This document shows, piece by piece, positions 1 through 53,959 of a stretch of DNA of 53,959 bases; the first letter of the stretch is position 1, and every line of letters begins with the position of its first letter. This DNA is from Candidatus Woesearchaeota archaeon CG10_big_fil_rev_8_21_14_0_10_37_12 (GTDB taxonomy: Archaea; Nanobdellota; Nanobdellia; Woesearchaeales; ARS49), in contig PCYA01000019.1 in NCBI GenBank assembly GCA_002762795.1, forward strand, positions 1 through 53,959, given 5' to 3'. The notes beneath the pieces were generated by a model, which was not told where the DNA came from, searched no databases, and saw only the letters and a program-made list of their open reading frames with translations. The translations under genes were made by a program, and so were the position numbers.

Positions 1-47
1 GTCTTACAAATTTTTGGCGCACCAAAAAGCTTTGCTTTTTTAGTGCT

Positions 48-81
48 TTGACTCAATTAAGATAGTTTTTCAAAGTTCCCT
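48..81 (+). repeat. Dispersed repeat, copy 1 (GATAGTTTTTCAAAGTTCCC type)
   Basis: The segment running through GATAGTTTTTCAAAGTTCCC is found again, inverted, at about 37437-37470, with similar flanking bases (TTGACT...ATT before the shared core). At the second site the core forms one arm of a perfect 12-bp inverted repeat. Here only one arm is visible. The first 100 bases hold no gene apart from this repeat and a short hairpin around 25-41 (AAAAAGC...GCTTTTT). Confidence 0.55.
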
Positions 82-100
82 CTAGCTTTAGGTCGCTGCA

Positions 101-958
101 CTAACGTTTGCGCCCTAAAACATCATAAAACACATCAAAAGGCGTTTGTCCTGTATGTGCAGGATAAAACTGTGCCCCTACTAAATCGCACACGTGCTTT
201 ATTCTCGCGTTATGTTCTTCAAGACTGTTCTGATATTTTCTTCTTGTAAATGCATTGATAAACGTGTGCAAAATACTGTTGCTCTCCATATCGCTTAACT
301 TAAAATCGCCTTCAATGTCAAGTTTGCTTTCCATCTTGTCAAGCACTTGAATCAACACAACCTGATGGTTCTTAAAGAAAAACAATGCTTTCTCAATATC
401 TTCAACAGGATACAGAAAATCACTAATCACAACCAAATAAGCTTTTGATTTTATTGCCTTGCTGTACTCTTTTAAACAAGAATAAATATTGTTTGATCCT
501 TTAGGCTTTTTATTATCTAAATAATTAATCACAGCTGCAATTTGAGTCATACCACGTTTTGGTTTGACAACCTCAACTTCATCAGAAAATAAACTTACAA
601 CAAAACGCTCATTATTTTTCAAAGCTAAATACGCAAAGCCAACAGCAATCATGCTCGCAAACTCAGATTTTTTAACATGCGTCCCAAAATTCATACTTGC
701 AGAAAAATCAACAAGCACATGAACTGTTAAATTGCGCTCTTCTTCAAAACGCTTAACAAACAATTTGTCAGTTCTTCCATACACTTTCCAATCAATAGTA
801 CGAAAATCCTCGCCAGGAGCATAAAGCACATGATCTTTGAAAATAAGACCTCTTCCTGTAGCGCTTGAAAATCGTTCGCCAACATAATTAGATGTGATTC
901 TTTTGTTAATGATCAAACTAAAATGATCCAGTTGGTGCAAAAAGTTTGTGTCTATCAT
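101..958 (-). CDS. DUF58-domain protein (VWA-like)
   Basis: This 285-residue protein has the DUF58 signature region around residues 48-75 (GEDFRTIDWKVYGRTDKLFV), followed by a VWA-type fold whose metal-site motif VDFSAS sits near residues 83-88. DUF58 proteins are almost always encoded beside MoxR ATPases and are thought to act with them in assembling or remodelling membrane or surface complexes. It is the last gene of the minus-strand run that includes moxR, which starts 28 bases upstream. No membrane segment is obvious, so it is probably cytosolic or peripheral. The length is usual for the family. The partner substrate is unknown. Confidence 0.88.
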   Translation of the reverse strand: MIDTNFLHQLDHFSLIINKRITSNYVGERFSSATGRGLIFKDHVLYAPGEDFRTIDWKVYGRTDKLFVKRFEEERNLTVHVLVDFSASMNFGTHVKKSEFASMIAVGFAYLALKNNERFVVSLFSDEVEVVKPKRGMTQIAAVINYLDNKKPKGSNNIYSCLKEYSKAIKSKAYLVVISDFLYPVEDIEKALFFFKNHQVVLIQVLDKMESKLDIEGDFKLSDMESNSILHTFINAFTRRKYQNSLEEHNARIKHVCDLVGAQFYPAHTGQTPFDVFYDVLGRKR

Positions 959-985
959 TTTTTAAGCAAAACAGTATTCAATAAC

Positions 986-1921
986 TTACCTCAATAGTTT
1001 TTTGATAACATCATCCATGTGCAAACCTTGACGTTCTGCTTCAAAACTTAAAATGATTCTGTGGCGCAAAATCGGAAGAGCCATTTCATTAATATCTGCT
1101 TTACTTACATACTTTCTGCCCTCAATAAGCGCTTTTGCCTTTGACGCAAGCACCAAACCAAGACTTGCACGGGGAGAAGCACCATACTCAATAAGATCAG
1201 ACTTTTTACGACTACTGGTTACAACCTCAACAGCATACTTCTTAATATCATTCGCAATAGGAATCTGCTTGGTCATGTTCTGCAAATAAAGTAAAGCATC
1301 AGTATTCAAAACTTTCTTTAACTTCACATCTTTTTTTGCTTCAGTAAAACGATTAACAATTTCCAATTCTTCATCAAACGTAGGATAATCAACCTTAATC
1401 TTTAACAAGAAACGGTCTGCCTGAGCCTCTGGCAATTGATACGTTCCTTCCTGCTCAATCGGATTCTGCGTAGCAAGAACAAAAAAAGGCTCATCCAACT
1501 TAAAGGTATTCGTACCAACAGTAACTTGCTTCTCCTGCATTGCTTCTAACAACGCAGACTGTGTTTTAGGAGTAGCTCTGTTAATTTCATCTGCTAAGAC
1601 AATATTTGCAAAAATAGGACCTGGCTGAAATTTAAAGTTACGTTTTCCTGCAGATGTTTCTTCAATAATATAAGTTCCTGTAATGTCTGAGGGCATCAAA
1701 TCAGGAGTGTGCTGAATACGAGAAAACTTAAGATCAAGAAGCTCAGACATTGTTCTAACAGCCAAAGTTTTTGCAACACCCGGATAACCTTCCAGCAAAG
1801 CATGAGAATCCGCAAGCATAGCAACAACAATCTGCTTCATCATTGCATTCTGGCCAACAATTACCTTTCCAGATTCAGCAAACAAAAAATCAAATGTTTT
1901 CTTGATATCTTCAAGCTTCAT
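986..1921 (-). CDS. moxR: MoxR-family AAA+ ATPase
   Basis: This 311-residue ATPase shows the MoxR layout: Walker A GYPGVAKT (about residues 45-52), Walker B VLADEINR (about 112-119), a sensor-1 region with ATQNP, and an AAA lid at the C terminus. MoxR ATPases are chaperone-like machines that act with VWA-domain proteins; the adjacent DUF58 gene and the upstream VWA genes fit that. The ATG at 1921 is preceded by AGGTG at 1927-1931, a good ribosome binding site, and by a TATA-like box at 1957-1968, so the gene may have its own transcript as well as operon read-through. Confidence 0.93.
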   Translation of the reverse strand: MKLEDIKKTFDFLFAESGKVIVGQNAMMKQIVVAMLADSHALLEGYPGVAKTLAVRTMSELLDLKFSRIQHTPDLMPSDITGTYIIEETSAGKRNFKFQPGPIFANIVLADEINRATPKTQSALLEAMQEKQVTVGTNTFKLDEPFFVLATQNPIEQEGTYQLPEAQADRFLLKIKVDYPTFDEELEIVNRFTEAKKDVKLKKVLNTDALLYLQNMTKQIPIANDIKKYAVEVVTSSRKKSDLIEYGASPRASLGLVLASKAKALIEGRKYVSKADINEMALPILRHRIILSFEAERQGLHMDDVIKKLLR

Positions 1922-1956
1922 AGACTCACCTTTTATGGCACTTGTTGGTTTGTTCA

Positions 1957-1968
1957 GGTATTTAAAAC
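1957..1968 (-). promoter_or_regulatory. Putative moxR promoter TATA box
   Basis: On the minus strand this reads GTTTTAAATACC. It lies about 40 bases before the moxR start codon, giving a predicted leader of roughly 15 bases that contains the AGGTG ribosome binding site. Confidence 0.45.
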
Positions 1969-2059
1969 ATGCGGTAAGAAAGGTTGAAAGCGGGAAGTAA
2001 GAAATGATATGAAAAGTAGTTTCATAATCTTTAAATAAAGCAATAGATTAAAATAAAAT

Positions 2060-2157
2060 GCGGCCAAGCAGGGATTACTCTGAAATTGAAAATTTCTGAG
2101 TTGCCAAAAATTGCAAAGCGATTTTTTAGCATGAACCCTGATGACCTGGCCGGTCGC
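2060..2157. ncRNA. Candidate structured RNA (three-way junction)
   Basis: This gene-free stretch folds on paper into three stems. P1 pairs GCGGCCA/CAGGG (2060-2073) with CCCTG (2136-2140), TGGC (2147-2150) and CGC (2155-2157), with internal bulges. P2 is the hairpin ACTCTGAAATT / AATTTCTGAGT with a GAA loop. P3 is GC-AAAAAT-GC / GC-ATTTTT-GC with an AAA loop. A TATA-like box CTTTAAATAAAG (2029-2040) ends about 20 bases before 2060, which supports a plus-strand transcript; the T-rich tail after the stem on the minus strand instead suits a minus-strand 3' end or terminator. It does not match tRNA, SRP RNA or RNase P RNA features that I know. The orientation is unresolved. Confidence 0.4.
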
Positions 2158-2173
2158 TGGTTATCTCACCATC

Positions 2174-2971
2174 TTAAGACTTCGTAATCTCCCTAAAATA
2201 ATTCTTAACAATCTTCTGATACTCTTTAGGAATGTCTTCCTCATAACTTGCATCAGAACTTGCTTTAATTTCCAAAGGAGGTACGGATTTATCAAATGAT
2301 ATTGTTCGAGGGTCATTTACTTGACCAATAACAACATCACTGTTAGATCTGCTAATTTCCAAATCAAGTTGTTGCTGGCCAAGTTCTGCAATGCTTTCAT
2401 CACCTAAAATTTCACTTAAATTCTGAGATTCTTCAAACTCAAGAAGTTCTTCATTAATATCATACTCTTGAAACCCTTTGAATTCTTTAAGCTCATCAAC
2501 AACTTTGCTGAAGTCAAGAAACTGCACATTGAATGCTGCTGCACCAATAATAATAAAAGAAACAAGAGCCATCACTGCAATTTCTCTTGTTAATTTGCCA
2601 AACTCAATAAAAGAAGATGTTTTAATTTCTTTCATATTTTTCAAAACTTCATCACGCAAAGCGTTTACGATTTCATTATCATGATGTAAACTATCAGCGA
2701 CAGTAATTAATTGCTCTCGTAACGCAGGTGTTTTCTCTTCAATTTTAGAAAATTTGACTTCTTTTAAATTTCCTCGAAGGTGAATTGCGGCATAAACAAT
2801 CGTTGCAAGAACTGCCCACCAAACAGGAAACGCAAATAAAATACAAATAAGCACTAAAATCAAAAACATTACAAGAATATCAATAATACTATTGAACAAA
2901 ACAACCTGTAAAACAGCTTTTCTAGTTTCCTCCAATGCTTTTACAATATCTTTCATGCTGGGCACGTACAT
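2174..2971 (-). CDS. Uncharacterised membrane protein of the VWA/MoxR operon
   Basis: I do not recognise this 265-residue protein. It has a long hydrophobic stretch at about residues 18-64, probably two membrane passes, and another at about 129-152. The middle section is charged and helical and the C-terminal third is acidic and polar (residues about 155-265). It overlaps the coiled-coil gene upstream by 19 bases, so the two are translationally linked, and it lies between the VWA genes and moxR. A role as a membrane adaptor of the MoxR/VWA system is inference from position only. An alternative start is the in-frame ATG at residue 6. Confidence 0.75.
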   Translation of the reverse strand: MYVPSMKDIVKALEETRKAVLQVVLFNSIIDILVMFLILVLICILFAFPVWWAVLATIVYAAIHLRGNLKEVKFSKIEEKTPALREQLITVADSLHHDNEIVNALRDEVLKNMKEIKTSSFIEFGKLTREIAVMALVSFIIIGAAAFNVQFLDFSKVVDELKEFKGFQEYDINEELLEFEESQNLSEILGDESIAELGQQQLDLEISRSNSDVVIGQVNDPRTISFDKSVPPLEIKASSDASYEEDIPKEYQKIVKNYFREITKS

Positions 2972-3477
2972 TGCGCTTTATCATCTAAGCACTCGTCAAG
3001 ATCATCTTCAGCTTTTTCTCTTTTTCTTTCACAAGTATCAAGCTGATCTTTCAAATCATCATTTTCCTGAGTAAGAACATTGATAGTGTCTCGCTTAGCT
3101 TCAATTTCAGACTGTGCAGAACGCAACAAAGACTCAGTATTGTCAAGCTCATTCTCTAAAGATTGCTTTGATGATTCTAACCTTTCTTTGTCTTGAGATA
3201 ATTGTTCATTTGTACTACGAACTTCTGTAAACCGCTCGCCAAGCTCTTCTTCACGCTCAGCTTTAACACTTAACTCGCTTTTAGTCTGACCAAGCAATGT
3301 GCGTTGTTGCTCCAACTCTTCAGAAACTTTTCTTAATTGCTCGAGTTTAGTGTCGTATTCTTTGTTGATGTCTTCAAAATTCATCTGGAAAAAAACAGTA
3401 GCGCCAACAAGAGCCACTGCACTCAGCACTATTAAGAACAAAAGTACAATGTTTGCGTTTTTTGTTATAAAGCTCAT
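2953..3477 (-). CDS. Membrane-anchored coiled-coil protein
   Basis: This 174-residue protein has one N-terminal membrane segment (about residues 10-30) followed by about 120 residues of Glu/Lys/Gln-rich heptad sequence, a clear coiled coil, and it ends in a short Cys-rich tail (CDDKAQCTCPA preceded by further Cys). No enzyme motif is visible. The C-terminal Cys cluster could form disulfides or bind metal. It is translated with the downstream 265-residue membrane protein through a 19-base overlap and belongs to the VWA/MoxR operon. Function unknown. Confidence 0.75.
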   Translation of the reverse strand: MSFITKNANIVLLFLIVLSAVALVGATVFFQMNFEDINKEYDTKLEQLRKVSEELEQQRTLLGQTKSELSVKAEREEELGERFTEVRSTNEQLSQDKERLESSKQSLENELDNTESLLRSAQSEIEAKRDTINVLTQENDDLKDQLDTCERKREKAEDDLDECLDDKAQCTCPA

Positions 3478-3548
3478 TGTTAGTTTAAATTATACAGTAA
3501 ACAGTTTACAGCAACCATTGTTTATTTCATACTTTTACTGCTTACTTC

Positions 3549-5933
3549 TTATTGCTTCCTAATCAGTCTCCTTATAAATATTTCTCCCAACAACAAAATA
3601 ATAGCCAAAATAACAAACGGCTCACGAACATACTGCCTCCCTGTAATAAGCCTCTTCGCCTTTGTTTTTGCGTGATCTACAATAGCATCAATATCTTTCA
3701 CATTAAACATCTTGCCGCCACTGGAAGCAACAACATCCGGCAAATCAACACTTACTCCAACTTTTGAAAACTCAGATTCATGATTTACAGCAAACTCAAC
3801 ACCGGCAACCTTCTGGAAACCAACAGCATCAGAGATAACACTTGCAACATAAGTATTATCATCAGCTTCATAAAATGCAACACCTTCTGCTGTCGGAGGA
3901 ATGCTGCTTCGCACAGTTATCTCAGTTGCTTCACCTATTCTTGTATCGCTCGCATCCAATATTGCAGTATTTTTTCTTTCAGGATCACCAACAACCCAGC
4001 TTAATGTGCGAGTAATAATTCTTGAATTCGCCTCACTAAGCAAAGAGCCAGCCCAAGAAGATCCATCATCAACAGAAAATGCAGCAACACGACCAAGACC
4101 CAAACGCCAAACTGTTAACACCGGTTCTCCAGTAGATGTTGTTGCAAGCAAACGCGCAGCAGACTTCGGAGAAACCTGATTAAAACCATACAATGTTGCA
4201 TCAGGCTCAAAATCAGCAGTGATAAAATGATTCTTGTTCAAAACAACAAGATTCATTCTGCCTGATTCAACTTCACGCTCATCAACAGGACCAAACAAAA
4301 TGTTGAGCCTGCTTTCCTCAGTTGCACGGAAATAAATACCGTTCGTCAAATCAGCAATATTAATCATAAACGCCTCATCAGTACTTGGACCAACACCAAC
4401 ACTGTAAATTCTCACACCAGAATTTGATGCAAACTTCGCTGCTTCAATTGCCTGCGCACTACCTTGCGTTTTACCATCAGACAAAATAACAACATTCTTG
4501 CTACCACCAACAGTATTAAGCACGCCAACAGCCTTCATAATGCCAGCAGCAACATTTGTGCCACCTCCCCATTTAAGACGAGCAATAAGACCTTCAACAT
4601 CCTTTTTTGAAAACATAGGGCTGGGCTCACTCAACAAATAAGCATCTGTATTAAATGCAATAATTGCAACACGAGTATCTGGTTTTACGTTTCTCATAAT
4701 ATCAAGCGTTGCAGCCTTTGAAAAATCAGCAGTGCTTGCAAAACGACCAAATGGCGAACCCTGAGAACCGCTAATATCAATAACAATCGCAATAGCAGTA
4801 TCGCCTTCCTCCCGCTCAGGAGATCCAACAACAACCGGCAGCATAGACTCAAATAAAGAATTACGATAATCGCCATGTTCATAACTTCCCTGACCACCAA
4901 AAACAACAAGACCATTGCCATCAGCAACAAAATCATTCAGCACATCAGACATCCTATCAAGCGGGCCAACAGGCATATCATTCACAACAACAGCATAATA
5001 ATCCCCCAAATCATCAGGAATCTCAGTAGAAATATCAACTAAATACACTTGCTTCAACAATTCATCCATTGGAGAAGACTTTTGTGTGAGCAACAAAATT
5101 TTTGGTTGATCAACAACACGAACAGTTTTGTAAAATTTATTATTCTGATCAAAAAAATCCTGCACGTTAACTTCAGCAATAATGCGATGAACGCCTTTTG
5201 TTAATGTTCTTTTAAACTGGATAGCAGCATCACTTGTTGTTTGGTCGTAAATTATTTCTCCGTCCAGAGTAACACGAACAGGAATCGCACCAACACTACC
5301 TGTCTTGCTCAACACAACAGTGAATGTGTTCTCTGTATCCACCAATGTTTTACCAGGACCAAAAACCTCAATACCAACATCATTTTTTATCGGACTTAAT
5401 TTAATCGCGTTCACAGACGCGTTAATTTTTGCAGCAAATAATGCAACATCTCCCAAACTCGCACCAGCATTCGCATTACCGTCGGACAACAACAAAACAC
5501 TACTGTGCGGTTCAAGACTATTAAGAATAGAATCCCCAATATTTGATGTTGTACCAGAACCAATAAACCGCACTTCAGTATTCACCTTTCTTTGCAGCGC
5601 AGAAACAAGCTGCTGAGAATAATCATCAAAAACAGCCATAGAAGAACTATTATCGATTAAAACATGCACAACAGGATCGCCTTCCAAAAACTTTTCACGT
5701 TCAACAAAAGGAGAAGCAATCGCGATTAACAATAAAATAATAATCAACGCACGAGTTACATACATCCATTTGCGAACACGCCTTTTCTGCTGTTTAACTT
5801 CAAGCTCTTCATTTGCAACCCATGATTTTCTTGCAATCAAAAACCAAATGAGCAATATAAGAGGAATTGCAGCCAATAATGCCAAAGGGTATTCCATTAC
5901 ACTATATGCCCAACGAATAAGCTCAGTAATCAT
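3549..5933 (-). CDS. Membrane protein with two VWA domains (BatA/BatB-like)
   Basis: At 794 residues this is the largest gene of the operon. Two N-terminal membrane segments (about residues 12-33 and 58-78) lead to a first VWA domain with VLIDNSSSM (about 87-95), a flavodoxin/GATase-like middle region (about 275-370), then a second VWA domain with a complete metal site: DISGS near 385, the GGGTN threonine loop near 455 and LSDGKT near 483. A membrane helix and basic tail close the protein. VWA proteins of this layout work with MoxR ATPases. Its ATG overlaps the stop of the upstream 601-residue gene by 4 bases (5930-5933), showing translational coupling. Confidence 0.88.
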   Translation of the reverse strand: MITELIRWAYSVMEYPLALLAAIPLILLIWFLIARKSWVANEELEVKQQKRRVRKWMYVTRALIIILLLIAIASPFVEREKFLEGDPVVHVLIDNSSSMAVFDDYSQQLVSALQRKVNTEVRFIGSGTTSNIGDSILNSLEPHSSVLLLSDGNANAGASLGDVALFAAKINASVNAIKLSPIKNDVGIEVFGPGKTLVDTENTFTVVLSKTGSVGAIPVRVTLDGEIIYDQTTSDAAIQFKRTLTKGVHRIIAEVNVQDFFDQNNKFYKTVRVVDQPKILLLTQKSSPMDELLKQVYLVDISTEIPDDLGDYYAVVVNDMPVGPLDRMSDVLNDFVADGNGLVVFGGQGSYEHGDYRNSLFESMLPVVVGSPEREEGDTAIAIVIDISGSQGSPFGRFASTADFSKAATLDIMRNVKPDTRVAIIAFNTDAYLLSEPSPMFSKKDVEGLIARLKWGGGTNVAAGIMKAVGVLNTVGGSKNVVILSDGKTQGSAQAIEAAKFASNSGVRIYSVGVGPSTDEAFMINIADLTNGIYFRATEESRLNILFGPVDEREVESGRMNLVVLNKNHFITADFEPDATLYGFNQVSPKSAARLLATTSTGEPVLTVWRLGLGRVAAFSVDDGSSWAGSLLSEANSRIITRTLSWVVGDPERKNTAILDASDTRIGEATEITVRSSIPPTAEGVAFYEADDNTYVASVISDAVGFQKVAGVEFAVNHESEFSKVGVSVDLPDVVASSGGKMFNVKDIDAIVDHAKTKAKRLITGRQYVREPFVILAIILLLGEIFIRRLIRKQ

Positions 5934-7735
5934 AAGTCACCCCTCCACTTCAACAAAATAACTTCAAGGAATAAAAACGCAAGTGCAAACGCAAGCAAAA
6001 AAACATCCCATTCAAAAGTTCTTGTTTCCTTAACAGGACGCAACTCATATTCTGTTGCAGCAGCACCAACTTGCACTTCAAGATTCACATTTGACTCAAG
6101 CTCATTAACAAGATTCACCGCAATAACACGATCTTCGAACTCATAAACACCAACTTCATCCAATACCAATGCTGCACGACGAATATTTTTTGAAGGAGTT
6201 TTCACAAGCTGTTCCTTTTCCAAAAGCAATGTTTCACCAGTTTCGAAATTAAGGCTTCTTACATCAAGCTGACCAGTAACAAACTTGATTAATTCAGTCC
6301 AGAAAATAGGATAATCAGGAGAAAACTTGAACTCTGACTCTTCAGGAATACCGTAATACATGATTTTGCCTGCACCAACCTGCTTTAATGTTAACACAGG
6401 ATTTTCACCAACAGAAGCAATAACTGCCTGATCGCCAATAAGCTCACCAGACCAACTAGATTGAACTTCTCCGAAATCAACATTTTTTGTAAAACGTGCA
6501 CCTTGCTCAACAGAAACCAAGCCACCATGGCCTTTCTCAGACAAAGTAATTGGCAAAACTCCCTGATAATTAATCTTTTTTGAATCTTCCTGAATTGCTG
6601 CAATAACAGTTGCCCCACGCTCAGCACTTACTAACAAATCCTCAAACGTGCCAGGAAGCAACTCTCTTGAATTAACATTACTAACAATAATAACATCAAA
6701 ACCATCAGGATCTACAATTGGAGGCTGCTGAACAACAACTTCCGATTCACCAGACGCTCTTAACGCGTTTGTCAAAAAAACACTCTCATTATTCGTTATC
6801 ACCAAAATTTTTGAACGACCACTTTTTGGAGCACTAACAAAAGCAGTATTATCTATTAAAAAATCATCCTTCACAGGCAAAGAAATTTTTGTAACTCCTG
6901 GTGGTGTTGCAAACGCAAAACTCTCAACAGAACCAGGAGGAATTTCTAAGCTTGTCTGATGCGAACCAGCAACAAGCGGAATGTTTTGTTTGCTATTCAT
7001 ATAATTTTTAACATACACAACAGTCTGCGTAGGATCAACATCAAGATTTACAATCCCTACATTGCGCTTATTGCTTGAACCAATCTCAATAAAGTCAACA
7101 ACAAGACCTTTACTCTCAACAACAGATTTTGCAACTTGTGGAAGTTGTCCAGCAGTATTGATAAAATCGCTCAGTACTACAACTCTTCCTTCACTTCCCA
7201 GTGTTTCACCTGCAAGAATAATAGCCTCACCAATACGCGAAGGAGTTTCCCTAGGCTGCAAACTGTTCAGAAACTTCAGTGCTTCTCTTTGCCCAGCATC
7301 CTTCAACGCGATAAAAGGAACATCTTTAGCAAGAATAACTGTGTTCTTTGCTCCCAGAAAATCTTTTGCCTTTGAAACTGCAATGTTGAATCTGGTAGTT
7401 CCGCCTTCATTTACCTGCGAACTTGCACTTACATCAATCACTAAAACAGTGTGCGCAGCAGTAACATCATGCTGATAAGATGTGTAAACTCCTGCAAAAG
7501 ATAACGCCAACGCAGCAACACACAACAATTGAATTAAAAACAACCAATCCCTTGTTAAAGTTCTCAAAAAACTTGTCAAACGCTTCGATCCTGTTGATTT
7601 CATAAAGAACATCAAACTGGGAATGGCCATGTGCTTTGGTTTAGGACGAACAAGATATAAAATTATCAATGGAACTAATGCAAGAAGAGCCCACAGTCCT
7701 CCAGGATTGCCTACACTAAAAGGAAAAGACACCAT
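5930..7735 (-). CDS. BatA N-terminal domain / VWA membrane protein
   Basis: This 601-residue protein begins with the BatA-type N-terminal region: a helix near residues 12-27, the basic RPKPKHMAIPSL segment, then a second helix near 62-85. A VWA domain follows with VIDVSAS (about 97-103). Residues about 300-480 resemble the GATase/flavodoxin-like region also found in the downstream VWA protein. It ends with a membrane helix and WRGDL. It is the first gene of the tightly packed operon and has a symmetric TATA-like box 27-39 bases upstream of its ATG. The two large proteins share a layout and are probably distant paralogues. Confidence 0.87.
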   Translation of the reverse strand: MVSFPFSVGNPGGLWALLALVPLIILYLVRPKPKHMAIPSLMFFMKSTGSKRLTSFLRTLTRDWLFLIQLLCVAALALSFAGVYTSYQHDVTAAHTVLVIDVSASSQVNEGGTTRFNIAVSKAKDFLGAKNTVILAKDVPFIALKDAGQREALKFLNSLQPRETPSRIGEAIILAGETLGSEGRVVVLSDFINTAGQLPQVAKSVVESKGLVVDFIEIGSSNKRNVGIVNLDVDPTQTVVYVKNYMNSKQNIPLVAGSHQTSLEIPPGSVESFAFATPPGVTKISLPVKDDFLIDNTAFVSAPKSGRSKILVITNNESVFLTNALRASGESEVVVQQPPIVDPDGFDVIIVSNVNSRELLPGTFEDLLVSAERGATVIAAIQEDSKKINYQGVLPITLSEKGHGGLVSVEQGARFTKNVDFGEVQSSWSGELIGDQAVIASVGENPVLTLKQVGAGKIMYYGIPEESEFKFSPDYPIFWTELIKFVTGQLDVRSLNFETGETLLLEKEQLVKTPSKNIRRAALVLDEVGVYEFEDRVIAVNLVNELESNVNLEVQVGAAATEYELRPVKETRTFEWDVFLLAFALAFLFLEVILLKWRGDL

Positions 7736-7761
7736 GTTTTTTCAGAGGATTAGGAAGCCTG

Positions 7762-7774
7762 TTTATTTAAATAA
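7762..7774 (-). promoter_or_regulatory. TATA box of the VWA/MoxR operon
   Basis: The perfect palindrome TTATTTAAATAA is centred about 33 bases before the ATG at 7735, the distance expected for an archaeal TATA box with a very short leader. Being symmetric it could also fire outward, but on the plus strand it would run antisense into the Cys-rich surface gene. Confidence 0.6.
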
Positions 7775-7823
7775 CTTATGATGATTTGTCCCAAAAAATT
7801 CCATCATTGCAAGCAGCAACATC

Positions 7824-8993
7824 TCATAATAAGTCAAGAAACCAAGAAAAAAAACGCTCTGCAATGCTACGACGCCTTTCAACAATCTGAACAACTCCCT
7901 GAGGTGCAGGAACTTGCACTTCAGCAAGATACGAAATACAACTGCACTCACGGCAAACATACTCATCAGGACAATCAATTGTTCTTTCACATTCTTCTCC
8001 CACATCAATCAAATCATTGCCACAAATTGCTTCTGGCAGAGGCACGCAAACACATGAATTGCATTTTTCATCAAGACTACAATCACCATTTGTCTCGCAC
8101 TGCTCGCCTTCTTCCAACAAGAAATTTCCACAAACAATACCCTGAACTTCACAATACGTACAGTCGTATGCACAAATTCCTGCCTGCTCATTTTCTGCAC
8201 ACAAACTTCCAGGAGGATCGCAACCCTCACCAGGATCAAGAACTTTGTTCCCACATAGCGGTTGCACTAACTGATTCTGCAATTCCTGGAATGTGCCTGG
8301 TTCCAAAGAAACATACACTTTTGCAGTTGCACTGCTGCTTGTACTGTCATAGTATCCATAATTTGTATCATAATACTGCTGAGCTGGTTCTCCTGGAAGA
8401 GCAATAGTTAATTCATCTGCATCGGATTTTCTTTTCAATTCAAACTCTATGCCATACAAAGTAACACCTTTGCGAATGCCACCAGGATAACTAAATAACT
8501 GAAAGACTGTTCCCTGAGGAGACGTAATATCTAAATCAACAGTTGTGTCAAAAAGCACACTGAACTGCGTTGTTTCATCGCCATTTTTTTCAGTCAACAA
8601 ACGTTCAGGAGTCACAATACTTATAAGAAATTCAGGTCCAAAATCAATATAACTTCCATCAGGCAAATTAAATATTGCCTCACCACTGCCAGGATGCCCG
8701 TCATTATTTAAATCCATAATCAGCGTATCGCTACTTATAAAAAAAGTGTACGTTCCCTGATCCAGCGTCAACACGCCTTCTTCAGTATCAGGGTCAAAAC
8801 TCGCAATATATGTGCCACCAAGAAGATCCTCAAAATACACTTTATTGTTAACAAAATCAATATCATCATACCTTAAAATTCTGGACACTCCTTTAAAATC
8901 ACGATCATTAACTAAAAAGTAATCATCTAAAATTATGCTGTCAGACTCGTCAAACACAAAATTTCTATTATTGTTACCATACTCAGTATCCAT
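7824..8993 (-). CDS. Cys-rich surface protein, C-terminal part (apparent frameshift partner)
   Basis: This 389-codon frame continues the protein encoded at 8933-9925. Residues about 95-105 contain DLNNDGHPGSGE, a calcium-loop-like sequence. From about residue 245 onward come three Cys-rich repeats beginning CGN (CGNKVLDPGEGCD, CGNFLLEEGEQCE, CGNDLIDVGEECE), the DUF4215-type pattern common in secreted proteins. The tail is a basic patch followed by a hydrophobic end (SWFLDLL). The frame is also open upstream of its ATG to about 9027, reading NYDLYEIPLAQ, which looks like natural protein; this suggests it is not an independent gene but the second half of a longer protein. Confidence 0.7.
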   Translation of the reverse strand: MDTEYGNNNRNFVFDESDSIILDDYFLVNDRDFKGVSRILRYDDIDFVNNKVYFEDLLGGTYIASFDPDTEEGVLTLDQGTYTFFISSDTLIMDLNNDGHPGSGEAIFNLPDGSYIDFGPEFLISIVTPERLLTEKNGDETTQFSVLFDTTVDLDITSPQGTVFQLFSYPGGIRKGVTLYGIEFELKRKSDADELTIALPGEPAQQYYDTNYGYYDSTSSSATAKVYVSLEPGTFQELQNQLVQPLCGNKVLDPGEGCDPPGSLCAENEQAGICAYDCTYCEVQGIVCGNFLLEEGEQCETNGDCSLDEKCNSCVCVPLPEAICGNDLIDVGEECERTIDCPDEYVCRECSCISYLAEVQVPAPQGVVQIVERRRSIAERFFSWFLDLL

Positions 8994-9925
8994 CTGAGCA
9001 AGAGGAATTTCGTATAAGTCATAATTTCAGAGGTATCAAGATCACTTGCTAAATCAGGATAACTTCCAGGCCAACCCTGCATACCTTCATAACAAATGTC
9101 AAAATTTGGAACAAGAAAACCTTCAGGGTACAACATGTATTCTCTCACGCACTTAAAAGGAGGAAGATAAATATCTCCGCCATTTTTGGAATGCGTGTTT
9201 AGGATATATTCTACTGAAAAAATAACCAAGCGGTCATTGATTGAATCACTATTTCCGATTACTTCATTCGCCTTTATTCTTACTCTTGCATCAACAGGCT
9301 GATCATTAATCTTCACTCCACCGTTTTGATATGAGCTATCAGTAAAATCAAAATCTTCAAACCGTATACTTCCAAGTCTGCCAAAAAAATCTAACCTGAT
9401 GTAATTATCAGCAGTATTAACTTCAGCAAAATTAAGCGTAAATTCTTCACCAAGCATACGCCACTTTGAATCAAGCAAATCATCAAGCCTGCCAGTAACA
9501 ATCTGACTTTCCAAACCCGACGAAAAACTAATACGATACTTGAATATTGCATCATCACTTGTAAACCGGATAAAATCTCCAACTTGAGCCGATTCAGTAC
9601 GACCGTAAATCGCTCGCCCACCATTAAAAATATTTAATTCATTAAATTGTAAAGCCTGTGTATATCGTGTCTGCGCAATTTTGGTTGTGATAAGCCCACC
9701 TTTTAACAAAGAAAAATGCTGGCCGTCAACACCTTCCAAGTCATCAGCAATATACTCATTAAGATCCAACTCAACCATAACAGCATTTTTTTCTTCCTTC
9801 CATTCAGGAACAAACTTTACTGCAAAAGCAGTAGGACTATTCAAGTCAGCGTAAGAGAATAAAATCGCTGCAAAACCAACAATCGCAACAATCAACAACA
9901 TGCTTACATAGATGTGACGAACCAT
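8933..9925 (-). CDS. Secreted/anchored surface protein, N-terminal part (apparent frameshift)
   Basis: The ATG at 9925 is preferred over the GTG at 9946 because GGAG lies 8 bases upstream of it. A membrane or signal segment (about residues 5-27, MLLIVAIVGFAAILFSYA) leads to an extracellular region without recognised domain. After SDLDTSEI the frame turns into about 28 residues of implausible hydrophobic sequence, overlapping the 389-codon frame by 61 bases. One extra A in the AAA at 9025-9027 would join both frames into one protein of about 700 residues (N-terminal anchor, unknown domain, Cys-rich repeats). This may be an assembly error, a recent mutation or a recoding site. Confidence 0.7.
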   Translation of the reverse strand: MVRHIYVSMLLIVAIVGFAAILFSYADLNSPTAFAVKFVPEWKEEKNAVMVELDLNEYIADDLEGVDGQHFSLLKGGLITTKIAQTRYTQALQFNELNIFNGGRAIYGRTESAQVGDFIRFTSDDAIFKYRISFSSGLESQIVTGRLDDLLDSKWRMLGEEFTLNFAEVNTADNYIRLDFFGRLGSIRFEDFDFTDSSYQNGGVKINDQPVDARVRIKANEVIGNSDSINDRLVIFSVEYILNTHSKNGGDIYLPPFKCVREYMLYPEGFLVPNFDICYEGMQGWPGSYPDLASDLDTSEIMTYTKFLLLRWILSMVTIIEILCLTSLTA

Positions 9926-9954
9926 TATTTTTTCTCCGGGTTTCACCTATTTTT

Positions 9955-10114
9955 ACATGTCGGAATGCCACTCGTGATAAACACGAGTGGTTTACTGGAG
10001 CGAGTGGCATTCCGAGCATGATCAAGAACCACTGGACTATATTTTCTTATGACTTTCTGAACAGTCATGCCACTGGTGTTGAGCACCGCAGTGCGATCAC
10101 CAGTGGTTCTTGAC
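9955..10114 (+). repeat. 160-nt bipartite nested-inverted-repeat element, copy A
   Basis: This is one of three copies (A here, B at 37221-37380 inverted, C at 53832-53959 cut by the window end). Module 1: arm CGGAATGCCACTCGTG (9961-9976) can pair with CACGAGTGG (9982-9990) or with CGAGTGGCATTCCG (10001-10014). Module 2 is its mirror image: CACCAGTGGTTCTTGA (10098-10113) can pair with CCACTGGTG (10070-10078) or with ATCAAGAACCACTGG (10021-10035). Copies A and B have the same length, 160 nt. No open frame of note lies inside. It fills most of the intergenic space between two divergent surface-protein genes. Confidence 0.9.
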
Positions 10115-10191
10115 ATTGTTAAACTAGAAAGAATATTTAATGATTGTTTTTTTCCCTTCTTTTTTTTAACTATGGAGCAGAGATTACAAAT

Positions 10192-10237
10192 GTTTATATG
10201 GTTTTTTTTTTAAAATATCAAAATACTTAAAAGAGGT
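10192..10237 (+). promoter_or_regulatory. TATA box and ribosome binding site of the 626-residue surface protein
   Basis: TTTATATG at 10193-10200 is a TATA-like box about 50 bases before the ATG at 10246. The predicted leader of about 25 bases contains AGAGGT (10232-10237), a Shine-Dalgarno motif at suitable distance. Confidence 0.5.
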
Positions 10238-10245
10238 CGGTTTTC

Positions 10246-12126
10246 ATGAACAAAAAAGGTGTACAAAGTATAATTCTTGCAGTTGTCGCTGTTGCATTAA
10301 TTGCTGGTTTTTCTCTATCTTTATCAGATTTTCAAGTTACAGGTAGAGCAACAGCACAACTTTGCGACGGATCAAACCAAAACCTAGACCCCTTCGTTGC
10401 AGGATACGTAACTCTCACTCAAGGAACAAGATCAAGGCAATACACAGACAGATGCTCATTAAACAAGGCAGGAAACACAGTGGTTTTACAATACTTCTGT
10501 GACCAATCAGGAAATTTCAACAGACAAGAAAATGGTTGTCAAAGCGGACAATGCAGAAATGGAGCATGCTTACAACAAGCAGCAGCACCATTATGCACAG
10601 ATTCTGACAATGGAATAGACTTGTCAACACCAGGAGCGATAACTGTAACAAATCCATCAACAGGAAGAACATCAACATTCAAAGATCAATGCATAACCTC
10701 AGGAAAATATGATATTACTGAAACATACTGCCAAGGAGACTTTGCACAATTCAAACTAGACAAATGCCCACAAGGAACAACGTGCACAAGAGACAGCAAC
10801 GGACAAGGATACTGCCAACAAAGCACAACAAATCAAACACCAAGTTGTGTTCCTACAACATGTCAAGCACAAAATGCGCAATGCGGCATAATCTCTAATG
10901 GTTGTGGAGGAACTGTAAATTGCGGAATTTGCCCGCAAGGGCAAACTGGAGCAATGTGTACAAATAACAGGTGTCAGGTTGTCATGCCAGGTATTGTTGT
11001 TGCAACAAATGGAACTCCTACAGGGTTATCTGTTGCTGCGACTGCGCAAGGTGTTGTGACTATGTATAATACGGTTTATGTGTATGCTAGTGCAAGCTCA
11101 CAAAATCCAGTAGCAACAGGCGCGCTTAGCCCTCCTGGAACTGCCTGGCAAAAAACAGGAAGTGTTACAGGATTACAACCAAGCACAACATACTATTGCT
11201 TAGTAGATGGAACAACAAGCAACGGACAATACATTGCATCTGTAAGAACACAATGTGCAACACTTGCACAAATAAGTTTACCTGTAAACCAGACTAATCA
11301 AACTAACCAAACACCAGCTTGTGTTCCTACAACATGTCAAGCACAAAATGCGCAATGCGGCACAATCTTAAATGGATGTGGAGGAACTGTAAATTGCGGA
11401 ACGTGTCTGCAAAGTGGAGCAATATGTACAAATAACAGGTGTCAAGTTGTCATGGCAGGTATTGTTGTTGCAACAAATGGAACTCCTACAGGGTTAACTG
11501 TTGATGCGACTGCGCAAGGTGGTGTGACTATGTATAATACGGTTTATGTGTATGCTAGTGCAAGCTCACAAAATCCAGTAGCAACAGGTTCATTAAGAAG
11601 AGAGAACTATAATCATGGATATGGAACAGTTTCAGGATTACAACCAAGTACAACATACTATTGCTTAGTAGACGGAACAACAAGCAACGGACAATACATT
11701 GCGTCCGTACGAACACAATGTTCAACACTTGCACAAATAAGTTTACCCGTAAACCAGACTAATCAAACGCCAACACAGTTAACTTTGCAACAAGCTTGTG
11801 GAGCGAGCAGCTTACTACCAACAGCAAATGTGTGTCGCATTCAGCAAGGTGATTTACAAACTGCAAGAATAAGTGTAGTAAATAATCAGTGTTCTTGGGA
11901 TGTACTTAAGAATTGTGACATTAATGAATATTGTACTTATGGTAGATGCTCTAGTAGCTGTCCTCAAGAAAATAATTGCATAAATGTGGATGGAGCTTGG
12001 TATTCGCAAAGATATTCACAAACTAACACGACAAGTACAAATGGAAGCATAATACCTGGTCCTTGTATTCAAAACAGACAGTATTGCCCAAACGGTTGCA
12101 ATCTTGGTAGAATGCAGTGCCTATAA
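10246..12126 (+). CDS. Secreted Cys-rich protein with duplicated Fn3-like module
   Basis: This 626-residue protein starts with a signal/anchor helix (about residues 6-26). Several Cys-rich segments follow. Residues about 200-360 and 360-515 are a tandem duplication: each unit has a knot-like Cys motif (CVPTTCQAQNAQCG, then NGCGGTVNCG), a beta-rich Fn3-like domain ending in STTYYCLVDG, and an Asn/Thr/Gln linker (NQTNQT, potential glycosylation sites). A further Cys-rich region ends the protein. The duplication is also clear at DNA level, offset 474 bp. The Cys motif is known from secreted proteins of many lineages; the role, perhaps adhesion, is inference. Confidence 0.85.
   Translation: MNKKGVQSIILAVVAVALIAGFSLSLSDFQVTGRATAQLCDGSNQNLDPFVAGYVTLTQGTRSRQYTDRCSLNKAGNTVVLQYFCDQSGNFNRQENGCQSGQCRNGACLQQAAAPLCTDSDNGIDLSTPGAITVTNPSTGRTSTFKDQCITSGKYDITETYCQGDFAQFKLDKCPQGTTCTRDSNGQGYCQQSTTNQTPSCVPTTCQAQNAQCGIISNGCGGTVNCGICPQGQTGAMCTNNRCQVVMPGIVVATNGTPTGLSVAATAQGVVTMYNTVYVYASASSQNPVATGALSPPGTAWQKTGSVTGLQPSTTYYCLVDGTTSNGQYIASVRTQCATLAQISLPVNQTNQTNQTPACVPTTCQAQNAQCGTILNGCGGTVNCGTCLQSGAICTNNRCQVVMAGIVVATNGTPTGLTVDATAQGGVTMYNTVYVYASASSQNPVATGSLRRENYNHGYGTVSGLQPSTTYYCLVDGTTSNGQYIASVRTQCSTLAQISLPVNQTNQTPTQLTLQQACGASSLLPTANVCRIQQGDLQTARISVVNNQCSWDVLKNCDINEYCTYGRCSSSCPQENNCINVDGAWYSQRYSQTNTTSTNGSIIPGPCIQNRQYCPNGCNLGRMQCL
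10846..11775 (+). repeat. Tandem 474-bp intragenic duplication
   Basis: Unit 1 starts at 10846 and unit 2 at 11320, both with TGTGTTCCTACAACATGTCA. The units are nearly identical in DNA except for a patch at about 11120-11160 versus 11590-11630, where the encoded loops differ (SPPGTAWQKTGS versus RRENYNHGYGT). The offset is 158 codons, so the frame is kept. Confidence 0.9.
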
Positions 12127-12150
12127 CCATTTTTTTACTTTTTATTTCAA
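12127..12150 (+). terminator. T-rich terminator after the 626-residue surface gene
   Basis: Directly after the stop codon comes a run of T tracts (TTTTTTTACTTTTTATTT), the usual form of archaeal intrinsic termination. Confidence 0.5.
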
Positions 12151-12165
12151 ATGTTGGGTCGAATA

Positions 12166-12186
12166 CCCCGTCAGCTTGCTGCGGGG
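12166..12186. other. GC-rich stem-loop CCCCG...CGGGG
   Basis: CCCCGTCAGC pairs with GCTGCGGGG across a short loop. A similar hairpin (CCCCGACC...GGTCGGGG) is at 41270-41288, and a related CCCCG motif at 41162, in both cases following ATA. It lies beyond the cbf5 3'-end remnant and may be the original downstream hairpin of cbf5. Confidence 0.5.
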
Positions 12187-12213
12187 ATAGCGAGTTTTCA
12201 GGCAATTTCTTTA

Positions 12214-12261
12214 TTTTTTATAAGCCCCAGGCTGCATAAATACTTTTGTACCAGAAACAAC
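12214..12261 (-). repeat. Detached copy of the cbf5 3' end
   Basis: These 48 bases match 13619-13666 inside cbf5 with three mismatches. Read on the minus strand they encode VVSGTKVFMQPGAYKK followed at once by TAA, i.e. the last codons of a Cbf5 with a natural stop. The ATPase gene lies between the two copies. Confidence 0.85.
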
Positions 12262-12336
12262 ACTATTAAGCACAAGTAAGTTTCCATTTTGAAACGTAAA
12301 TATTATATATTAGTTCTTTTTTGGAAACTTATAATT

Positions 12337-13611
12337 ATGGACTTGAATGAAACATTACAAATATTAAATCCTTGGTGGAAAACAGGAACAGTATCAGAAG
12401 AACTAGCGAAAGCTTTCAAAAGAGACATATTTTATGAAGCGGAAAAGCTTTCGACAAAAAGACAGTGTTTGCTGGTTACAGGACTTCGGAGAGTAGGAAA
12501 AAGCACAATACTTTATCAACTAATAGCCAACCTTTTGCCCCAAAAAACTGTTTACTTTAATTTTGACAGACAAATTGAAGAAATAGAAGACATCCTAAAC
12601 GCCTTTGGAAAAATAACAAAAACAGACTGGCAAAAAGAAAAAATCTTCGTCTTTCTAGATGAAATCAGCAAACTTTCTGGCTGGGGAAATAAATTAAAAC
12701 TTCTCTATGATGCATTGCCAAACATAAAATTTATTCTGTCTTCATCAAGCAGTTTTCAACTTGAAAAAGAAGCAATAAGCTCTCTGGCAGGCAGATATTT
12801 CATGTTACGCATAGAACCACTATCATTCAAAGAATTTATCGTCATCAAAGGCAAACAAAAATATGTGGAAAACATAATATTGTGGGAAAAAGAATTAAAA
12901 TCGTTGGCAAAAGAATATATCCTGAAGCCTTTTCCTGAAATAACAGATTGGGAAGAAGAACAGCTAATTAAGGAGTATATTCAAACTACAATAATTGACA
13001 AGGTTGTAAGAGAAGACATTGGAGAAAAATATAAAAACATCAAGAAACCACTCATATTATTTTTAATACAATTATTTTTCTCAGAACCAGGAACGTATAT
13101 TGATTATGATGTTTTGTCAAAACAACAACACATCAGCAAAAAAACACTATTTGAACATATACGTTATCTTCAGGCAACTTATTTGATACGAAAAATTAAT
13201 AACTTTAGACCAAGCCTGTTTGCAAGTTCAAGAAAGCTGCAACGCATTTACCCATACTGGTGGAGTTTATCAGTCCCTTACTGCACAAATGAAGACAAAT
13301 TATTTGAAACAATAGTTGGCAGCTGCATAAACGCAAAATTCTATTGGCGTGATGCAGGAAAAGAAATAGATTTCTTGGTTGTTAATAACAAAAAAATAAT
13401 TCCAATAGAAGCTAAAAACAAAAAAGAAATACCCTCTAGAGAATTGAAGCACTTACAATATTTCATGCAAAAATACTCATTAAAACAGTCGTATGTTATT
13501 TGTAGGGAATCAAATCAAGAACCCCTAAAAAATATACAAATAATCCAACTTTGGCAATGGCTCTTAGAACTGCCTTGCAAACAAGAAAACCAATTAATCA
13601 CACTTTACTAA
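12337..13611 (+). CDS. AAA+ ATPase with DUF4143 C terminus
   Basis: The ATG at 12337 is chosen because a TATATAT box (12303-12310) lies about 30 bases upstream; an in-frame ATG at 12289 would precede that box. The 424-residue protein has Walker A LRRVGKST (about residues 50-57), Walker B FVFLDEIS (about 107-114), and a C-terminal domain with EIDFLV and PIEAK (about 355-375), which fits the nuclease-like DUF4143 region. Such ATPases are numerous in archaea and of unknown function, often in variable loci. The gene sits between two copies of the cbf5 3' end and its own 3' end overlaps cbf5 by 14 bases. It looks like a recent insertion. Confidence 0.88.
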   Translation: MDLNETLQILNPWWKTGTVSEELAKAFKRDIFYEAEKLSTKRQCLLVTGLRRVGKSTILYQLIANLLPQKTVYFNFDRQIEEIEDILNAFGKITKTDWQKEKIFVFLDEISKLSGWGNKLKLLYDALPNIKFILSSSSSFQLEKEAISSLAGRYFMLRIEPLSFKEFIVIKGKQKYVENIILWEKELKSLAKEYILKPFPEITDWEEEQLIKEYIQTTIIDKVVREDIGEKYKNIKKPLILFLIQLFFSEPGTYIDYDVLSKQQHISKKTLFEHIRYLQATYLIRKINNFRPSLFASSRKLQRIYPYWWSLSVPYCTNEDKLFETIVGSCINAKFYWRDAGKEIDFLVVNNKKIIPIEAKNKKEIPSRELKHLQYFMQKYSLKQSYVICRESNQEPLKNIQIIQLWQWLLELPCKQENQLITLY

Positions 13612-14593
13612 CGCCCATTTTTTTATAAGTTCCAGGTTGCATAAATACTTTTGTACCAGAAACAACCCTTCCTTTTTCTTTTTCCATTATTTCTTTGCTA
13701 GACAACTCGGAAATTGCTAAGCAAACCAATTCATCTTTTAAAGTCATAATTGCAAGAATATCTCCTTTGCTAATATGATCATTCAATTTTGCAACTCCAG
13801 GTATGTGTAAGCTTGCACCGTGACAAATAGTATCAACAGCATTGTCCTGCACCCAAATTTTCGGCAAATGTGAAACTGCAAATTCTACTGGTTTAATACA
13901 ATGTCTTAAAAATTTGTCATTATTTTCTTCTTTGTAAAACATAAAAGCATCTTCCAAATCCTGAAGAGTTACCCAATCCTGGTCATTAAACGGACCAGCC
14001 TTTGTTCTGATTAATTCAGCCATATGAGCTCCAACTCCAAGCTCCTGGCCAACATCATGGCAGAGCTTTCGCACATACGTGCCTGCCTGGCAGCCCATGC
14101 GAAACAGCACATCCTGCTCGCTCATTTCTAAAATGTTAAGATAATACACTTTTCTTGCGCGTGTTTGTCGCTTTACTGCAGAACGAACAGGCGGCAATTG
14201 CATGATATCTCCCTTAAATTTATCTAACGCTTCTTTTAGCTTATCTTCTGGAACTGGTTTGTGCAAGTGCATCAAACAGGTGTATTCTTTTCCTGAAGAA
14301 AGCAATGCTTGCACAACACGTGTTGCATTACCAGTTGCAACAGGCAACACACCAGTAACACCAGGATCTAACGTACCACCATGCCCTGCTTTGTCTATTT
14401 TTAGAATTTTTTTAATGTGCCCTGAAACCATGTGCGACGTAGGCCCTTTTGGCTTGTTTAGGTTAATAACTCCATAATTGATGAGTTGATCTGTTGTTCT
14501 GTCTTCTGGTTTGCAGCCATATTTTGGATTTGTTGTTGCATCTATTTTTGTAAGAACTTCTCGCTGTATTTGTTCAAATGGTAAAAGAGACAT
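13598..14593 (-). CDS. cbf5: Cbf5, tRNA/rRNA pseudouridine synthase
   Basis: This 331-residue protein is the catalytic subunit of the H/ACA RNP and can also act alone on tRNA position 55. The motif HGGTLDPGVTGVLPV (about residues 95-109) contains the catalytic Asp. The TruB-type catalytic domain is followed by a PUA domain (about 250-325). N-terminal residues include the archaeal NLNKPKGPTSH motif. The C terminus is altered: a detached copy at 12214-12261 ends in ...YKK plus stop, while here the frame reads on to MGVSKV and stops inside the ATPase gene. The core is intact, so the enzyme should be active. Confidence 0.96.
   Translation of the reverse strand: MSLLPFEQIQREVLTKIDATTNPKYGCKPEDRTTDQLINYGVINLNKPKGPTSHMVSGHIKKILKIDKAGHGGTLDPGVTGVLPVATGNATRVVQALLSSGKEYTCLMHLHKPVPEDKLKEALDKFKGDIMQLPPVRSAVKRQTRARKVYYLNILEMSEQDVLFRMGCQAGTYVRKLCHDVGQELGVGAHMAELIRTKAGPFNDQDWVTLQDLEDAFMFYKEENNDKFLRHCIKPVEFAVSHLPKIWVQDNAVDTICHGASLHIPGVAKLNDHISKGDILAIMTLKDELVCLAISELSSKEIMEKEKGRVVSGTKVFMQPGTYKKMGVSKV
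13619..13666 (-). repeat. cbf5 3'-end segment repeated at 12214-12261
   Basis: This segment encodes VVSGTKVFMQPGTYKK of Cbf5. Together with 12214-12261 it forms a 48-bp direct repeat (45 of 48 identical) spaced 1,405 bp apart and bracketing one ATPase gene. Confidence 0.85.
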
Positions 14594-14654
14594 ATACAGA
14601 AATTAAAAATCTGATATTAAAAGGGTTATGGTTTAACTTAAGGCATGTTTAGTG

Positions 14655-15779
14655 TTAATAACCATGATCTTTCAAACCGTCTTTTAGAACGCCATACACA
14701 AACTCGTACCTGCTTGAACCTGCTTCTTCCAGTTCTTTTTTATCAGGAATGATGTGTGCACCAATTTGCCTTTCAGCTTGTCCAATGACAGTAAGCACTA
14801 AACTGGCAGTCGTGTTCAACGCATAATTTGGAACAATCTCACCAGGATGTTCTCCTCTAAGCAACGCAGTTCGCGCGTTTAATAACCCAGTTCCACTCAT
14901 ACGCACTTGACCTTTTTCAGGAAGTAAAGACAACCACAAATAATCAATCGGACTAAACAATGCTGGATTGCCAATTTTTTCACCCTTCTCTTGACTGTCA
15001 ACTACCTGTCTATATGCCCTCATTACTCTCTCAGGCATTTCAGCAAGTGCTGCTCCAACGTTTTCTGTAGAAAGTGCAGCAATTATTTCACGTTCATCTC
15101 TTGGAACAGATCCCCAAATATAATTATCTGCTAATTGTTTAAGATCGTCATGTATATCGTATGGCCTTGTTCCAGATTTCATCATAATACTAACAGTACT
15201 ACCATTTGGTTGCTTGAAACTAAAACTTGGACCTTGTCGCGTCCCTGTTCTTGCTTTCATGAATACCCTATCTCTTGTTTCGTCACGAATATTAATGTGT
15301 GCTAGTTCTGGATGGTCATGATATGCGTTTGCAAGCAGAGAACTTACTACACCAACACCCATTTGATCCTGCATTTGTGTTGTTAAAATAGTTCGTTCTC
15401 TAATATCAGTTGTTCTCATCACTAAACTAGCCAGAACGGCCTCAGAAAAAACCATGCTGTAACCAGCAACTAAATCAATTCCTGCTTTAATTCCTGTTGC
15501 TTCTTCATGTCTTGCTAGTTCTGCTGGGAGTCCTTCGTGAGAAATTCTCACTAAACTTCCTTCTAAGCTCTGGTCTTTTGGCAAGAATGTTGGAATAAGC
15601 AATTCTTCAGGTTTTTCTATTCCCGAATAAGGAGCTGCTAGTTCTAGAAAAGGCTGAGAAGGATCTTGAAACACAACATCAAATTCATCAGTGATAACAG
15701 CACTTAATGGTTTTTGTGTATCTCTTGCGCGCTGTGCAAGGTCAAGCACAGACCAGGCATATGTTGCTTTAACAGTCAT
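14655..15779 (-). CDS. Uncharacterised protein
   Basis: I do not recognise this 374-residue protein. It has no signal peptide or membrane helix and an average, enzyme-like composition, with Gly-rich turns around residues 140-150 (QMGVGVVSSL) and a segment MSGTGLLNARTALLRGE near 300. Its overall pattern faintly recalls sugar-kinase-like folds, but no catalytic motif could be confirmed. A TATA box at about 15799-15811 places the start of transcription next to the ATG, so it is probably leaderless and monocistronic. It diverges from the small gene at 15877. Confidence 0.8.
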   Translation of the reverse strand: MTVKATYAWSVLDLAQRARDTQKPLSAVITDEFDVVFQDPSQPFLELAAPYSGIEKPEELLIPTFLPKDQSLEGSLVRISHEGLPAELARHEEATGIKAGIDLVAGYSMVFSEAVLASLVMRTTDIRERTILTTQMQDQMGVGVVSSLLANAYHDHPELAHINIRDETRDRVFMKARTGTRQGPSFSFKQPNGSTVSIMMKSGTRPYDIHDDLKQLADNYIWGSVPRDEREIIAALSTENVGAALAEMPERVMRAYRQVVDSQEKGEKIGNPALFSPIDYLWLSLLPEKGQVRMSGTGLLNARTALLRGEHPGEIVPNYALNTTASLVLTVIGQAERQIGAHIIPDKKELEEAGSSRYEFVYGVLKDGLKDHGY

Positions 15780-15798
15780 ATTTTTATCTTAATACACA

Positions 15799-15856
15799 CC
15801 ATATTTAAATCTTTTTGTCACTTTATAGTAAATATTAAGCAAAACTTTTATAAATG
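15799..15856. promoter_or_regulatory. Divergent promoter region
   Basis: The minus-strand TATA box GATTTAAATATGG (15799-15811) lies about 25 bases before the ATG at 15779. The plus-strand box CTTTTATAAATG (15845-15856) lies about 25 bases before the ATG at 15877. Both predict leaderless messages. Confidence 0.65.
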
Positions 15857-15876
15857 TACATTGTGGACTTCTGATT

Positions 15877-16173
15877 ATGATTACTTGCTTGGCTGATAAA
15901 CGTACTAGTGGTCCAGTGCATATAGGCGAGATTGTAAGGTCAATTGTGGCTGAATATGCTGAAAGAACAAATCTGCAAGCAAGACTGCCTTGTGTTCCGA
16001 TTGCTAGTCAGGGTGCAAAAAGCGCGTTGGATAGAGGATGTGCAAGGCTTGTACTTTTTGGAGATGCTGTTTATGTTCAGCCAAAAGTTGGGACTGGTTA
16101 CGCAAGAGAAGTGCAAAACAGTGCAACTGATGGAAGAACTCGTTTAGGACGACAAGTAAAATATATTCAATAA
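15877..16173 (+). CDS. Small uncharacterised protein
   Basis: This is a 98-residue soluble protein of unknown family, with a helical first half (EIVRSIVAEYAERTN) and a likely beta section around LVLFGDAVYVQPKVG. The start is supported by a TATA box 25 bases upstream. It converges on the L31e gene. Another frame overlaps it (15944-16147), but that has poorer composition and no promoter. Confidence 0.65.
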   Translation: MITCLADKRTSGPVHIGEIVRSIVAEYAERTNLQARLPCVPIASQGAKSALDRGCARLVLFGDAVYVQPKVGTGYAREVQNSATDGRTRLGRQVKYIQ

Positions 16174-16194
16174 TGGAGTTTTAATGAAACTTCA

Positions 16195-16713
16195 TTAAGC
16201 GCTTTCTTTATTTTCAGAATTAACTTCTTTCTTCTCTTCTGTTTTAACAGGTGATTCAGAAGACTTTAGAGGTTCAACATCCTTAAGGTCGTCTTTTATC
16301 TTAACCTCTTTTTTTGTGTCAACAGGCTTTTGTTCTTCAGGTTTTACATCCTGTACTTCAACTTCTTTTTTGCTTTCTTTCTTCTCTCCCCTAGAAATTT
16401 TATCAGCTAATTTACCCATCAAACCCTTCTTCTCTTCCACTGTTTCTGTAATAATAGGAACACCAGTTAATTCAGCACGAACAATCCCTTTGTCGTCTTT
16501 TTTTACATCAACCGCAATTTTGCCTGGCGGATTTTTAATACCGTTTTTCCAGACTGCAAGATTTATACTTGTACCGACAAGCACATCATCGCTTTTCATA
16601 TGTTTAACTAAAAATGAACGAACAGCAGAAATAGCTCGCTTTGCACGCCTGTACTTTGGAGCTTTCAACCACTCACTTCTTAATGGAATTACATAAGATC
16701 TTTCAAGAGCCAT
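16195..16713 (-). CDS. rpl31e: Ribosomal protein L31e with long charged C-terminal extension
   Basis: Residues 1-90 are a normal archaeal L31e: RSYVIPLRSEWLKAPKYRRA, then RAISAVRSFLVKHMKSD and a beta-strand end. The usual length is about 90 residues; this one has 172, the extra 80 being a low-complexity Lys/Glu tail (KKESKKEVEVQDVKPEE and similar). L31e sits near the peptide exit tunnel on the large subunit, so the tail would be exposed near emerging chains. It is the third gene of the S19e-L39e-L31e operon, starting one base after the L39e stop. Confidence 0.93.
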   Translation of the reverse strand: MALERSYVIPLRSEWLKAPKYRRAKRAISAVRSFLVKHMKSDDVLVGTSINLAVWKNGIKNPPGKIAVDVKKDDKGIVRAELTGVPIITETVEEKKGLMGKLADKISRGEKKESKKEVEVQDVKPEEQKPVDTKKEVKIKDDLKDVEPLKSSESPVKTEEKKEVNSENKESA

Positions 16714-16714
16714 T

Positions 16715-16888
16715 TTACACCTTTAGTTTTCTTCTGCGCCAGTTTCTTTTCACAGCAGTATGTCTGCCAGGATGAACTCGTCTTCCCTTACCGTATTTTT
16801 TTGGAACTGTCCAAAAAGGAGCCCAACGAGTTTGTCGTGATCGCTTAACCAATCTGGCTTTTCTTGCAGGATGTTTATTGCTTCCCAT
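16715..16888 (-). CDS. rpl39e: Ribosomal protein L39e
   Basis: This is a 57-codon gene between S19e and L31e. The protein begins MGSNKHPARKARLVKRSRQ, continues with WAPFWTVPKKYGKGRR and ends NWRRRKLKV, matching the basic, Trp-containing L39e with its C-terminal H...WRRxKLK pattern. L39e lines the exit tunnel of the large subunit. It starts 9 bases after the S19e stop and ends one base before the L31e start. It is slightly longer than the usual 51 residues. The position and sequence together make the assignment firm. Confidence 0.93.
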   Translation of the reverse strand: MGSNKHPARKARLVKRSRQTRWAPFWTVPKKYGKGRRVHPGRHTAVKRNWRRRKLKV

Positions 16889-16897
16889 TTTTACAAA

Positions 16898-17461
16898 CTA
16901 CTCTGCTGCAGTTTCTTCTGCAACTGCTGCTTTTTTTGTTGTTTTACGTTTAACAGGAGACTTCTTCTTAACAGCCTTTTTCGGCTTGTCAACTTTCAGC
17001 ACAACTCCTTTTGGTTTTGCAGGAATAACAACATTTTCCTCTTTCATAATTTCTGTAGCAACTTTATCAAGTAATTTTTGACCTTTCGGAGTAATTATCC
17101 TTCCTTTGTGAACACCTTTTGCAGTTTGCTTTGCAAATCCTGCTTTTTCAAGCTGTTGCAAAATTTTACGAACAATAGCTCCTGAACCAGGCTTCCATTG
17201 ATCAGGAGTGTAACCTTTATTTTTTGTACCGCCAAATTTCTTTTTTAATTTTATAGTACCAATTGGACCCATAACACTTATTTTTCTTAAAATAGCAGCA
17301 GAACGAATATGCCACCAGTTTTCCTGCATAGGAACGCGTTCTCGTCCAGCACTTGTTTTAGCAAATGCCGCCCATGAAGGAGGAGCAAGACTTTTATCAG
17401 ACCCTAATTCCTTCGCAGTTCTATGCACTAATTTTGTTGGATTAACATTACGAATTGCCAT
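16898..17461 (-). CDS. rps19e: Ribosomal protein S19e with Lys/Ala-rich tail
   Basis: Residues 1-145 are archaeal S19e: AFAKTSAGRERVPMQENWWH, the winged-helix core with RSAAILRKISVMGPIG, and GRIITPKGQKLLDKVA. S19e belongs to the small-subunit head. The 187-residue length includes an extra C-terminal tail of about 40 residues rich in Lys, Ala and Pro (KKAVKKKSPVKRKTTKKAA). The promoter at 17504-17516 and the GAGGAGAT ribosome binding site at 17471-17478 make it the first gene of the operon with L39e and L31e. Confidence 0.95.
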   Translation of the reverse strand: MAIRNVNPTKLVHRTAKELGSDKSLAPPSWAAFAKTSAGRERVPMQENWWHIRSAAILRKISVMGPIGTIKLKKKFGGTKNKGYTPDQWKPGSGAIVRKILQQLEKAGFAKQTAKGVHKGRIITPKGQKLLDKVATEIMKEENVVIPAKPKGVVLKVDKPKKAVKKKSPVKRKTTKKAAVAEETAAE

Positions 17462-17503
17462 TTTAACCTGATCTCCTCAGAATATTCAAAAAGAGGATGG
17501 GAT

Positions 17504-17516
17504 CAATTTAAAAAGC
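17504..17516 (-). promoter_or_regulatory. Ribosomal operon promoter (S19e-L39e-L31e)
   Basis: On the minus strand GCTTTTTAAATTG is followed after about 25 bases by the expected start of a 20-base leader that carries GAGGAGAT (17471-17478). Confidence 0.6.
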
Positions 17517-17539
17517 TTACTGTTTTATTTGTCTTCAAA

Positions 17540-17794
17540 TTACTCTGATTTCTTTGCATCCTCTAGCACGCTTCTTTGTTCAGATCTATCGAGATCTCCA
17601 CTATTATTTTCATCATAAAGTCTAAGAATCACATCAATTGAATGACCTTTATAACATTTATCTCTTATTTCTTGTGCAGCAATTGCAACGTCTTCCGGAA
17701 CACTGTACGTTCCATAAACTCTTCCAGTAATACTGGCACATCCTGCGTATGTTAAACTTGCAACTAAGGTAATTGAATATGCCAAGTGTTTCAT
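17540..17794 (-). CDS. Small lipoprotein with one EF-hand loop
   Basis: This 84-residue protein starts with a signal peptide ending in a lipobox-like TYAGC (Cys at about residue 19). Near residues 60-71 it has DENNSGDLDRSE, which fits the 12-residue EF-hand calcium loop at positions 1, 3, 5, 6, 8, 9 and 12. Only one loop is present, so it may pair as a dimer or act like a dockerin-type half site. It is probably displayed outside the membrane. Its ligand is unknown. Confidence 0.75.
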   Translation of the reverse strand: MKHLAYSITLVASLTYAGCASITGRVYGTYSVPEDVAIAAQEIRDKCYKGHSIDVILRLYDENNSGDLDRSEQRSVLEDAKKSE

Positions 17795-17847
17795 GCAATT
17801 ACTATTTGCTTCAATACATAAAAAAGTTAAGATGAAAAAGTGCGAAT

Positions 17848-18282
17848 TTATTCATCATCCAGATCAATTGGAGCTTTACTCTTCTTACCTTTTGCTTCTT
17901 TCATCTTCTTTGTAACACCAACTTTTTCTTTACAAGAACTGCACTCAAAAATTAATGAAGGAACCCCTTTGAAAGTTTTCCGCTTGTACGGAATTTGCGT
18001 TTCGCCTTTATGCTTACAATGCGGGCAAGTATATGCAATATTTGCAGTTAATGTACCTTCATATTCTTCTTTTTCAACAGAGTGCTTGCATTCAGGACAA
18101 ACATACTCTGTTGCGCGCGTTTTGAACTTTCCTGCTTTTTCATCAAAAGGCTTGCTCATCATTCCTTTCTTACACTTGGGACACTTCTCTCTGAAAACCC
18201 AAGCCTTTGCATGACCATTATCGATAGCTCTGTTTGTAAAATATACACACTCTTCCATAGATTCTGGTTCTCTTAATGTCAT
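17848..18282 (-). CDS. Double zinc-ribbon protein
   Basis: This 144-residue soluble protein has four CxxC motifs: CPKC (about residue 34), CPEC (about 62), CPHC (about 86) and CSSC (about 113). They probably form two zinc ribbons. The C terminus is Lys-rich and then acidic (DLDDE). Such proteins are common in archaea and may bind nucleic acid, but no specific role can be assigned. It lies alone between the EF-hand lipoprotein and the HEPN/nucleotidyltransferase pair. Confidence 0.8.
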   Translation of the reverse strand: MTLREPESMEECVYFTNRAIDNGHAKAWVFREKCPKCKKGMMSKPFDEKAGKFKTRATEYVCPECKHSVEKEEYEGTLTANIAYTCPHCKHKGETQIPYKRKTFKGVPSLIFECSSCKEKVGVTKKMKEAKGKKSKAPIDLDDE

Positions 18283-18344
18283 TGTAGTACCTCTTTATAA
18301 TTTGAAGTTTAAGGTAAGAAGTTTGAAGTTTAATTTAAACTTTG

Positions 18345-18737
18345 TTAAAATACTTGTTTTTTAACTTCTTCCAATACGGCAGTCCAGCAAGCAGACTTGA
18401 TCAAAATAACATCTTCCAGATCTGCAAGCGAGGGCTGATATCCTTTATAATTAATATCATGTCTTAATCTTCTCAAGTTATCAAGCACTAAGATAGATCT
18501 TGTTGTTTTAACAGGCAAGGTCGTTAATTTATTAATTTCAGCTTCATGATCACTTTCTACTCCTTCCAGAATCAACAACGCTTCTCCTAATCTTCGAAAA
18601 TTTTCATAAATCCCTCTTATTATTGTAGATGCTGCTTCTTCTGTCGGTTTAAGAGTCTCAAGAAAACTCATTTCTGCCTGGCTGGCTTGCACTAAACTCC
18701 TTGCTAAGGCAACATCAGGAGATCTTTGCCGAATCAT
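18345..18737 (-). CDS. HEPN-like protein paired with a nucleotidyltransferase
   Basis: This 130-residue, all-helical protein is encoded directly after a nucleotidyltransferase gene with a 4-base overlap, the usual arrangement of HEPN/MNT toxin-antitoxin pairs. Near residue 92 it has RRLRHDINYKGY, which lies where HEPN proteins carry their R-x(4-6)-H ribonuclease motif, although the spacing here is not canonical. The HEPN partner is typically an RNase toxin silenced by AMPylation from the MNT partner. Assignment rests on gene pairing plus this motif; activity is uncertain. Confidence 0.6.
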   Translation of the reverse strand: MIRQRSPDVALARSLVQASQAEMSFLETLKPTEEAASTIIRGIYENFRRLGEALLILEGVESDHEAEINKLTTLPVKTTRSILVLDNLRRLRHDINYKGYQPSLADLEDVILIKSACWTAVLEEVKKQVF

Positions 18738-19339
18738 GGACGTACCTCAAGAAAACCCCTTAAAACAATACCATTTGCGATGTTTGAAAACAAATTAAGA
18801 TTTATTGCATTTCGTGAGAATATGTGAATATTAATTTTTGTCTTTTCTTTTCTTGAACCAAGTGCTATCTCGTCAAGAGATTCTATCTTTATTTCTCTTG
18901 TCCCAGGAATCTCAACAGCAATATCAAGATCACTCCTAGAAAGATCATCTCCTTTTCTGAAACTACCAAACAAAACTATTGCTCTTGCCTGTGGATGTTT
19001 TGTTGAGACCAATTTTATGATGCCAGAAGCATAAACCAATTTTAAATTGTGTGCTATTTTCAAATCCATAAATTCTTTGGTATCATTGTTAGCAGAAAGT
19101 CTCCACAATTTACCAATAATACTTTTCTTAATTAACTCTAATTTCAGTAAACGTTCAACAATTCTTTTGGCAGTAGTTTTTGAGGTTTTTGTTAACTTAC
19201 ACAAATCATTGAATGTAAACTCTTGAGTTGGGCAAGCGAAAAACAAGTCTAAAACTCTGTTTTCTGAAGCTGTTAAATCTAAATTAATTCTTTTTTGACT
19301 GTCTTGCTTGCGCTCTGTCCCTTTCTTTAATCTAGCCAT
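18734..19339 (-). CDS. Nucleotidyltransferase with N-terminal winged helix (MNT antitoxin-like)
   Basis: Residues about 15-80 form a winged helix-turn-helix (SENRVLDLFFACPTQEFTFN, then KTTAKRIVERLLKLELIKK). Residues about 115-150 are a minimal nucleotidyltransferase domain with VLFGSFRKGD and SDLDIAVE, the GSx10DxD active-site pattern. The fusion of an operator-binding domain to the MNT antitoxin suggests one protein that both represses the operon and modifies the HEPN partner. The ATG at 19339 is followed downstream by the HEPN-like gene with a 4-base overlap. Confidence 0.82.
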   Translation of the reverse strand: MARLKKGTERKQDSQKRINLDLTASENRVLDLFFACPTQEFTFNDLCKLTKTSKTTAKRIVERLLKLELIKKSIIGKLWRLSANNDTKEFMDLKIAHNLKLVYASGIIKLVSTKHPQARAIVLFGSFRKGDDLSRSDLDIAVEIPGTREIKIESLDEIALGSRKEKTKINIHIFSRNAINLNLFSNIANGIVLRGFLEVRP

Positions 19340-19392
19340 TATGAATGGTTTTATCTAGAACTATTTAAACTTTTTGAAAACCAACTGGTTTT

Positions 19393-19905
19393 TTAATGGT
19401 TCAAGTGGTTCTTTTTGAAACCATCTTCCAATACAGCAAACGCGAATTTAAACGTTGGAATACAGTGCTTGGTCTCAATTAATTTCTTTGTATCTTCAAA
19501 AGAAAACCAGTTACCGTCACTCGCATCATCATTATTTAATATTGGCTCATGATTTGTTTTGCAGTAAAATAATGACATAAACCGCTTTATTCCATCAAAT
19601 TCAACAAACTGTTCACCAAGATTTACTAGGCTGACTTGGACGTTTAATTCTCGTTCTAGAGTTCTTTTTGCAGCTTGCTCAACAGACTCTCCATGGCGGA
19701 CTAAACCAGCTGCAGATGATCCCCAAAAATTATTGTACAATTGATCAACTGCTTTAACTAAAAACAATTGGTTTTCTTTATTAAGCAGAATAATATTAAC
19801 TGATTGCAGAATATCTTTCTTTTTGTCAACCTCTGATCTCTTCTTTTGACCAACAATTTTGCCTGTTTTATCAAGAATATTAATCAAAGCCTCTTTTTGT
19901 TGCAT
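19393..19905 (-). CDS. Nudix hydrolase (IPP isomerase-like subgroup)
   Basis: This 170-residue protein has a Nudix region from about residue 40 to 150. The Nudix box reads GLVRHGESVEQAAK then RTLERELNV, compared with the consensus Gx5Ex7REUxEExGU. Two acidic positions differ (T and R in place of E), so metal binding may be altered. The N-terminal LDKTGKIVGQKKRSEVD pattern is shared by the isopentenyl-diphosphate isomerase-like Nudix subgroup, but the isomerase cannot be claimed. It diverges from the methyltransferase gene at 19958. Confidence 0.75.
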   Translation of the reverse strand: MQQKEALINILDKTGKIVGQKKRSEVDKKKDILQSVNIILLNKENQLFLVKAVDQLYNNFWGSSAAGLVRHGESVEQAAKRTLERELNVQVSLVNLGEQFVEFDGIKRFMSLFYCKTNHEPILNNDDASDGNWFSFEDTKKLIETKHCIPTFKFAFAVLEDGFKKNHLNH

Positions 19906-19957
19906 AATTATATTTTATAACCTATTACTTTTTAAAGATTCTCCTGCTTGATTTATC

Positions 19958-20455
19958 ATGGCAGACATAATTGGAGCTGATTATTATGATCAAATTGCAG
20001 CAGGATACAATCAACTGCATGGTGAAGAACAACTAAGAAAAGCACAAATCATCGCAAATGAAATTAACGTGAAGCCTGACGATGTGTTGCTTGATGTTGG
20101 ATGCGGAACAGCACACACGCTTGCATTGTTTAACTGCATAAAAATTGGTGTAGATCCATCAAAAAAACTTCTTGAGCAAGCAACTGTTCCTGTCATGCAC
20201 GGAGTTGCTGAAAATTTACACTTTCCAAACGATTCATTTGATCACGTGATTAGCATCACAGCAGTACATAATTTCGCAGATGTTGAAAAAGGACTGCATG
20301 AGATACGAAGAGTAGCAAAAAAAAACATCGCATTAAGTATCTTGAAAAAAGCAGATAATTTTGAAGAAATAGAGAAACTAATTACTACTTTGTTTGTTGT
20401 GAAGAAAAAAATAGATGATGTGCAAGATATTGTTTATATTTGTGAAAAGAAATAA
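19958..20455 (+). CDS. SAM-dependent methyltransferase (UbiE/type 11-like)
   Basis: This 165-residue protein has a class I methyltransferase fold: motif I LLDVGCGTAHT (about residues 45-55), an acidic residue in IGVDPSKKLL (motif II), and FDHVISITAVHNF (motif IV region). It is short, with little beyond the core, so it probably acts on a small molecule or needs a partner. The TATA box CTTTTTAAAGAT at 19928-19939 predicts a leaderless message. It ends one base before the convergent gene at 20456. Confidence 0.82.
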   Translation: MADIIGADYYDQIAAGYNQLHGEEQLRKAQIIANEINVKPDDVLLDVGCGTAHTLALFNCIKIGVDPSKKLLEQATVPVMHGVAENLHFPNDSFDHVISITAVHNFADVEKGLHEIRRVAKKNIALSILKKADNFEEIEKLITTLFVVKKKIDDVQDIVYICEKK

Positions 20456-21067
20456 TTATTTGCCAACATATCTCACTCTCAAGCTTGGATCTTCTCCAAA
20501 CGCTTTTTCTACGTGTCCCAAAATAGCATCTGCAAACCCATTTCTTTCTCTTGCTGAAAGAGCATCCCATCTCCCAACTAATGGAAGTGCTATTCCTCCA
20601 GGAGTGTTTCCATTGTACTCGGAATTTCCAGAAGATGGTGTGTACGCTGCAATTCTTTCTGTCAACCATTGCTCACCATCCCCGACTTTAACTCGACCGT
20701 TTCGTAAAACTCGTCTTGGAGGAAAATGCTCTTTGCTCGTATCAGCAAAATCAACTGTTGATAAGCGAACACCGTCAGATCTTGTTTCAAAATTCGATCT
20801 GTTAAAAATTTGTGTCCCAGTGATAATTTTTCCTAAATCTCCCTTATGAATTACTCTGTTTCCTATCAAATCATACACAAAAACACCTCTTTCTGAAACA
20901 CGCAACACAAGCCCATGATATGCAACACCATCATGTGCGCCTTCACCAACCTCGTGTCTTGCAAGCAATAAAATATCTTCTGGCTTGCGAACTTTTCCTT
21001 CAATATTTATTTGATAGAACCTATCTGCAAGCCTTTTTGATATTGCTTCATCGAAAACATCTGTCAT
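20456..21067 (-). CDS. Uncharacterised protein
   Basis: I do not recognise this 203-residue soluble protein. It has a beta-rich centre (VAYHGLVLRVSERGVFVYDLIG split over residues about 48-70) and an Asn/Gly-rich loop near 150 (SSGNSEYNGNTPGG). No catalytic motif stands out. It is convergent with the methyltransferase (one base apart) and its ATG nearly abuts the start of the open frame on the other strand at 21066, so its promoter must lie in what I take to be the leader of the DUF1189-like gene. Confidence 0.7.
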   Translation of the reverse strand: MTDVFDEAISKRLADRFYQINIEGKVRKPEDILLLARHEVGEGAHDGVAYHGLVLRVSERGVFVYDLIGNRVIHKGDLGKIITGTQIFNRSNFETRSDGVRLSTVDFADTSKEHFPPRRVLRNGRVKVGDGEQWLTERIAAYTPSSGNSEYNGNTPGGIALPLVGRWDALSARERNGFADAILGHVEKAFGEDPSLRVRYVGK

Positions 21068-21164
21068 GACTGCACATGATCATAAAACAAATTTAAAATT
21101 ATGGGTTGGTGTTTACGAAAAAAATCACGTAAGCTTTAAATATGCAAAACAGAAAAGCAAAACC

Positions 21165-21950
21165 ATGAACATACCACCGTTCATAAAAGAGGTCATCTGG
21201 AGCGTATACCCTCCACGATACAAACAATTATCTGAACAAACATTCAGAAGTAGCCTTGGCTATATGAGTAAATTGTTGTTTTTATCAATTATCATCGCAG
21301 GGATTATTTTATTACCAACCTTGGCATTAGTTAAAGGAACAATAGGGCAAGAACTAAATAAATTTGACACATTTACAATCAATGAAGAAATTACACAAAC
21401 AGGAATTATTCAAATACCGCGAACAAACCCGTGGGTGCATGTTGATTTAAACAAAGAACACTTGCTAGAAAATGAGTTTCTTGTTATTGACAGCGAAAAA
21501 ATAAGATATCGACTGTTCGGAATAAATGTTGTTGACCAAGAGAGTCTTAAAAATTTAAATTCTGGTGATGCTCAGGTTAACAAATTATTTGCAACAATCA
21601 TGTTCTTGTTATTGCCTGGCATTGGCTTGCTGATTTTTATCAAAGCATGGATCAAATATTTCCTGCTAGCTTTGCTTATTGGTACAGTGTTATTTATCAT
21701 TTTAGAACTAACTAAATTTAGATTAAGATGGAAAGAAGCATTAAATATTGCAATACATTCACTTACAATAATCATTCCTGTTGAAATCATTAGCGCAAGT
21801 GTTTATTCTAAATATCTTATTCCAACTTTCAAGTTTATAGGATTAAACGTTTACGCATTAAGCACAGTGGTGTTTGTTATTCTCGCATTTATTGGAGCGA
21901 TTGGTTATCAAGTTGAACAAAGGAAAAAAAGGAGAAGAACTACTTCTTAG
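21165..21950 (+). CDS. DUF1189-like membrane protein
   Basis: The start at 21165 is chosen because GCTTTAAATAT (21133-21143) lies about 25 bases upstream, giving a leaderless message. The 261-residue protein opens with PPFIKEVIWSVYPPRYKQLS, then a membrane helix (about residues 38-60), an extracytoplasmic domain (about 65-145) and four further helices, ending in a basic tail. This layout resembles the DUF1189 family of bacterial membrane proteins, whose role is poorly known. The family call is moderate; the topology is clear. Confidence 0.7.
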   Translation: MNIPPFIKEVIWSVYPPRYKQLSEQTFRSSLGYMSKLLFLSIIIAGIILLPTLALVKGTIGQELNKFDTFTINEEITQTGIIQIPRTNPWVHVDLNKEHLLENEFLVIDSEKIRYRLFGINVVDQESLKNLNSGDAQVNKLFATIMFLLLPGIGLLIFIKAWIKYFLLALLIGTVLFIILELTKFRLRWKEALNIAIHSLTIIIPVEIISASVYSKYLIPTFKFIGLNVYALSTVVFVILAFIGAIGYQVEQRKKRRRTTS

Positions 21951-21988
21951 TAGTAAGATTTATAAATGGTTTTTAGTCTCTTTTTTGT

Positions 21989-23035
21989 ATGAGTGACATA
22001 AAGACAGCTTTATCGTTTCGAAAAATAGGAATTCATCCTGAACTGCCAAGACGAGTTTATGTATATGATGAAGAATCAGCTATTGAGTCTAGGAATTATT
22101 TAGCTGAACGATTAAAGTTTTCTAAGAGTTTAACACTGGACGAGTTGTGTAATCGTGCAGGATTTAAAAAAGCAAGAGCTGAAGTTTTCAAAACAAATTC
22201 TGGTTATGAGTTTGTTTTGCCTGTTAATTCATCTGGAGAAACTTGCACGTCTAGTAAAGTTGTTGTTGGGCACGATTTATCTTTAGAAGTAAAAGATCAT
22301 ACTCTTGCTACATGCACAAGATTTGAAGCTATGCTTAGTTATCGCGACAATATTTTTTCTGTTGAAGATAAAAGATGGCAAGATACAATGAATGCGAGAA
22401 CTGATTGGAAACCGATAGGTGCAGGACAGTATTTTTTTGATTATGTAAAGACGTGCCAATCAGTTCTTGCAGGCGGGTTTGAACTGAAGAGCGTAGAACA
22501 CCTAAAATATGGTTCTGTTCCTGAGTTTATAAGAACTCGCGCTGTTAGATACATTCCTTTAAATGATAAATGTGGCAGAGCTGAATACTTACTGGATTTT
22601 GAATGTGATACGAAAAAAATTAAAAAAATGACCCTGCTATTAAACCTGCCATTTTCTGAATTAGTTAGAGATGGCAGGCTTTATTATGAACTCGTTGCAG
22701 AAAACACTGGCGAATGCTATGATGTTTCTGGAAATGCTGCTTTGCATGGCGATGGTGAAGAAATATTTGATATACAAATAAAACACGGAAAATATGATGA
22801 GCAAAATGCAATATTTCCTGCTGTAATTTCCGACCCTTCTAGAAATGTTTACAGGTATGAAAAAACTAATGAGCCTAGAGACCCCAAAGAAAAGCTTGGA
22901 ACTGTTTATGCTTTGTTGGGAAATCCCGATATAATAATTGATTTCGGAGCGACAACCAGACGATTAATGGACATAGCTCAGGCTGAAAACTGGGGAGAAC
23001 TAAAAAATCATTTTCTGGTTGGGGAACAGAAATAA
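21989..23035 (+). CDS. Uncharacterised protein
   Basis: I do not recognise this 348-residue protein. It has no signal peptide or membrane helix, contains scattered Cys residues and a C-terminal part with DIIIDFGATTRRLMDIA. The first 60 residues look helical. A TATA box AGATTTATAAATGG (21956-21969) about 25 bases before the ATG predicts a leaderless single-gene message. It converges on vapC, ending 5 bases before it. Confidence 0.75.
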   Translation: MSDIKTALSFRKIGIHPELPRRVYVYDEESAIESRNYLAERLKFSKSLTLDELCNRAGFKKARAEVFKTNSGYEFVLPVNSSGETCTSSKVVVGHDLSLEVKDHTLATCTRFEAMLSYRDNIFSVEDKRWQDTMNARTDWKPIGAGQYFFDYVKTCQSVLAGGFELKSVEHLKYGSVPEFIRTRAVRYIPLNDKCGRAEYLLDFECDTKKIKKMTLLLNLPFSELVRDGRLYYELVAENTGECYDVSGNAALHGDGEEIFDIQIKHGKYDEQNAIFPAVISDPSRNVYRYEKTNEPRDPKEKLGTVYALLGNPDIIIDFGATTRRLMDIAQAENWGELKNHFLVGEQK

Positions 23036-23040
23036 GACTT

Positions 23041-23421
23041 TTAAGATATTATTTCAACATCTGGAAGATTTCGAAAATCATTATCTCCAGTAATTAACAT
23101 TGATTTTGTGTCTTGTGCTGCAGTGTAAATTATTGAATCTATCGCAGACAGACTATCTGCTATTGATATTTCGGCTGCTTTTTTTGAAACATGTTGTCCT
23201 AATTCAACAATAATGCTTTGCACCTGAATGAACTGAAGCACTTCATCAATGTCTTTTTTGTCGTAACCATCGCGGATTAGTTTACGTTTAATTTCAAAAA
23301 GAGAAAGCACAGATGTCAATAAAATTCCTTCTTTTTCAATAAGATAAAGCACTCTCTGGTTGGCATTAAAAAAATATGCCAGCCAGGCAGACGAGTCCAT
23401 GAAATATTTAGATACGGTCAT
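23041..23421 (-). CDS. vapC: VapC-type PIN-domain ribonuclease toxin
   Basis: This 126-residue PIN protein has the expected acidic residues: D near residue 8 (YFMDSSAWLAYF), E near 42 in SLFEIKRKL, D near 90 (SLSAIDSIIYTAA) and D near 114 (LITGDNDFRNL). PIN toxins cleave RNA and are held in check by the antitoxin. It overlaps the upstream vapB by 14 bases, the standard antitoxin-toxin order. Confidence 0.9.
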   Translation of the reverse strand: MTVSKYFMDSSAWLAYFFNANQRVLYLIEKEGILLTSVLSLFEIKRKLIRDGYDKKDIDEVLQFIQVQSIIVELGQHVSKKAAEISIADSLSAIDSIIYTAAQDTKSMLITGDNDFRNLPDVEIIS

Positions 23422-23608
23422 GCTTATCTCTTAAATCGTCGAGTATTTTTTTCATGGGTTTTTTCCCCAAAAACCCGGCAAGAGATGTTTTTGTCTTCAT
23501 ACTTAATACATTAATGATTGTTTCATCATAAGATTTAGCATTTGATGATTCTTTGATGCGTTTTAACAAATCCAATGTCTCTTCTCTTATTTGAATAGTT
23601 GTTGTCAT
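23408..23608 (-). CDS. vapB: VapB-type antitoxin
   Basis: This is a 66-residue protein with an N-terminal ribbon-helix-helix start (TTTIQIREETLDLLKRIKES) and a charged C-terminal tail that would bind the PIN toxin. It overlaps vapC by 14 bases. A perfect palindrome lies just upstream of its start codon, in the expected place for autoregulation by the VapBC complex. Confidence 0.85.
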   Translation of the reverse strand: MTTTIQIREETLDLLKRIKESSNAKSYDETIINVLSMKTKTSLAGFLGKKPMKKILDDLRDKHDRI

Positions 23609-23613
23609 AAAAT

Positions 23614-23640
23614 CTATAGCACTATAGAACTATATAAATC
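23614..23640 (-). promoter_or_regulatory. vapBC promoter with palindromic operator
   Basis: The TATA box GATTTATATAG (minus strand, about 23630-23640) is followed by the palindrome CTATAGTGCTATAG (23614-23627), 5 bases before the vapB ATG. A third half-site (CTATAT) overlaps the TATA box on the same side. Binding here would block both transcription start and the initiation region. Confidence 0.6.
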
Positions 23641-23647
23641 TTGTGAT

Positions 23648-24400
23648 TTAGATTTTCCTCCAAACATCCCAAAACAGCCTTTCAAAAGATACAGTGATTT
23701 CTTTTGAACTAATTAAGAATCCAATAGGGATTTCTGTCCATGCTGTAATAAGCGTTTTTCCGTTGTACATATCAATATTAGATGGTATTGGCCAATCAGT
23801 AAATTTAGCATGCACTTTTGATTTTTTTCTTTTTTTGAACAATGGTTCGTACTCTTTTGAGCAGATGCCTTTCATTGGAATATTTTTGTAAATATCTTCT
23901 ATGTCCATCTTGGCAAAAAATTTGTGTGTTATTCCAACATCTGTTTTTGAATACGTGTAGAAGAAAGTCATCTCTTGTCCTTTCTTTCCTCCTTCAACTA
24001 ACTTTCTAAAAGAATTTTTTAAACCATTTATACCAATAAAAACTTCAGCATCCTGCTTTTTCTCAGTTAATTGCGTAATTGATTGCAATCTTGGCAACAG
24101 TGCTTTGAGCTCTTTTTCTGTTTCCTGAACTTTTTTCTTTTGTTTATCTAATAATACATTCAAGTTTTTTGGATTTGGAGCAAAATAATGTTTGATGTTA
24201 TTTTTTACAACAAAAGTTACAAGACCTTTTTTTACAAGCTTATCAAGAGCATCATGTATATTAGAAGCACTGATTGGCAAACGCTTTATTATCTCTCCTA
24301 CTTTTGATTCACCAAGACGCAAAAGTTCAAGATAAATTTTGCTCTCTGCATTTGTTAAACCAAGCTCTTCAAGCACTGTTTTTGACCGTTTACTTATCAT
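23648..24400 (-). CDS. TrmB-family transcriptional regulator
   Basis: The start at 24400 is chosen because it fits the TATA box at 24427-24432; an ATG 8 codons upstream would lie at or before the likely transcription start. The protein (250 residues) has an N-terminal winged helix (LEELGLTNAESKIYLELLRL, then SASNIHDALDKLVKKGLV), a coiled linker (about residues 78-115) and a C-terminal effector domain. TrmB proteins usually control sugar or other solute uptake in archaea. It is divergent from a solute-binding lipoprotein gene and shares the promoter region with it, so that gene is the likely target. Confidence 0.88.
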   Translation of the reverse strand: MISKRSKTVLEELGLTNAESKIYLELLRLGESKVGEIIKRLPISASNIHDALDKLVKKGLVTFVVKNNIKHYFAPNPKNLNVLLDKQKKKVQETEKELKALLPRLQSITQLTEKKQDAEVFIGINGLKNSFRKLVEGGKKGQEMTFFYTYSKTDVGITHKFFAKMDIEDIYKNIPMKGICSKEYEPLFKKRKKSKVHAKFTDWPIPSNIDMYNGKTLITAWTEIPIGFLISSKEITVSFERLFWDVWRKI

Positions 24401-24424
24401 ACTCTTGTTACAGGAGAGCTGCAA

Positions 24425-24438
24425 TTTATATACTTTTT
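24425..24438. promoter_or_regulatory. Shared divergent TATA box (TrmB / binding protein)
   Basis: A single symmetric core TATATA (24427-24432) stands about 25 bases before the plus-strand ATG at 24455 and about 30 bases before the minus-strand ATG at 24400. Both directions read as good TATA boxes, so one protein bound here could control both genes. Confidence 0.6.
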
Positions 24439-24454
24439 CATTCTCATTTATTTT

Positions 24455-25573
24455 ATGAAAACGATGACAAAACTAGCGATAACAATGCTACTTGTGCTGC
24501 TTCTTTTCGGCTGCAAATCTTCAGAAGAAACTACATCAATAGGAGTTATTTCTGCACTCACACAGCATGGAGCTGATTGGGGAACAGAAGAAAAAAACGC
24601 CATCGAGCTTGCTGTTGCAGAAATAAATATTGCTGGCGGAATTGATGGTAAACAAATCAAGCTGATTGTTGAAGACTCTGGAACAGATCCAACAAAAACC
24701 ATTACTGCGTACAAAAAACTTACAGAAGTAAATGGTATTAAGTTTATTGTTGGGCCAACATGGGAAGCAAGCACAGCAGCAATAGCACCGCTCGCTGCCA
24801 AAGAAAACGTTCTGCTTATATCTCCTTCAGCATACAAAAACATACAAAACCAAAACAGCTCGCATTTGTTTTCTACATATCCGCCGTACTATTACGAAAT
24901 ACGCGGCTTAATTCCTTTTTTTGAAGAACACAACATGACTCGGTTTGTCATTATTTATCACAATGAATACTTCAGTGAACTGATGAAAAACTTTTTTGTT
25001 AATGAAGCTGAACAAAACAACTGGACTATTTCAAAAACATTAGCACGAGATGTAGAAGATAGAGACTACAGAACAAGTTTGTTGCAATTAAAGAACTTAA
25101 ATATTGATGCTATTTACGCACCGCTTGCAGTAGACGATCCTGATTTAGGCTTGTTAATGAAACAAATGCGAGAACTTGGGATCAATGCAACAGTTGTTAG
25201 TGCATCTTCAGCGGAGAATGTTAATTTGTTGAAAAATTTTGCAACAGAAATTGAAGGAATAATTTACCCGTACCCTGTTGAAACACCAGCGTATTCATCC
25301 TTTGCTGAAAAATACAAACAAAAATATGGAGAACTTCCACACACGCCAAGCGCAGCAACGGCATACGATGCAACTACATTGTTAATTGATGCTCTCAAAT
25401 CGGGTGCGGAAACACCAGAAAAAGTTGCAAAATATTTACACAATATTACTGACTATCAAGGAGCTTCAAACGTGATTAACTTTGATGAACAAGGGGTAAT
25501 TTCCAGCAAAGAACATTTTGTGAAAACCGTAAAGAATGGAGAATTTGTCGAGATTGAAAAAACTAGCGAATAA
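24455..25573 (+). CDS. LivK-like periplasmic-type binding lipoprotein 1
   Basis: This 372-residue protein starts with a lipoprotein signal (LLVLLLFGC, Cys about residue 22) and continues with the type I binding fold of branched-chain amino acid receptors: GVISALTQHGADWGTEEKNA, DSGTDPTKTITAYKKL, VGPTWEASTAAIAPLAA and TAYDATTLLIDAL. No permease or ATPase gene is near. It would capture amino acids, peptides or other small ligands outside the membrane. The ATG has a TATA box 25 bases upstream. Its last 11 bases overlap the convergent regulator gene at 25563. Confidence 0.88.
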   Translation: MKTMTKLAITMLLVLLLFGCKSSEETTSIGVISALTQHGADWGTEEKNAIELAVAEINIAGGIDGKQIKLIVEDSGTDPTKTITAYKKLTEVNGIKFIVGPTWEASTAAIAPLAAKENVLLISPSAYKNIQNQNSSHLFSTYPPYYYEIRGLIPFFEEHNMTRFVIIYHNEYFSELMKNFFVNEAEQNNWTISKTLARDVEDRDYRTSLLQLKNLNIDAIYAPLAVDDPDLGLLMKQMRELGINATVVSASSAENVNLLKNFATEIEGIIYPYPVETPAYSSFAEKYKQKYGELPHTPSAATAYDATTLLIDALKSGAETPEKVAKYLHNITDYQGASNVINFDEQGVISSKEHFVKTVKNGEFVEIEKTSE

Positions 25574-25886
25574 TCTCTTCTTGTTTTACTTTTTCGTGCA
25601 CTCTGTGTTTAGTTGTTTCCCAGTATAATTCCCTGAATTTCTTAACAACAGGATTGGAATTATTTAATGCATACATTTTTGCTTTGCCTACAGTTCTCGT
25701 ATTTGTGACAATATTTTCTGATTCTAACTTCTCCCAAAACAGTTTCAATGTTGAATATCCTACACTTGATAAATTTGCAATGTCAGTCATACTATAATCA
25801 AAATCTTCGTTAACAACAAGAAAGTCAAGAACTCTGAGTATTGGAGAATCACCGAATGTTTCCAAAAAAGCAGTTTTGTCACTCAT
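25563..25886 (-). CDS. Winged-helix transcriptional regulator
   Basis: This 107-residue protein has a winged helix-turn-helix at about residues 15-75 (ILRVLDFLVVNEDFDYSMTD, then STLKLFWEKLESENIV) followed by a wing (TVGKAKMYALN) and a basic helical tail. It converges on binding protein 1 and diverges from another small winged-helix gene at 25991. The TATA box at about 25908-25918 predicts a leaderless message. Its target is unknown. Confidence 0.8.
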   Translation of the reverse strand: MSDKTAFLETFGDSPILRVLDFLVVNEDFDYSMTDIANLSSVGYSTLKLFWEKLESENIVTNTRTVGKAKMYALNNSNPVVKKFRELYWETTKHRVHEKVKQEEIIR

Positions 25887-25907
25887 AGAGCCAAGTCAGA
25901 TTATAAA

Positions 25908-25969
25908 CTTTATAAATGTTTCTATCTTTGGCTTTTGTAAGCTAATATTGGGTGTTAAGCTTTAAATAG
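25908..25969. promoter_or_regulatory. Divergent promoters of two small regulator genes
   Basis: The minus-strand box CATTTATAAAG (25908-25918) serves the gene at 25886 and the plus-strand box GCTTTAAATAG (25959-25969) serves the gene at 25991. Both spacings, about 25 bases, indicate leaderless messages. Confidence 0.6.
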
Positions 25970-25990
25970 ATAAATTCCAGTGAACAACCC

Positions 25991-26260
25991 ATGGTTAAAC
26001 TTAATCAAGAAGATCATTCAAGAATCAAAAAGAACACAATCAAAAAGCTTTATTCAAATCAAGCATTCAGCAAAGGACATTTGTTATACGAGCGATTACA
26101 ATCTGGAATACCTACACATTTGCAAGGTTTTGTGAAAAATATCCTTGATGAGTTAATTAAAGATGAACTTGTTTTAATTTATGGCAAAACAAAATATGGA
26201 ATTGCTTATCAACTCAATATTAAGAAATTAAAAGAAATTGAGGCATATCTCGAAATTTAA
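25991..26260 (+). CDS. Small winged-helix-like protein
   Basis: This 89-residue protein resembles a compact winged helix without recognised family: helices in KNTIKKLYSNQAFSKGH and VKNILDELIKDELV, then a wing-like TKYGIAYQLN. It is transcribed from its own promoter and is directly followed by the second LivK-like gene. It may regulate that gene, but this is inference from position. Confidence 0.65.
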   Translation: MVKLNQEDHSRIKKNTIKKLYSNQAFSKGHLLYERLQSGIPTHLQGFVKNILDELIKDELVLIYGKTKYGIAYQLNIKKLKEIEAYLEI

Positions 26261-26301
26261 TGATGGAAAAACATAAATATACAATATATAGAAATTGCTT
26301 T

Positions 26302-27405
26302 ATGAGAAAAACAGTAATTACGATAATATTTGGATTGTTTTTTCTTTTTGCGTGCACCAGTGAACCAACAGAAACACAAGATGTTGTTGAAGAAATCAAG
26401 ATCGGTGTTTTATCGCCAATAACTGGACCTTTGCCACACTTTGCAGAAGACTTGAAAGAATCATACGAACTTGCAATTGATGAATTTAACCAAAAACATA
26501 CAGATAAAAAAATCAAACTTATTTATGAAGATACAAAGTGTATTGATCTTAAAGCAACTACAACTGCCTTGAAAAAACTTAAAGAGGTTGATGATGTTGT
26601 AGCAGTATTGGGGCCTTTCTGCGGCGGTACAAATGTTGTTACAGGCGAATTTTCAAAAAATAATGACTTGTTCGTCATATCTCCTGGAGATAACTTTGAC
26701 AAACAAAGCAATTACAAGTTTAACACAAGATACTTAATCAAAAAAGAATCAGAATTACTAGCAGAATATGCTCTGAAACAAAACTGGACAAAAATAGGAA
26801 TAATTCACTACAATAATGAATGGGGGCAAGCATACCGAGATAATGTGAGACGTGTAGTTGAGAACGCTGGCGGAGAAATTGTTGGAGCAGAAGCATACAC
26901 ATTTGATGACTTAAATGTGCGAACATCTTTGCTTAAATCTGTAGAGAACGGAGCAGAAGCGTTGTTTATTTTAGATGGCACGCAAGGAGAGCTTTTTGAA
27001 CAAGTTATAGAACTGGGAATAAAACTGCCAATAATTACAGAATGGGAAATTGAACTTGCTTCTCCTGAACGAAACAAAAACATATTTAATGGAGCAGTAT
27101 ATTTTCTGCCAGTTGGAGAAGAAACAGACTTCCACAAAAAATTTATTGAACGTTATGGAGAACAACAAATCAATATGGTGCATGTAGATGCATACGATGC
27201 AGCAAAAATATTAACATTAGCTCTTGAAGCTTGCGAAGATTACTCTATTGACTGCATGGCAGATTACATTAAATCACTCGAGAATTATCAAGGAGCTGGT
27301 GGAAAACTTACATTTAATCCTGACACGTGGAGTTTTGAAAAACCATTCATTGCAAAAACAGTCAAAAATGGCGAGTTTGTTAACTTAGAAGAAGCTACTG
27401 AATAA
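26302..27405 (+). CDS. LivK-like periplasmic-type binding lipoprotein 2
   Basis: The start at 26302 gives a proper lipoprotein signal (MRKTVITIIFGLFFLFAC) and lies 26 bases after a TATA-like box (about 26272-26280). The 367-residue mature sequence follows the LivK pattern: GVLSPITGPLPHFAEDLKES, KTAVLGP-like AVLGPFCGGTN, and HVDAYDAAKILTLAL. It is a clear paralogue of the protein at 24455; both end with the same motif (TVKNGEFV). It lacks any neighbouring transporter genes. Its ligand probably differs from that of the first copy. The last 11 bases overlap the convergent small gene. Confidence 0.87.
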   Translation: MRKTVITIIFGLFFLFACTSEPTETQDVVEEIKIGVLSPITGPLPHFAEDLKESYELAIDEFNQKHTDKKIKLIYEDTKCIDLKATTTALKKLKEVDDVVAVLGPFCGGTNVVTGEFSKNNDLFVISPGDNFDKQSNYKFNTRYLIKKESELLAEYALKQNWTKIGIIHYNNEWGQAYRDNVRRVVENAGGEIVGAEAYTFDDLNVRTSLLKSVENGAEALFILDGTQGELFEQVIELGIKLPIITEWEIELASPERNKNIFNGAVYFLPVGEETDFHKKFIERYGEQQINMVHVDAYDAAKILTLALEACEDYSIDCMADYIKSLENYQGAGGKLTFNPDTWSFEKPFIAKTVKNGEFVNLEEATE

Positions 27406-27661
27406 GTTTCTCAAACTCTTCTTTCATTTTTTCAGCATCTTTTCTCATTCGTTCAGATAAGTCTTGATTCACAACATACTCAACACCATTTTCAGTTATT
27501 CTAACTTCTGCAACCCAAGGATTATTGCCGATGCGAAATACAAACACGCCGATGCGATGAATTTCTTTCTGAACATCATCCAATTTAGGAGCTTTCCAAT
27601 GGCATTTGTGTACTTTGCGAAGAGTCTGAAATAACACGTCTATTTTTTCTTGGTTCAACAT
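27395..27661 (-). CDS. Small uncharacterised protein
   Basis: This is an 88-residue soluble alpha/beta protein of unknown family with a Trp-containing strand region (RIGNNPWVAEVRITENGVEY) and a charged helical C terminus (SERMRKDAEKMKEEFEKL). It converges on binding protein 2 with an 11-base overlap and shares a bidirectional promoter with the gene at 27727. Confidence 0.7.
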   Translation of the reverse strand: MLNQEKIDVLFQTLRKVHKCHWKAPKLDDVQKEIHRIGVFVFRIGNNPWVAEVRITENGVEYVVNQDLSERMRKDAEKMKEEFEKLIQ

Positions 27662-27680
27662 AACTCAAATTAACAACAAT

Positions 27681-27697
27681 AATCTTATAAATATTAT
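27681..27697. promoter_or_regulatory. Bidirectional TATA region
   Basis: AATCTTATAAATATTAT is nearly symmetric and lies about 25-30 bases from the minus-strand ATG at 27661 and about 37 bases from the plus-strand ATG at 27727. The plus-strand gene also has GGGGAG 8 bases before its start codon. Confidence 0.5.
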
Positions 27698-27726
27698 CAC
27701 TCGTTTGTAGTTTGGGGAGTGAATAA

Positions 27727-28389
27727 ATGCAACAATGGATAGAGAGCAGATCAGAAGATGCAGCAGAATTAAGGCAGCATTTACGCCTTCAAGTATATAG
27801 TATTCTTACAGCAAATCATAGACACTTAAGAACATTAACAACTGGCAACTGTGCTGTACTTGTTCACCCAACACCTGAAGGAATTATTCGTATTGAGCTA
27901 GGTGTTATTTCAGGACGAGAAGGAAGAACACCTTATTTTGCAAATGGGATGTATGCGCTTGAGTTAACAACAGCATTAGATTTAGCAGCAGCAGATTATC
28001 AAGTTTGCAGGCCTGATGAACGATTAATTTTTTCAGAACCTGTTCATGGAACCTATGCTTCATATCATGAAGGAAAAGCAGTATTTCATTGGACTTCCCA
28101 AAGAGATCAGCAAGGAAAACCTGCAGAACAATTAGTTCTTCTGCCAGGCAAAGTCATCTCTTACAAACAAGATGGTGAAGAAATCAATCCTCCAACAGTT
28201 CACGGAACTCCTTTGCACGAGTATCGTCTTGAACAACAAATAGCAGATGGTCCTGAAAAGTCTTTTGCTGCAAATGGGTACAGATGTGTTAGTAAAAGAT
28301 CATTTGATGCGCTTTCTAAGCTTGTTCGAGCAATAAGTTCAAGCAAGCCTTTATTGCGCGTTCATGGAATATATGATGCAACAGATTAA
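27727..28389 (+). CDS. Uncharacterised protein
   Basis: I do not recognise this 220-residue soluble protein. The N-terminal third is helical and Arg/Gln-rich; the remainder looks beta-rich (VLVHPTPEGIIRIELGVISG). A GGGGAG ribosome binding site precedes the ATG, unlike most neighbouring leaderless genes. It is followed after 26 bases by the Lys-rich helical protein. Confidence 0.72.
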   Translation: MQQWIESRSEDAAELRQHLRLQVYSILTANHRHLRTLTTGNCAVLVHPTPEGIIRIELGVISGREGRTPYFANGMYALELTTALDLAAADYQVCRPDERLIFSEPVHGTYASYHEGKAVFHWTSQRDQQGKPAEQLVLLPGKVISYKQDGEEINPPTVHGTPLHEYRLEQQIADGPEKSFAANGYRCVSKRSFDALSKLVRAISSSKPLLRVHGIYDATD

Positions 28390-28415
28390 TATATGCTAAA
28401 TCCATTTTTACAGGC

Positions 28416-28886
28416 ATGGCAACCAAAAAAAGGCGTGAAACAGAACTTGCAACAGCACTTGTCAAATTAAAAATATCAAAAAACAAAGCAGAAGCACAGA
28501 AAAAAACAAAAAAAATACTTGCAGAAGATAAAAGAGCAATAAACACAATAATACAAAGCCTCAAAAAATCTGCAAAAGAACAGCGTTTAAGAGCCAAAAA
28601 AATACAGCGCAAGACAGACAAAAATAGAAAAGTTCTCTCAAAAAATGCTCAAAAAATAAGTAAAGATGTTCAGAAGAACATAGCTGCTGCAAATAAAGTT
28701 GCTGCAACAACGAAGCAGTTTAAAGAAAAACTAAAAGTAGATTCTACAAAACATGGTTTGTGCCGAGGAGATTTACTTGAAGCCAAAGTCAAAATAGATA
28801 AATTAATGACTGCCATAGAAGATACTAAATATATTATTGAAGAAGCTGCAAAAATACAAAAACCTGAAAAAAAGTCTAAAAAATAG
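28416..28886 (+). CDS. Lys-rich coiled-coil protein
   Basis: This 156-residue protein is almost wholly helical and very basic (AEAQKKTKKILAEDKRA; RLRAKKIQRKTDKNRKVLSK), with predicted coiled coil across most of the length and a basic tail KKSKK. The composition suggests nucleic-acid or membrane-surface contact. No known family was recognised. Confidence 0.7.
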   Translation: MATKKRRETELATALVKLKISKNKAEAQKKTKKILAEDKRAINTIIQSLKKSAKEQRLRAKKIQRKTDKNRKVLSKNAQKISKDVQKNIAAANKVAATTKQFKEKLKVDSTKHGLCRGDLLEAKVKIDKLMTAIEDTKYIIEEAAKIQKPEKKSKK

Positions 28887-28919
28887 CTCTTTACCACTGG
28901 CAAATACTAACACACCGAA

Positions 28920-28972
28920 ATCTTTAAATAGTACTATCGTTCTTGGAAACCAAAGATTACAGTATTGGGGGG
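28920..28972 (+). promoter_or_regulatory. Promoter and G-rich ribosome binding site of the 472-residue surface protein
   Basis: ATCTTTAAATAG (28920-28931) is a TATA-like box. The predicted leader contains GGGGGG (about 28967-28972), an unusual all-G Shine-Dalgarno-like run 6 bases before the ATG at 28979, which decides this start over an upstream in-frame ATG at 28943. Confidence 0.5.
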
Positions 28973-28978
28973 AAATAC

Positions 28979-30394
28979 ATGAGAAAAATCGTAACTACAC
29001 TGTTGTTCATTGCATTATTTGCAGTCGCAGCAACCGCTTTAGAAGTGACAAGCCCACTGATGGGCAATGACAGACACGACAGACTTTCTGGAGTAGAAAC
29101 AACATTTACAGTAAGAAACAGCAACGCATCAGGAAATCTTACAAATATACAAGTAACATTCACTGCAGGAGCTGAAAATGCAAAATACGCTCTTCAAGTA
29201 ATACCATTAAGCCTGCCTTCTCAACTAACACCTGGTGAAACAGCAAGTTTACGATTAAACGGTACGATCCCATTGGACCATCCCGGAGTTAACCCTTCAA
29301 CACTTAATGAAGAATCAATAGTAATCGGACAAGTAACAGTTACTGGTATATTAAACGGCACACAAATCAGCCAATCAGCCAACGTGTTCATGCAAGCAGT
29401 AAACCAATTACGTGTCAAAAAAGTAAGAGTCGACTGTGACAATGGCAAATCAAAAAGTCTTGATGATGGCGACAAAATGGACCAGCTCCGACCAGGAGAC
29501 AAGTGTACTATTGAAGTAGAAATAGAAAATCGCTTTGATGATGATGACAGACAGGATTCTTTAGGAAGAGATCTTAAAATCGGCGATCTTGACATTGAAA
29601 GATTGCTGGTTGACTTTGATTTAAGCAACCAAGACTTTGACATTGACGAAGATGACGATCCAGACGAAATTGGACCAAATGATGAAGAAACAGTCACATT
29701 TGAACTTGAAATTGATACAGAAGCAGATGGCAGCGCATCAGCAGACATTCGCGTATCTGGAACTGATGAAAACGGAGCAATTCACGGCGAATCATTAAGC
29801 ATACGATTTGAAGTTGAAAGATTATCTCACGACGTTCAAATCAGAAGCTTAAGATTAACACCAACAAGAATAGAAGCATGCAGAGACTCAACAGTAAGCA
29901 TATCTGCAAATGTACTAAATCAAGGTAAACGAAACGAAGATGAAGTACGAGTAGAAGTTACTTCACCAGACATCAACCTTGCACAAAGTTCATCTTTGCT
30001 TGAATTAGATAAAGATGACAGCACAGGAGTAAGCTTTGATGTAGTAGTACCAAAAAACACCAAAGAAGGCGTTGTACGCTTTGATGTAAAAAGTTACTAT
30101 GATGAAATTGCGCAAAGCAATGTTGCAAGCGTAGAGTTGCTTGTTGAAAACTGCGGCGGATCAACTGAAGAAGAACCTCCAGTAGTTGTACAACAGCCAC
30201 CAGTTATTATTGAACAACAACCAGTGGTACAGCAACCACCACAACAACCATCAATACCAACAACACCAGTTGTTGCACCAAGAAACAGCAGCTTTACAGA
30301 CAGCCCAGCATACACTGCATTATTGGCTGTAATAAGCATCATTGTAGCAATTATTGTTATTGTGCTTATTGTGTTGTTAGTACGCAAAAAGTAA
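28979..30394 (+). CDS. Secreted CARDB/Ig-like surface protein with C-terminal anchor
   Basis: The chosen start gives a clean signal peptide (MRKIVTTLLFIALFAVAATA). The 471-residue protein then has beta-sandwich regions resembling CARDB-type adhesion domains (LEVTSPLMGNDRHDRLSGV; VQIRSLRLTPTRIEACRDS), with a strongly acidic middle (DIDEDDDPDEIG, possible calcium binding), a Pro/Gln/Val-rich linker (EEEPPVVVQQPPV), and a C-terminal membrane helix followed by VRKK. The layout is that of a wall-anchored archaeal surface protein. T-rich sequence follows the stop codon. Confidence 0.82.
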   Translation: MRKIVTTLLFIALFAVAATALEVTSPLMGNDRHDRLSGVETTFTVRNSNASGNLTNIQVTFTAGAENAKYALQVIPLSLPSQLTPGETASLRLNGTIPLDHPGVNPSTLNEESIVIGQVTVTGILNGTQISQSANVFMQAVNQLRVKKVRVDCDNGKSKSLDDGDKMDQLRPGDKCTIEVEIENRFDDDDRQDSLGRDLKIGDLDIERLLVDFDLSNQDFDIDEDDDPDEIGPNDEETVTFELEIDTEADGSASADIRVSGTDENGAIHGESLSIRFEVERLSHDVQIRSLRLTPTRIEACRDSTVSISANVLNQGKRNEDEVRVEVTSPDINLAQSSSLLELDKDDSTGVSFDVVVPKNTKEGVVRFDVKSYYDEIAQSNVASVELLVENCGGSTEEEPPVVVQQPPVIIEQQPVVQQPPQQPSIPTTPVVAPRNSSFTDSPAYTALLAVISIIVAIIVIVLIVLLVRKK

Positions 30395-30437
30395 TCTTTT
30401 TATTTTTCTTAACTTTCTTCTTTTCTTTAATTTTTTA
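30395..30437 (+). terminator. T-rich terminator
   Basis: Several T tracts (TTTTTATTTTTC, TTCTTTTC, TTTAATTTTTTATC) follow the stop codon of the anchored surface protein. The rest of the gap to 30601 holds the leader of the next gene and nothing else I can identify. Confidence 0.55.
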
Positions 30438-30601
30438 TCGACTTATTCTATTTTTGTTTATAACTGGGCAATTTTGTTCTCCGTAATATTTACGATTACC
30501 GTCGCTAAATTCACGTGTTTTTTACCGAAAGGCTTCTTAATAATATTGCTAATAATAATTGTATGCTCACAATTTGAGCACATGCTAACGAGGTGAATTG
30601 T

Positions 30602-31396
30602 ATGAAAAAAATATTGGTGCTGTTACTTTTGCTGGTACCACTTGCGCACGCAGAAGTTGTTATTTATCAGGTGTTGTATGACCCAATAACGAGCGAAAGT
30701 GGCGGAGAAGCAATAGAACTCAAAAACCTTGGACGAGAAACAATTGATATTTCTGGCTGGATAATATCAACAGAAAGCTCAGAAACAGATGCGACCATTC
30801 CAGAAGACTCTTTTTTGCAATCAGGACAAACATATCTTGTTGCAGATGCAAACTGGAATGAACGCAAAGATGATCCCTCATGGAGAGCAGCAGACCACGA
30901 AGAAGCCATTACACTTGGAAACAAAGAAAGCTGGGTAGAGTTACGCTCGATTGAAGACGTAAAAGACAGAGTTTCATGGGAAACATTTGATGTTAATCCT
31001 GGACAAAGTCTGACAAGAGTACAAAAAACAGGAGATCTCGCGCAAGATCTTGTTGTTTCACAAGCAGAATTTTTTGCAGGAATTCCTGTACCATTAACAG
31101 CCGATATTACTTTAACTGTTCCGCAGATAATCATTACAGAAGCTCTTCGCTTAAACCCAGATGCAACTTTGGTTATCACAAACAATGGAGATTCAATGAC
31201 TACTATTACTCTTAATTTGAATGATTTGCACTACAAAAACAATACCATATCAAAAGAACACTTGAGCATTGATGGGCCAATAACATTTGTAGTGGATGCG
31301 CACAGTGAATATCGAGCCAAAATCAGCGTAAGGCCGCCAGCAAATATTTTGCCAGGAGTTTACACGTCAAGTATACGAGTGATTATAGAAGAATAA
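30602..31396 (+). CDS. Secreted lamin-tail-domain protein
   Basis: The ATG at 30602 follows GAGGTGA by 6 bases and gives a signal peptide (MKKILVLLLLLVPLAHA). Residues about 19-140 form a lamin-tail domain: VLYDPITSESGGEAIELKN, DISGWII, and SFLQSGQTYLVAD. The domain occurs in many secreted bacterial and archaeal proteins and is often beta-sandwich and surface-associated. Residues 150-264 appear beta-rich, with a further Ig-like domain. No C-terminal anchor is seen, so it may be secreted. T-rich sequence follows the stop. Confidence 0.82.
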   Translation: MKKILVLLLLLVPLAHAEVVIYQVLYDPITSESGGEAIELKNLGRETIDISGWIISTESSETDATIPEDSFLQSGQTYLVADANWNERKDDPSWRAADHEEAITLGNKESWVELRSIEDVKDRVSWETFDVNPGQSLTRVQKTGDLAQDLVVSQAEFFAGIPVPLTADITLTVPQIIITEALRLNPDATLVITNNGDSMTTITLNLNDLHYKNNTISKEHLSIDGPITFVVDAHSEYRAKISVRPPANILPGVYTSSIRVIIEE

Positions 31397-31406
31397 TTTT
31401 TTTATT

Positions 31407-31532
31407 TTATTTAGCGTTTCTAAACCTGATCAAACAAGATTTCTTAATCCAGCAGTCTGGACACTGTTGAATTTGCTCATATTTTTTGCCAAAACAAGGG
31501 TCTTCCACTAACTTCAAAAATTTTACGGGCAT
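31407..31532 (-). CDS. Small Cys-motif protein (41 residues)
   Basis: This short frame encodes MPVKFLKLVEDPCFGKKYEQ followed by IQQCPDCWIKKSCLIRFRNAK. The four Cys residues (C13, then CPDC and C33) suggest a small metal site. It is supported by AGGAG 7 bases before the ATG and a TATA-like box (CCTTATATAC, near 31571-31580) upstream on the same strand. The family is not recognised. Confidence 0.55.
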   Translation of the reverse strand: MPVKFLKLVEDPCFGKKYEQIQQCPDCWIKKSCLIRFRNAK

Positions 31533-31583
31533 TTGTTACTCCTAGATCATGATTACTGAAGATGTTGAAGTATATAAGGTTTT

Positions 31584-32234
31584 CTAGGAAATCTTGCTTT
31601 TTGCTATCAGAATGGTGCTGTCTAACTCATCATACCCTTCAACAAGTTTTGTTTTGAAACCTTTTTCTTTGACCCATTTGAATATTTTATTTGTATCATA
31701 AACTTGCATGTTTCCAGATAAAATAAAGTCTTTTGATTGTTGTTTTGAAAGAAAATTAAATGCAATACCTTGATTTGTAAGATCTACCATTTTATCAACT
31801 GTTCGAAACAAAAGCTCATATGCTCTTTCGGTGTTTCCTTGGAAAACATTCACATTAAAAATACCAGATGCAAACACAAAATCAAATGTTTTATTAAATT
31901 CATGACTGAGAAATTCATCGTGAATAAATGTTCCAGAAAAAGTTTCTTTTGCTGTTTTAACAAATGACTCATTGATATCAATGCCTGTGAAATCAACAGT
32001 TGTTATGCCTTGCTTTCGTAGAAAATCAATTAATTGCGCATCACCACAACCAACTTCAAGAATAGATGAATGTACGAATGATTTTTTGGTAAGCTTTTGC
32101 AATTTAAGGAATTGCTCAAAACGACTTGTTTGATCTTTTGTACAATGCCAACCAACTTTTTCAGCTTTAGATTTGCCAGAAGAAGCCCAACGCGTATAAA
32201 TCAAGTTTGTTTTGGAAATTTCTGAAGGGTTCAT
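31584..32234 (-). CDS. SAM-dependent methyltransferase
   Basis: The start at 32234 (residue 40 of the longer frame) is chosen because the preceding 39 codons include low-likelihood Cys/Phe-rich sequence. The 216-residue protein has motif I ILEVGCGDAQLIDFL (about residues 58-72), an acidic residue in FTGIDINESFV, and the FDFVFASGIFNVN motif IV region. The N-terminal TNLIYTRWASSGKSKAEK is shared with some uncharacterised class I methyltransferases. Substrate unknown. Confidence 0.82.
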   Translation of the reverse strand: MNPSEISKTNLIYTRWASSGKSKAEKVGWHCTKDQTSRFEQFLKLQKLTKKSFVHSSILEVGCGDAQLIDFLRKQGITTVDFTGIDINESFVKTAKETFSGTFIHDEFLSHEFNKTFDFVFASGIFNVNVFQGNTERAYELLFRTVDKMVDLTNQGIAFNFLSKQQSKDFILSGNMQVYDTNKIFKWVKEKGFKTKLVEGYDELDSTILIAKSKIS

Positions 32235-32323
32235 TTTGATTCGTAGTACTGGCTTGAGGTAAGAGGTATTAATTAGTTTCTCAAAACAGAAACATTTAAA
32301 TGCTGTCACTTTGAAGTGAATAA

Positions 32324-32854
32324 ATGATGAGTCAAACTGCTGATTTTCCACTGCTAAGCTCTCTTGTTATTATTCACTACGACAGCCTTTGTCCAAACGG
32401 CTTTGTCAGAACACAAATAGAAGAACGTGCTGCAACATACTTAGCACGGGGTCGTCCAATCTATAATCTATCAACTCTAGAACAACCAACACCACAAGCA
32501 GATTTCATTCAATTACCTGCTCAAGATCCCAGCCCACTGAAGGGTTATGGCTTATCAAGACAAATAGAATCTCTTTTTCAATTACTAAGAACTCAAAAAG
32601 AATTTACATCCAAAAACTTTGAACTTGTAGGTGTAACATGGTGGATTTGTGTTGTAGCAGCACAGGAAGAACTTGCTAAAAGAGAAGTTTCTGCATGCAT
32701 CAATTATGATTGTACAGATCTCATACAAGATTATATTGCTGCGCGAAGACTTGCTCCAGAATTGCAAATAAATGGCGCGCCTGTTCCAAAGCCCAGTCAA
32801 AGAGCACTAACTGCATACCGACAACATAGAGAAACTTTGGAAAAAGTCAGTTAA
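32324..32854 (+). CDS. Possible degenerate isochorismatase-fold protein
   Basis: This is a 176-residue soluble protein. The segment ELVGVTWWICVVAAQEELA (about residues 100-118) resembles the cysteine-hydrolase motif GVxTxxCVxxTA of isochorismatase-fold enzymes, and the following ACINYDCTD may match the next strand. The N-terminal SLVIIHYDSLCPNGF stands where such enzymes have a catalytic Asp region, but the usual Asp and Lys are not clearly present. The assignment is weak. The TATA box ACATTTAAATGC (32292-32303) predicts a leaderless message. Confidence 0.6.
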   Translation: MMSQTADFPLLSSLVIIHYDSLCPNGFVRTQIEERAATYLARGRPIYNLSTLEQPTPQADFIQLPAQDPSPLKGYGLSRQIESLFQLLRTQKEFTSKNFELVGVTWWICVVAAQEELAKREVSACINYDCTDLIQDYIAARRLAPELQINGAPVPKPSQRALTAYRQHRETLEKVS

Positions 32855-32883
32855 CTCAAACATAAAAAAGAGACAAAAATAAA

Positions 32884-35085
32884 TTAAACCCCTGCACCCA
32901 GTTGTGCAGCTGTTAATCCTTTTCTGCTGACAATTTGGTTGATGACTTTGCCCTGTAATTCTGCAGGTAACTTCTCAAAGCTTTGGTCAAGCAACGCAGA
33001 AGTTCCTCTGCCATTGGTTGCAGAACGTAAATCACTGCTCCAACCAAGCATTTCTCCAACAGGAAGTTTTGCTTTTACAACAGTACCATGCGCTTCCTGA
33101 TTTAATTCAAGAACTTGCCCACGCTTGTTCATAACTAATTTTGTAACATCTCCTGTGTTTTCTTCAGGAGCTTCAATGACATGAACCTGAACTGGTTCAA
33201 ACATCACAGGATTTGCATTCATCATTGCAAGCTTAATGCCTTCTCTTACACAAGGATACATTTGTGCAGGACCTCTGTGAATTGCATCTTCGTGTAGTTT
33301 TGCATCAGTTAATGTAACTTTAATTCCCCTGCAAGGCTCTCTTGCTAGGGGGCCAGCATCCATAACTTGATGGAAACCTTCAACAATTAATTCAATAGCT
33401 TCATTCAATTGAACAATACCTCTTGTTTCATCAATTAACAAGTTGCCATGATAAACATCTTTTATGGAAAATGCCTGATCGTTTGTCCACCCAGCAGCAA
33501 CAAGCTTATCACGCATTACCAAATCTTTCTTTTTAATTCTGCCTTCTGGAATTTCTCCTGAATTAATCAGTTCCGTAATCTGCGGCTCTAACGGCTCAAC
33601 TTTGAAATATAATCTATTGTGTTTATTAGGAGATTTTCCTTCAGCAGTCTGAGATTCTTTTGAAATACTCTCTCTGTACACGACAATAGGCGGAGAGGTT
33701 TTTATTTTAACTCCTTTTTCTGTAATAATTCGATTTTCGATAATTTCAAGATGCAACTCTCCCATGCCATGCAATAAGTTTTCTCCTGTTTCTTGATTAA
33801 TTTCAATTTTTACAGAAGGATCTTCTTTTGCAACTTTCTTTAAAACTTCAACAAGCTTTGACAAATCCTGAGGCTTGTCAGGCTCAATAGCTTTTGTAAT
33901 AACTGGTTCAAAAATGTGCTTTAATTCTTCAAATGGGTGCTGTGCAGTTAACGTAATTGTTTCTCCTGCATTGCCAGATAATCCTGCAAGAGCCAAAACA
34001 TTGCCAGAAGGAACTTCCTGAAAAATTTCAGTTTTAATTCCCATGTACATAAACACTGTTGCAACGCGTTGATCTTGGTTTGCATTATTCAAATGTAAAG
34101 TCATGCCTTCTTTAACAGTTCCACTATACAATCGTCCAGCACTAATCTCTCTTCCAGATTTCTGATCAATTAAAATGCGTGTGATAACAAAAGCTATTTC
34201 TCCATTTGGATTACACTCGACAAGATCTTTTCCAAACTGGCTGTCAAGATCACCTTTCCAAATTTTCGGAATACGGTATTTTTGAGCAAACTTTGGGTCA
34301 GGTAAATGTTTGATAACCATATCAAGAAGCACTTCGTGCACAGGACATTTTTCCCAAACAAATTTTTCACGTTCTTCTTTATCCAACTCATAAATTTTCA
34401 GAATATCATTAAAAGAAACTCCTTTTTTTTGCATGTATGGCAAAGACATTGCCCAGTTATCTCTTGCACTGCCGAATGCAACACTGCCATCTTGGATGTT
34501 CACTTTCCATTTTTGTTTGAATTCAGTTTCTGCAATTTGCTCAATAAGCTTGTTGAATGCAGTAATAACATCAATAAATCTCTTCTGCATTTGTTCAGGA
34601 GTGTACTGCATTTCTTTGATTAATCTGTCAACTTTGTTAATGAACAAAACAGGCTTAACACGTTCACGCAATGCCTGCTTAAGCACGGTTTCAGTCTGCG
34701 GCATTATGCCTTCGGATGCGCAAACAAGCACAACAGTGCCATCAATAGCTCTCATTGCTCTTGTAACATTACCACCAAAATCAACGTGACCTGGCGTGTC
34801 TATAAGATTTATAAGAAATTCTTTGCCATCAAACTCGTGAACCATTGATACATTTGCTGCATCAACAGTCATCAAACGCTCCTGTTCATCAGCGTGCTGC
34901 CAAGTTGCCATTCCTTTGTCAAGCTCACCAGCAGCAGCTTCTGACATAAAACCAGCAGCTGCCAGCAAATTGTCTGTTAAAGCCGTTTTACCATGATGGA
35001 TGTGAGCAGATGTTGCAATATTTCTAATAGCACTCTGATCTTTAGTCATGCGCTTCATTCGATCTATCTTAGATTCAGTTGCCAT
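32884..35085 (-). CDS. fusA: Translation elongation factor 2 (aEF-2)
   Basis: This 733-residue GTPase drives translocation on the ribosome. The G domain has switch and nucleotide motifs DTPGHVDFG and NKVDR. The P-loop reads AHIHHGKT rather than the common AHIDHGKT. Domain IV carries LHEDAIHRGPAQMYP with the diphthamide His. The length is normal for archaeal EF-2. It follows NDK by 6 bases and is the last gene of the L7Ae-S28e-L24e-NDK operon, where many archaea have the initiation factor gene infB instead. Confidence 0.97.
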   Translation of the reverse strand: MATESKIDRMKRMTKDQSAIRNIATSAHIHHGKTALTDNLLAAAGFMSEAAAGELDKGMATWQHADEQERLMTVDAANVSMVHEFDGKEFLINLIDTPGHVDFGGNVTRAMRAIDGTVVLVCASEGIMPQTETVLKQALRERVKPVLFINKVDRLIKEMQYTPEQMQKRFIDVITAFNKLIEQIAETEFKQKWKVNIQDGSVAFGSARDNWAMSLPYMQKKGVSFNDILKIYELDKEEREKFVWEKCPVHEVLLDMVIKHLPDPKFAQKYRIPKIWKGDLDSQFGKDLVECNPNGEIAFVITRILIDQKSGREISAGRLYSGTVKEGMTLHLNNANQDQRVATVFMYMGIKTEIFQEVPSGNVLALAGLSGNAGETITLTAQHPFEELKHIFEPVITKAIEPDKPQDLSKLVEVLKKVAKEDPSVKIEINQETGENLLHGMGELHLEIIENRIITEKGVKIKTSPPIVVYRESISKESQTAEGKSPNKHNRLYFKVEPLEPQITELINSGEIPEGRIKKKDLVMRDKLVAAGWTNDQAFSIKDVYHGNLLIDETRGIVQLNEAIELIVEGFHQVMDAGPLAREPCRGIKVTLTDAKLHEDAIHRGPAQMYPCVREGIKLAMMNANPVMFEPVQVHVIEAPEENTGDVTKLVMNKRGQVLELNQEAHGTVVKAKLPVGEMLGWSSDLRSATNGRGTSALLDQSFEKLPAELQGKVINQIVSRKGLTAAQLGAGV

Positions 35086-35091
35086 CTCAAA

Positions 35092-35664
35092 TCACCAATC
35101 TTGCGTTTGGAACACAAATTCTTCATGCACTGATTTGTAATCAAACAATTCTTCAGGCTTGAACCAAATGCTGATTTCATGTTTTGCTTCTTCAACATTA
35201 CCAGAAGCATGAATAATATTCGCAATACCTTTCTTTTTTGTACTAGCGTAACCTAAACTTGCATGACCAAAATCTCCTCTGATTGTTCCAGGAGGAGAAT
35301 CCTTCGGACCAGTACTTCCAACAAGTTTTCTCACGTTTTCAACAGCGTGAACACCTTCGAGAACAACTGCAACAAATGCGTGTTTCATTAACATATTCCT
35401 GATTGACTTAACAATCATCTGACCAATCTCTTCAACACTTTCAGTGTATTCGACACCCCAAGCATCCCAGTCTTTTTTTGTTTTATTGCCTACAATTGGG
35501 ATGAGTGCATCAGCATAATGTTTTTTCACCTGATCTTCTTTTGCTTTCAACATCTTAAGACTAACAATTTTCAAACCAGCATTTTCAAAACGCCTTAGAA
35601 TTTCTCCACAAAGACCTCTTTTCACAGCATCTGGTTTCAATAACACAAGAGTTCTTTCTATCAT
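35092..35664 (-). CDS. ndk: Nucleoside-diphosphate kinase, long form
   Basis: NDK exchanges the terminal phosphate between nucleoside di- and triphosphates. The start ERTLVLLKPDAVKRGLCGEI, the RNMLMKHAFVAVVLEG region, GTIRGDFG, and the active-site His in NIIHASGN are all present. At 190 residues it is about 40 longer than the common form because of an insertion around residues 55-95 (NKTKKDWDAWGVEYTESVEE). It overlaps the L24e gene by 4 bases and lies in the conserved L7Ae-S28e-L24e-NDK order. Confidence 0.96.
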   Translation of the reverse strand: MIERTLVLLKPDAVKRGLCGEILRRFENAGLKIVSLKMLKAKEDQVKKHYADALIPIVGNKTKKDWDAWGVEYTESVEEIGQMIVKSIRNMLMKHAFVAVVLEGVHAVENVRKLVGSTGPKDSPPGTIRGDFGHASLGYASTKKKGIANIIHASGNVEEAKHEISIWFKPEELFDYKSVHEEFVFQTQDW

Positions 35665-35846
35665 TTTTTAGTATCTCCTTTTTTAAAATCTCCAGTCCAT
35701 TTCAAACGGCTTGGCTTTCTCTTTAGCTTCAATGAATTTCTCTGACACTTGCTGGAACAAAAATATAATTGCTTGCCGTCATTTTTAACAAACAACGTGC
35801 CTGTTCCAGGCTTCATCTCAGCTTTGCAAAATGAACATTTAACCAT
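35661..35846 (-). CDS. rpl24e: Ribosomal protein L24e
   Basis: The ATG at 35846 is chosen as it follows the S28e stop by one base and matches the usual L24e start (MVKCSFC). The 61-residue protein carries the zinc site CSFC...CSSKC and ends with the basic KRKPSRLKWTG segment typical of L24e. Its stop overlaps the NDK start by 4 bases. Confidence 0.95.
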   Translation of the reverse strand: MVKCSFCKAEMKPGTGTLFVKNDGKQLYFCSSKCQRNSLKLKRKPSRLKWTGDFKKGDTKK

Positions 35847-35847
35847 T

Positions 35848-36159
35848 TTAATTACCACTTCTTCCTGAAGATTTATTTAACGCTCTTGCTTCAATTTCAG
35901 TTTCTCTGAGCATCAAAATATCATCCTTCTGAATAGGACCTTTTACATTTCTGCGCATAACTTTATCTTTATCACGACCATCAAGAACTCTGCAACGGAT
36001 CTGGATAGCTTCTCCTCTTGTTCCAGTTCTGCCAATAACTTCCTCTACACGAGCAGGAACAGCAGGGCTAAAACGGATAGCACTATCCTGCTTCCCTTTT
36101 TGCTGCTCTTGTCTTTTATCAGGAGCTCTTGGTGCCTTGTTTTGTTTTTGTTCAGCCAT
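35848..36159 (-). CDS. rps28e: Ribosomal protein S28e with N-terminal extension
   Basis: The conserved part begins near residue 32 (PARVEEVIGRTGTRGEAIQI) and ends with the S28e signature LRETEIEAR. The 103-residue protein is about 30 residues longer than usual because of a Lys/Gln/Arg-rich N-terminal leader (QNKAPRAPDKRQEQQKGKQ). The gene starts one base after the L7Ae stop. Confidence 0.95.
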   Translation of the reverse strand: MAEQKQNKAPRAPDKRQEQQKGKQDSAIRFSPAVPARVEEVIGRTGTRGEAIQIRCRVLDGRDKDKVMRRNVKGPIQKDDILMLRETEIEARALNKSSGRSGN

Positions 36160-36160
36160 T

Positions 36161-36478
36161 TTATTTTAGTTGCTCAATAACTTTTTTAGCATCGCCAGCA
36201 TCAATAATTGCAACCGCGCTTGTTGGTCTGCCAATACCAGCAGCAACACCAAGCTCTTCTTTACTGTTTACTTCAATGCAAGGAATTTTCTTCTCTTTAG
36301 CTAAAATTGGAAGATGCATAACTACTTCTTTTGGTTGCACATCTTTCGCAAAAGCAACCAATTGAGCAGTGCCTCTTTCAAGAGCTTTAGTAACTTCATT
36401 AGAACCTTTCTTCAGTTTACCAGTATTTTTTGCAACTTCAATTGCTTCTAATGCTTTTTGAATTTTATCGTCTGCCAT
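36161..36478 (-). CDS. rpl7ae: Ribosomal protein L7Ae
   Basis: This 105-residue K-turn-binding protein belongs to the large subunit, the C/D and H/ACA RNPs and RNase P. KLKKGSNEVTKALERGTAQL contains the RNA-binding loop and AAGIGRPTSAVAIIDAG the C-terminal motif. It is the first gene of the ribosomal operon, preceded by a 64-base leader that holds a C/D-box-like hairpin, a possible self-binding site. Confidence 0.97.
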   Translation of the reverse strand: MADDKIQKALEAIEVAKNTGKLKKGSNEVTKALERGTAQLVAFAKDVQPKEVVMHLPILAKEKKIPCIEVNSKEELGVAAGIGRPTSAVAIIDAGDAKKVIEQLK

Positions 36479-36484
36479 TATTAT

Positions 36485-36533
36485 CCTCCAAGGAGTAGCC
36501 TCCTCATTCAGTTGGTAAAACCAACGTCATCAA
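36485..36533 (-). promoter_or_regulatory. L7Ae leader with C/D-box-like hairpin
   Basis: On the minus strand, 5' to 3': a C-box-like TTGATGA (36527-36533), the hairpin GTTGG-TTTTA-CCAAC (36511-36525), overlapping D-box-like CTGA (36508-36511), a second small hairpin GGAG-GCTA-CTCC (36492-36503) and the Shine-Dalgarno GGAGG (36485-36489), 6 bases before the ATG. C and D boxes facing each other across a stem are the sequence basis of K-turns bound by L7Ae. The outer stem is poor, so a true K-turn is not proven. Confidence 0.45.
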
Positions 36534-36564
36534 TCATCGAATAATAATTTGGGAAAAGAATTGG

Positions 36565-36572
36565 TTTATAAA
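36565..36572 (-). promoter_or_regulatory. Promoter of the L7Ae-S28e-L24e-NDK-EF2 operon
   Basis: The palindrome TTTATAAA lies about 90 bases before the L7Ae ATG, predicting a leader of about 64 bases, long for this genome where many messages appear leaderless. The leader is the site of the hairpins described above. Confidence 0.6.
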
Positions 36573-36582
36573 GCTATCGGTA

Positions 36583-37182
36583 CTACTCATCACCGCACAT
36601 TTCGCTAACAACTTGCTCAATAGTGTCATCACCAGAACTGATTTGTCCTTCATAGCAGTCAGGTCCTGTAAGAAAATCATCCCCACACATATCGCTAGCA
36701 GCACATTCATGGTTTCCTATATGATAATTGCTATACCCCTCTGGTCTTGTTCTTGCAAGTTCTGCTTCAAGCTTTGCACGAGAAGCAAAAGAATTATTTG
36801 CTTCAAAGTATGCTCGAACTACTGGTTTCAAACTATCAATAAGTTCTTTTTTTTCTGTTGAAATTCTATCAACGTTAAATGCTGCTTCAGGAACGTTAAA
36901 ACGCAAACCAGGCAATAACTCAGGCGTAGCTTCTGACCCAGGCAATAAATAAAACTCAATAGTTGTTGCACCTTCAATTCCTGCTTGCCTGAACTTTCCT
37001 GTTACCTCAACGTCTGTTGTTCGCACCCTCGTTTGCCAGTCATATCTTGTTACTTCGCGCCTATTAAGCTCAATACCAACAGCAGCGTGCTCTGCAACAT
37101 ATGCTGCCAGCTGTGAAACTTCTTCAACATGAACACTTCTTGGAAAATCAACTGTTGTATAACCCATAAAATCCTCTGTCAT
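36583..37182 (-). CDS. Uncharacterised protein with Cys-containing tail
   Basis: I do not recognise this 199-residue soluble protein. The first 130 residues look alpha/beta (TVDFPRSVHVEEVSQLAAYV; TTIEFYLLPGSEATPELL). The last 45 residues contain ECAASDMCGDD, GPDCYEG and the terminal MCGDE, an acidic Cys-bearing tail with a repeated MCGD motif. An alternative start is the ATG at residue 6. It ends just before the ribosomal operon promoter. Confidence 0.7.
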   Translation of the reverse strand: MTEDFMGYTTVDFPRSVHVEEVSQLAAYVAEHAAVGIELNRREVTRYDWQTRVRTTDVEVTGKFRQAGIEGATTIEFYLLPGSEATPELLPGLRFNVPEAAFNVDRISTEKKELIDSLKPVVRAYFEANNSFASRAKLEAELARTRPEGYSNYHIGNHECAASDMCGDDFLTGPDCYEGQISSGDDTIEQVVSEMCGDE

Positions 37183-37220
37183 AAAAATTAGCAGAATTAA
37201 GTTAACATAAAAACCTTTTT

Positions 37221-37380
37221 GTCAAGAACCACTGATCGCTCCTTCGTCGCTCAACACCAGTGGCATGACTGTTCAGAAAATTATAAGAAAAATATGACCA
37301 GTGGTTCTTGATCATATGCTCGGAATACCGCTCGCTCCAGTAAACCACTCGTGACGCACACGAGTGCCATTCCGACATGT
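37221..37380 (-). repeat. 160-nt bipartite nested-inverted-repeat element, copy B
   Basis: The inverse complement matches copy A (9955-10114) along its whole length, starting ACATGTCGGAATG and ending CAGTGGTTCTTGAC. Arms of module 1 and the alternative partners are preserved, while the small hairpin ATGACT...AGTCAT of copy A is lost and the loop of module 2 differs. Differences are therefore concentrated in loops and spacers. It lies upstream of the 199-residue gene, on the same strand as that gene. Confidence 0.9.
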
Positions 37381-37436
37381 CAAAAAATACGAAAGAAGCA
37401 ATTCAACACGCTAAAACCCCTTATCCATCTTTCTAA

Positions 37437-37478
37437 AGGGAACTTTGAAAAACTATCAAAATCAAGTCAAAGTTCCCT
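37437..37478. repeat. Inverted repeat, second dispersed family (copy 2)
   Basis: Perfect 12-bp arms AGGGAACTTTGA (37437-37448) and TCAAAGTTCCCT (37467-37478). The left arm and adjoining AAAACTATC match 61-81 inverted. Confidence 0.7.
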
Positions 37479-37483
37479 AAGCT

Positions 37484-37556
37484 AACTTTGAATTTCGACG
37501 ATAAAATTTACAGAGGCGCACCGCCATTCACCAAAAAAACTGAATAATTCAAAGTT
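37484..37556. repeat. Adjacent related inverted repeat
   Basis: Arms AACTTTGAATT (37484-37494) and AATTCAAAGTT (37546-37556) share the core AACTTTGA with the neighbouring repeat, so arms of the two hairpins can pair with one another in several ways. Between the arms is GAGGCGCACC, also found as GGCGCACC near position 16-23. The whole gap 37183-37558 holds repeats and no gene. Confidence 0.65.
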
Positions 37557-37558
37557 AC

Positions 37559-37873
37559 CTAAATAAAATAACATCTTACTCTCCCATCAATTTCTAATTC
37601 TAATCTTGCCTGTGCACGTTCGTCAACTCTTTCATATTTTGTTGGAGACCCCTTTAATTGCAGACCATAATACCCTGTGCCATCACTTACCAACTCAAAA
37701 GGCAACATTGTTCCCGGATATCGTCCTTTACCATAAACAACCCCTGTATTAACCCTTCCTTCATCTAAAACACACGAAAAACCATCATCATCATCAAGAA
37801 ATCTCACCAATTCAGATATTTCACTCGGTAAAACTCTGCGTTTAAACTTAATCAATTCAGGATCATTGCTCAT
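37559..37873 (-). CDS. Small uncharacterised protein
   Basis: This is a 104-residue soluble protein, probably beta-rich (GVVYGKGRYPGTMLPFELVS; ARLELEIDGRVRCYFI). No motif is recognised. It lies between the repeat-rich gap and the divergent prepilin peptidase gene. Confidence 0.65.
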   Translation of the reverse strand: MSNDPELIKFKRRVLPSEISELVRFLDDDDGFSCVLDEGRVNTGVVYGKGRYPGTMLPFELVSDGTGYYGLQLKGSPTKYERVDERAQARLELEIDGRVRCYFI

Positions 37874-37963
37874 ACCAGTTGACAGTCCATATCACACAAA
37901 TATAAAATGTTCTCTACAAAAATTCTCCAAAACAATTATAATATAATTGTAACAAACAAAATT

Positions 37964-38815
37964 ATGCTTGAATTAACACTTATTATCATTACGTTGATAA
38001 TATTCTGCATAGCAGCATATGTTGATGTACGCACGTTAGAAGTTCCTGACTGGTTGAACTTTTCAGGCATTGCGGCAGGTTTAGGAATTCACATTATTTA
38101 TTCTTTACAACAATGGGCTTGGTGGCCTATTTTATCAAGTATTATTGGTTTTGCAATAGGATTTGGTATTGCTTGTTTGATGTTCTACACTGCACAATGG
38201 GGTGGCGGAGACGCAAAACTGTTGATGGCAGCAGGAGCGTTAATTGGCTTTGAACCAAATAAATTCAGCTTTGGAGCAGATTTTTTGATTAACTTAGTTA
38301 TATTTGGAGCAATATGGGGATTATTATTTACATTTTTTCTTGCAATTAAAAACCACAAAAAATTCTGGAGAACATTCAAAGCGCTGCGACACCAAAAACA
38401 ATATTTTCGACTCAGACTTCTATCAATCATAGTAACAAGCATATTGATTATTTTTGCAATAATCATGCCGCTATTTCAACTAGAAATCATATTGCTTGCA
38501 GTAATTGTTTACTTAACAAACCATCTGATCGTTTTTGTAAAAAGCACAGAACTTGTTGGAATGTATCATTGGTTAACTCCAGACAAACTTGTTGAAGGAG
38601 ACTGGCTTGTTCACGACATAAAAATCGGAAAATTAAACGTCAGCAAACAAAAACTTGGTCTAGAGAAAAAAGAACTTTCACTTCTTCAAAAATTGTATAA
38701 ACAAAAGAAAATTGACAAAATACTTGTGCGATACGGCGTACCTTTTACTCCTGCATTCTTGTTAGCATTTGTTTCAGCTGTTATCTTCGGAAATATTATT
38801 TTTGCGTTTATCTAG
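37964..38815 (+). CDS. Archaeal prepilin peptidase (A24 family)
   Basis: The ATG at 37964 is chosen because CAATTATAATATAATTG (37933-37949) is a TATA region about 24 bases upstream. The 283-residue membrane protein has both active-site aspartates of the family: DVRTLEVPDW in the first cytoplasmic loop (about residues 18-27) and GGGDAKLLMA (about 84-93), the GxGD motif. It cleaves class III signal peptides of pilins and archaellins; the pilin gene at 42454 is a likely substrate. An additional C-terminal domain with two extra helices makes it longer than minimal forms. Confidence 0.9.
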   Translation: MLELTLIIITLIIFCIAAYVDVRTLEVPDWLNFSGIAAGLGIHIIYSLQQWAWWPILSSIIGFAIGFGIACLMFYTAQWGGGDAKLLMAAGALIGFEPNKFSFGADFLINLVIFGAIWGLLFTFFLAIKNHKKFWRTFKALRHQKQYFRLRLLSIIVTSILIIFAIIMPLFQLEIILLAVIVYLTNHLIVFVKSTELVGMYHWLTPDKLVEGDWLVHDIKIGKLNVSKQKLGLEKKELSLLQKLYKQKKIDKILVRYGVPFTPAFLLAFVSAVIFGNIIFAFI

Positions 38816-38843
38816 TTTCAACGAACCGCCAACCAAAAAAAAA

Positions 38844-38904
38844 GATTTATATACTAAAACAATTTATTTACAAAAATAATACTCAAAAAGAGTTAAGAGA
38901 GGTT
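38844..38904 (+). promoter_or_regulatory. Promoter and ribosome binding site of the beta-helix protein
   Basis: GATTTATATACTA (38844-38856) is a strong TATA box; GAGAGGTT (about 38897-38904) is the Shine-Dalgarno before the ATG at 38912. Confidence 0.6.
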
Positions 38905-38911
38905 GTAAAAC

Positions 38912-40993
38912 ATGGTGAATTTTAAGCAAATATCTTTTATGTTCTTGGTTGCAATTATTGCAATTGTATCGTCGCAAATTGTTTTTGGTCAGTTGTTGTA
39001 TGCTAATGCAACACAGTGTGGTATTGTGAATGATAGTCAGACTATTACTTTGACTTCTAATTTGAACGCGATTAATGGTGGTGCTTTTAATGGTAGTTGT
39101 TTTTACATTAATGGGAGCAACATTTTGATTGACGGTGCTGGTTTGAATGTTACTGGTAATGGTACTAGTTTGCAGGCTGGTAGTGCTGTGACGATTGCGT
39201 CTCAGGCTCCTTGGATGGGCACTGGTATTATTGTTAATGCCAGCAATATTTCTGTTCGTAATTTGAATATTAGTAATTTTACTAATGCTTTGAATTTTAC
39301 TAACGGTACAAATATTTCCGTGTCAAATCTTAATATTTCAACTTTGGGTGGCAGTGCTATTGTTTTTGTGAATGTTTCAAGTTCTAATGTCAGTTATGTG
39401 AATGCTAATGTTTCGAATACGAGTGCTAATGTTTTGTTGTTTAATACTAGTTCGAATAATCTAAACATTAGCAATAATATTTTTGCGAGTTTGGGTGCTC
39501 CTGGTTTAGTGTCTAGTCATGTGATTTTTGGTGTTACGTCAAATAATAGTATTATTCGTACGAATAATATTACGACTGCTCTTGCGAATAGTCCTGGTAA
39601 TCTTGTGAGTTTGGATGGTATTCGTTTGGAGAATAGTAGTGGTGCGTGGATTGATAATAATAGTATTTTGTTGAGGAGTAATGCGAGCCAGGGTGTTAAT
39701 TTGACGCGTACTAACAATACTGTTATTAGCAATAATACTATTAATACGACTGGTACTTTTTCGAGTTCGGCTGGTATTTTCTTGTTGACTACGATTTCGA
39801 ATATTTTGATGAATAATATTTTTGTTACGAATGCGACTTTTAATGCAAGTGATATTAATGCACAAAGTAGTACTCAGTTGATTTTGCGTAATCAGTCGAA
39901 TGCGACTTTTATTTATAATTTTACGACTGTTGGTTTGATTATTGCTAATACTGCTTTTGGTGAGTTGAGTTATTTGAATGCGAGTATTGTGCGTAATGGT
40001 ACTAATTTGAGTAGTGATGTTCGGATTGAGAGTAATAATATTTTTGTTGATAGTGATGATGCTCCTGGTTTGAATCAGATTGCGAATTTGACTTTTTTTG
40101 GCGCGACGAATTTTGTGACTCGTACTCCTTTTAGGAATGGGGCAGCGTGTGATAGTGTGACGTGTACTGTGTTGCAGAATTCTGATACGTATATTTTTAA
40201 TGTGACTGGTTTTACTAATTATAGTGTTGGAGAAGGTAGTGGTTCAGCAGTAGGCGGAAGCTCATCAGGTGGCGGTGGTGGAGGCGGTATTAGTTCTGCT
40301 AATCAGCGCAAGTCTTGGACTTCTTTGGGACCACAACAGCAAGCAACGTTTGTTTTGAATGACAGGCGTATCGCAGTTTCTGAAATATCTTTTAAATTAA
40401 AAGAAACTGTACGTGCTCCTTGGATGCAAATAATGAAACGAGCTACTGTTCCTGTTGCGTTAGATAAAACAAAAAAAGTACACCAAATATTGGAGATCAC
40501 TAAAAGTTCAGATATGACTGAAGCTTTATTATCTGATGTTAAAATTAAGTTCAGTGTTGATAAAAAATGGTTAAATGATAACAATCTTAATAACAATGAT
40601 TTGGCACTTTTCAGATATGACAAAAATAAGTGGAATGCTTTGCCAACAACAGTAGAAAACTTTGACATGTCAAATGTTTACTATTCAGCAACAACTCCTG
40701 GATTCAGCTACTTTATTATTGCTGATAAAGGAGGAACTACTTCAACAGCACCAGCAACAACTGAAAATGCTGTCCAAGAAACAGTTCAAAAACCAGAAGC
40801 AACACCTGAAACAATTAGCGAAAAGCCAGAAAAACCAGTTGCAGTAGTTACTGAACCTGTTTCAGAAGAAGTAATTGTAGAAGAAACACCAGTACCAATA
40901 CAATCAAACACACCAGTATACATAGGAATAATCTTGGTGTTGTTGATAGTAGCAGTTCCAGCAGGAATTTACTGGTACAAAAACAACTACTAA
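38912..40993 (+). CDS. Surface protein: beta-helix plus PGF-pre-PGF domain
   Basis: This 693-residue protein starts with a signal peptide (about residues 8-26). Residues about 30-430 form a right-handed beta-helix with many NxSN-type Asn-rich turns (NISVRNLNISNFTNALNF). A Gly/Ser linker (SSSGGGGGGG, near 450) leads to a domain that matches the PGF-pre-PGF region of archaeal surface proteins (VSEISFKLKETV ... TPGFSYFIIADK, about 488-612), a Pro/Glu/Thr stalk, and a C-terminal membrane helix. DNA composition changes sharply inside the gene: the helix part uses G/T-ending codons, the rest A-ending codons. Confidence 0.88.
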   Translation: MVNFKQISFMFLVAIIAIVSSQIVFGQLLYANATQCGIVNDSQTITLTSNLNAINGGAFNGSCFYINGSNILIDGAGLNVTGNGTSLQAGSAVTIASQAPWMGTGIIVNASNISVRNLNISNFTNALNFTNGTNISVSNLNISTLGGSAIVFVNVSSSNVSYVNANVSNTSANVLLFNTSSNNLNISNNIFASLGAPGLVSSHVIFGVTSNNSIIRTNNITTALANSPGNLVSLDGIRLENSSGAWIDNNSILLRSNASQGVNLTRTNNTVISNNTINTTGTFSSSAGIFLLTTISNILMNNIFVTNATFNASDINAQSSTQLILRNQSNATFIYNFTTVGLIIANTAFGELSYLNASIVRNGTNLSSDVRIESNNIFVDSDDAPGLNQIANLTFFGATNFVTRTPFRNGAACDSVTCTVLQNSDTYIFNVTGFTNYSVGEGSGSAVGGSSSGGGGGGGISSANQRKSWTSLGPQQQATFVLNDRRIAVSEISFKLKETVRAPWMQIMKRATVPVALDKTKKVHQILEITKSSDMTEALLSDVKIKFSVDKKWLNDNNLNNNDLALFRYDKNKWNALPTTVENFDMSNVYYSATTPGFSYFIIADKGGTTSTAPATTENAVQETVQKPEATPETISEKPEKPVAVVTEPVSEEVIVEETPVPIQSNTPVYIGIILVLLIVAVPAGIYWYKNNY

Positions 40994-41098
40994 ATGGTCT
41001 TAGAAACAGAATTTGTAGTAATGGTAGGTTTGCTTACTATGTTTGCAATAGTAGCAATAATACTGCGAACATTAAAAACAAGATTGTTTGAAATTTAA
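40994..41098 (+). CDS. Small membrane protein (34 residues)
   Basis: The ATG directly follows the stop codon of the beta-helix protein. It encodes MVLETEFVVMVGLLTMFAIV then AIILRTLKTRLFEI: one membrane helix and a basic cytoplasmic end. Zero spacing suggests translational coupling and joint function, perhaps helping anchor or export the surface protein. A T-rich terminator follows. Too short for homology judgement by eye. Confidence 0.55.
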   Translation: MVLETEFVVMVGLLTMFAIVAIILRTLKTRLFEI

Positions 41099-41121
41099 TT
41101 TATTTTTTTCTATTTTTTCTT
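41099..41121 (+). terminator. T-rich terminator
   Basis: Three T tracts (TTTATTTTTTTC, TATTTTTTC, TTTA) directly follow the small membrane gene. Confidence 0.55.
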
Positions 41122-41123
41122 TA

Positions 41124-41188
41124 TTGCAAAGTTCGCAAGAACTTTGTAGATGAGTTTAATACCCCGCCATTTAGGGTGAACTTTGCAA
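41124..41188. repeat. Nested inverted repeat (module 1 of a second type of element)
   Basis: TTGCAAAGTTC (41124-41134) can pair with the close GAACTTTG (41139-41146) or with the distant, perfect GAACTTTGCAA (41178-41188). This is the same one-arm-two-partners plan as module 1 of the 160-nt element, but with a different sequence. Between the partners is ACCCCGCC...GGGT. Confidence 0.7.
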
Positions 41189-41192
41189 GTAG

Positions 41193-41302
41193 AAAAACGC
41201 ACGATACCTATAAAATTCTTAAGAATTTTATGGCGCCAAAAAATGCATTGAATTTTTTGAGCGAAATACCCCGACCTTCAGGTCGGGGAGTAGTGTGTTT
41301 TT
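41193..41302. repeat. Compound inverted repeat (module 2)
   Basis: Outer arms AAAAACGCAC (41193-41202) and GTGTGTTTTT (41293-41302) enclose a perfect palindrome ATAAAATTCTTAAGAATTTTAT split at its centre (41210-41231), GGCGCC (41233-41238), AAAAAAT...ATTTTTT and the GC hairpin CCCCGACC...GGTCGGGG (41270-41288). The structure could be a multi-branched RNA or a bidirectional terminator between the plus-strand surface genes and the minus-strand HIT gene. No gene lies in 41099-41308. Confidence 0.65.
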
Positions 41303-41308
41303 CTTTAT

Positions 41309-41797
41309 TTAAGGAATCCTTAGTAAATGTTTTACTCTTAAATCGTCTTCACTAACATCATCAGATGCGTCTTTTTTCTTTTCAACATTAACAGTTTCTT
41401 TCTGGGTTAATTTTTCCGCAATCTGAGAAAGCTCGTCTTCAGATGCTTGTTTAGGAGTCCATAACAGCTCAACAGAGTCACCTTCAAATCGGGGAATTAC
41501 ATGAAGCAAAACATGATTATAAACTTGCCCTGCAGATGGGCCGTTCTGAACAAGAATGTTTGTGCCTTGCGCTCCTAATGCTTCAAAAACAGCAACGCCT
41601 GCCTTATTTGCAGCACTAAAAAGCCTGCCTACTACGTCGTCAGGAACAACTTCAATAATTGGAGCGTGTTTCTTTGGCAAAACAAGCAAATGTCCTCCTG
41701 CAACAGGTTGCGGAGAAAGCATAACAACAACAGACTCATCACTAAACAAGACGTTTGTTTTTTGCTCAATAAAATTGCAAAACTGGCAGTCGGTCAT
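41309..41797 (-). CDS. HIT-domain protein 1 (altered active site)
   Basis: This 162-residue HIT-family protein begins with a Cys pair (MTDCQFCNF), has the conserved LVLPKKH motif and the late motif GQVYNHVLLHVIPR. In classical HIT proteins this motif is HxHxH and the middle His is the nucleophile; here the middle position is Leu. The C-terminal extension is acidic and Lys-rich (about residues 110-162). It overlaps the upstream HIT gene by 4 bases, so the two are made together, perhaps as a heterodimer. Confidence 0.85.
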   Translation of the reverse strand: MTDCQFCNFIEQKTNVLFSDESVVVMLSPQPVAGGHLLVLPKKHAPIIEVVPDDVVGRLFSAANKAGVAVFEALGAQGTNILVQNGPSAGQVYNHVLLHVIPRFEGDSVELLWTPKQASEDELSQIAEKLTQKETVNVEKKKDASDDVSEDDLRVKHLLRIP

Positions 41798-42363
41798 TTT
41801 CCACCTGTCAGCAAGTCAGCAATATCATCAAGATCTGATTTTTTATCATCTGACTGCTCATTAGTTTCAGAATCATCTTCAAATTCTCCTGTTTCTTCAG
41901 AAATACCTGCAGTATCAACGTTTACAGGCTCTGCACCAAATTGTTTTGCAACAGCAGAAGCAAGCTTGTCAATGTTCTTCTTGGCAACAGATCCTTCTAC
42001 AACATCTTTTAACTGCAGCTGAAGCCCATCATCTTCTTTTCTTGGAATAACATGAATAATCACATGCGGTGCTCTTTGCCCTGCAGCAACTCCATTTGCA
42101 ACAAAAATAGAAGTTCCATCAACACCAAGCGAACGAATTAAATTTTTACTCACTTCTTTTACTGCTTTTCCAATTTTGCTCGTAATCTCATCATCCATTT
42201 GAGGCAGGATAGAAACATGCTTTTTAGGCAAAAGCAGAACATGCCCTGGAACTCCTGGATTAATATCCAAAACGCCTATAATTTCTTCAGAATCATATAC
42301 TTTTTTTGCAGGAATCTTTTCAGAAGCAATCTGACAAAAAACACATTGTTGCTCAACAGCCAT
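41794..42363 (-). CDS. HIT-domain protein 2 (altered active site)
   Basis: This 189-residue protein has the same layout as its downstream neighbour: CVFC near the N terminus, LLLPKKHVS and GQRAPHVIIHVIPR. Again the middle His of the triad is replaced, here by Ile. The C-terminal tail (about residues 150-189) is acidic (EFEDDSETNEQSDDKKSDL). HIT proteins hydrolyse nucleotide phosphoramidates or dinucleotides; loss of the nucleophile in both copies suggests nucleotide binding or a different chemistry. The TATA box at about 42379-42393 predicts a leaderless message. Confidence 0.86.
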   Translation of the reverse strand: MAVEQQCVFCQIASEKIPAKKVYDSEEIIGVLDINPGVPGHVLLLPKKHVSILPQMDDEITSKIGKAVKEVSKNLIRSLGVDGTSIFVANGVAAGQRAPHVIIHVIPRKEDDGLQLQLKDVVEGSVAKKNIDKLASAVAKQFGAEPVNVDTAGISEETGEFEDDSETNEQSDDKKSDLDDIADLLTGGK

Positions 42364-42378
42364 ACACTTTTGCAGAAA

Positions 42379-42449
42379 GCTTTACTATAAAAATATTCGT
42401 ACCAAAAACTATTTAAACCAAGCAAACAAAATATCCTTAAAAAAGGTGA
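42379..42449. promoter_or_regulatory. Divergent promoters (HIT pair / pilin)
   Basis: The minus-strand box TTTTTATAGTAAAGC (42379-42393) serves the HIT genes. The plus-strand box CTATTTAAACC (42409-42419) and the AGGTGA ribosome binding site (42444-42449) serve the pilin gene at 42454. Confidence 0.6.
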
Positions 42450-42453
42450 CTGA

Positions 42454-42939
42454 ATGTTTAATTCACGCAAAGGCATAACTCCATTGGTAGCAACTATTCT
42501 TCTTGTAGCATTTTCAGTCGGGTTAGGTGCTCTTGTTATGAGTTGGGGAGAAGAATACGTAAGAGAAAACGCAGAATTTGCACAAGGGGCAGCAGAAGTA
42601 AAATCAGAATGTCTTGCGGCAAGCATTTCTTTAATAAACATAGCAGGACAATCACAAGCGTGCATTTCAGACAAAGGTTTAGAATTATGGATAGACAATG
42701 GTCCTAAAGAAGTATATCAAATTCAGGCAAGAATTGCAGGAAGAACAGGTGTTGATGTTATTGATAACATACTTCAAGAGCCACTTCTTGCAATAAACGC
42801 CGTAAAAGCACTTGTCCATTACAATCAAGAAATAGGCGATATTCTACAAGTTAAATTAACGCCGATGATACTTAAACAAGAAGGATTTGCATTATGCCCA
42901 GAAGCAGCAATAAATATTGAACAAATAGGCGCTTGTTAA
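42454..42939 (+). CDS. Type IV pilin-like protein with class III signal peptide
   Basis: The N terminus SRKG-ITPLVATILLVAFSV has a short basic leader, a predicted cleavage after Gly7 and a hydrophobic assembly helix, the archaeal pilin/archaellin pattern. The remaining 130 residues form a small globular domain with several Cys (positions near 52, 69, 148, 161) that could form disulfides. The prepilin peptidase encoded 4 kb upstream would process it. No assembly ATPase or platform gene is in the window, so the pilus machinery is encoded elsewhere. Confidence 0.82.
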   Translation: MFNSRKGITPLVATILLVAFSVGLGALVMSWGEEYVRENAEFAQGAAEVKSECLAASISLINIAGQSQACISDKGLELWIDNGPKEVYQIQARIAGRTGVDVIDNILQEPLLAINAVKALVHYNQEIGDILQVKLTPMILKQEGFALCPEAAINIEQIGAC

Positions 42940-43550
42940 TTAAAAACACTAAAGACCCAGTTATGAAGCTTTGCTTTTGTTTTTCCGCCAATATTTTCGG
43001 AAAGCCAAATACCCATTTTATTTTTGTCAGTTCTTGGAAGCATGAAGAGCTCAACACCTTGCCTGTCAACATTGCAGTGGTTCGATTCGCAAATACTGGT
43101 TTCAAGAACTTTGTTTGTAAAAGAAAAAATATTATTCTCGCTTAATTCTGATTCTATTGGTTGTAATAAACTTACATCGTGATTAAACAACGCACTATCT
43201 GAAACAGAAACAAAACGTGCACCAACTAAATTTTTCAAAAGATGATTATCTATTAAGAAAACTCTTGAAGAATTTCTGACGTAAAACCCGTACTTATAAC
43301 TCAATAATCGGCATTCATGAACTGTTACATTTTTTGCATGCTCAATTGATATGCCCTTGCCAAAACTCCAGCTTTTTAATACAGAACCTGCGCAATCAAC
43401 TTTTATGTTTTCTCCTGACACTTTTATTCCTGAATCAAAATAATAAACGCCAGTACAAAATTCAACTGATTTATCTATTAACATTCCATCCTCAGGAACA
43501 ATGCACGCTCCTACAACAGGAACTAATAAAATAAACAATATCCACTTCAT
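42936..43550 (-). CDS. Secreted beta-helix protein 1
   Basis: The ATG at 43550 overlaps the upstream stop codon as ATGA and gives a signal peptide (MKWILFILLVPVVGA). Mature residues follow a NosD/right-handed beta-helix pattern (GIKVSGENIKVDCAGSVL; NVTVHECRLLSYKYGFYV; SRVFLIDNHLLKN). At 204 residues it is short. It is a paralogue of the next gene upstream; both begin with C-I-x-P...G...IDK. The 3' end overlaps the convergent pilin gene by 4 bases. Confidence 0.78.
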   Translation of the reverse strand: MKWILFILLVPVVGACIVPEDGMLIDKSVEFCTGVYYFDSGIKVSGENIKVDCAGSVLKSWSFGKGISIEHAKNVTVHECRLLSYKYGFYVRNSSRVFLIDNHLLKNLVGARFVSVSDSALFNHDVSLLQPIESELSENNIFSFTNKVLETSICESNHCNVDRQGVELFMLPRTDKNKMGIWLSENIGGKTKAKLHNWVFSVFN

Positions 43551-44341
43551 CTCTTTTTTAGTTGATAAAAAATGAAAAAAATGCATAAATATAAACTTAT
43601 GTATATGAGTAGTTTTAATAAGACAGAGAGTTTGTTCTTTGCTTCTTCAACAGGCTCTTCTTTTACAGTTGTTGTAACTTTCTCAGGAACAACTTTTTGA
43701 ACCACTTCAGAGATCTTCACAGAAATCTCTTTCTTTTCTTTAACAAATTCTTTTTTTGGAGCAGGACAATCATTATCTGATTCATACGAACAGTTAATGC
43801 TACAATAGAAGTCATCATCATTGCAAACACTCATGTTACGTTCTTTATTACACACATTTACTTTACAGAACTCCTTATCAAGCCGCCTGTTATCCAGCAG
43901 AACAATGTTAAACTTGCTATTAATAGATGATACGGGAACTTCAAAACTCTGATCTGCATGCCTTTGTATTCTATTTTCAAACGAATCAAGCAAACGCACA
44001 CCAATACGGTTCTTTAACAAAGAATTGCCCTCAAATAATGAATGTTTCACTTCTTTTAAGAAGAGTCCTTGATTGAATGTCAGTATTTGGCAATTCTTTA
44101 CTGTAACATTTTCTGCTTTTTCAACACGCAAGCCGACCTCACTCCTTCCTTTTGTACCTCTAAAAATTGCCCCATTGCAGTTTAGCAGCACATTGCTTGT
44201 GTTAATTATTAATCCACCAGGAACATCATACACGCCGTTGCATACTTCTGTGTTTTTGTCTATTGTGAGCCCACTCATAGGGAAAATACATTCAGCAAAC
44301 GCAACAGAAGACAATAAAATTATGAGAAGAAACCACTTCAT
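43547..44341 (-). CDS. Secreted beta-helix protein 2 with C-terminal anchor
   Basis: The start at 44341 overlaps the upstream stop codon as ATGA and gives a signal peptide (MKWFLLIILLSSVAFA). A beta-helix region (about residues 20-130: GLIINTSNVLLNCNGAIF; ENVTVKNCQILTFNQGLF) leads to a Cys-rich segment (CKVNVCNKERNMSVC, about 158-190), a Lys/Glu/Val-rich stalk and a C-terminal membrane helix. Paralogous to beta-helix protein 1, which lacks the stalk and anchor; the pair may associate, with this one holding the complex on the membrane. Confidence 0.8.
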   Translation of the reverse strand: MKWFLLIILLSSVAFAECIFPMSGLTIDKNTEVCNGVYDVPGGLIINTSNVLLNCNGAIFRGTKGRSEVGLRVEKAENVTVKNCQILTFNQGLFLKEVKHSLFEGNSLLKNRIGVRLLDSFENRIQRHADQSFEVPVSSINSKFNIVLLDNRRLDKEFCKVNVCNKERNMSVCNDDDFYCSINCSYESDNDCPAPKKEFVKEKKEISVKISEVVQKVVPEKVTTTVKEEPVEEAKNKLSVLLKLLIYISLYLCIFFIFYQLKKR

Positions 44342-44541
44342 TTTACCCTCCAAAACACAATGATTGCAGGCAGAATAATAATAAACAGTGCAAAGCCAAG
44401 AATTCCTGAAAGCCAATTAATTCCATTTTCATAAAGATAAATGCCCCAGAAGGCATACGGAATTATTATAAGAGGATACACAAAATTTTGCCAGAAAAAC
44501 CTTTGCTTTTTATGGCTAATATGTCTTCTCCTTTTTAACAT
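44338..44541 (-). CDS. Small two-helix membrane protein
   Basis: This 67-residue protein has a basic N terminus (KRRRHISHKKQRFFW) and two hydrophobic segments (about residues 22-40 and 45-64). It is the first of three genes coupled by ATGA overlaps with the two beta-helix proteins, which suggests a shared surface function. Family unknown. Confidence 0.7.
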   Translation of the reverse strand: MLKRRRHISHKKQRFFWQNFVYPLIIIPYAFWGIYLYENGINWLSGILGFALFIIILPAIIVFWRVK

Positions 44542-44592
44542 ATACCTTAGGCAGAGAACAAGATTAATAAAGATTTAGATTAAAAACCAGTT

Positions 44593-45366
44593 ATGCAACT
44601 CAAACTCAACCTGAACAAAACAATTCAGCAAAGTGCTAACGAATATTTTGAACGCGCAAAAAAAGCGCGAAAAAAAGCAGAAAAAGCGCAGGAAACAGTA
44701 AACAGATTCAAAAAAGAAGTTGAACAATTAGAGAAAAAACAAGGAGATTTTGAACAGGAACAAAAGGAAAAGACACAAAAAATTACTCGAAAACAGGAAT
44801 GGTATGAAAAATTCAGGTGGTTTATAAGCTCAGAAGGATTCCTCTGCATTGGAGGCAGAGATGCAACGACAAATGAGATCGTTATTAAAAAGCACATGGA
44901 CAAAAATGATTTGGTGTTTCACACAGAAGCGCCAGGCAGCCCGTTCTTTGTTGTAAAAACAAACGGGAAAACGCCTGGAGAAAAAACAATACAAGAAGCA
45001 GCAGATGCAACCATCACTTTCTCAAAAGCTTGGAAACTTGGCTTGGGCACAACAGAAGCATATTACGTAACCCCTGATCAAGTCAGCAAACAAGCACAAA
45101 GCGGAGAATACATGCCAAAAGGAGGCTTTATGATACGAGGCAAAAGAACTTACGTGCCTGGCAAAATAAACCTTGCAATTGGTAATTATGATGAAACTGC
45201 AATGGCAGGACCAGAAGAAGCTATTAAGAAGAACTGTACAGGCTTTATTGTTGTAAAACAAGGCAAAGGAAAACCAAGTGATTGCGCAAAAAAAATCGCA
45301 AAACAATTAAAGCTACCTATTGATGACACATTACGATCGCTCCCAGCAGGAACGTGCGAGGTATAA
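44593..45366 (+). CDS. NFACT-R (DUF814) protein lacking the NFACT-N domain
   Basis: This 257-residue protein has a coiled-coil start (about residues 15-70) followed by NFACT-R (DUF814): KFRWFISSEGFLCIGGRDAT, HMDKNDLVFHTEAPGSPFFV, KAWKLGLGTTEAYYV and KGGFMIRGKRTY. Full-length RqcH/Rqc2 proteins are 550 or more residues with an N-terminal NFACT-N domain; only the C-terminal half exists here. The family binds stalled large ribosomal subunits and peptidyl-tRNA in quality control. The gene directly precedes a CRM-domain gene with no gap. A separate NFACT-N gene may exist outside the window. Confidence 0.87.
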   Translation: MQLKLNLNKTIQQSANEYFERAKKARKKAEKAQETVNRFKKEVEQLEKKQGDFEQEQKEKTQKITRKQEWYEKFRWFISSEGFLCIGGRDATTNEIVIKKHMDKNDLVFHTEAPGSPFFVVKTNGKTPGEKTIQEAADATITFSKAWKLGLGTTEAYYVTPDQVSKQAQSGEYMPKGGFMIRGKRTYVPGKINLAIGNYDETAMAGPEEAIKKNCTGFIVVKQGKGKPSDCAKKIAKQLKLPIDDTLRSLPAGTCEV

Positions 45367-45594
45367 ATGCAATACGATATAGAAGCAACAGTGCAAATAG
45401 GCAAACAAGGAATAACAGAAACAATTATTAAAGACATCAAACTGCAATTAAAAAAGAAAAAAACAATCAAAGTAAAATTTCTTTCAAGTGCCATTACTAG
45501 CGATAAAAAACAACTTGCACGAGAACTTGCAGAACGAGCGAATGCAAAACTTTTGAGTCATGTTGGTTTTACAGTTATATTGGGCAGGAAGTAA
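45367..45594 (+). CDS. CRM-domain (YhbY-like) RNA-binding protein
   Basis: This 75-residue protein has the CRM fold pattern: VQIGKQGITETIIKDIKLQL contains the GxxG RNA-binding loop (GKQG), followed by KKTIKVKFL, LARELAERANAKLLSHVG and FTVILGRK. CRM/YhbY proteins bind pre-ribosomal large subunits. Its ATG directly follows the stop of the NFACT-R gene, so both are probably made together and may act on the large subunit. Confidence 0.85.
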   Translation: MQYDIEATVQIGKQGITETIIKDIKLQLKKKKTIKVKFLSSAITSDKKQLARELAERANAKLLSHVGFTVILGRK

Positions 45595-45663
45595 TACTTG
45601 ATGCAGCTCTTTAAAGCAAACTTTAAATAACTCTCACCCATAAGACAACAAAAAAGAGGCATC

Positions 45664-47268
45664 ATGGCAAGAGACAGCGCACGTTTTGTAGCATATGGAT
45701 TCACAAAAGAAAAACTAGGAGATAATCCTACATTTACTGTAGGCGGCAGAAAAATTACAATAAAAGGAAAAACAGGCTCAGAAAAACTCAAAAGCATCAA
45801 AGAGGAGATGAAAAAACTTGAAACAGACGGACTTGCAGGAGAGTTTGAAAAAGTATTGGAAGCTGCTGCAGATCATGAATGGATAGAAGTATCAAAACAC
45901 CAACTAATAATGAGCAACTATCCAAAGTCAATAAAAAGATATTACGCAGGCATTGAAAGCTGGCAGCAAAGCGTTGAAAATTATTACTACTGGATTCTTG
46001 ACTTTCTTGGAGCATTAGGTTTTCCAGTCATAGACAAAATAACAGACACATTTACAGCAGCAGAACACAGCAGTTTTTACGGAGCAGCAGGGCAACGATT
46101 AGGATTAGCACAAGACAAAGTAGGACAATATCTTGCAACTATTGGAAAAATGATCAAAGACATGTTCCAATTAGTAAGAGAGCTAAGATGGATTGATGAA
46201 AGACTGGAAACATACTATGGAAGCATGGGATTAGCGCCAGATGGAAAAACAAAACTAGAAAAACCAGAAGCAAAAGAAGGACACGAACTTGCCCTAAAAG
46301 GATTATGGGTAGACATGGTAGACGGTGTTGTACAAGGACAACGAACAGGCAGTAATTTATTTACAATGGCGCAACAACTACAATTTACAACACTGCCAGA
46401 CTTATTCTTCTCAGCAAATGTAGAAGATGCAAATAAAGTAGTTGAAATTGTCGAAAAACAATTTGGAGAATTTAACACACAAGTTAAAAACGCACTCAAA
46501 AGAAAACTTACACAATATCTGACTTGGAAATCATCAACATTCCAAGAAATCAAAAACAGAAAAACGTTCACACTCAAATATCTGAGCCAGCACTACCAAG
46601 CAATACGATTATACATAACATGGATAAAACCATATCTCAAACACATTGAACGTTTAACTCCTGCGCAAGACGTGTTCAACAATCCAAGACTAATCTCCGC
46701 ATTTGAAAGCAGCCTAATTGAAATAGAAGTGCTGGCAAAACATAGGCCAAAAGGAAAAAGCAAATCATTCACATGCATATTGGTAACAATAGAATATCAC
46801 ACAAAACCAAGCATGCAATATCAAGGCGATGCAGGCTATCACAGAGGACCAATACATGTCGGAAACACAAGAATAACATGGAGATCATATGCGTGGACTG
46901 AAAAACAAGTTGAAAACTATAAAAAAATGAGAGACATGGCTGACTTAGAAACACTTGCAAGCGTAGATGAAACACTTAAAGTAGCAATGGAAGCCCTAGG
47001 AGAAGATATAGAGAAATACTTAAAACAAGCACAGGAAGGAAAACCAGAAGAAGAAAAAAAGGAAGATAAAAAACCCCTTGACATTCTTGAACCTTTCACT
47101 GCACTGGGAAAAAGCATGACAGATGTATTCGGATCATTAAAGCCAACATCTCCATTCGGAAAAAAGAAAAGCAGTAGCGAAGAAGAAGCTGATAAAGGAT
47201 CGGCAAAAACGTTCTGTTTTGTAGCCTACAACATTTTCAAAAAAGCACACGGAATGCTGAGTTGGTAG
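45664..47268 (+). CDS. Large uncharacterised cytosolic protein
   Basis: I do not recognise this 534-residue protein. No signal peptide or membrane segment is seen. Aromatic-rich helical segments are frequent (IESWQQSVENYYYWILDFLG; VRELRWIDERLETYYGS), a basic stretch lies near residues 360-375 and the C-terminal region is charged and low-complexity (EEEKKEDKKPLD; KKKSSSEEEAD). A TATA box (45621-45630) and AAGAGG site support the start. Codon use is strongly A-ending, like that of the TIM-barrel gene at 51213. Confidence 0.78.
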   Translation: MARDSARFVAYGFTKEKLGDNPTFTVGGRKITIKGKTGSEKLKSIKEEMKKLETDGLAGEFEKVLEAAADHEWIEVSKHQLIMSNYPKSIKRYYAGIESWQQSVENYYYWILDFLGALGFPVIDKITDTFTAAEHSSFYGAAGQRLGLAQDKVGQYLATIGKMIKDMFQLVRELRWIDERLETYYGSMGLAPDGKTKLEKPEAKEGHELALKGLWVDMVDGVVQGQRTGSNLFTMAQQLQFTTLPDLFFSANVEDANKVVEIVEKQFGEFNTQVKNALKRKLTQYLTWKSSTFQEIKNRKTFTLKYLSQHYQAIRLYITWIKPYLKHIERLTPAQDVFNNPRLISAFESSLIEIEVLAKHRPKGKSKSFTCILVTIEYHTKPSMQYQGDAGYHRGPIHVGNTRITWRSYAWTEKQVENYKKMRDMADLETLASVDETLKVAMEALGEDIEKYLKQAQEGKPEEEKKEDKKPLDILEPFTALGKSMTDVFGSLKPTSPFGKKKSSSEEEADKGSAKTFCFVAYNIFKKAHGMLSW

Positions 47269-47271
47269 GGA

Positions 47272-47345
47272 GTTAGCAGTTTAAAGTAAGCAGTTAACAG
47301 AAAAAATTCTCTACAAACCGTAAACTGCATACTGTTAACTTTAGA
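47272..47345. repeat. Short interspersed GTTAAC/CTGTTAAC repeats
   Basis: GCAGTTAACAG is inverted as CTGTTAAC about 45 bases later, and GCAGTTTAAAG occurs next to it. Related GTAAACAGTTTACAG is found in the gap at 3490-3520. These are small degenerate repeats between genes, possibly terminator-like. No gene is present here. Confidence 0.35.
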
Positions 47346-47380
47346 AACATTTTATAAACCCTGAAGAGCAAATACTATTT

Positions 47381-47923
47381 ATGGCAATAGATTTTAACTC
47401 AGTAAAAGACCTGCCTCCAGAACAACGTGCAGAAGAAATTCGCAAAATAATTGAACTTCTCAAAAAAGAAATAGAAGAACGTGAAGAAGACATTAAAACA
47501 GCAGAACATTTAATCGGAATCGCAGAAAATGAATCAATAGTAATTGAGAGAGAAGAATTATCTGGCTTGCTTAAAACCACAACCAAAAAAGAAAAACCTC
47601 TTGAAAAAGAACTTGAAACGCTCATACAGCAGGAACGTGTGCAAAGAGATGAAATACAGCAACTAGCCAAAAGACCAATAGCAGAAATATATACTGAAGT
47701 ACGTGCAATCTATGCTAATACTCAGCAAGGAAACTTAAGCAATCAGGATAAAGACAGGCTTTACACTATTTCCCAAATAGTTTACCAAAAGCAAAAAGAT
47801 ATTGAACAGGGAAAATATAATGCTGGTAATCAAGCAGGACACTTGCTTAACGCAGCAGAAGAACTAATTAAACGCACAGAATACGAAAGCAGACATTTAG
47901 AAAACACATATAAATCTACTTAA
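47381..47923 (+). CDS. Coiled-coil protein
   Basis: This 180-residue charged protein is mainly helical with a strong coiled coil at about residues 10-90 (EIRKIIELLKKEIEEREEDI; KEKPLEKELETLIQQERVQR). The TATA box ATTTTATAAACC (47349-47360) gives a leaderless start. It converges on the SecA-like gene with a 4-base overlap. Function unknown. Confidence 0.75.
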   Translation: MAIDFNSVKDLPPEQRAEEIRKIIELLKKEIEEREEDIKTAEHLIGIAENESIVIEREELSGLLKTTTKKEKPLEKELETLIQQERVQRDEIQQLAKRPIAEIYTEVRAIYANTQQGNLSNQDKDRLYTISQIVYQKQKDIEQGKYNAGNQAGHLLNAAEELIKRTEYESRHLENTYKST

Positions 47924-50900
47924 TGCGTTAAAACACCAATTTCTTTAAAGAAAGTTTTATCTCCCATACATTTTTCGTCAAGACTTCCGCTTACAGCTAA
48001 GAGCGCGTCAAAAACATTTTTTGCCGCATCACCAAGCAAACGTCTTCTCAGCTCACCATGTTCTCTCACCAAATTTACTCTATGATCGCTGCTTATTCCG
48101 CCAGATTCCAAACTCCCACCAGAACCAGTAAACACTTCAACATCCTTCACGTATTGTGTTACTGCCTGTGAAACATTGTCAATTGCAGCACCCAACACAA
48201 ATCTTTTTCTTGAGGTATCAAGGCCATCCCACAAGTGTTTAATTCTCCAATCAAACATGTCAATTGCTTGCTCTAAACTCTCAGAATTTCTAATATCCTC
48301 AGATGAAATGCCTAACACTCTGGCATGATCATCAAGCACATGAATTGTTCCATTTCTAACTGCTAAAGATCTTACGCGGGCAATATATCCTTCAATAAGC
48401 CTTTCATCAACTTTCTCTGGTTTTTCAAATTCATTAATTAAACCTCTTTTCAGGCTTCTTAACTGAGTTAAGAAAGCATTCTTAGAAGTATCTCTTTGCC
48501 AAGTAGCATATCTTTCATTATACGCATATCTTTGTATTTTATTCTGCACACCACGTAATATTTTGTTCACTTCAGAAGACTGAACGTATTCTCCATCTCC
48601 AAGATCTGCTACCAAATAATCCAATCTCTCACGAGGACAATAAACTGCACCAAACCTTGTTTTAGAAAATTTTTTTATACGCGCTTTTTTGCCAAATGCA
48701 GTACTAACTGCATTTGTAAACCTATTGTTTGTTAACTTGTGAATCAATCCATCTTTAGATGTTCCATCACACTTATTTTTTTTGGAGAACTCTTCATCAA
48801 ATCCGTATGGCAAAAAATTTTTGATATTATCATCATCAGTACCAACATACCAAACAGAAGAACCAGGATCTCCTTGTCTGCCAGACCTTCCATTTGCCTG
48901 TCTTTCCAAGCTTTGAGTGTCTGGTAAACCAACACCAATCATTCTCAAGCCATATAGTTTTGTAAACTCTGCAAGCTTAATATCTGTGCCTCTGCCTGCA
49001 ATCTGTGTAGCAATAATAACACTTCCTGGTTTTCCTGCATGCTTAATCACTTCTGCTTCTAATTTTTCCTCTTCATAAGTTGTTGCAGCATTCAACAATT
49101 TTGCATCAATACCGAGATAATTCTTAACACAATCATGAAGTTCGTCAGATACATCATCTGAATCAGCAATCATCAAAACAGGCTGGTTTTTCTCATGCGT
49201 TGCAACTAAGTCTTCTATTGCAGCTACACGAGCATCATATTTATCTTTAAATAACTTGAAACCATACACGCTTGCTTCGTCAAAACGCTTTAATGGCTTG
49301 CTGTCTCCTTGGTGATCATGTCTAGGAATCTGAACAACATCAAGACCGTAAATTTCTCTAAACTCTTCCTTATCTGCAACTGCTGTACCACTCATTCCTG
49401 AAATCAAATCATACTGTGTCAAAAAATAATTCTGCAAAGAAATTTCTTCTGCTTTAATATTTTCAGGAAGAGGCTCAAGTCCTTCTTTGGCCTCAATTGC
49501 TTCATGCAAGCCGTCATTTAATCTTTGCCCTACAAGCAATCGCGAAGTAAAATTATCAATACTATGCACCTCACAAACACGCAGGACTGTTTCTTCCTTG
49601 CCACGTTCATTAATAATTTTAGTTTTGTAAACGTTTGGAACATGTTTTCTTTGAGCAATTAATTTTTCTTCCTCTGCTGTTAGTGGCCTTGATACAACAG
49701 AATAATCTTCATCTTTTTTCAAACACACATGAGCTCTGAGTACATTAATGATATCGTGCCCAATTGAGCTGTAGAAATCCCCTCTATTGGGAAAAGAATC
49801 CTCACTTACTCCAAGTTCTGAAAGCTCGCTTTTAATCGTAGGAGAACTCAAAAGTAATTCCAGTCTTTTTTGGCCATTTGGTGTAAGGATTGTTTTAATT
49901 GTTCCTGGTTTAAAGACCACATCAGAATCATATAAATTTCCTGAAGCATCATCTTCAGAATCCGCTTCGAATTTTAATGATTTTGTTCCGTCATCATCAG
50001 GGCTCAGCTCGTCCACACTAAACAGTAATTCACCCTCATCATCTGTAAGAGCCTTATTCAGTACAGAATATGCTGCTCCAGTATTTCTCTTTTCTCCACT
50101 GACTATATGAGGTGTTTTTCCTTTATTGATCAAAACATCATCTGCTTCATCAACAATCGCTGCCAAAGCTTTACGAGAACGACGCCATGACAGTTTGTTA
50201 TTCGCATGATTATCCTGCAAAAAATCAAATGCGAATTCCTGATTATGCCCATACGTAACATCAGCATCATATTCAATTCTTCTCTCATCAATGCCCAAGC
50301 TTTTCTTAATAAGACCAACACGTAAACCAAGTTGATCAAATAACAACTGCATTTCTTCTGCATCACGTTCTGCAAGATAAGCATTTGGCGTAACAACATG
50401 AACTCCCTGACCATCAAGTGCTTGCAAACACGCTGCTAATGCCGCACTCAATGTTTTACCTTCACCTGTTGCCACTTCTGTAATCTGCGGTTGTGATAAA
50501 GCGTATGCTGTCCAAAATTGCTCGTTATATGCTGAAGAGATGTTCCAGCCAATATCTTCACTTGCAGTATAAACCCGTCTAATACCCTCTTGTGCTAACG
50601 CGAACACTTCAGGAGCAAACTTTTTGATCTCTTTTTCACGTGCTTTCAAGTATTTTCTTTTTACCTGTTGAATGTTTTGTTCTGCTGCTCTGCCCTCCTG
50701 AGCAAAACCAAGAATGTTGTTTTCCAGAGATTTGACTGTTTCATATTCCTCTTTTAACTTGCCAAGATTTGCATCAAACTTCTTGCGCAAGCCAGCATAT
50801 GCTTCTTTTAGATCAACTTGACTTAAGTCAGTTGTCTGCGTTATTCTGTGAATTCTGTCTGTAAGTTTTCTGTACACTCGTGATAATTCCCTCTCTTTGG

Positions 50901-51030
50901 GACGTAAAAAAGATGCACCTTCATAAACTCCTTCAACAACTTCTTCAACAAGAGAAATTGGCCTATATCGTCTTGGATCTATATTTAATCTGAGTCTGTT
51001 AAGGTAGTCACTTTGCTTACGTTTCATCAT
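47920..51030 (-). CDS. secA: SecA-like preprotein translocase ATPase
   Basis: The ATG at 51030 follows GGTGA (51037-51041), so the TTG one codon upstream is not needed. This 1,036-residue protein has the SecA motor in order: Walker A EVATGEGKTLSAAL (about residue 185), VHVVTPNAYLAERDAEE, YGHNQEFAFDFL, Walker B IVDEADDVLI (about 290), a preprotein cross-linking region, LNDGLHEAIEAKEGLEP, LISGMSGTA, motif V ATQIAGRGTDIKL and motif VI RSGRQGDPGSS. Compared with bacterial SecA there is an N-terminal extension of about 80 residues, DEVD is DEAD, and the C-terminal zinc tail is absent. SecA is a bacterial export motor and is normally missing from archaea. Confidence 0.9.
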   Translation of the reverse strand: MMKRKQSDYLNRLRLNIDPRRYRPISLVEEVVEGVYEGASFLRPKERELSRVYRKLTDRIHRITQTTDLSQVDLKEAYAGLRKKFDANLGKLKEEYETVKSLENNILGFAQEGRAAEQNIQQVKRKYLKAREKEIKKFAPEVFALAQEGIRRVYTASEDIGWNISSAYNEQFWTAYALSQPQITEVATGEGKTLSAALAACLQALDGQGVHVVTPNAYLAERDAEEMQLLFDQLGLRVGLIKKSLGIDERRIEYDADVTYGHNQEFAFDFLQDNHANNKLSWRRSRKALAAIVDEADDVLINKGKTPHIVSGEKRNTGAAYSVLNKALTDDEGELLFSVDELSPDDDGTKSLKFEADSEDDASGNLYDSDVVFKPGTIKTILTPNGQKRLELLLSSPTIKSELSELGVSEDSFPNRGDFYSSIGHDIINVLRAHVCLKKDEDYSVVSRPLTAEEEKLIAQRKHVPNVYKTKIINERGKEETVLRVCEVHSIDNFTSRLLVGQRLNDGLHEAIEAKEGLEPLPENIKAEEISLQNYFLTQYDLISGMSGTAVADKEEFREIYGLDVVQIPRHDHQGDSKPLKRFDEASVYGFKLFKDKYDARVAAIEDLVATHEKNQPVLMIADSDDVSDELHDCVKNYLGIDAKLLNAATTYEEEKLEAEVIKHAGKPGSVIIATQIAGRGTDIKLAEFTKLYGLRMIGVGLPDTQSLERQANGRSGRQGDPGSSVWYVGTDDDNIKNFLPYGFDEEFSKKNKCDGTSKDGLIHKLTNNRFTNAVSTAFGKKARIKKFSKTRFGAVYCPRERLDYLVADLGDGEYVQSSEVNKILRGVQNKIQRYAYNERYATWQRDTSKNAFLTQLRSLKRGLINEFEKPEKVDERLIEGYIARVRSLAVRNGTIHVLDDHARVLGISSEDIRNSESLEQAIDMFDWRIKHLWDGLDTSRKRFVLGAAIDNVSQAVTQYVKDVEVFTGSGGSLESGGISSDHRVNLVREHGELRRRLLGDAAKNVFDALLAVSGSLDEKCMGDKTFFKEIGVLTH

Positions 51031-51036
51031 CAATAG

Positions 51037-51149
51037 TCACCGCTTCTCTATGCTGCAAAAACGAGTCGAACATTTATAAATCTTTCTATTTTGTTGTCCT
51101 TAAAAAGTAGTTATTTTTGTAGCAAATATCGCATAAATGTTTAAATACT
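51037..51149. promoter_or_regulatory. Divergent promoters (SecA-like / TIM-barrel protein)
   Basis: The minus-strand box GATTTATAAATG (about 51071-51082) with a 20-base leader carrying GGTGA serves the SecA-like gene. The plus-strand box ATGTTTAAATACT (51137-51149) serves the gene at 51213, whose leader contains repeated GAGAGT/GAGTCGGAGT motifs and no clear Shine-Dalgarno. Confidence 0.55.
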
Positions 51150-51212
51150 CAGTAGCCTAAAACGTATATTGGTAAAAGGTTGAGAGTAAAGAGTCGGAGT
51201 AGAGAGTGAAAA

Positions 51213-53144
51213 ATGGTAGAATTTAACTTAGGAAGACCGCAACAAGCAGATACTTGGGGAGATGAGCTTACAATAGAAGAACCAATAGCACCAATTTCTC
51301 AACTAGGTGAAACAATCCCAGAACATGATGCAACTGGCAGATTCAAAAACGTAATACAAATCGCGCAAGCAGCAATCAGAGGCGGAGCAGGAACAATGCA
51401 ACTCATGTTCCAAACAGCACACACATCACCAATGGGCGGCAGGCCAAAAGCATACGGCAAAGAAATCAGAGAAACATTAAAAGAAGTGCAAATGGCAACA
51501 GGAGCAAACATTATTGGAGCAGAAATGCCAACAAGCAGCTTTAACAATGCATCAGGATTTGACTACCAACAATTTATATTTTCTGAAGACAAAAGAAAAG
51601 AACAACTCGATGAATTAAAAGACGCAATGAAATTTATGGCAGACGTTTCAAAAGGAGGAGCAATAGATAACGTATCGTGGGAATTTCCACGCGCAGTAAA
51701 CGATGCAGACTGGCAAAAAAAAGATCCGAACTTTCACAAAGAAGGAGAACAAAGAATAGGATTTTTAGTAGATGAACGAACAGGACGAACAACACAATTC
51801 AGAAAAGACGAAATACAACACATTCCTTATCACGGAGCTGACAAAGGATTCAAACCACTAGACCCTGCAGATCTTGAAAAAGCAAAAAAAGAAGGACTAG
51901 GATTAACACAATTCAAATGGGATGATTTTGTTACATGGGCAGAACACAACAAGCAACAAAACGCCCAAAAAAAGCTCAAAGAAATAGATCCAGAATATCA
52001 GTATGAAACGCCTGAACAATTATACATCAAAGTGCAATTAGAAGGACAAATTAAAACAATGAAAGGTTGGAGAACACACTACCTAGACAGAGCAGACCAA
52101 GTAAGACAAGCAAGAGATCAGGCAAAAGAACGTATGAATCTGCCAAACATTTCTGAAGATGACAAAAAACTAGCACGACGAGAAACAGAGAAATTTGATT
52201 TAGAATACAAAGACTATCTGAACAGTGCATTTGGACAAGATCAGCAAGCGACAGATCTGGAACAAAGATACAAGCACTACAAAACAATCAACAAATATGC
52301 AATGGACAAAAGCACAAGAACATACGCAGAAGCAGGAATTTTTGCAATGCAAGAAACACAACGATTACTCGCAAAAGAAAAAACTGGAGTAAAACCAATA
52401 CATATTGGACCAGAAATCGGCTGGCCAGACTACTATGGAAGCCACCCAGAAGAATTCATGAATGTTATCAGAAGTTCAAGAGACAGAATGGTAGACTTAC
52501 TCACAACACAAAAATTCAAAGAATTTGATCCTGCAGAAGGAAAAGAAAAAGAAAAACCAAATCCACATTATAATCCAGGGATGTCACAAGCAGAAGCACG
52601 AAAGCTAGCACAAGAACACATCAAAGGAACCTTTGACACAGGACACATGGCAATGTGGCTCTCACACTTCAAACCATTAACAAACGAACAAGGACAAATA
52701 ATAGAAACAGAAGAACAAAAACTACAAAGATTCAACAAGTGGTTCAACAAACAAGTAGAAACATTAGCAAAAGCACCAGACAACCTTGTTGGAGGAATTC
52801 AATTAGTAGACAGCGCATCAGCAGCACACGGACACCTGCCGCCAGGAGAAGGAATATTTCCAGTAATTGATGCAGCAAAAATATTCCAAAAAGCAGGATA
52901 CAAAGGATGGATGGTATCAGAAGGACACGAAGAAGAAAAATTCGGAGAAGGAAGAATAAGAACAAAACTCTGGCAACATGCAGGAGCAAAATTCGGAACA
53001 GGCGGATACTTCCAAGGAGCACCACTAAGCTGGAGAAGCGTACAAAGCGGATACTTTGCACGAACATACTCGCCAATGCAGATGTTCGGCGGTTATTCTC
53101 CAAGCAACGAATTTAAATTATGGAGCGAAGTGCCATTGGAGTAA
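51213..53144 (+). CDS. Xylose isomerase-like TIM-barrel protein with large insertion
   Basis: This 643-residue protein has TIM-barrel strands typical of xylose isomerase/AP endonuclease-2-like proteins: IIGAEMPTSS, KPIHIGPEIGWPDYYGS with a candidate metal Glu (about residue 401), GTFDTGHMAMW with Asp/His (about 471-475), IQLVDSASAAHGHLPPGEG (about 530-548) and GWMVSEGHEEE with a Glu (about 567). The family is normally 270-300 residues; here about 200 extra helical residues (about 190-385) lie between barrel segments. Role unknown: sugar-phosphate isomerisation, or DNA-abasic-site cleavage, would fit the fold. Confidence 0.78.
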   Translation: MVEFNLGRPQQADTWGDELTIEEPIAPISQLGETIPEHDATGRFKNVIQIAQAAIRGGAGTMQLMFQTAHTSPMGGRPKAYGKEIRETLKEVQMATGANIIGAEMPTSSFNNASGFDYQQFIFSEDKRKEQLDELKDAMKFMADVSKGGAIDNVSWEFPRAVNDADWQKKDPNFHKEGEQRIGFLVDERTGRTTQFRKDEIQHIPYHGADKGFKPLDPADLEKAKKEGLGLTQFKWDDFVTWAEHNKQQNAQKKLKEIDPEYQYETPEQLYIKVQLEGQIKTMKGWRTHYLDRADQVRQARDQAKERMNLPNISEDDKKLARRETEKFDLEYKDYLNSAFGQDQQATDLEQRYKHYKTINKYAMDKSTRTYAEAGIFAMQETQRLLAKEKTGVKPIHIGPEIGWPDYYGSHPEEFMNVIRSSRDRMVDLLTTQKFKEFDPAEGKEKEKPNPHYNPGMSQAEARKLAQEHIKGTFDTGHMAMWLSHFKPLTNEQGQIIETEEQKLQRFNKWFNKQVETLAKAPDNLVGGIQLVDSASAAHGHLPPGEGIFPVIDAAKIFQKAGYKGWMVSEGHEEEKFGEGRIRTKLWQHAGAKFGTGGYFQGAPLSWRSVQSGYFARTYSPMQMFGGYSPSNEFKLWSEVPLE

Positions 53145-53174
53145 GACGTTTGTAGTTATAAAAGTAAAAATACG

Positions 53175-53771
53175 ATGAACAAAATTAAATTTATTGCATT
53201 GTTTGTGATTTGTCTTCTGTTAATAATATCCTGTACAAATCAAGAAAAACCAATAAGTTCAGAGAAAGGTTTACCAGAACCACCTCTGAAAAAAGTTGTT
53301 GTTCAAAAAGAAATAATGCACACAATTCAAATACTTGGCGATAATGAATGCAAACAAAAAACAAACGCGGCATTAACATTACTTTCAACAATTCCTGCAG
53401 ACTATCAGAAAGTTATTTCATACATAAACATAATTGATTGCAAAGAAACAAGTTCTGGAATGTACCCTTGGGAAATCTCACCTCGATTTGTTGTAGGAAA
53501 ACAAACATACACACATCATCCTATTTGGTATGCAGGAGTTATTGTACATGATGCATGTCATTCTCGACAATATTCTGATTATCTTGCACAACATCCAGGA
53601 CAATCAGTACCTCATAATGTATTCACAGGGAGTGCCGCAGAACAAGAATGCTTACTCGAACAATACGAAACACTAACAACTTTGCAAGCACCAACAGAAT
53701 ATACACTCTATCTCAAAGAACAAATGAAGACAAATTACTGGGAAAAGCCATTACATGAGAGATGGTGGTAA
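53175..53771 (+). CDS. Lipoprotein with HDxCH metal-site-like motif
   Basis: This 198-residue protein has a lipoprotein signal (ICLLLIISC, Cys about 20). In the C-terminal half GVIVHDACHSRQYSDYL (about residues 127-143) resembles a zinc-peptidase HExxH helix with Glu replaced by Asp, followed about 25 residues later by SAAEQECLLEQYE, which could give the third ligand and matches the arrangement of some gluzincin-like lipoproteins. Peptidase activity is uncertain because of the Asp. A TATA-like GTTATAAAAG lies close upstream. Confidence 0.7.
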   Translation: MNKIKFIALFVICLLLIISCTNQEKPISSEKGLPEPPLKKVVVQKEIMHTIQILGDNECKQKTNAALTLLSTIPADYQKVISYINIIDCKETSSGMYPWEISPRFVVGKQTYTHHPIWYAGVIVHDACHSRQYSDYLAQHPGQSVPHNVFTGSAAEQECLLEQYETLTTLQAPTEYTLYLKEQMKTNYWEKPLHERWW

Positions 53772-53831
53772 TTTAGTAAGTGGTTGATAGCTTGTGGCTT
53801 GCAGTCAAATGTCACAATATTATTCAGATTT

Positions 53832-53959
53832 AACATGTCAGAATGCCACTCGTGTTTCTTCACGAGTGGTTTACTGGAGTGGTTTACTGGAGCGAGTGGC
53901 ATTCTGAGCATGATCAAGAACCACTGGACTATATTATCTTATGACTTTCTGAACAGTCA
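53832..53959 (+). repeat. 160-nt bipartite nested-inverted-repeat element, copy C (cut by window end)
   Basis: It starts ACATGTCAGAATGCC like copy A and continues to AACAGTCA, where the window ends within module 2. The second partner arm reads CGAGTGGCATTCTG, so the change of G to A in the first arm is matched by a C to T change in the far arm, i.e. a compensatory pair. A 13-bp unit AGTGGTTTACTGG is tandemly duplicated (53864-53889). Confidence 0.88.

Follow-up and report, generated by a model that had tools for sequence, protein, structure and literature searches.

The window is the whole stretch of DNA that was analysed, bases 1–53959 of a 54,896-base contig in an archaeal genome of 1.35 Mb and 19 contigs (the source genome, G000), which is estimated to be 99.1% complete and 0.7% contaminated. 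Towards the right end of the window is a gene whose product is very likely a SecA homologue, although a strongly diverged one. The gene and those around it are as follows.

44593–45366, + strand: NFACT-R / RqcH C-terminal gene, the first in a conserved archaeal block
45664–47268, + strand: protein of 534 amino acids, function unknown, present in 23 out of 26 family genomes
47381–47923, + strand: coiled-coil gene of 180 amino acids, in convergent orientation to SecA; bounds a variable slot on the left
47920–51033, − strand: SecA homologue of 1037 amino acids, with a TTG start; the ATG at the next codon, 51030, is an alternative
51213–53144, + strand: TIM-barrel (AP_endonuc_2) gene, in divergent orientation to SecA; bounds the variable slot on the right

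The stand-alone NFACT-R gene (44593–45366) matches only the C-terminal part of archaeal RqcH and aligns end to end in relatives. The 534 residue protein (45664–47268) has no confident Pfam match and is a conserved lineage-specific gene.

The SecA gene itself carries these features, where G392 is the genome with the closest relative of the window SecA.

50452–50469, − strand: Walker A, TGEGKT, residues 189–194; invariant in 48 aligned SecAs
50140–50151, − strand: Walker B, DEAD, residues 295–298; also DEAD in G392, DEVD or DEID in most SecAs
49558–50097, − strand: preprotein cross-linking (PPXD) region with lineage-specific insertions, residues ~313–492, from SecA_PP_bind and the strands and helices of the model
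48973–48996, − strand: motif V, GRGTDIKL, residues 680–687
48868–48900, − strand: motif VI, QANGRSGRQGD, residues 712–722
48424–48579, − strand: long helix of the helical scaffold domain, residues 819–870, from hhalign and the model
47989–48216, − strand: two-helix-finger-like hairpin, residues 940–1015 (helix pair 940–968 / 982–1015), of low to moderate model confidence
48091–48129, − strand: Gly/Ser-rich finger tip, residues 969–981, replacing the RGYAQKDP-type tip usual in SecAs

The gene is a single uninterrupted frame of 1037 codons at 47920–51033 on the − strand, whereas the longest frame from 300 shuffles of the flanking 14 kb was 196 amino acids. Three Pfam models match the protein above their cut-offs: SecA_DEAD (6e-69), P-loop_SecA (5e-27) and SecA_PP_bind (2e-8; 35.4 bits against 23.5), the last over its C-terminal half only, at residues 461–514. 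The wing-and-scaffold model SecA_SW has no match in the window SecA. Weak matches to the Pfam DEAD and Helicase_C models are also present, however the SecA models outscore all other families by a wide margin, and a sequence search of the PDB (E ≤ 1e-3) returned only SecA or SecA2 (24 out of 24 matched sequences). All eight NCBI models for SecA and SecA2 score far under their cut-offs, at 262 to 375 bits. The equivalog models TIGR00963 and NF009538 miss their thresholds of 800 and 814 at 373 bits and the SecA2 models miss theirs of 725–1100 at 262–334 bits. With 373 bits against 800–814, the window SecA should be seen as a derived member of the family.

Of four features looked for as marks of the family, three are present, while the fourth, the helical scaffold and wing domain with its two-helix finger, is supported only in part. 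There are two RecA-like nucleotide-binding domains (NBDs) with TGEGKT, DE[VA]D, GRGTDI and Q-x(2)-GRxGRQGD; the PPXD is inserted in NBD1, as seen from SecA_PP_bind and the model; and the fold is like that of solved SecA over its full length, with bacterial SecAs among the alignment input. The sequence SGMSGTA is found at residues 545–551. The catalytic motifs are intact, and SecA homology runs along the protein. The N terminus is ~60 amino acids longer than usual and the zinc-binding C-terminal tail is absent from the sequence. Such a tail is not universal among bacterial SecAs either.

An AlphaFold2 model of the window SecA, made with the 48-sequence alignment, has a pLDDT of 70.6 and a pTM of 0.68. 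The first 36 Foldseek matches to this model in the PDB are all SecA, the best being 1tf5 (E 7e-42), and the TM-score on B. subtilis SecA 3jv2_B is 0.81 over nearly the full length. The first match that is not SecA is RapA (E 3e-8), more than 30 orders of magnitude weaker than the best SecA. Because the alignment contained bacterial SecAs, which favours a SecA-like answer, the fold is no independent discovery. The model of the G392 SecA has a pLDDT of 79.7, with the same Foldseek outcome.

The C-terminal half, which is the weakest in sequence similarity, is also SecA-patterned in the window model: it has a scaffold helix, lesser wing helices and two antiparallel helices at the place of the finger, all modelled with low to moderate confidence. 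In the profile-profile comparison with bacterial SecA C-domains, hhalign recognised the scaffold helix (82.7% over 57 columns, P 9.5e-6; 0.2–0.3% for shuffled profiles) and did not recognise the finger. The G392 SecA narrowly passes SecA_SW (27.4 against a cut-off of 26.7). The first-pass annotation, made from the sequence alone, had described a complete SecA-like ATPase with all of the main motor motifs, an extended N terminus, DEAD for DEVD and no zinc tail. These claims held, with TGEGKT, motif V, QANGRSGRQGD and the cross-linking region all confirmed. The word 'complete' needs the qualification that SecA_SW is silent and that the wing and scaffold of the C-domain are backed by hhalign, for the long helix only, and by the model. 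The structural check that it proposed gave a SecA fold, and a different helicase, which it had named as a refuting outcome, was not borne out.

The setting of the gene is archaeal. On the same contig, archaeal-type models identify aEF-2 and Cbf5 with scores well over their cut-offs, and archaeal or eukaryotic-type models match eL8 and eS28 slightly below theirs. The composition of the SecA gene (GC 37.8%, GC3 25.6%, codon correlation 0.90, tetranucleotide 0.85) is within the range of its neighbours. Synteny was examined in detail in six relatives (G328, G375, G075, G384, G149 and G012), all of which keep the order NFACT-R, 534 residue gene, coiled coil and TIM barrel; the coiled coil of G012 was identified as an open frame and not by tblastn. 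Compared with these six, SecA between the coiled-coil and TIM-barrel genes is found in the source genome only. The slot between them holds nothing obvious in G328 and G375. The other four relatives have small genes in the block, which by eye are NUDIX-like, four-helix-bundle, or glyoxalase-like with further frames. These extra genes sit on either side of the coiled-coil gene, which is inverted in G075. With the block kept and the slot variable in the relatives, SecA has either been inserted into this variable part of the archaeal chromosome or been retained there. It is therefore very likely that the SecA gene is native to the archaeon, a conclusion that rests on the gene block, the composition and the archaeal neighbours in the absence of read-coverage data. 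More generally, this archaeal family has a small site of variable content around the coiled-coil gene (47381–51213 in the window and L142–L149 in relatives).

The genome holds one SecA_DEAD gene, one ordinary archaeal SecY and SRP54-type GTPases. The claim that archaeal ribosomal genes on the contig speak against simple bacterial contamination also held, with aEF-2, Cbf5 and, slightly under its cut-off, eL8 identified by archaeal or eukaryotic-type models. The proposed check of the tetranucleotide profile found no break, and the slot in the archaeal gene block is empty of SecA in the relatives.

Beyond what had been claimed, SecA genes are present in eight further genomes of the phylum, several of them much more canonical than the window SecA. 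The genomes searched were those of the phylum (371), order (353) and class (378), which partly overlap, and included no other archaeal phyla. With the source genome, nine genomes are counted as archaeal with SecA: G000, G392, G381, G233, G314, G524, G369, G575 and G604. Among the searched genomes of the source family, SecA is found elsewhere only in G381, and is of a different type. The closest relative is in G392, the published bin 'uncultured archaeon isolate AM-sed-core3-D1_bin-502', and is 31% identical to the window SecA by BLAST over the whole comparable length. The G392 gene is split over two contigs, the ends of which (end of L035, start of L033) overlap by 307 bases at 93.5% identity; two strains or two SecA copies are therefore possible. 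The SecAs of G314 and G604 exceed both NCBI equivalog cut-offs (852 and 876 bits against 814; 833 and 849 against 800). A canonical-like finger tip is kept in G381, G233, G314, G604, G369 and G575. Most SecAs of the phylum are far more canonical than that of the window, however G524 is also strongly diverged.

Neighbours of SecA that match archaeal models are uS2 in G369, an archaeal PGI/PMI in G233 and the universal archaeal protein arCOG04150 PUA in G381. G314, G524, G575 and G604 are taken as archaeal on the strength of their bins. A single SecY is present in 10 of the 12 genomes tested; in G381 and G524, both of which are incomplete, none was found. Two further bins were left out of the count. 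In G446, filed under the archaeal order, a partial secA lies beside murB on contig C54 (L036), which is probably bacterial contamination of the bin. In G286, the GC-rich SecA locus first raised suspicion of contamination, but its SecY locus is just as rich in GC (62.5% and 63.5%) and the case was left undecided.

Two of these SecAs, from two archaeal genera of one family, have inserts. That of G369 (L029:3242–7546, 1434 amino acids) has a PHP-type (phosphoesterase) insert, confirmed by Pfam, right after the Walker A segment, and a coiled-coil insert. That of G575 (L176:1131–5081, 1317 amino acids) likewise has both, the PHP-type insert being placed right after the Walker A segment by alignment.

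The proposed phylogenetic check used a motor-domain tree of 48 sequences and 494 columns under LG+C20. Three clades made up only of archaeal SecAs are well supported: the window SecA and that of G392 as sisters (100/100), G369 with G575 and G524 (97/92), and G314 with G604 (98/92). All nine archaeal SecAs lie on one side of a branch with a support of just 30/82. In an earlier set without G575 and G604, the grouping of the archaeal sequences was neither shown nor rejected (AU p 0.18). Unions of the window clade with Patescibacteria (AU p 0.125), Bacillota (0.46) and the PVC secondary SecA_DEAD proteins (0.67) are all not rejected, and no bacterial donor is therefore named. For two of these unions the constrained tree scored higher, which means that the tree search was not exhaustive, and in this panel the branches are too long for the donor to be determined. 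Neither a single origin nor the bacterial donor is resolved. The suggestion that the gene is a lateral gain or a specialised motor is supported, without a donor.

A scan of genome and viral contig collections with the single protein found no close relatives of the window SecA, and a scan of viral contigs with an alignment of the two archaeal SecAs found nothing. In phage and plasmid collections the only matches were bacterial SecAs of low identity, many of them in what is apparently chromosomal DNA within the records. Four such records (OR844989, OR844990, OR846764 and OR848568; L119–L122), entered as phages of Listeria or Staphylococcus, contain bacterial genes of the secA and secA2 types and are likely to be host chromosome contigs.

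The window SecA shares with SecA1 the NBD1, PPXD, NBD2, scaffold helix, a modelled finger-like hairpin and all of the ATPase motifs, as well as the predicted fold of B. subtilis SecA. It differs in being in an archaeal host with an archaeal SecY, in having ~30% identity to bacterial SecAs and scores under the curated cut-offs, and in its longer N terminus, DEAD Walker B, insertions, altered tip and lack of a zinc tail. Like SecA2, the accessory Sec motor of Gram-positive bacteria, it is diverged, has a changed finger tip (as in the S. aureus type) and has no zinc tail. SecA2 co-exists with SecA1, however, whereas this is the sole SecA in a 99% complete genome, and it does not group with SecA2 in the tree, where its placement is unresolved. 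The secondary SecA_DEAD proteins of Planctomycetes and Verrucomicrobia (PMC4452313) likewise have SecA ATPase domains and strong divergence, and a clade shared with them is among those not rejected. These proteins lack all or most of the wing and scaffold (~640–760 amino acids in the panel), while the window SecA keeps a C-domain of ~290 amino acids with the scaffold helix. With the other DPANN SecAs (G392, G381, G369, G575, G233, G314, G604 and G524) it shares one phylum and a sporadic occurrence, with G392 as its sister; it differs from most in being much less canonical, from G369 and G575 in having no PHP insert, and G524 is strongly diverged in its own right.

In bacteria, SecA holds the chain in a clamp between the PPXD and the NBDs, its two-helix finger enters the funnel of SecY, and cycles of ATP move the chain (PMC5963308, PMC6599042). 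By inference, the window protein would be a bacterial-type SecA, acquired laterally by a DPANN lineage, a label itself inferred from the size and gene content of the genome, and kept as a working ATPase. ATP would be hydrolysed in the cleft between the two NBDs, for which there are no biochemical data. An unfolded chain would be held in the clamp formed by the cross-linking domain, and the two-helix finger would push it into the sole channel, the archaeal SecY, with which there are no interaction data. The predicted outcome is a post-translational export route beside the SRP/ribosome route of the genome. An added post-translational motor for SecY is the simplest inference, since the ATPase, the clamp elements and a modelled hairpin at the finger position are kept and the genome has only one channel. 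This reading is supported by the G392 relative, which gives the same fold at higher confidence, by the SecA domains above cut-off, and by SecA and SecA2 being the only sequence matches of solved structure. Counting against it are the missing canonical finger tip, the silence of SecA_SW, the low to moderate confidence of the C-terminal model and the lack of the gene in the other searched genomes of the family, apart from the different type in G381. The altered finger tip suggests a motor for a small set of substrates, rather in the manner of an accessory SecA2, and not one for bulk export. The SecYs of SecA-bearing genomes have no obvious loop difference from those of SecA-free relatives, in a comparison that leaves out the wrongly extracted frames of G286 and G075, and there is therefore no sign of SecY co-adaptation. 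On balance a laterally gained, SecY-linked SecA motor is modestly favoured, with the SecY partnership, ATPase activity and translocation all being inferred. Given the altered tip and the high divergence, it is a serious alternative that the protein serves a narrower set of substrates, and another that it works apart from SecY.

The alternative that survives best, and remains possible, is that a SecA descendant has been repurposed in the cytoplasm and has given up SecY, acting instead as a polypeptide unfoldase or a nucleic-acid-dependent ATPase, the tip change reflecting lost channel insertion. In its favour are the Gly/Ser loop in place of the tip, a score less than half of the SecA cut-off, a SecY without visible change, and the bacterial secondary SecA_DEAD proteins, in which little or nothing of the scaffold domain is left and for which no part in the Sec pathway has been demonstrated (PMC4452313). 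Against it, the scaffold helix, PPXD and finger-like hairpin are retained, related archaeal SecAs have canonical tips, and the tip is changed as well in the SecA2-type sequence from S. aureus (L122). An assembly chimera or bacterial contamination of the bin is very unlikely. The sporadic distribution of SecA, and the probable contaminant with murB in G446 from the same search, could be taken to suggest it. However, the gene is in a variable slot of a conserved archaeal block, its composition matches the contig, a whole-length homologue with archaeal-type neighbours is found in an independently assembled archaeal genome (G392), and a search of the genome contig collection found no close bacterial relative. 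A different DEAD-box or Snf2-type helicase merely resembling SecA, to which the DEAD motif and the weak DEAD and Helicase_C matches might point, is all but excluded as far as sequence and fold allow, since the best match of the window protein is not to a non-SecA helicase family, the SecA models are far ahead of every other, non-SecA structures are more than 30 orders weaker in E-value and a PPXD-like insertion is present.

Beyond the favoured SecY-linked motor, a bolder reading would be that part of the DPANN runs SecA-driven post-translational export via archaeal SecYE-beta with its own archaeal SecA lineage, from one old acquisition followed by spread and loss in the phylum, the window protein being a specialised late form with a rebuilt finger. 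This reading is possible but less likely than not.

According to a 2010 review, archaea have no SecA motor homologue (PMC2910488). The open-access literature on SecA with DPANN, Woesearchaeota or Nanoarchaeota yielded no report of one in an archaeon, and PMC9938205 mentions secA only within a list of genes pooled from CPR and DPANN. The protein family itself is not new; within the open-access literature searched, the new element is its sporadic presence in archaea in several forms. SecA in archaeal genomes would mean that an archaeal SecY can take a motor grafted from bacteria. This would bear on what drives post-translational export in archaea, which is unsettled, and on the transferability of Sec motors between domains. 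The canonical-like DPANN copies make the question of grafting directly testable.

Elsewhere in the window, two neighbouring substrate-binding proteins of the Peripla_BP_6 type are encoded on the same strand at 24455–25573 and 26260–27405.
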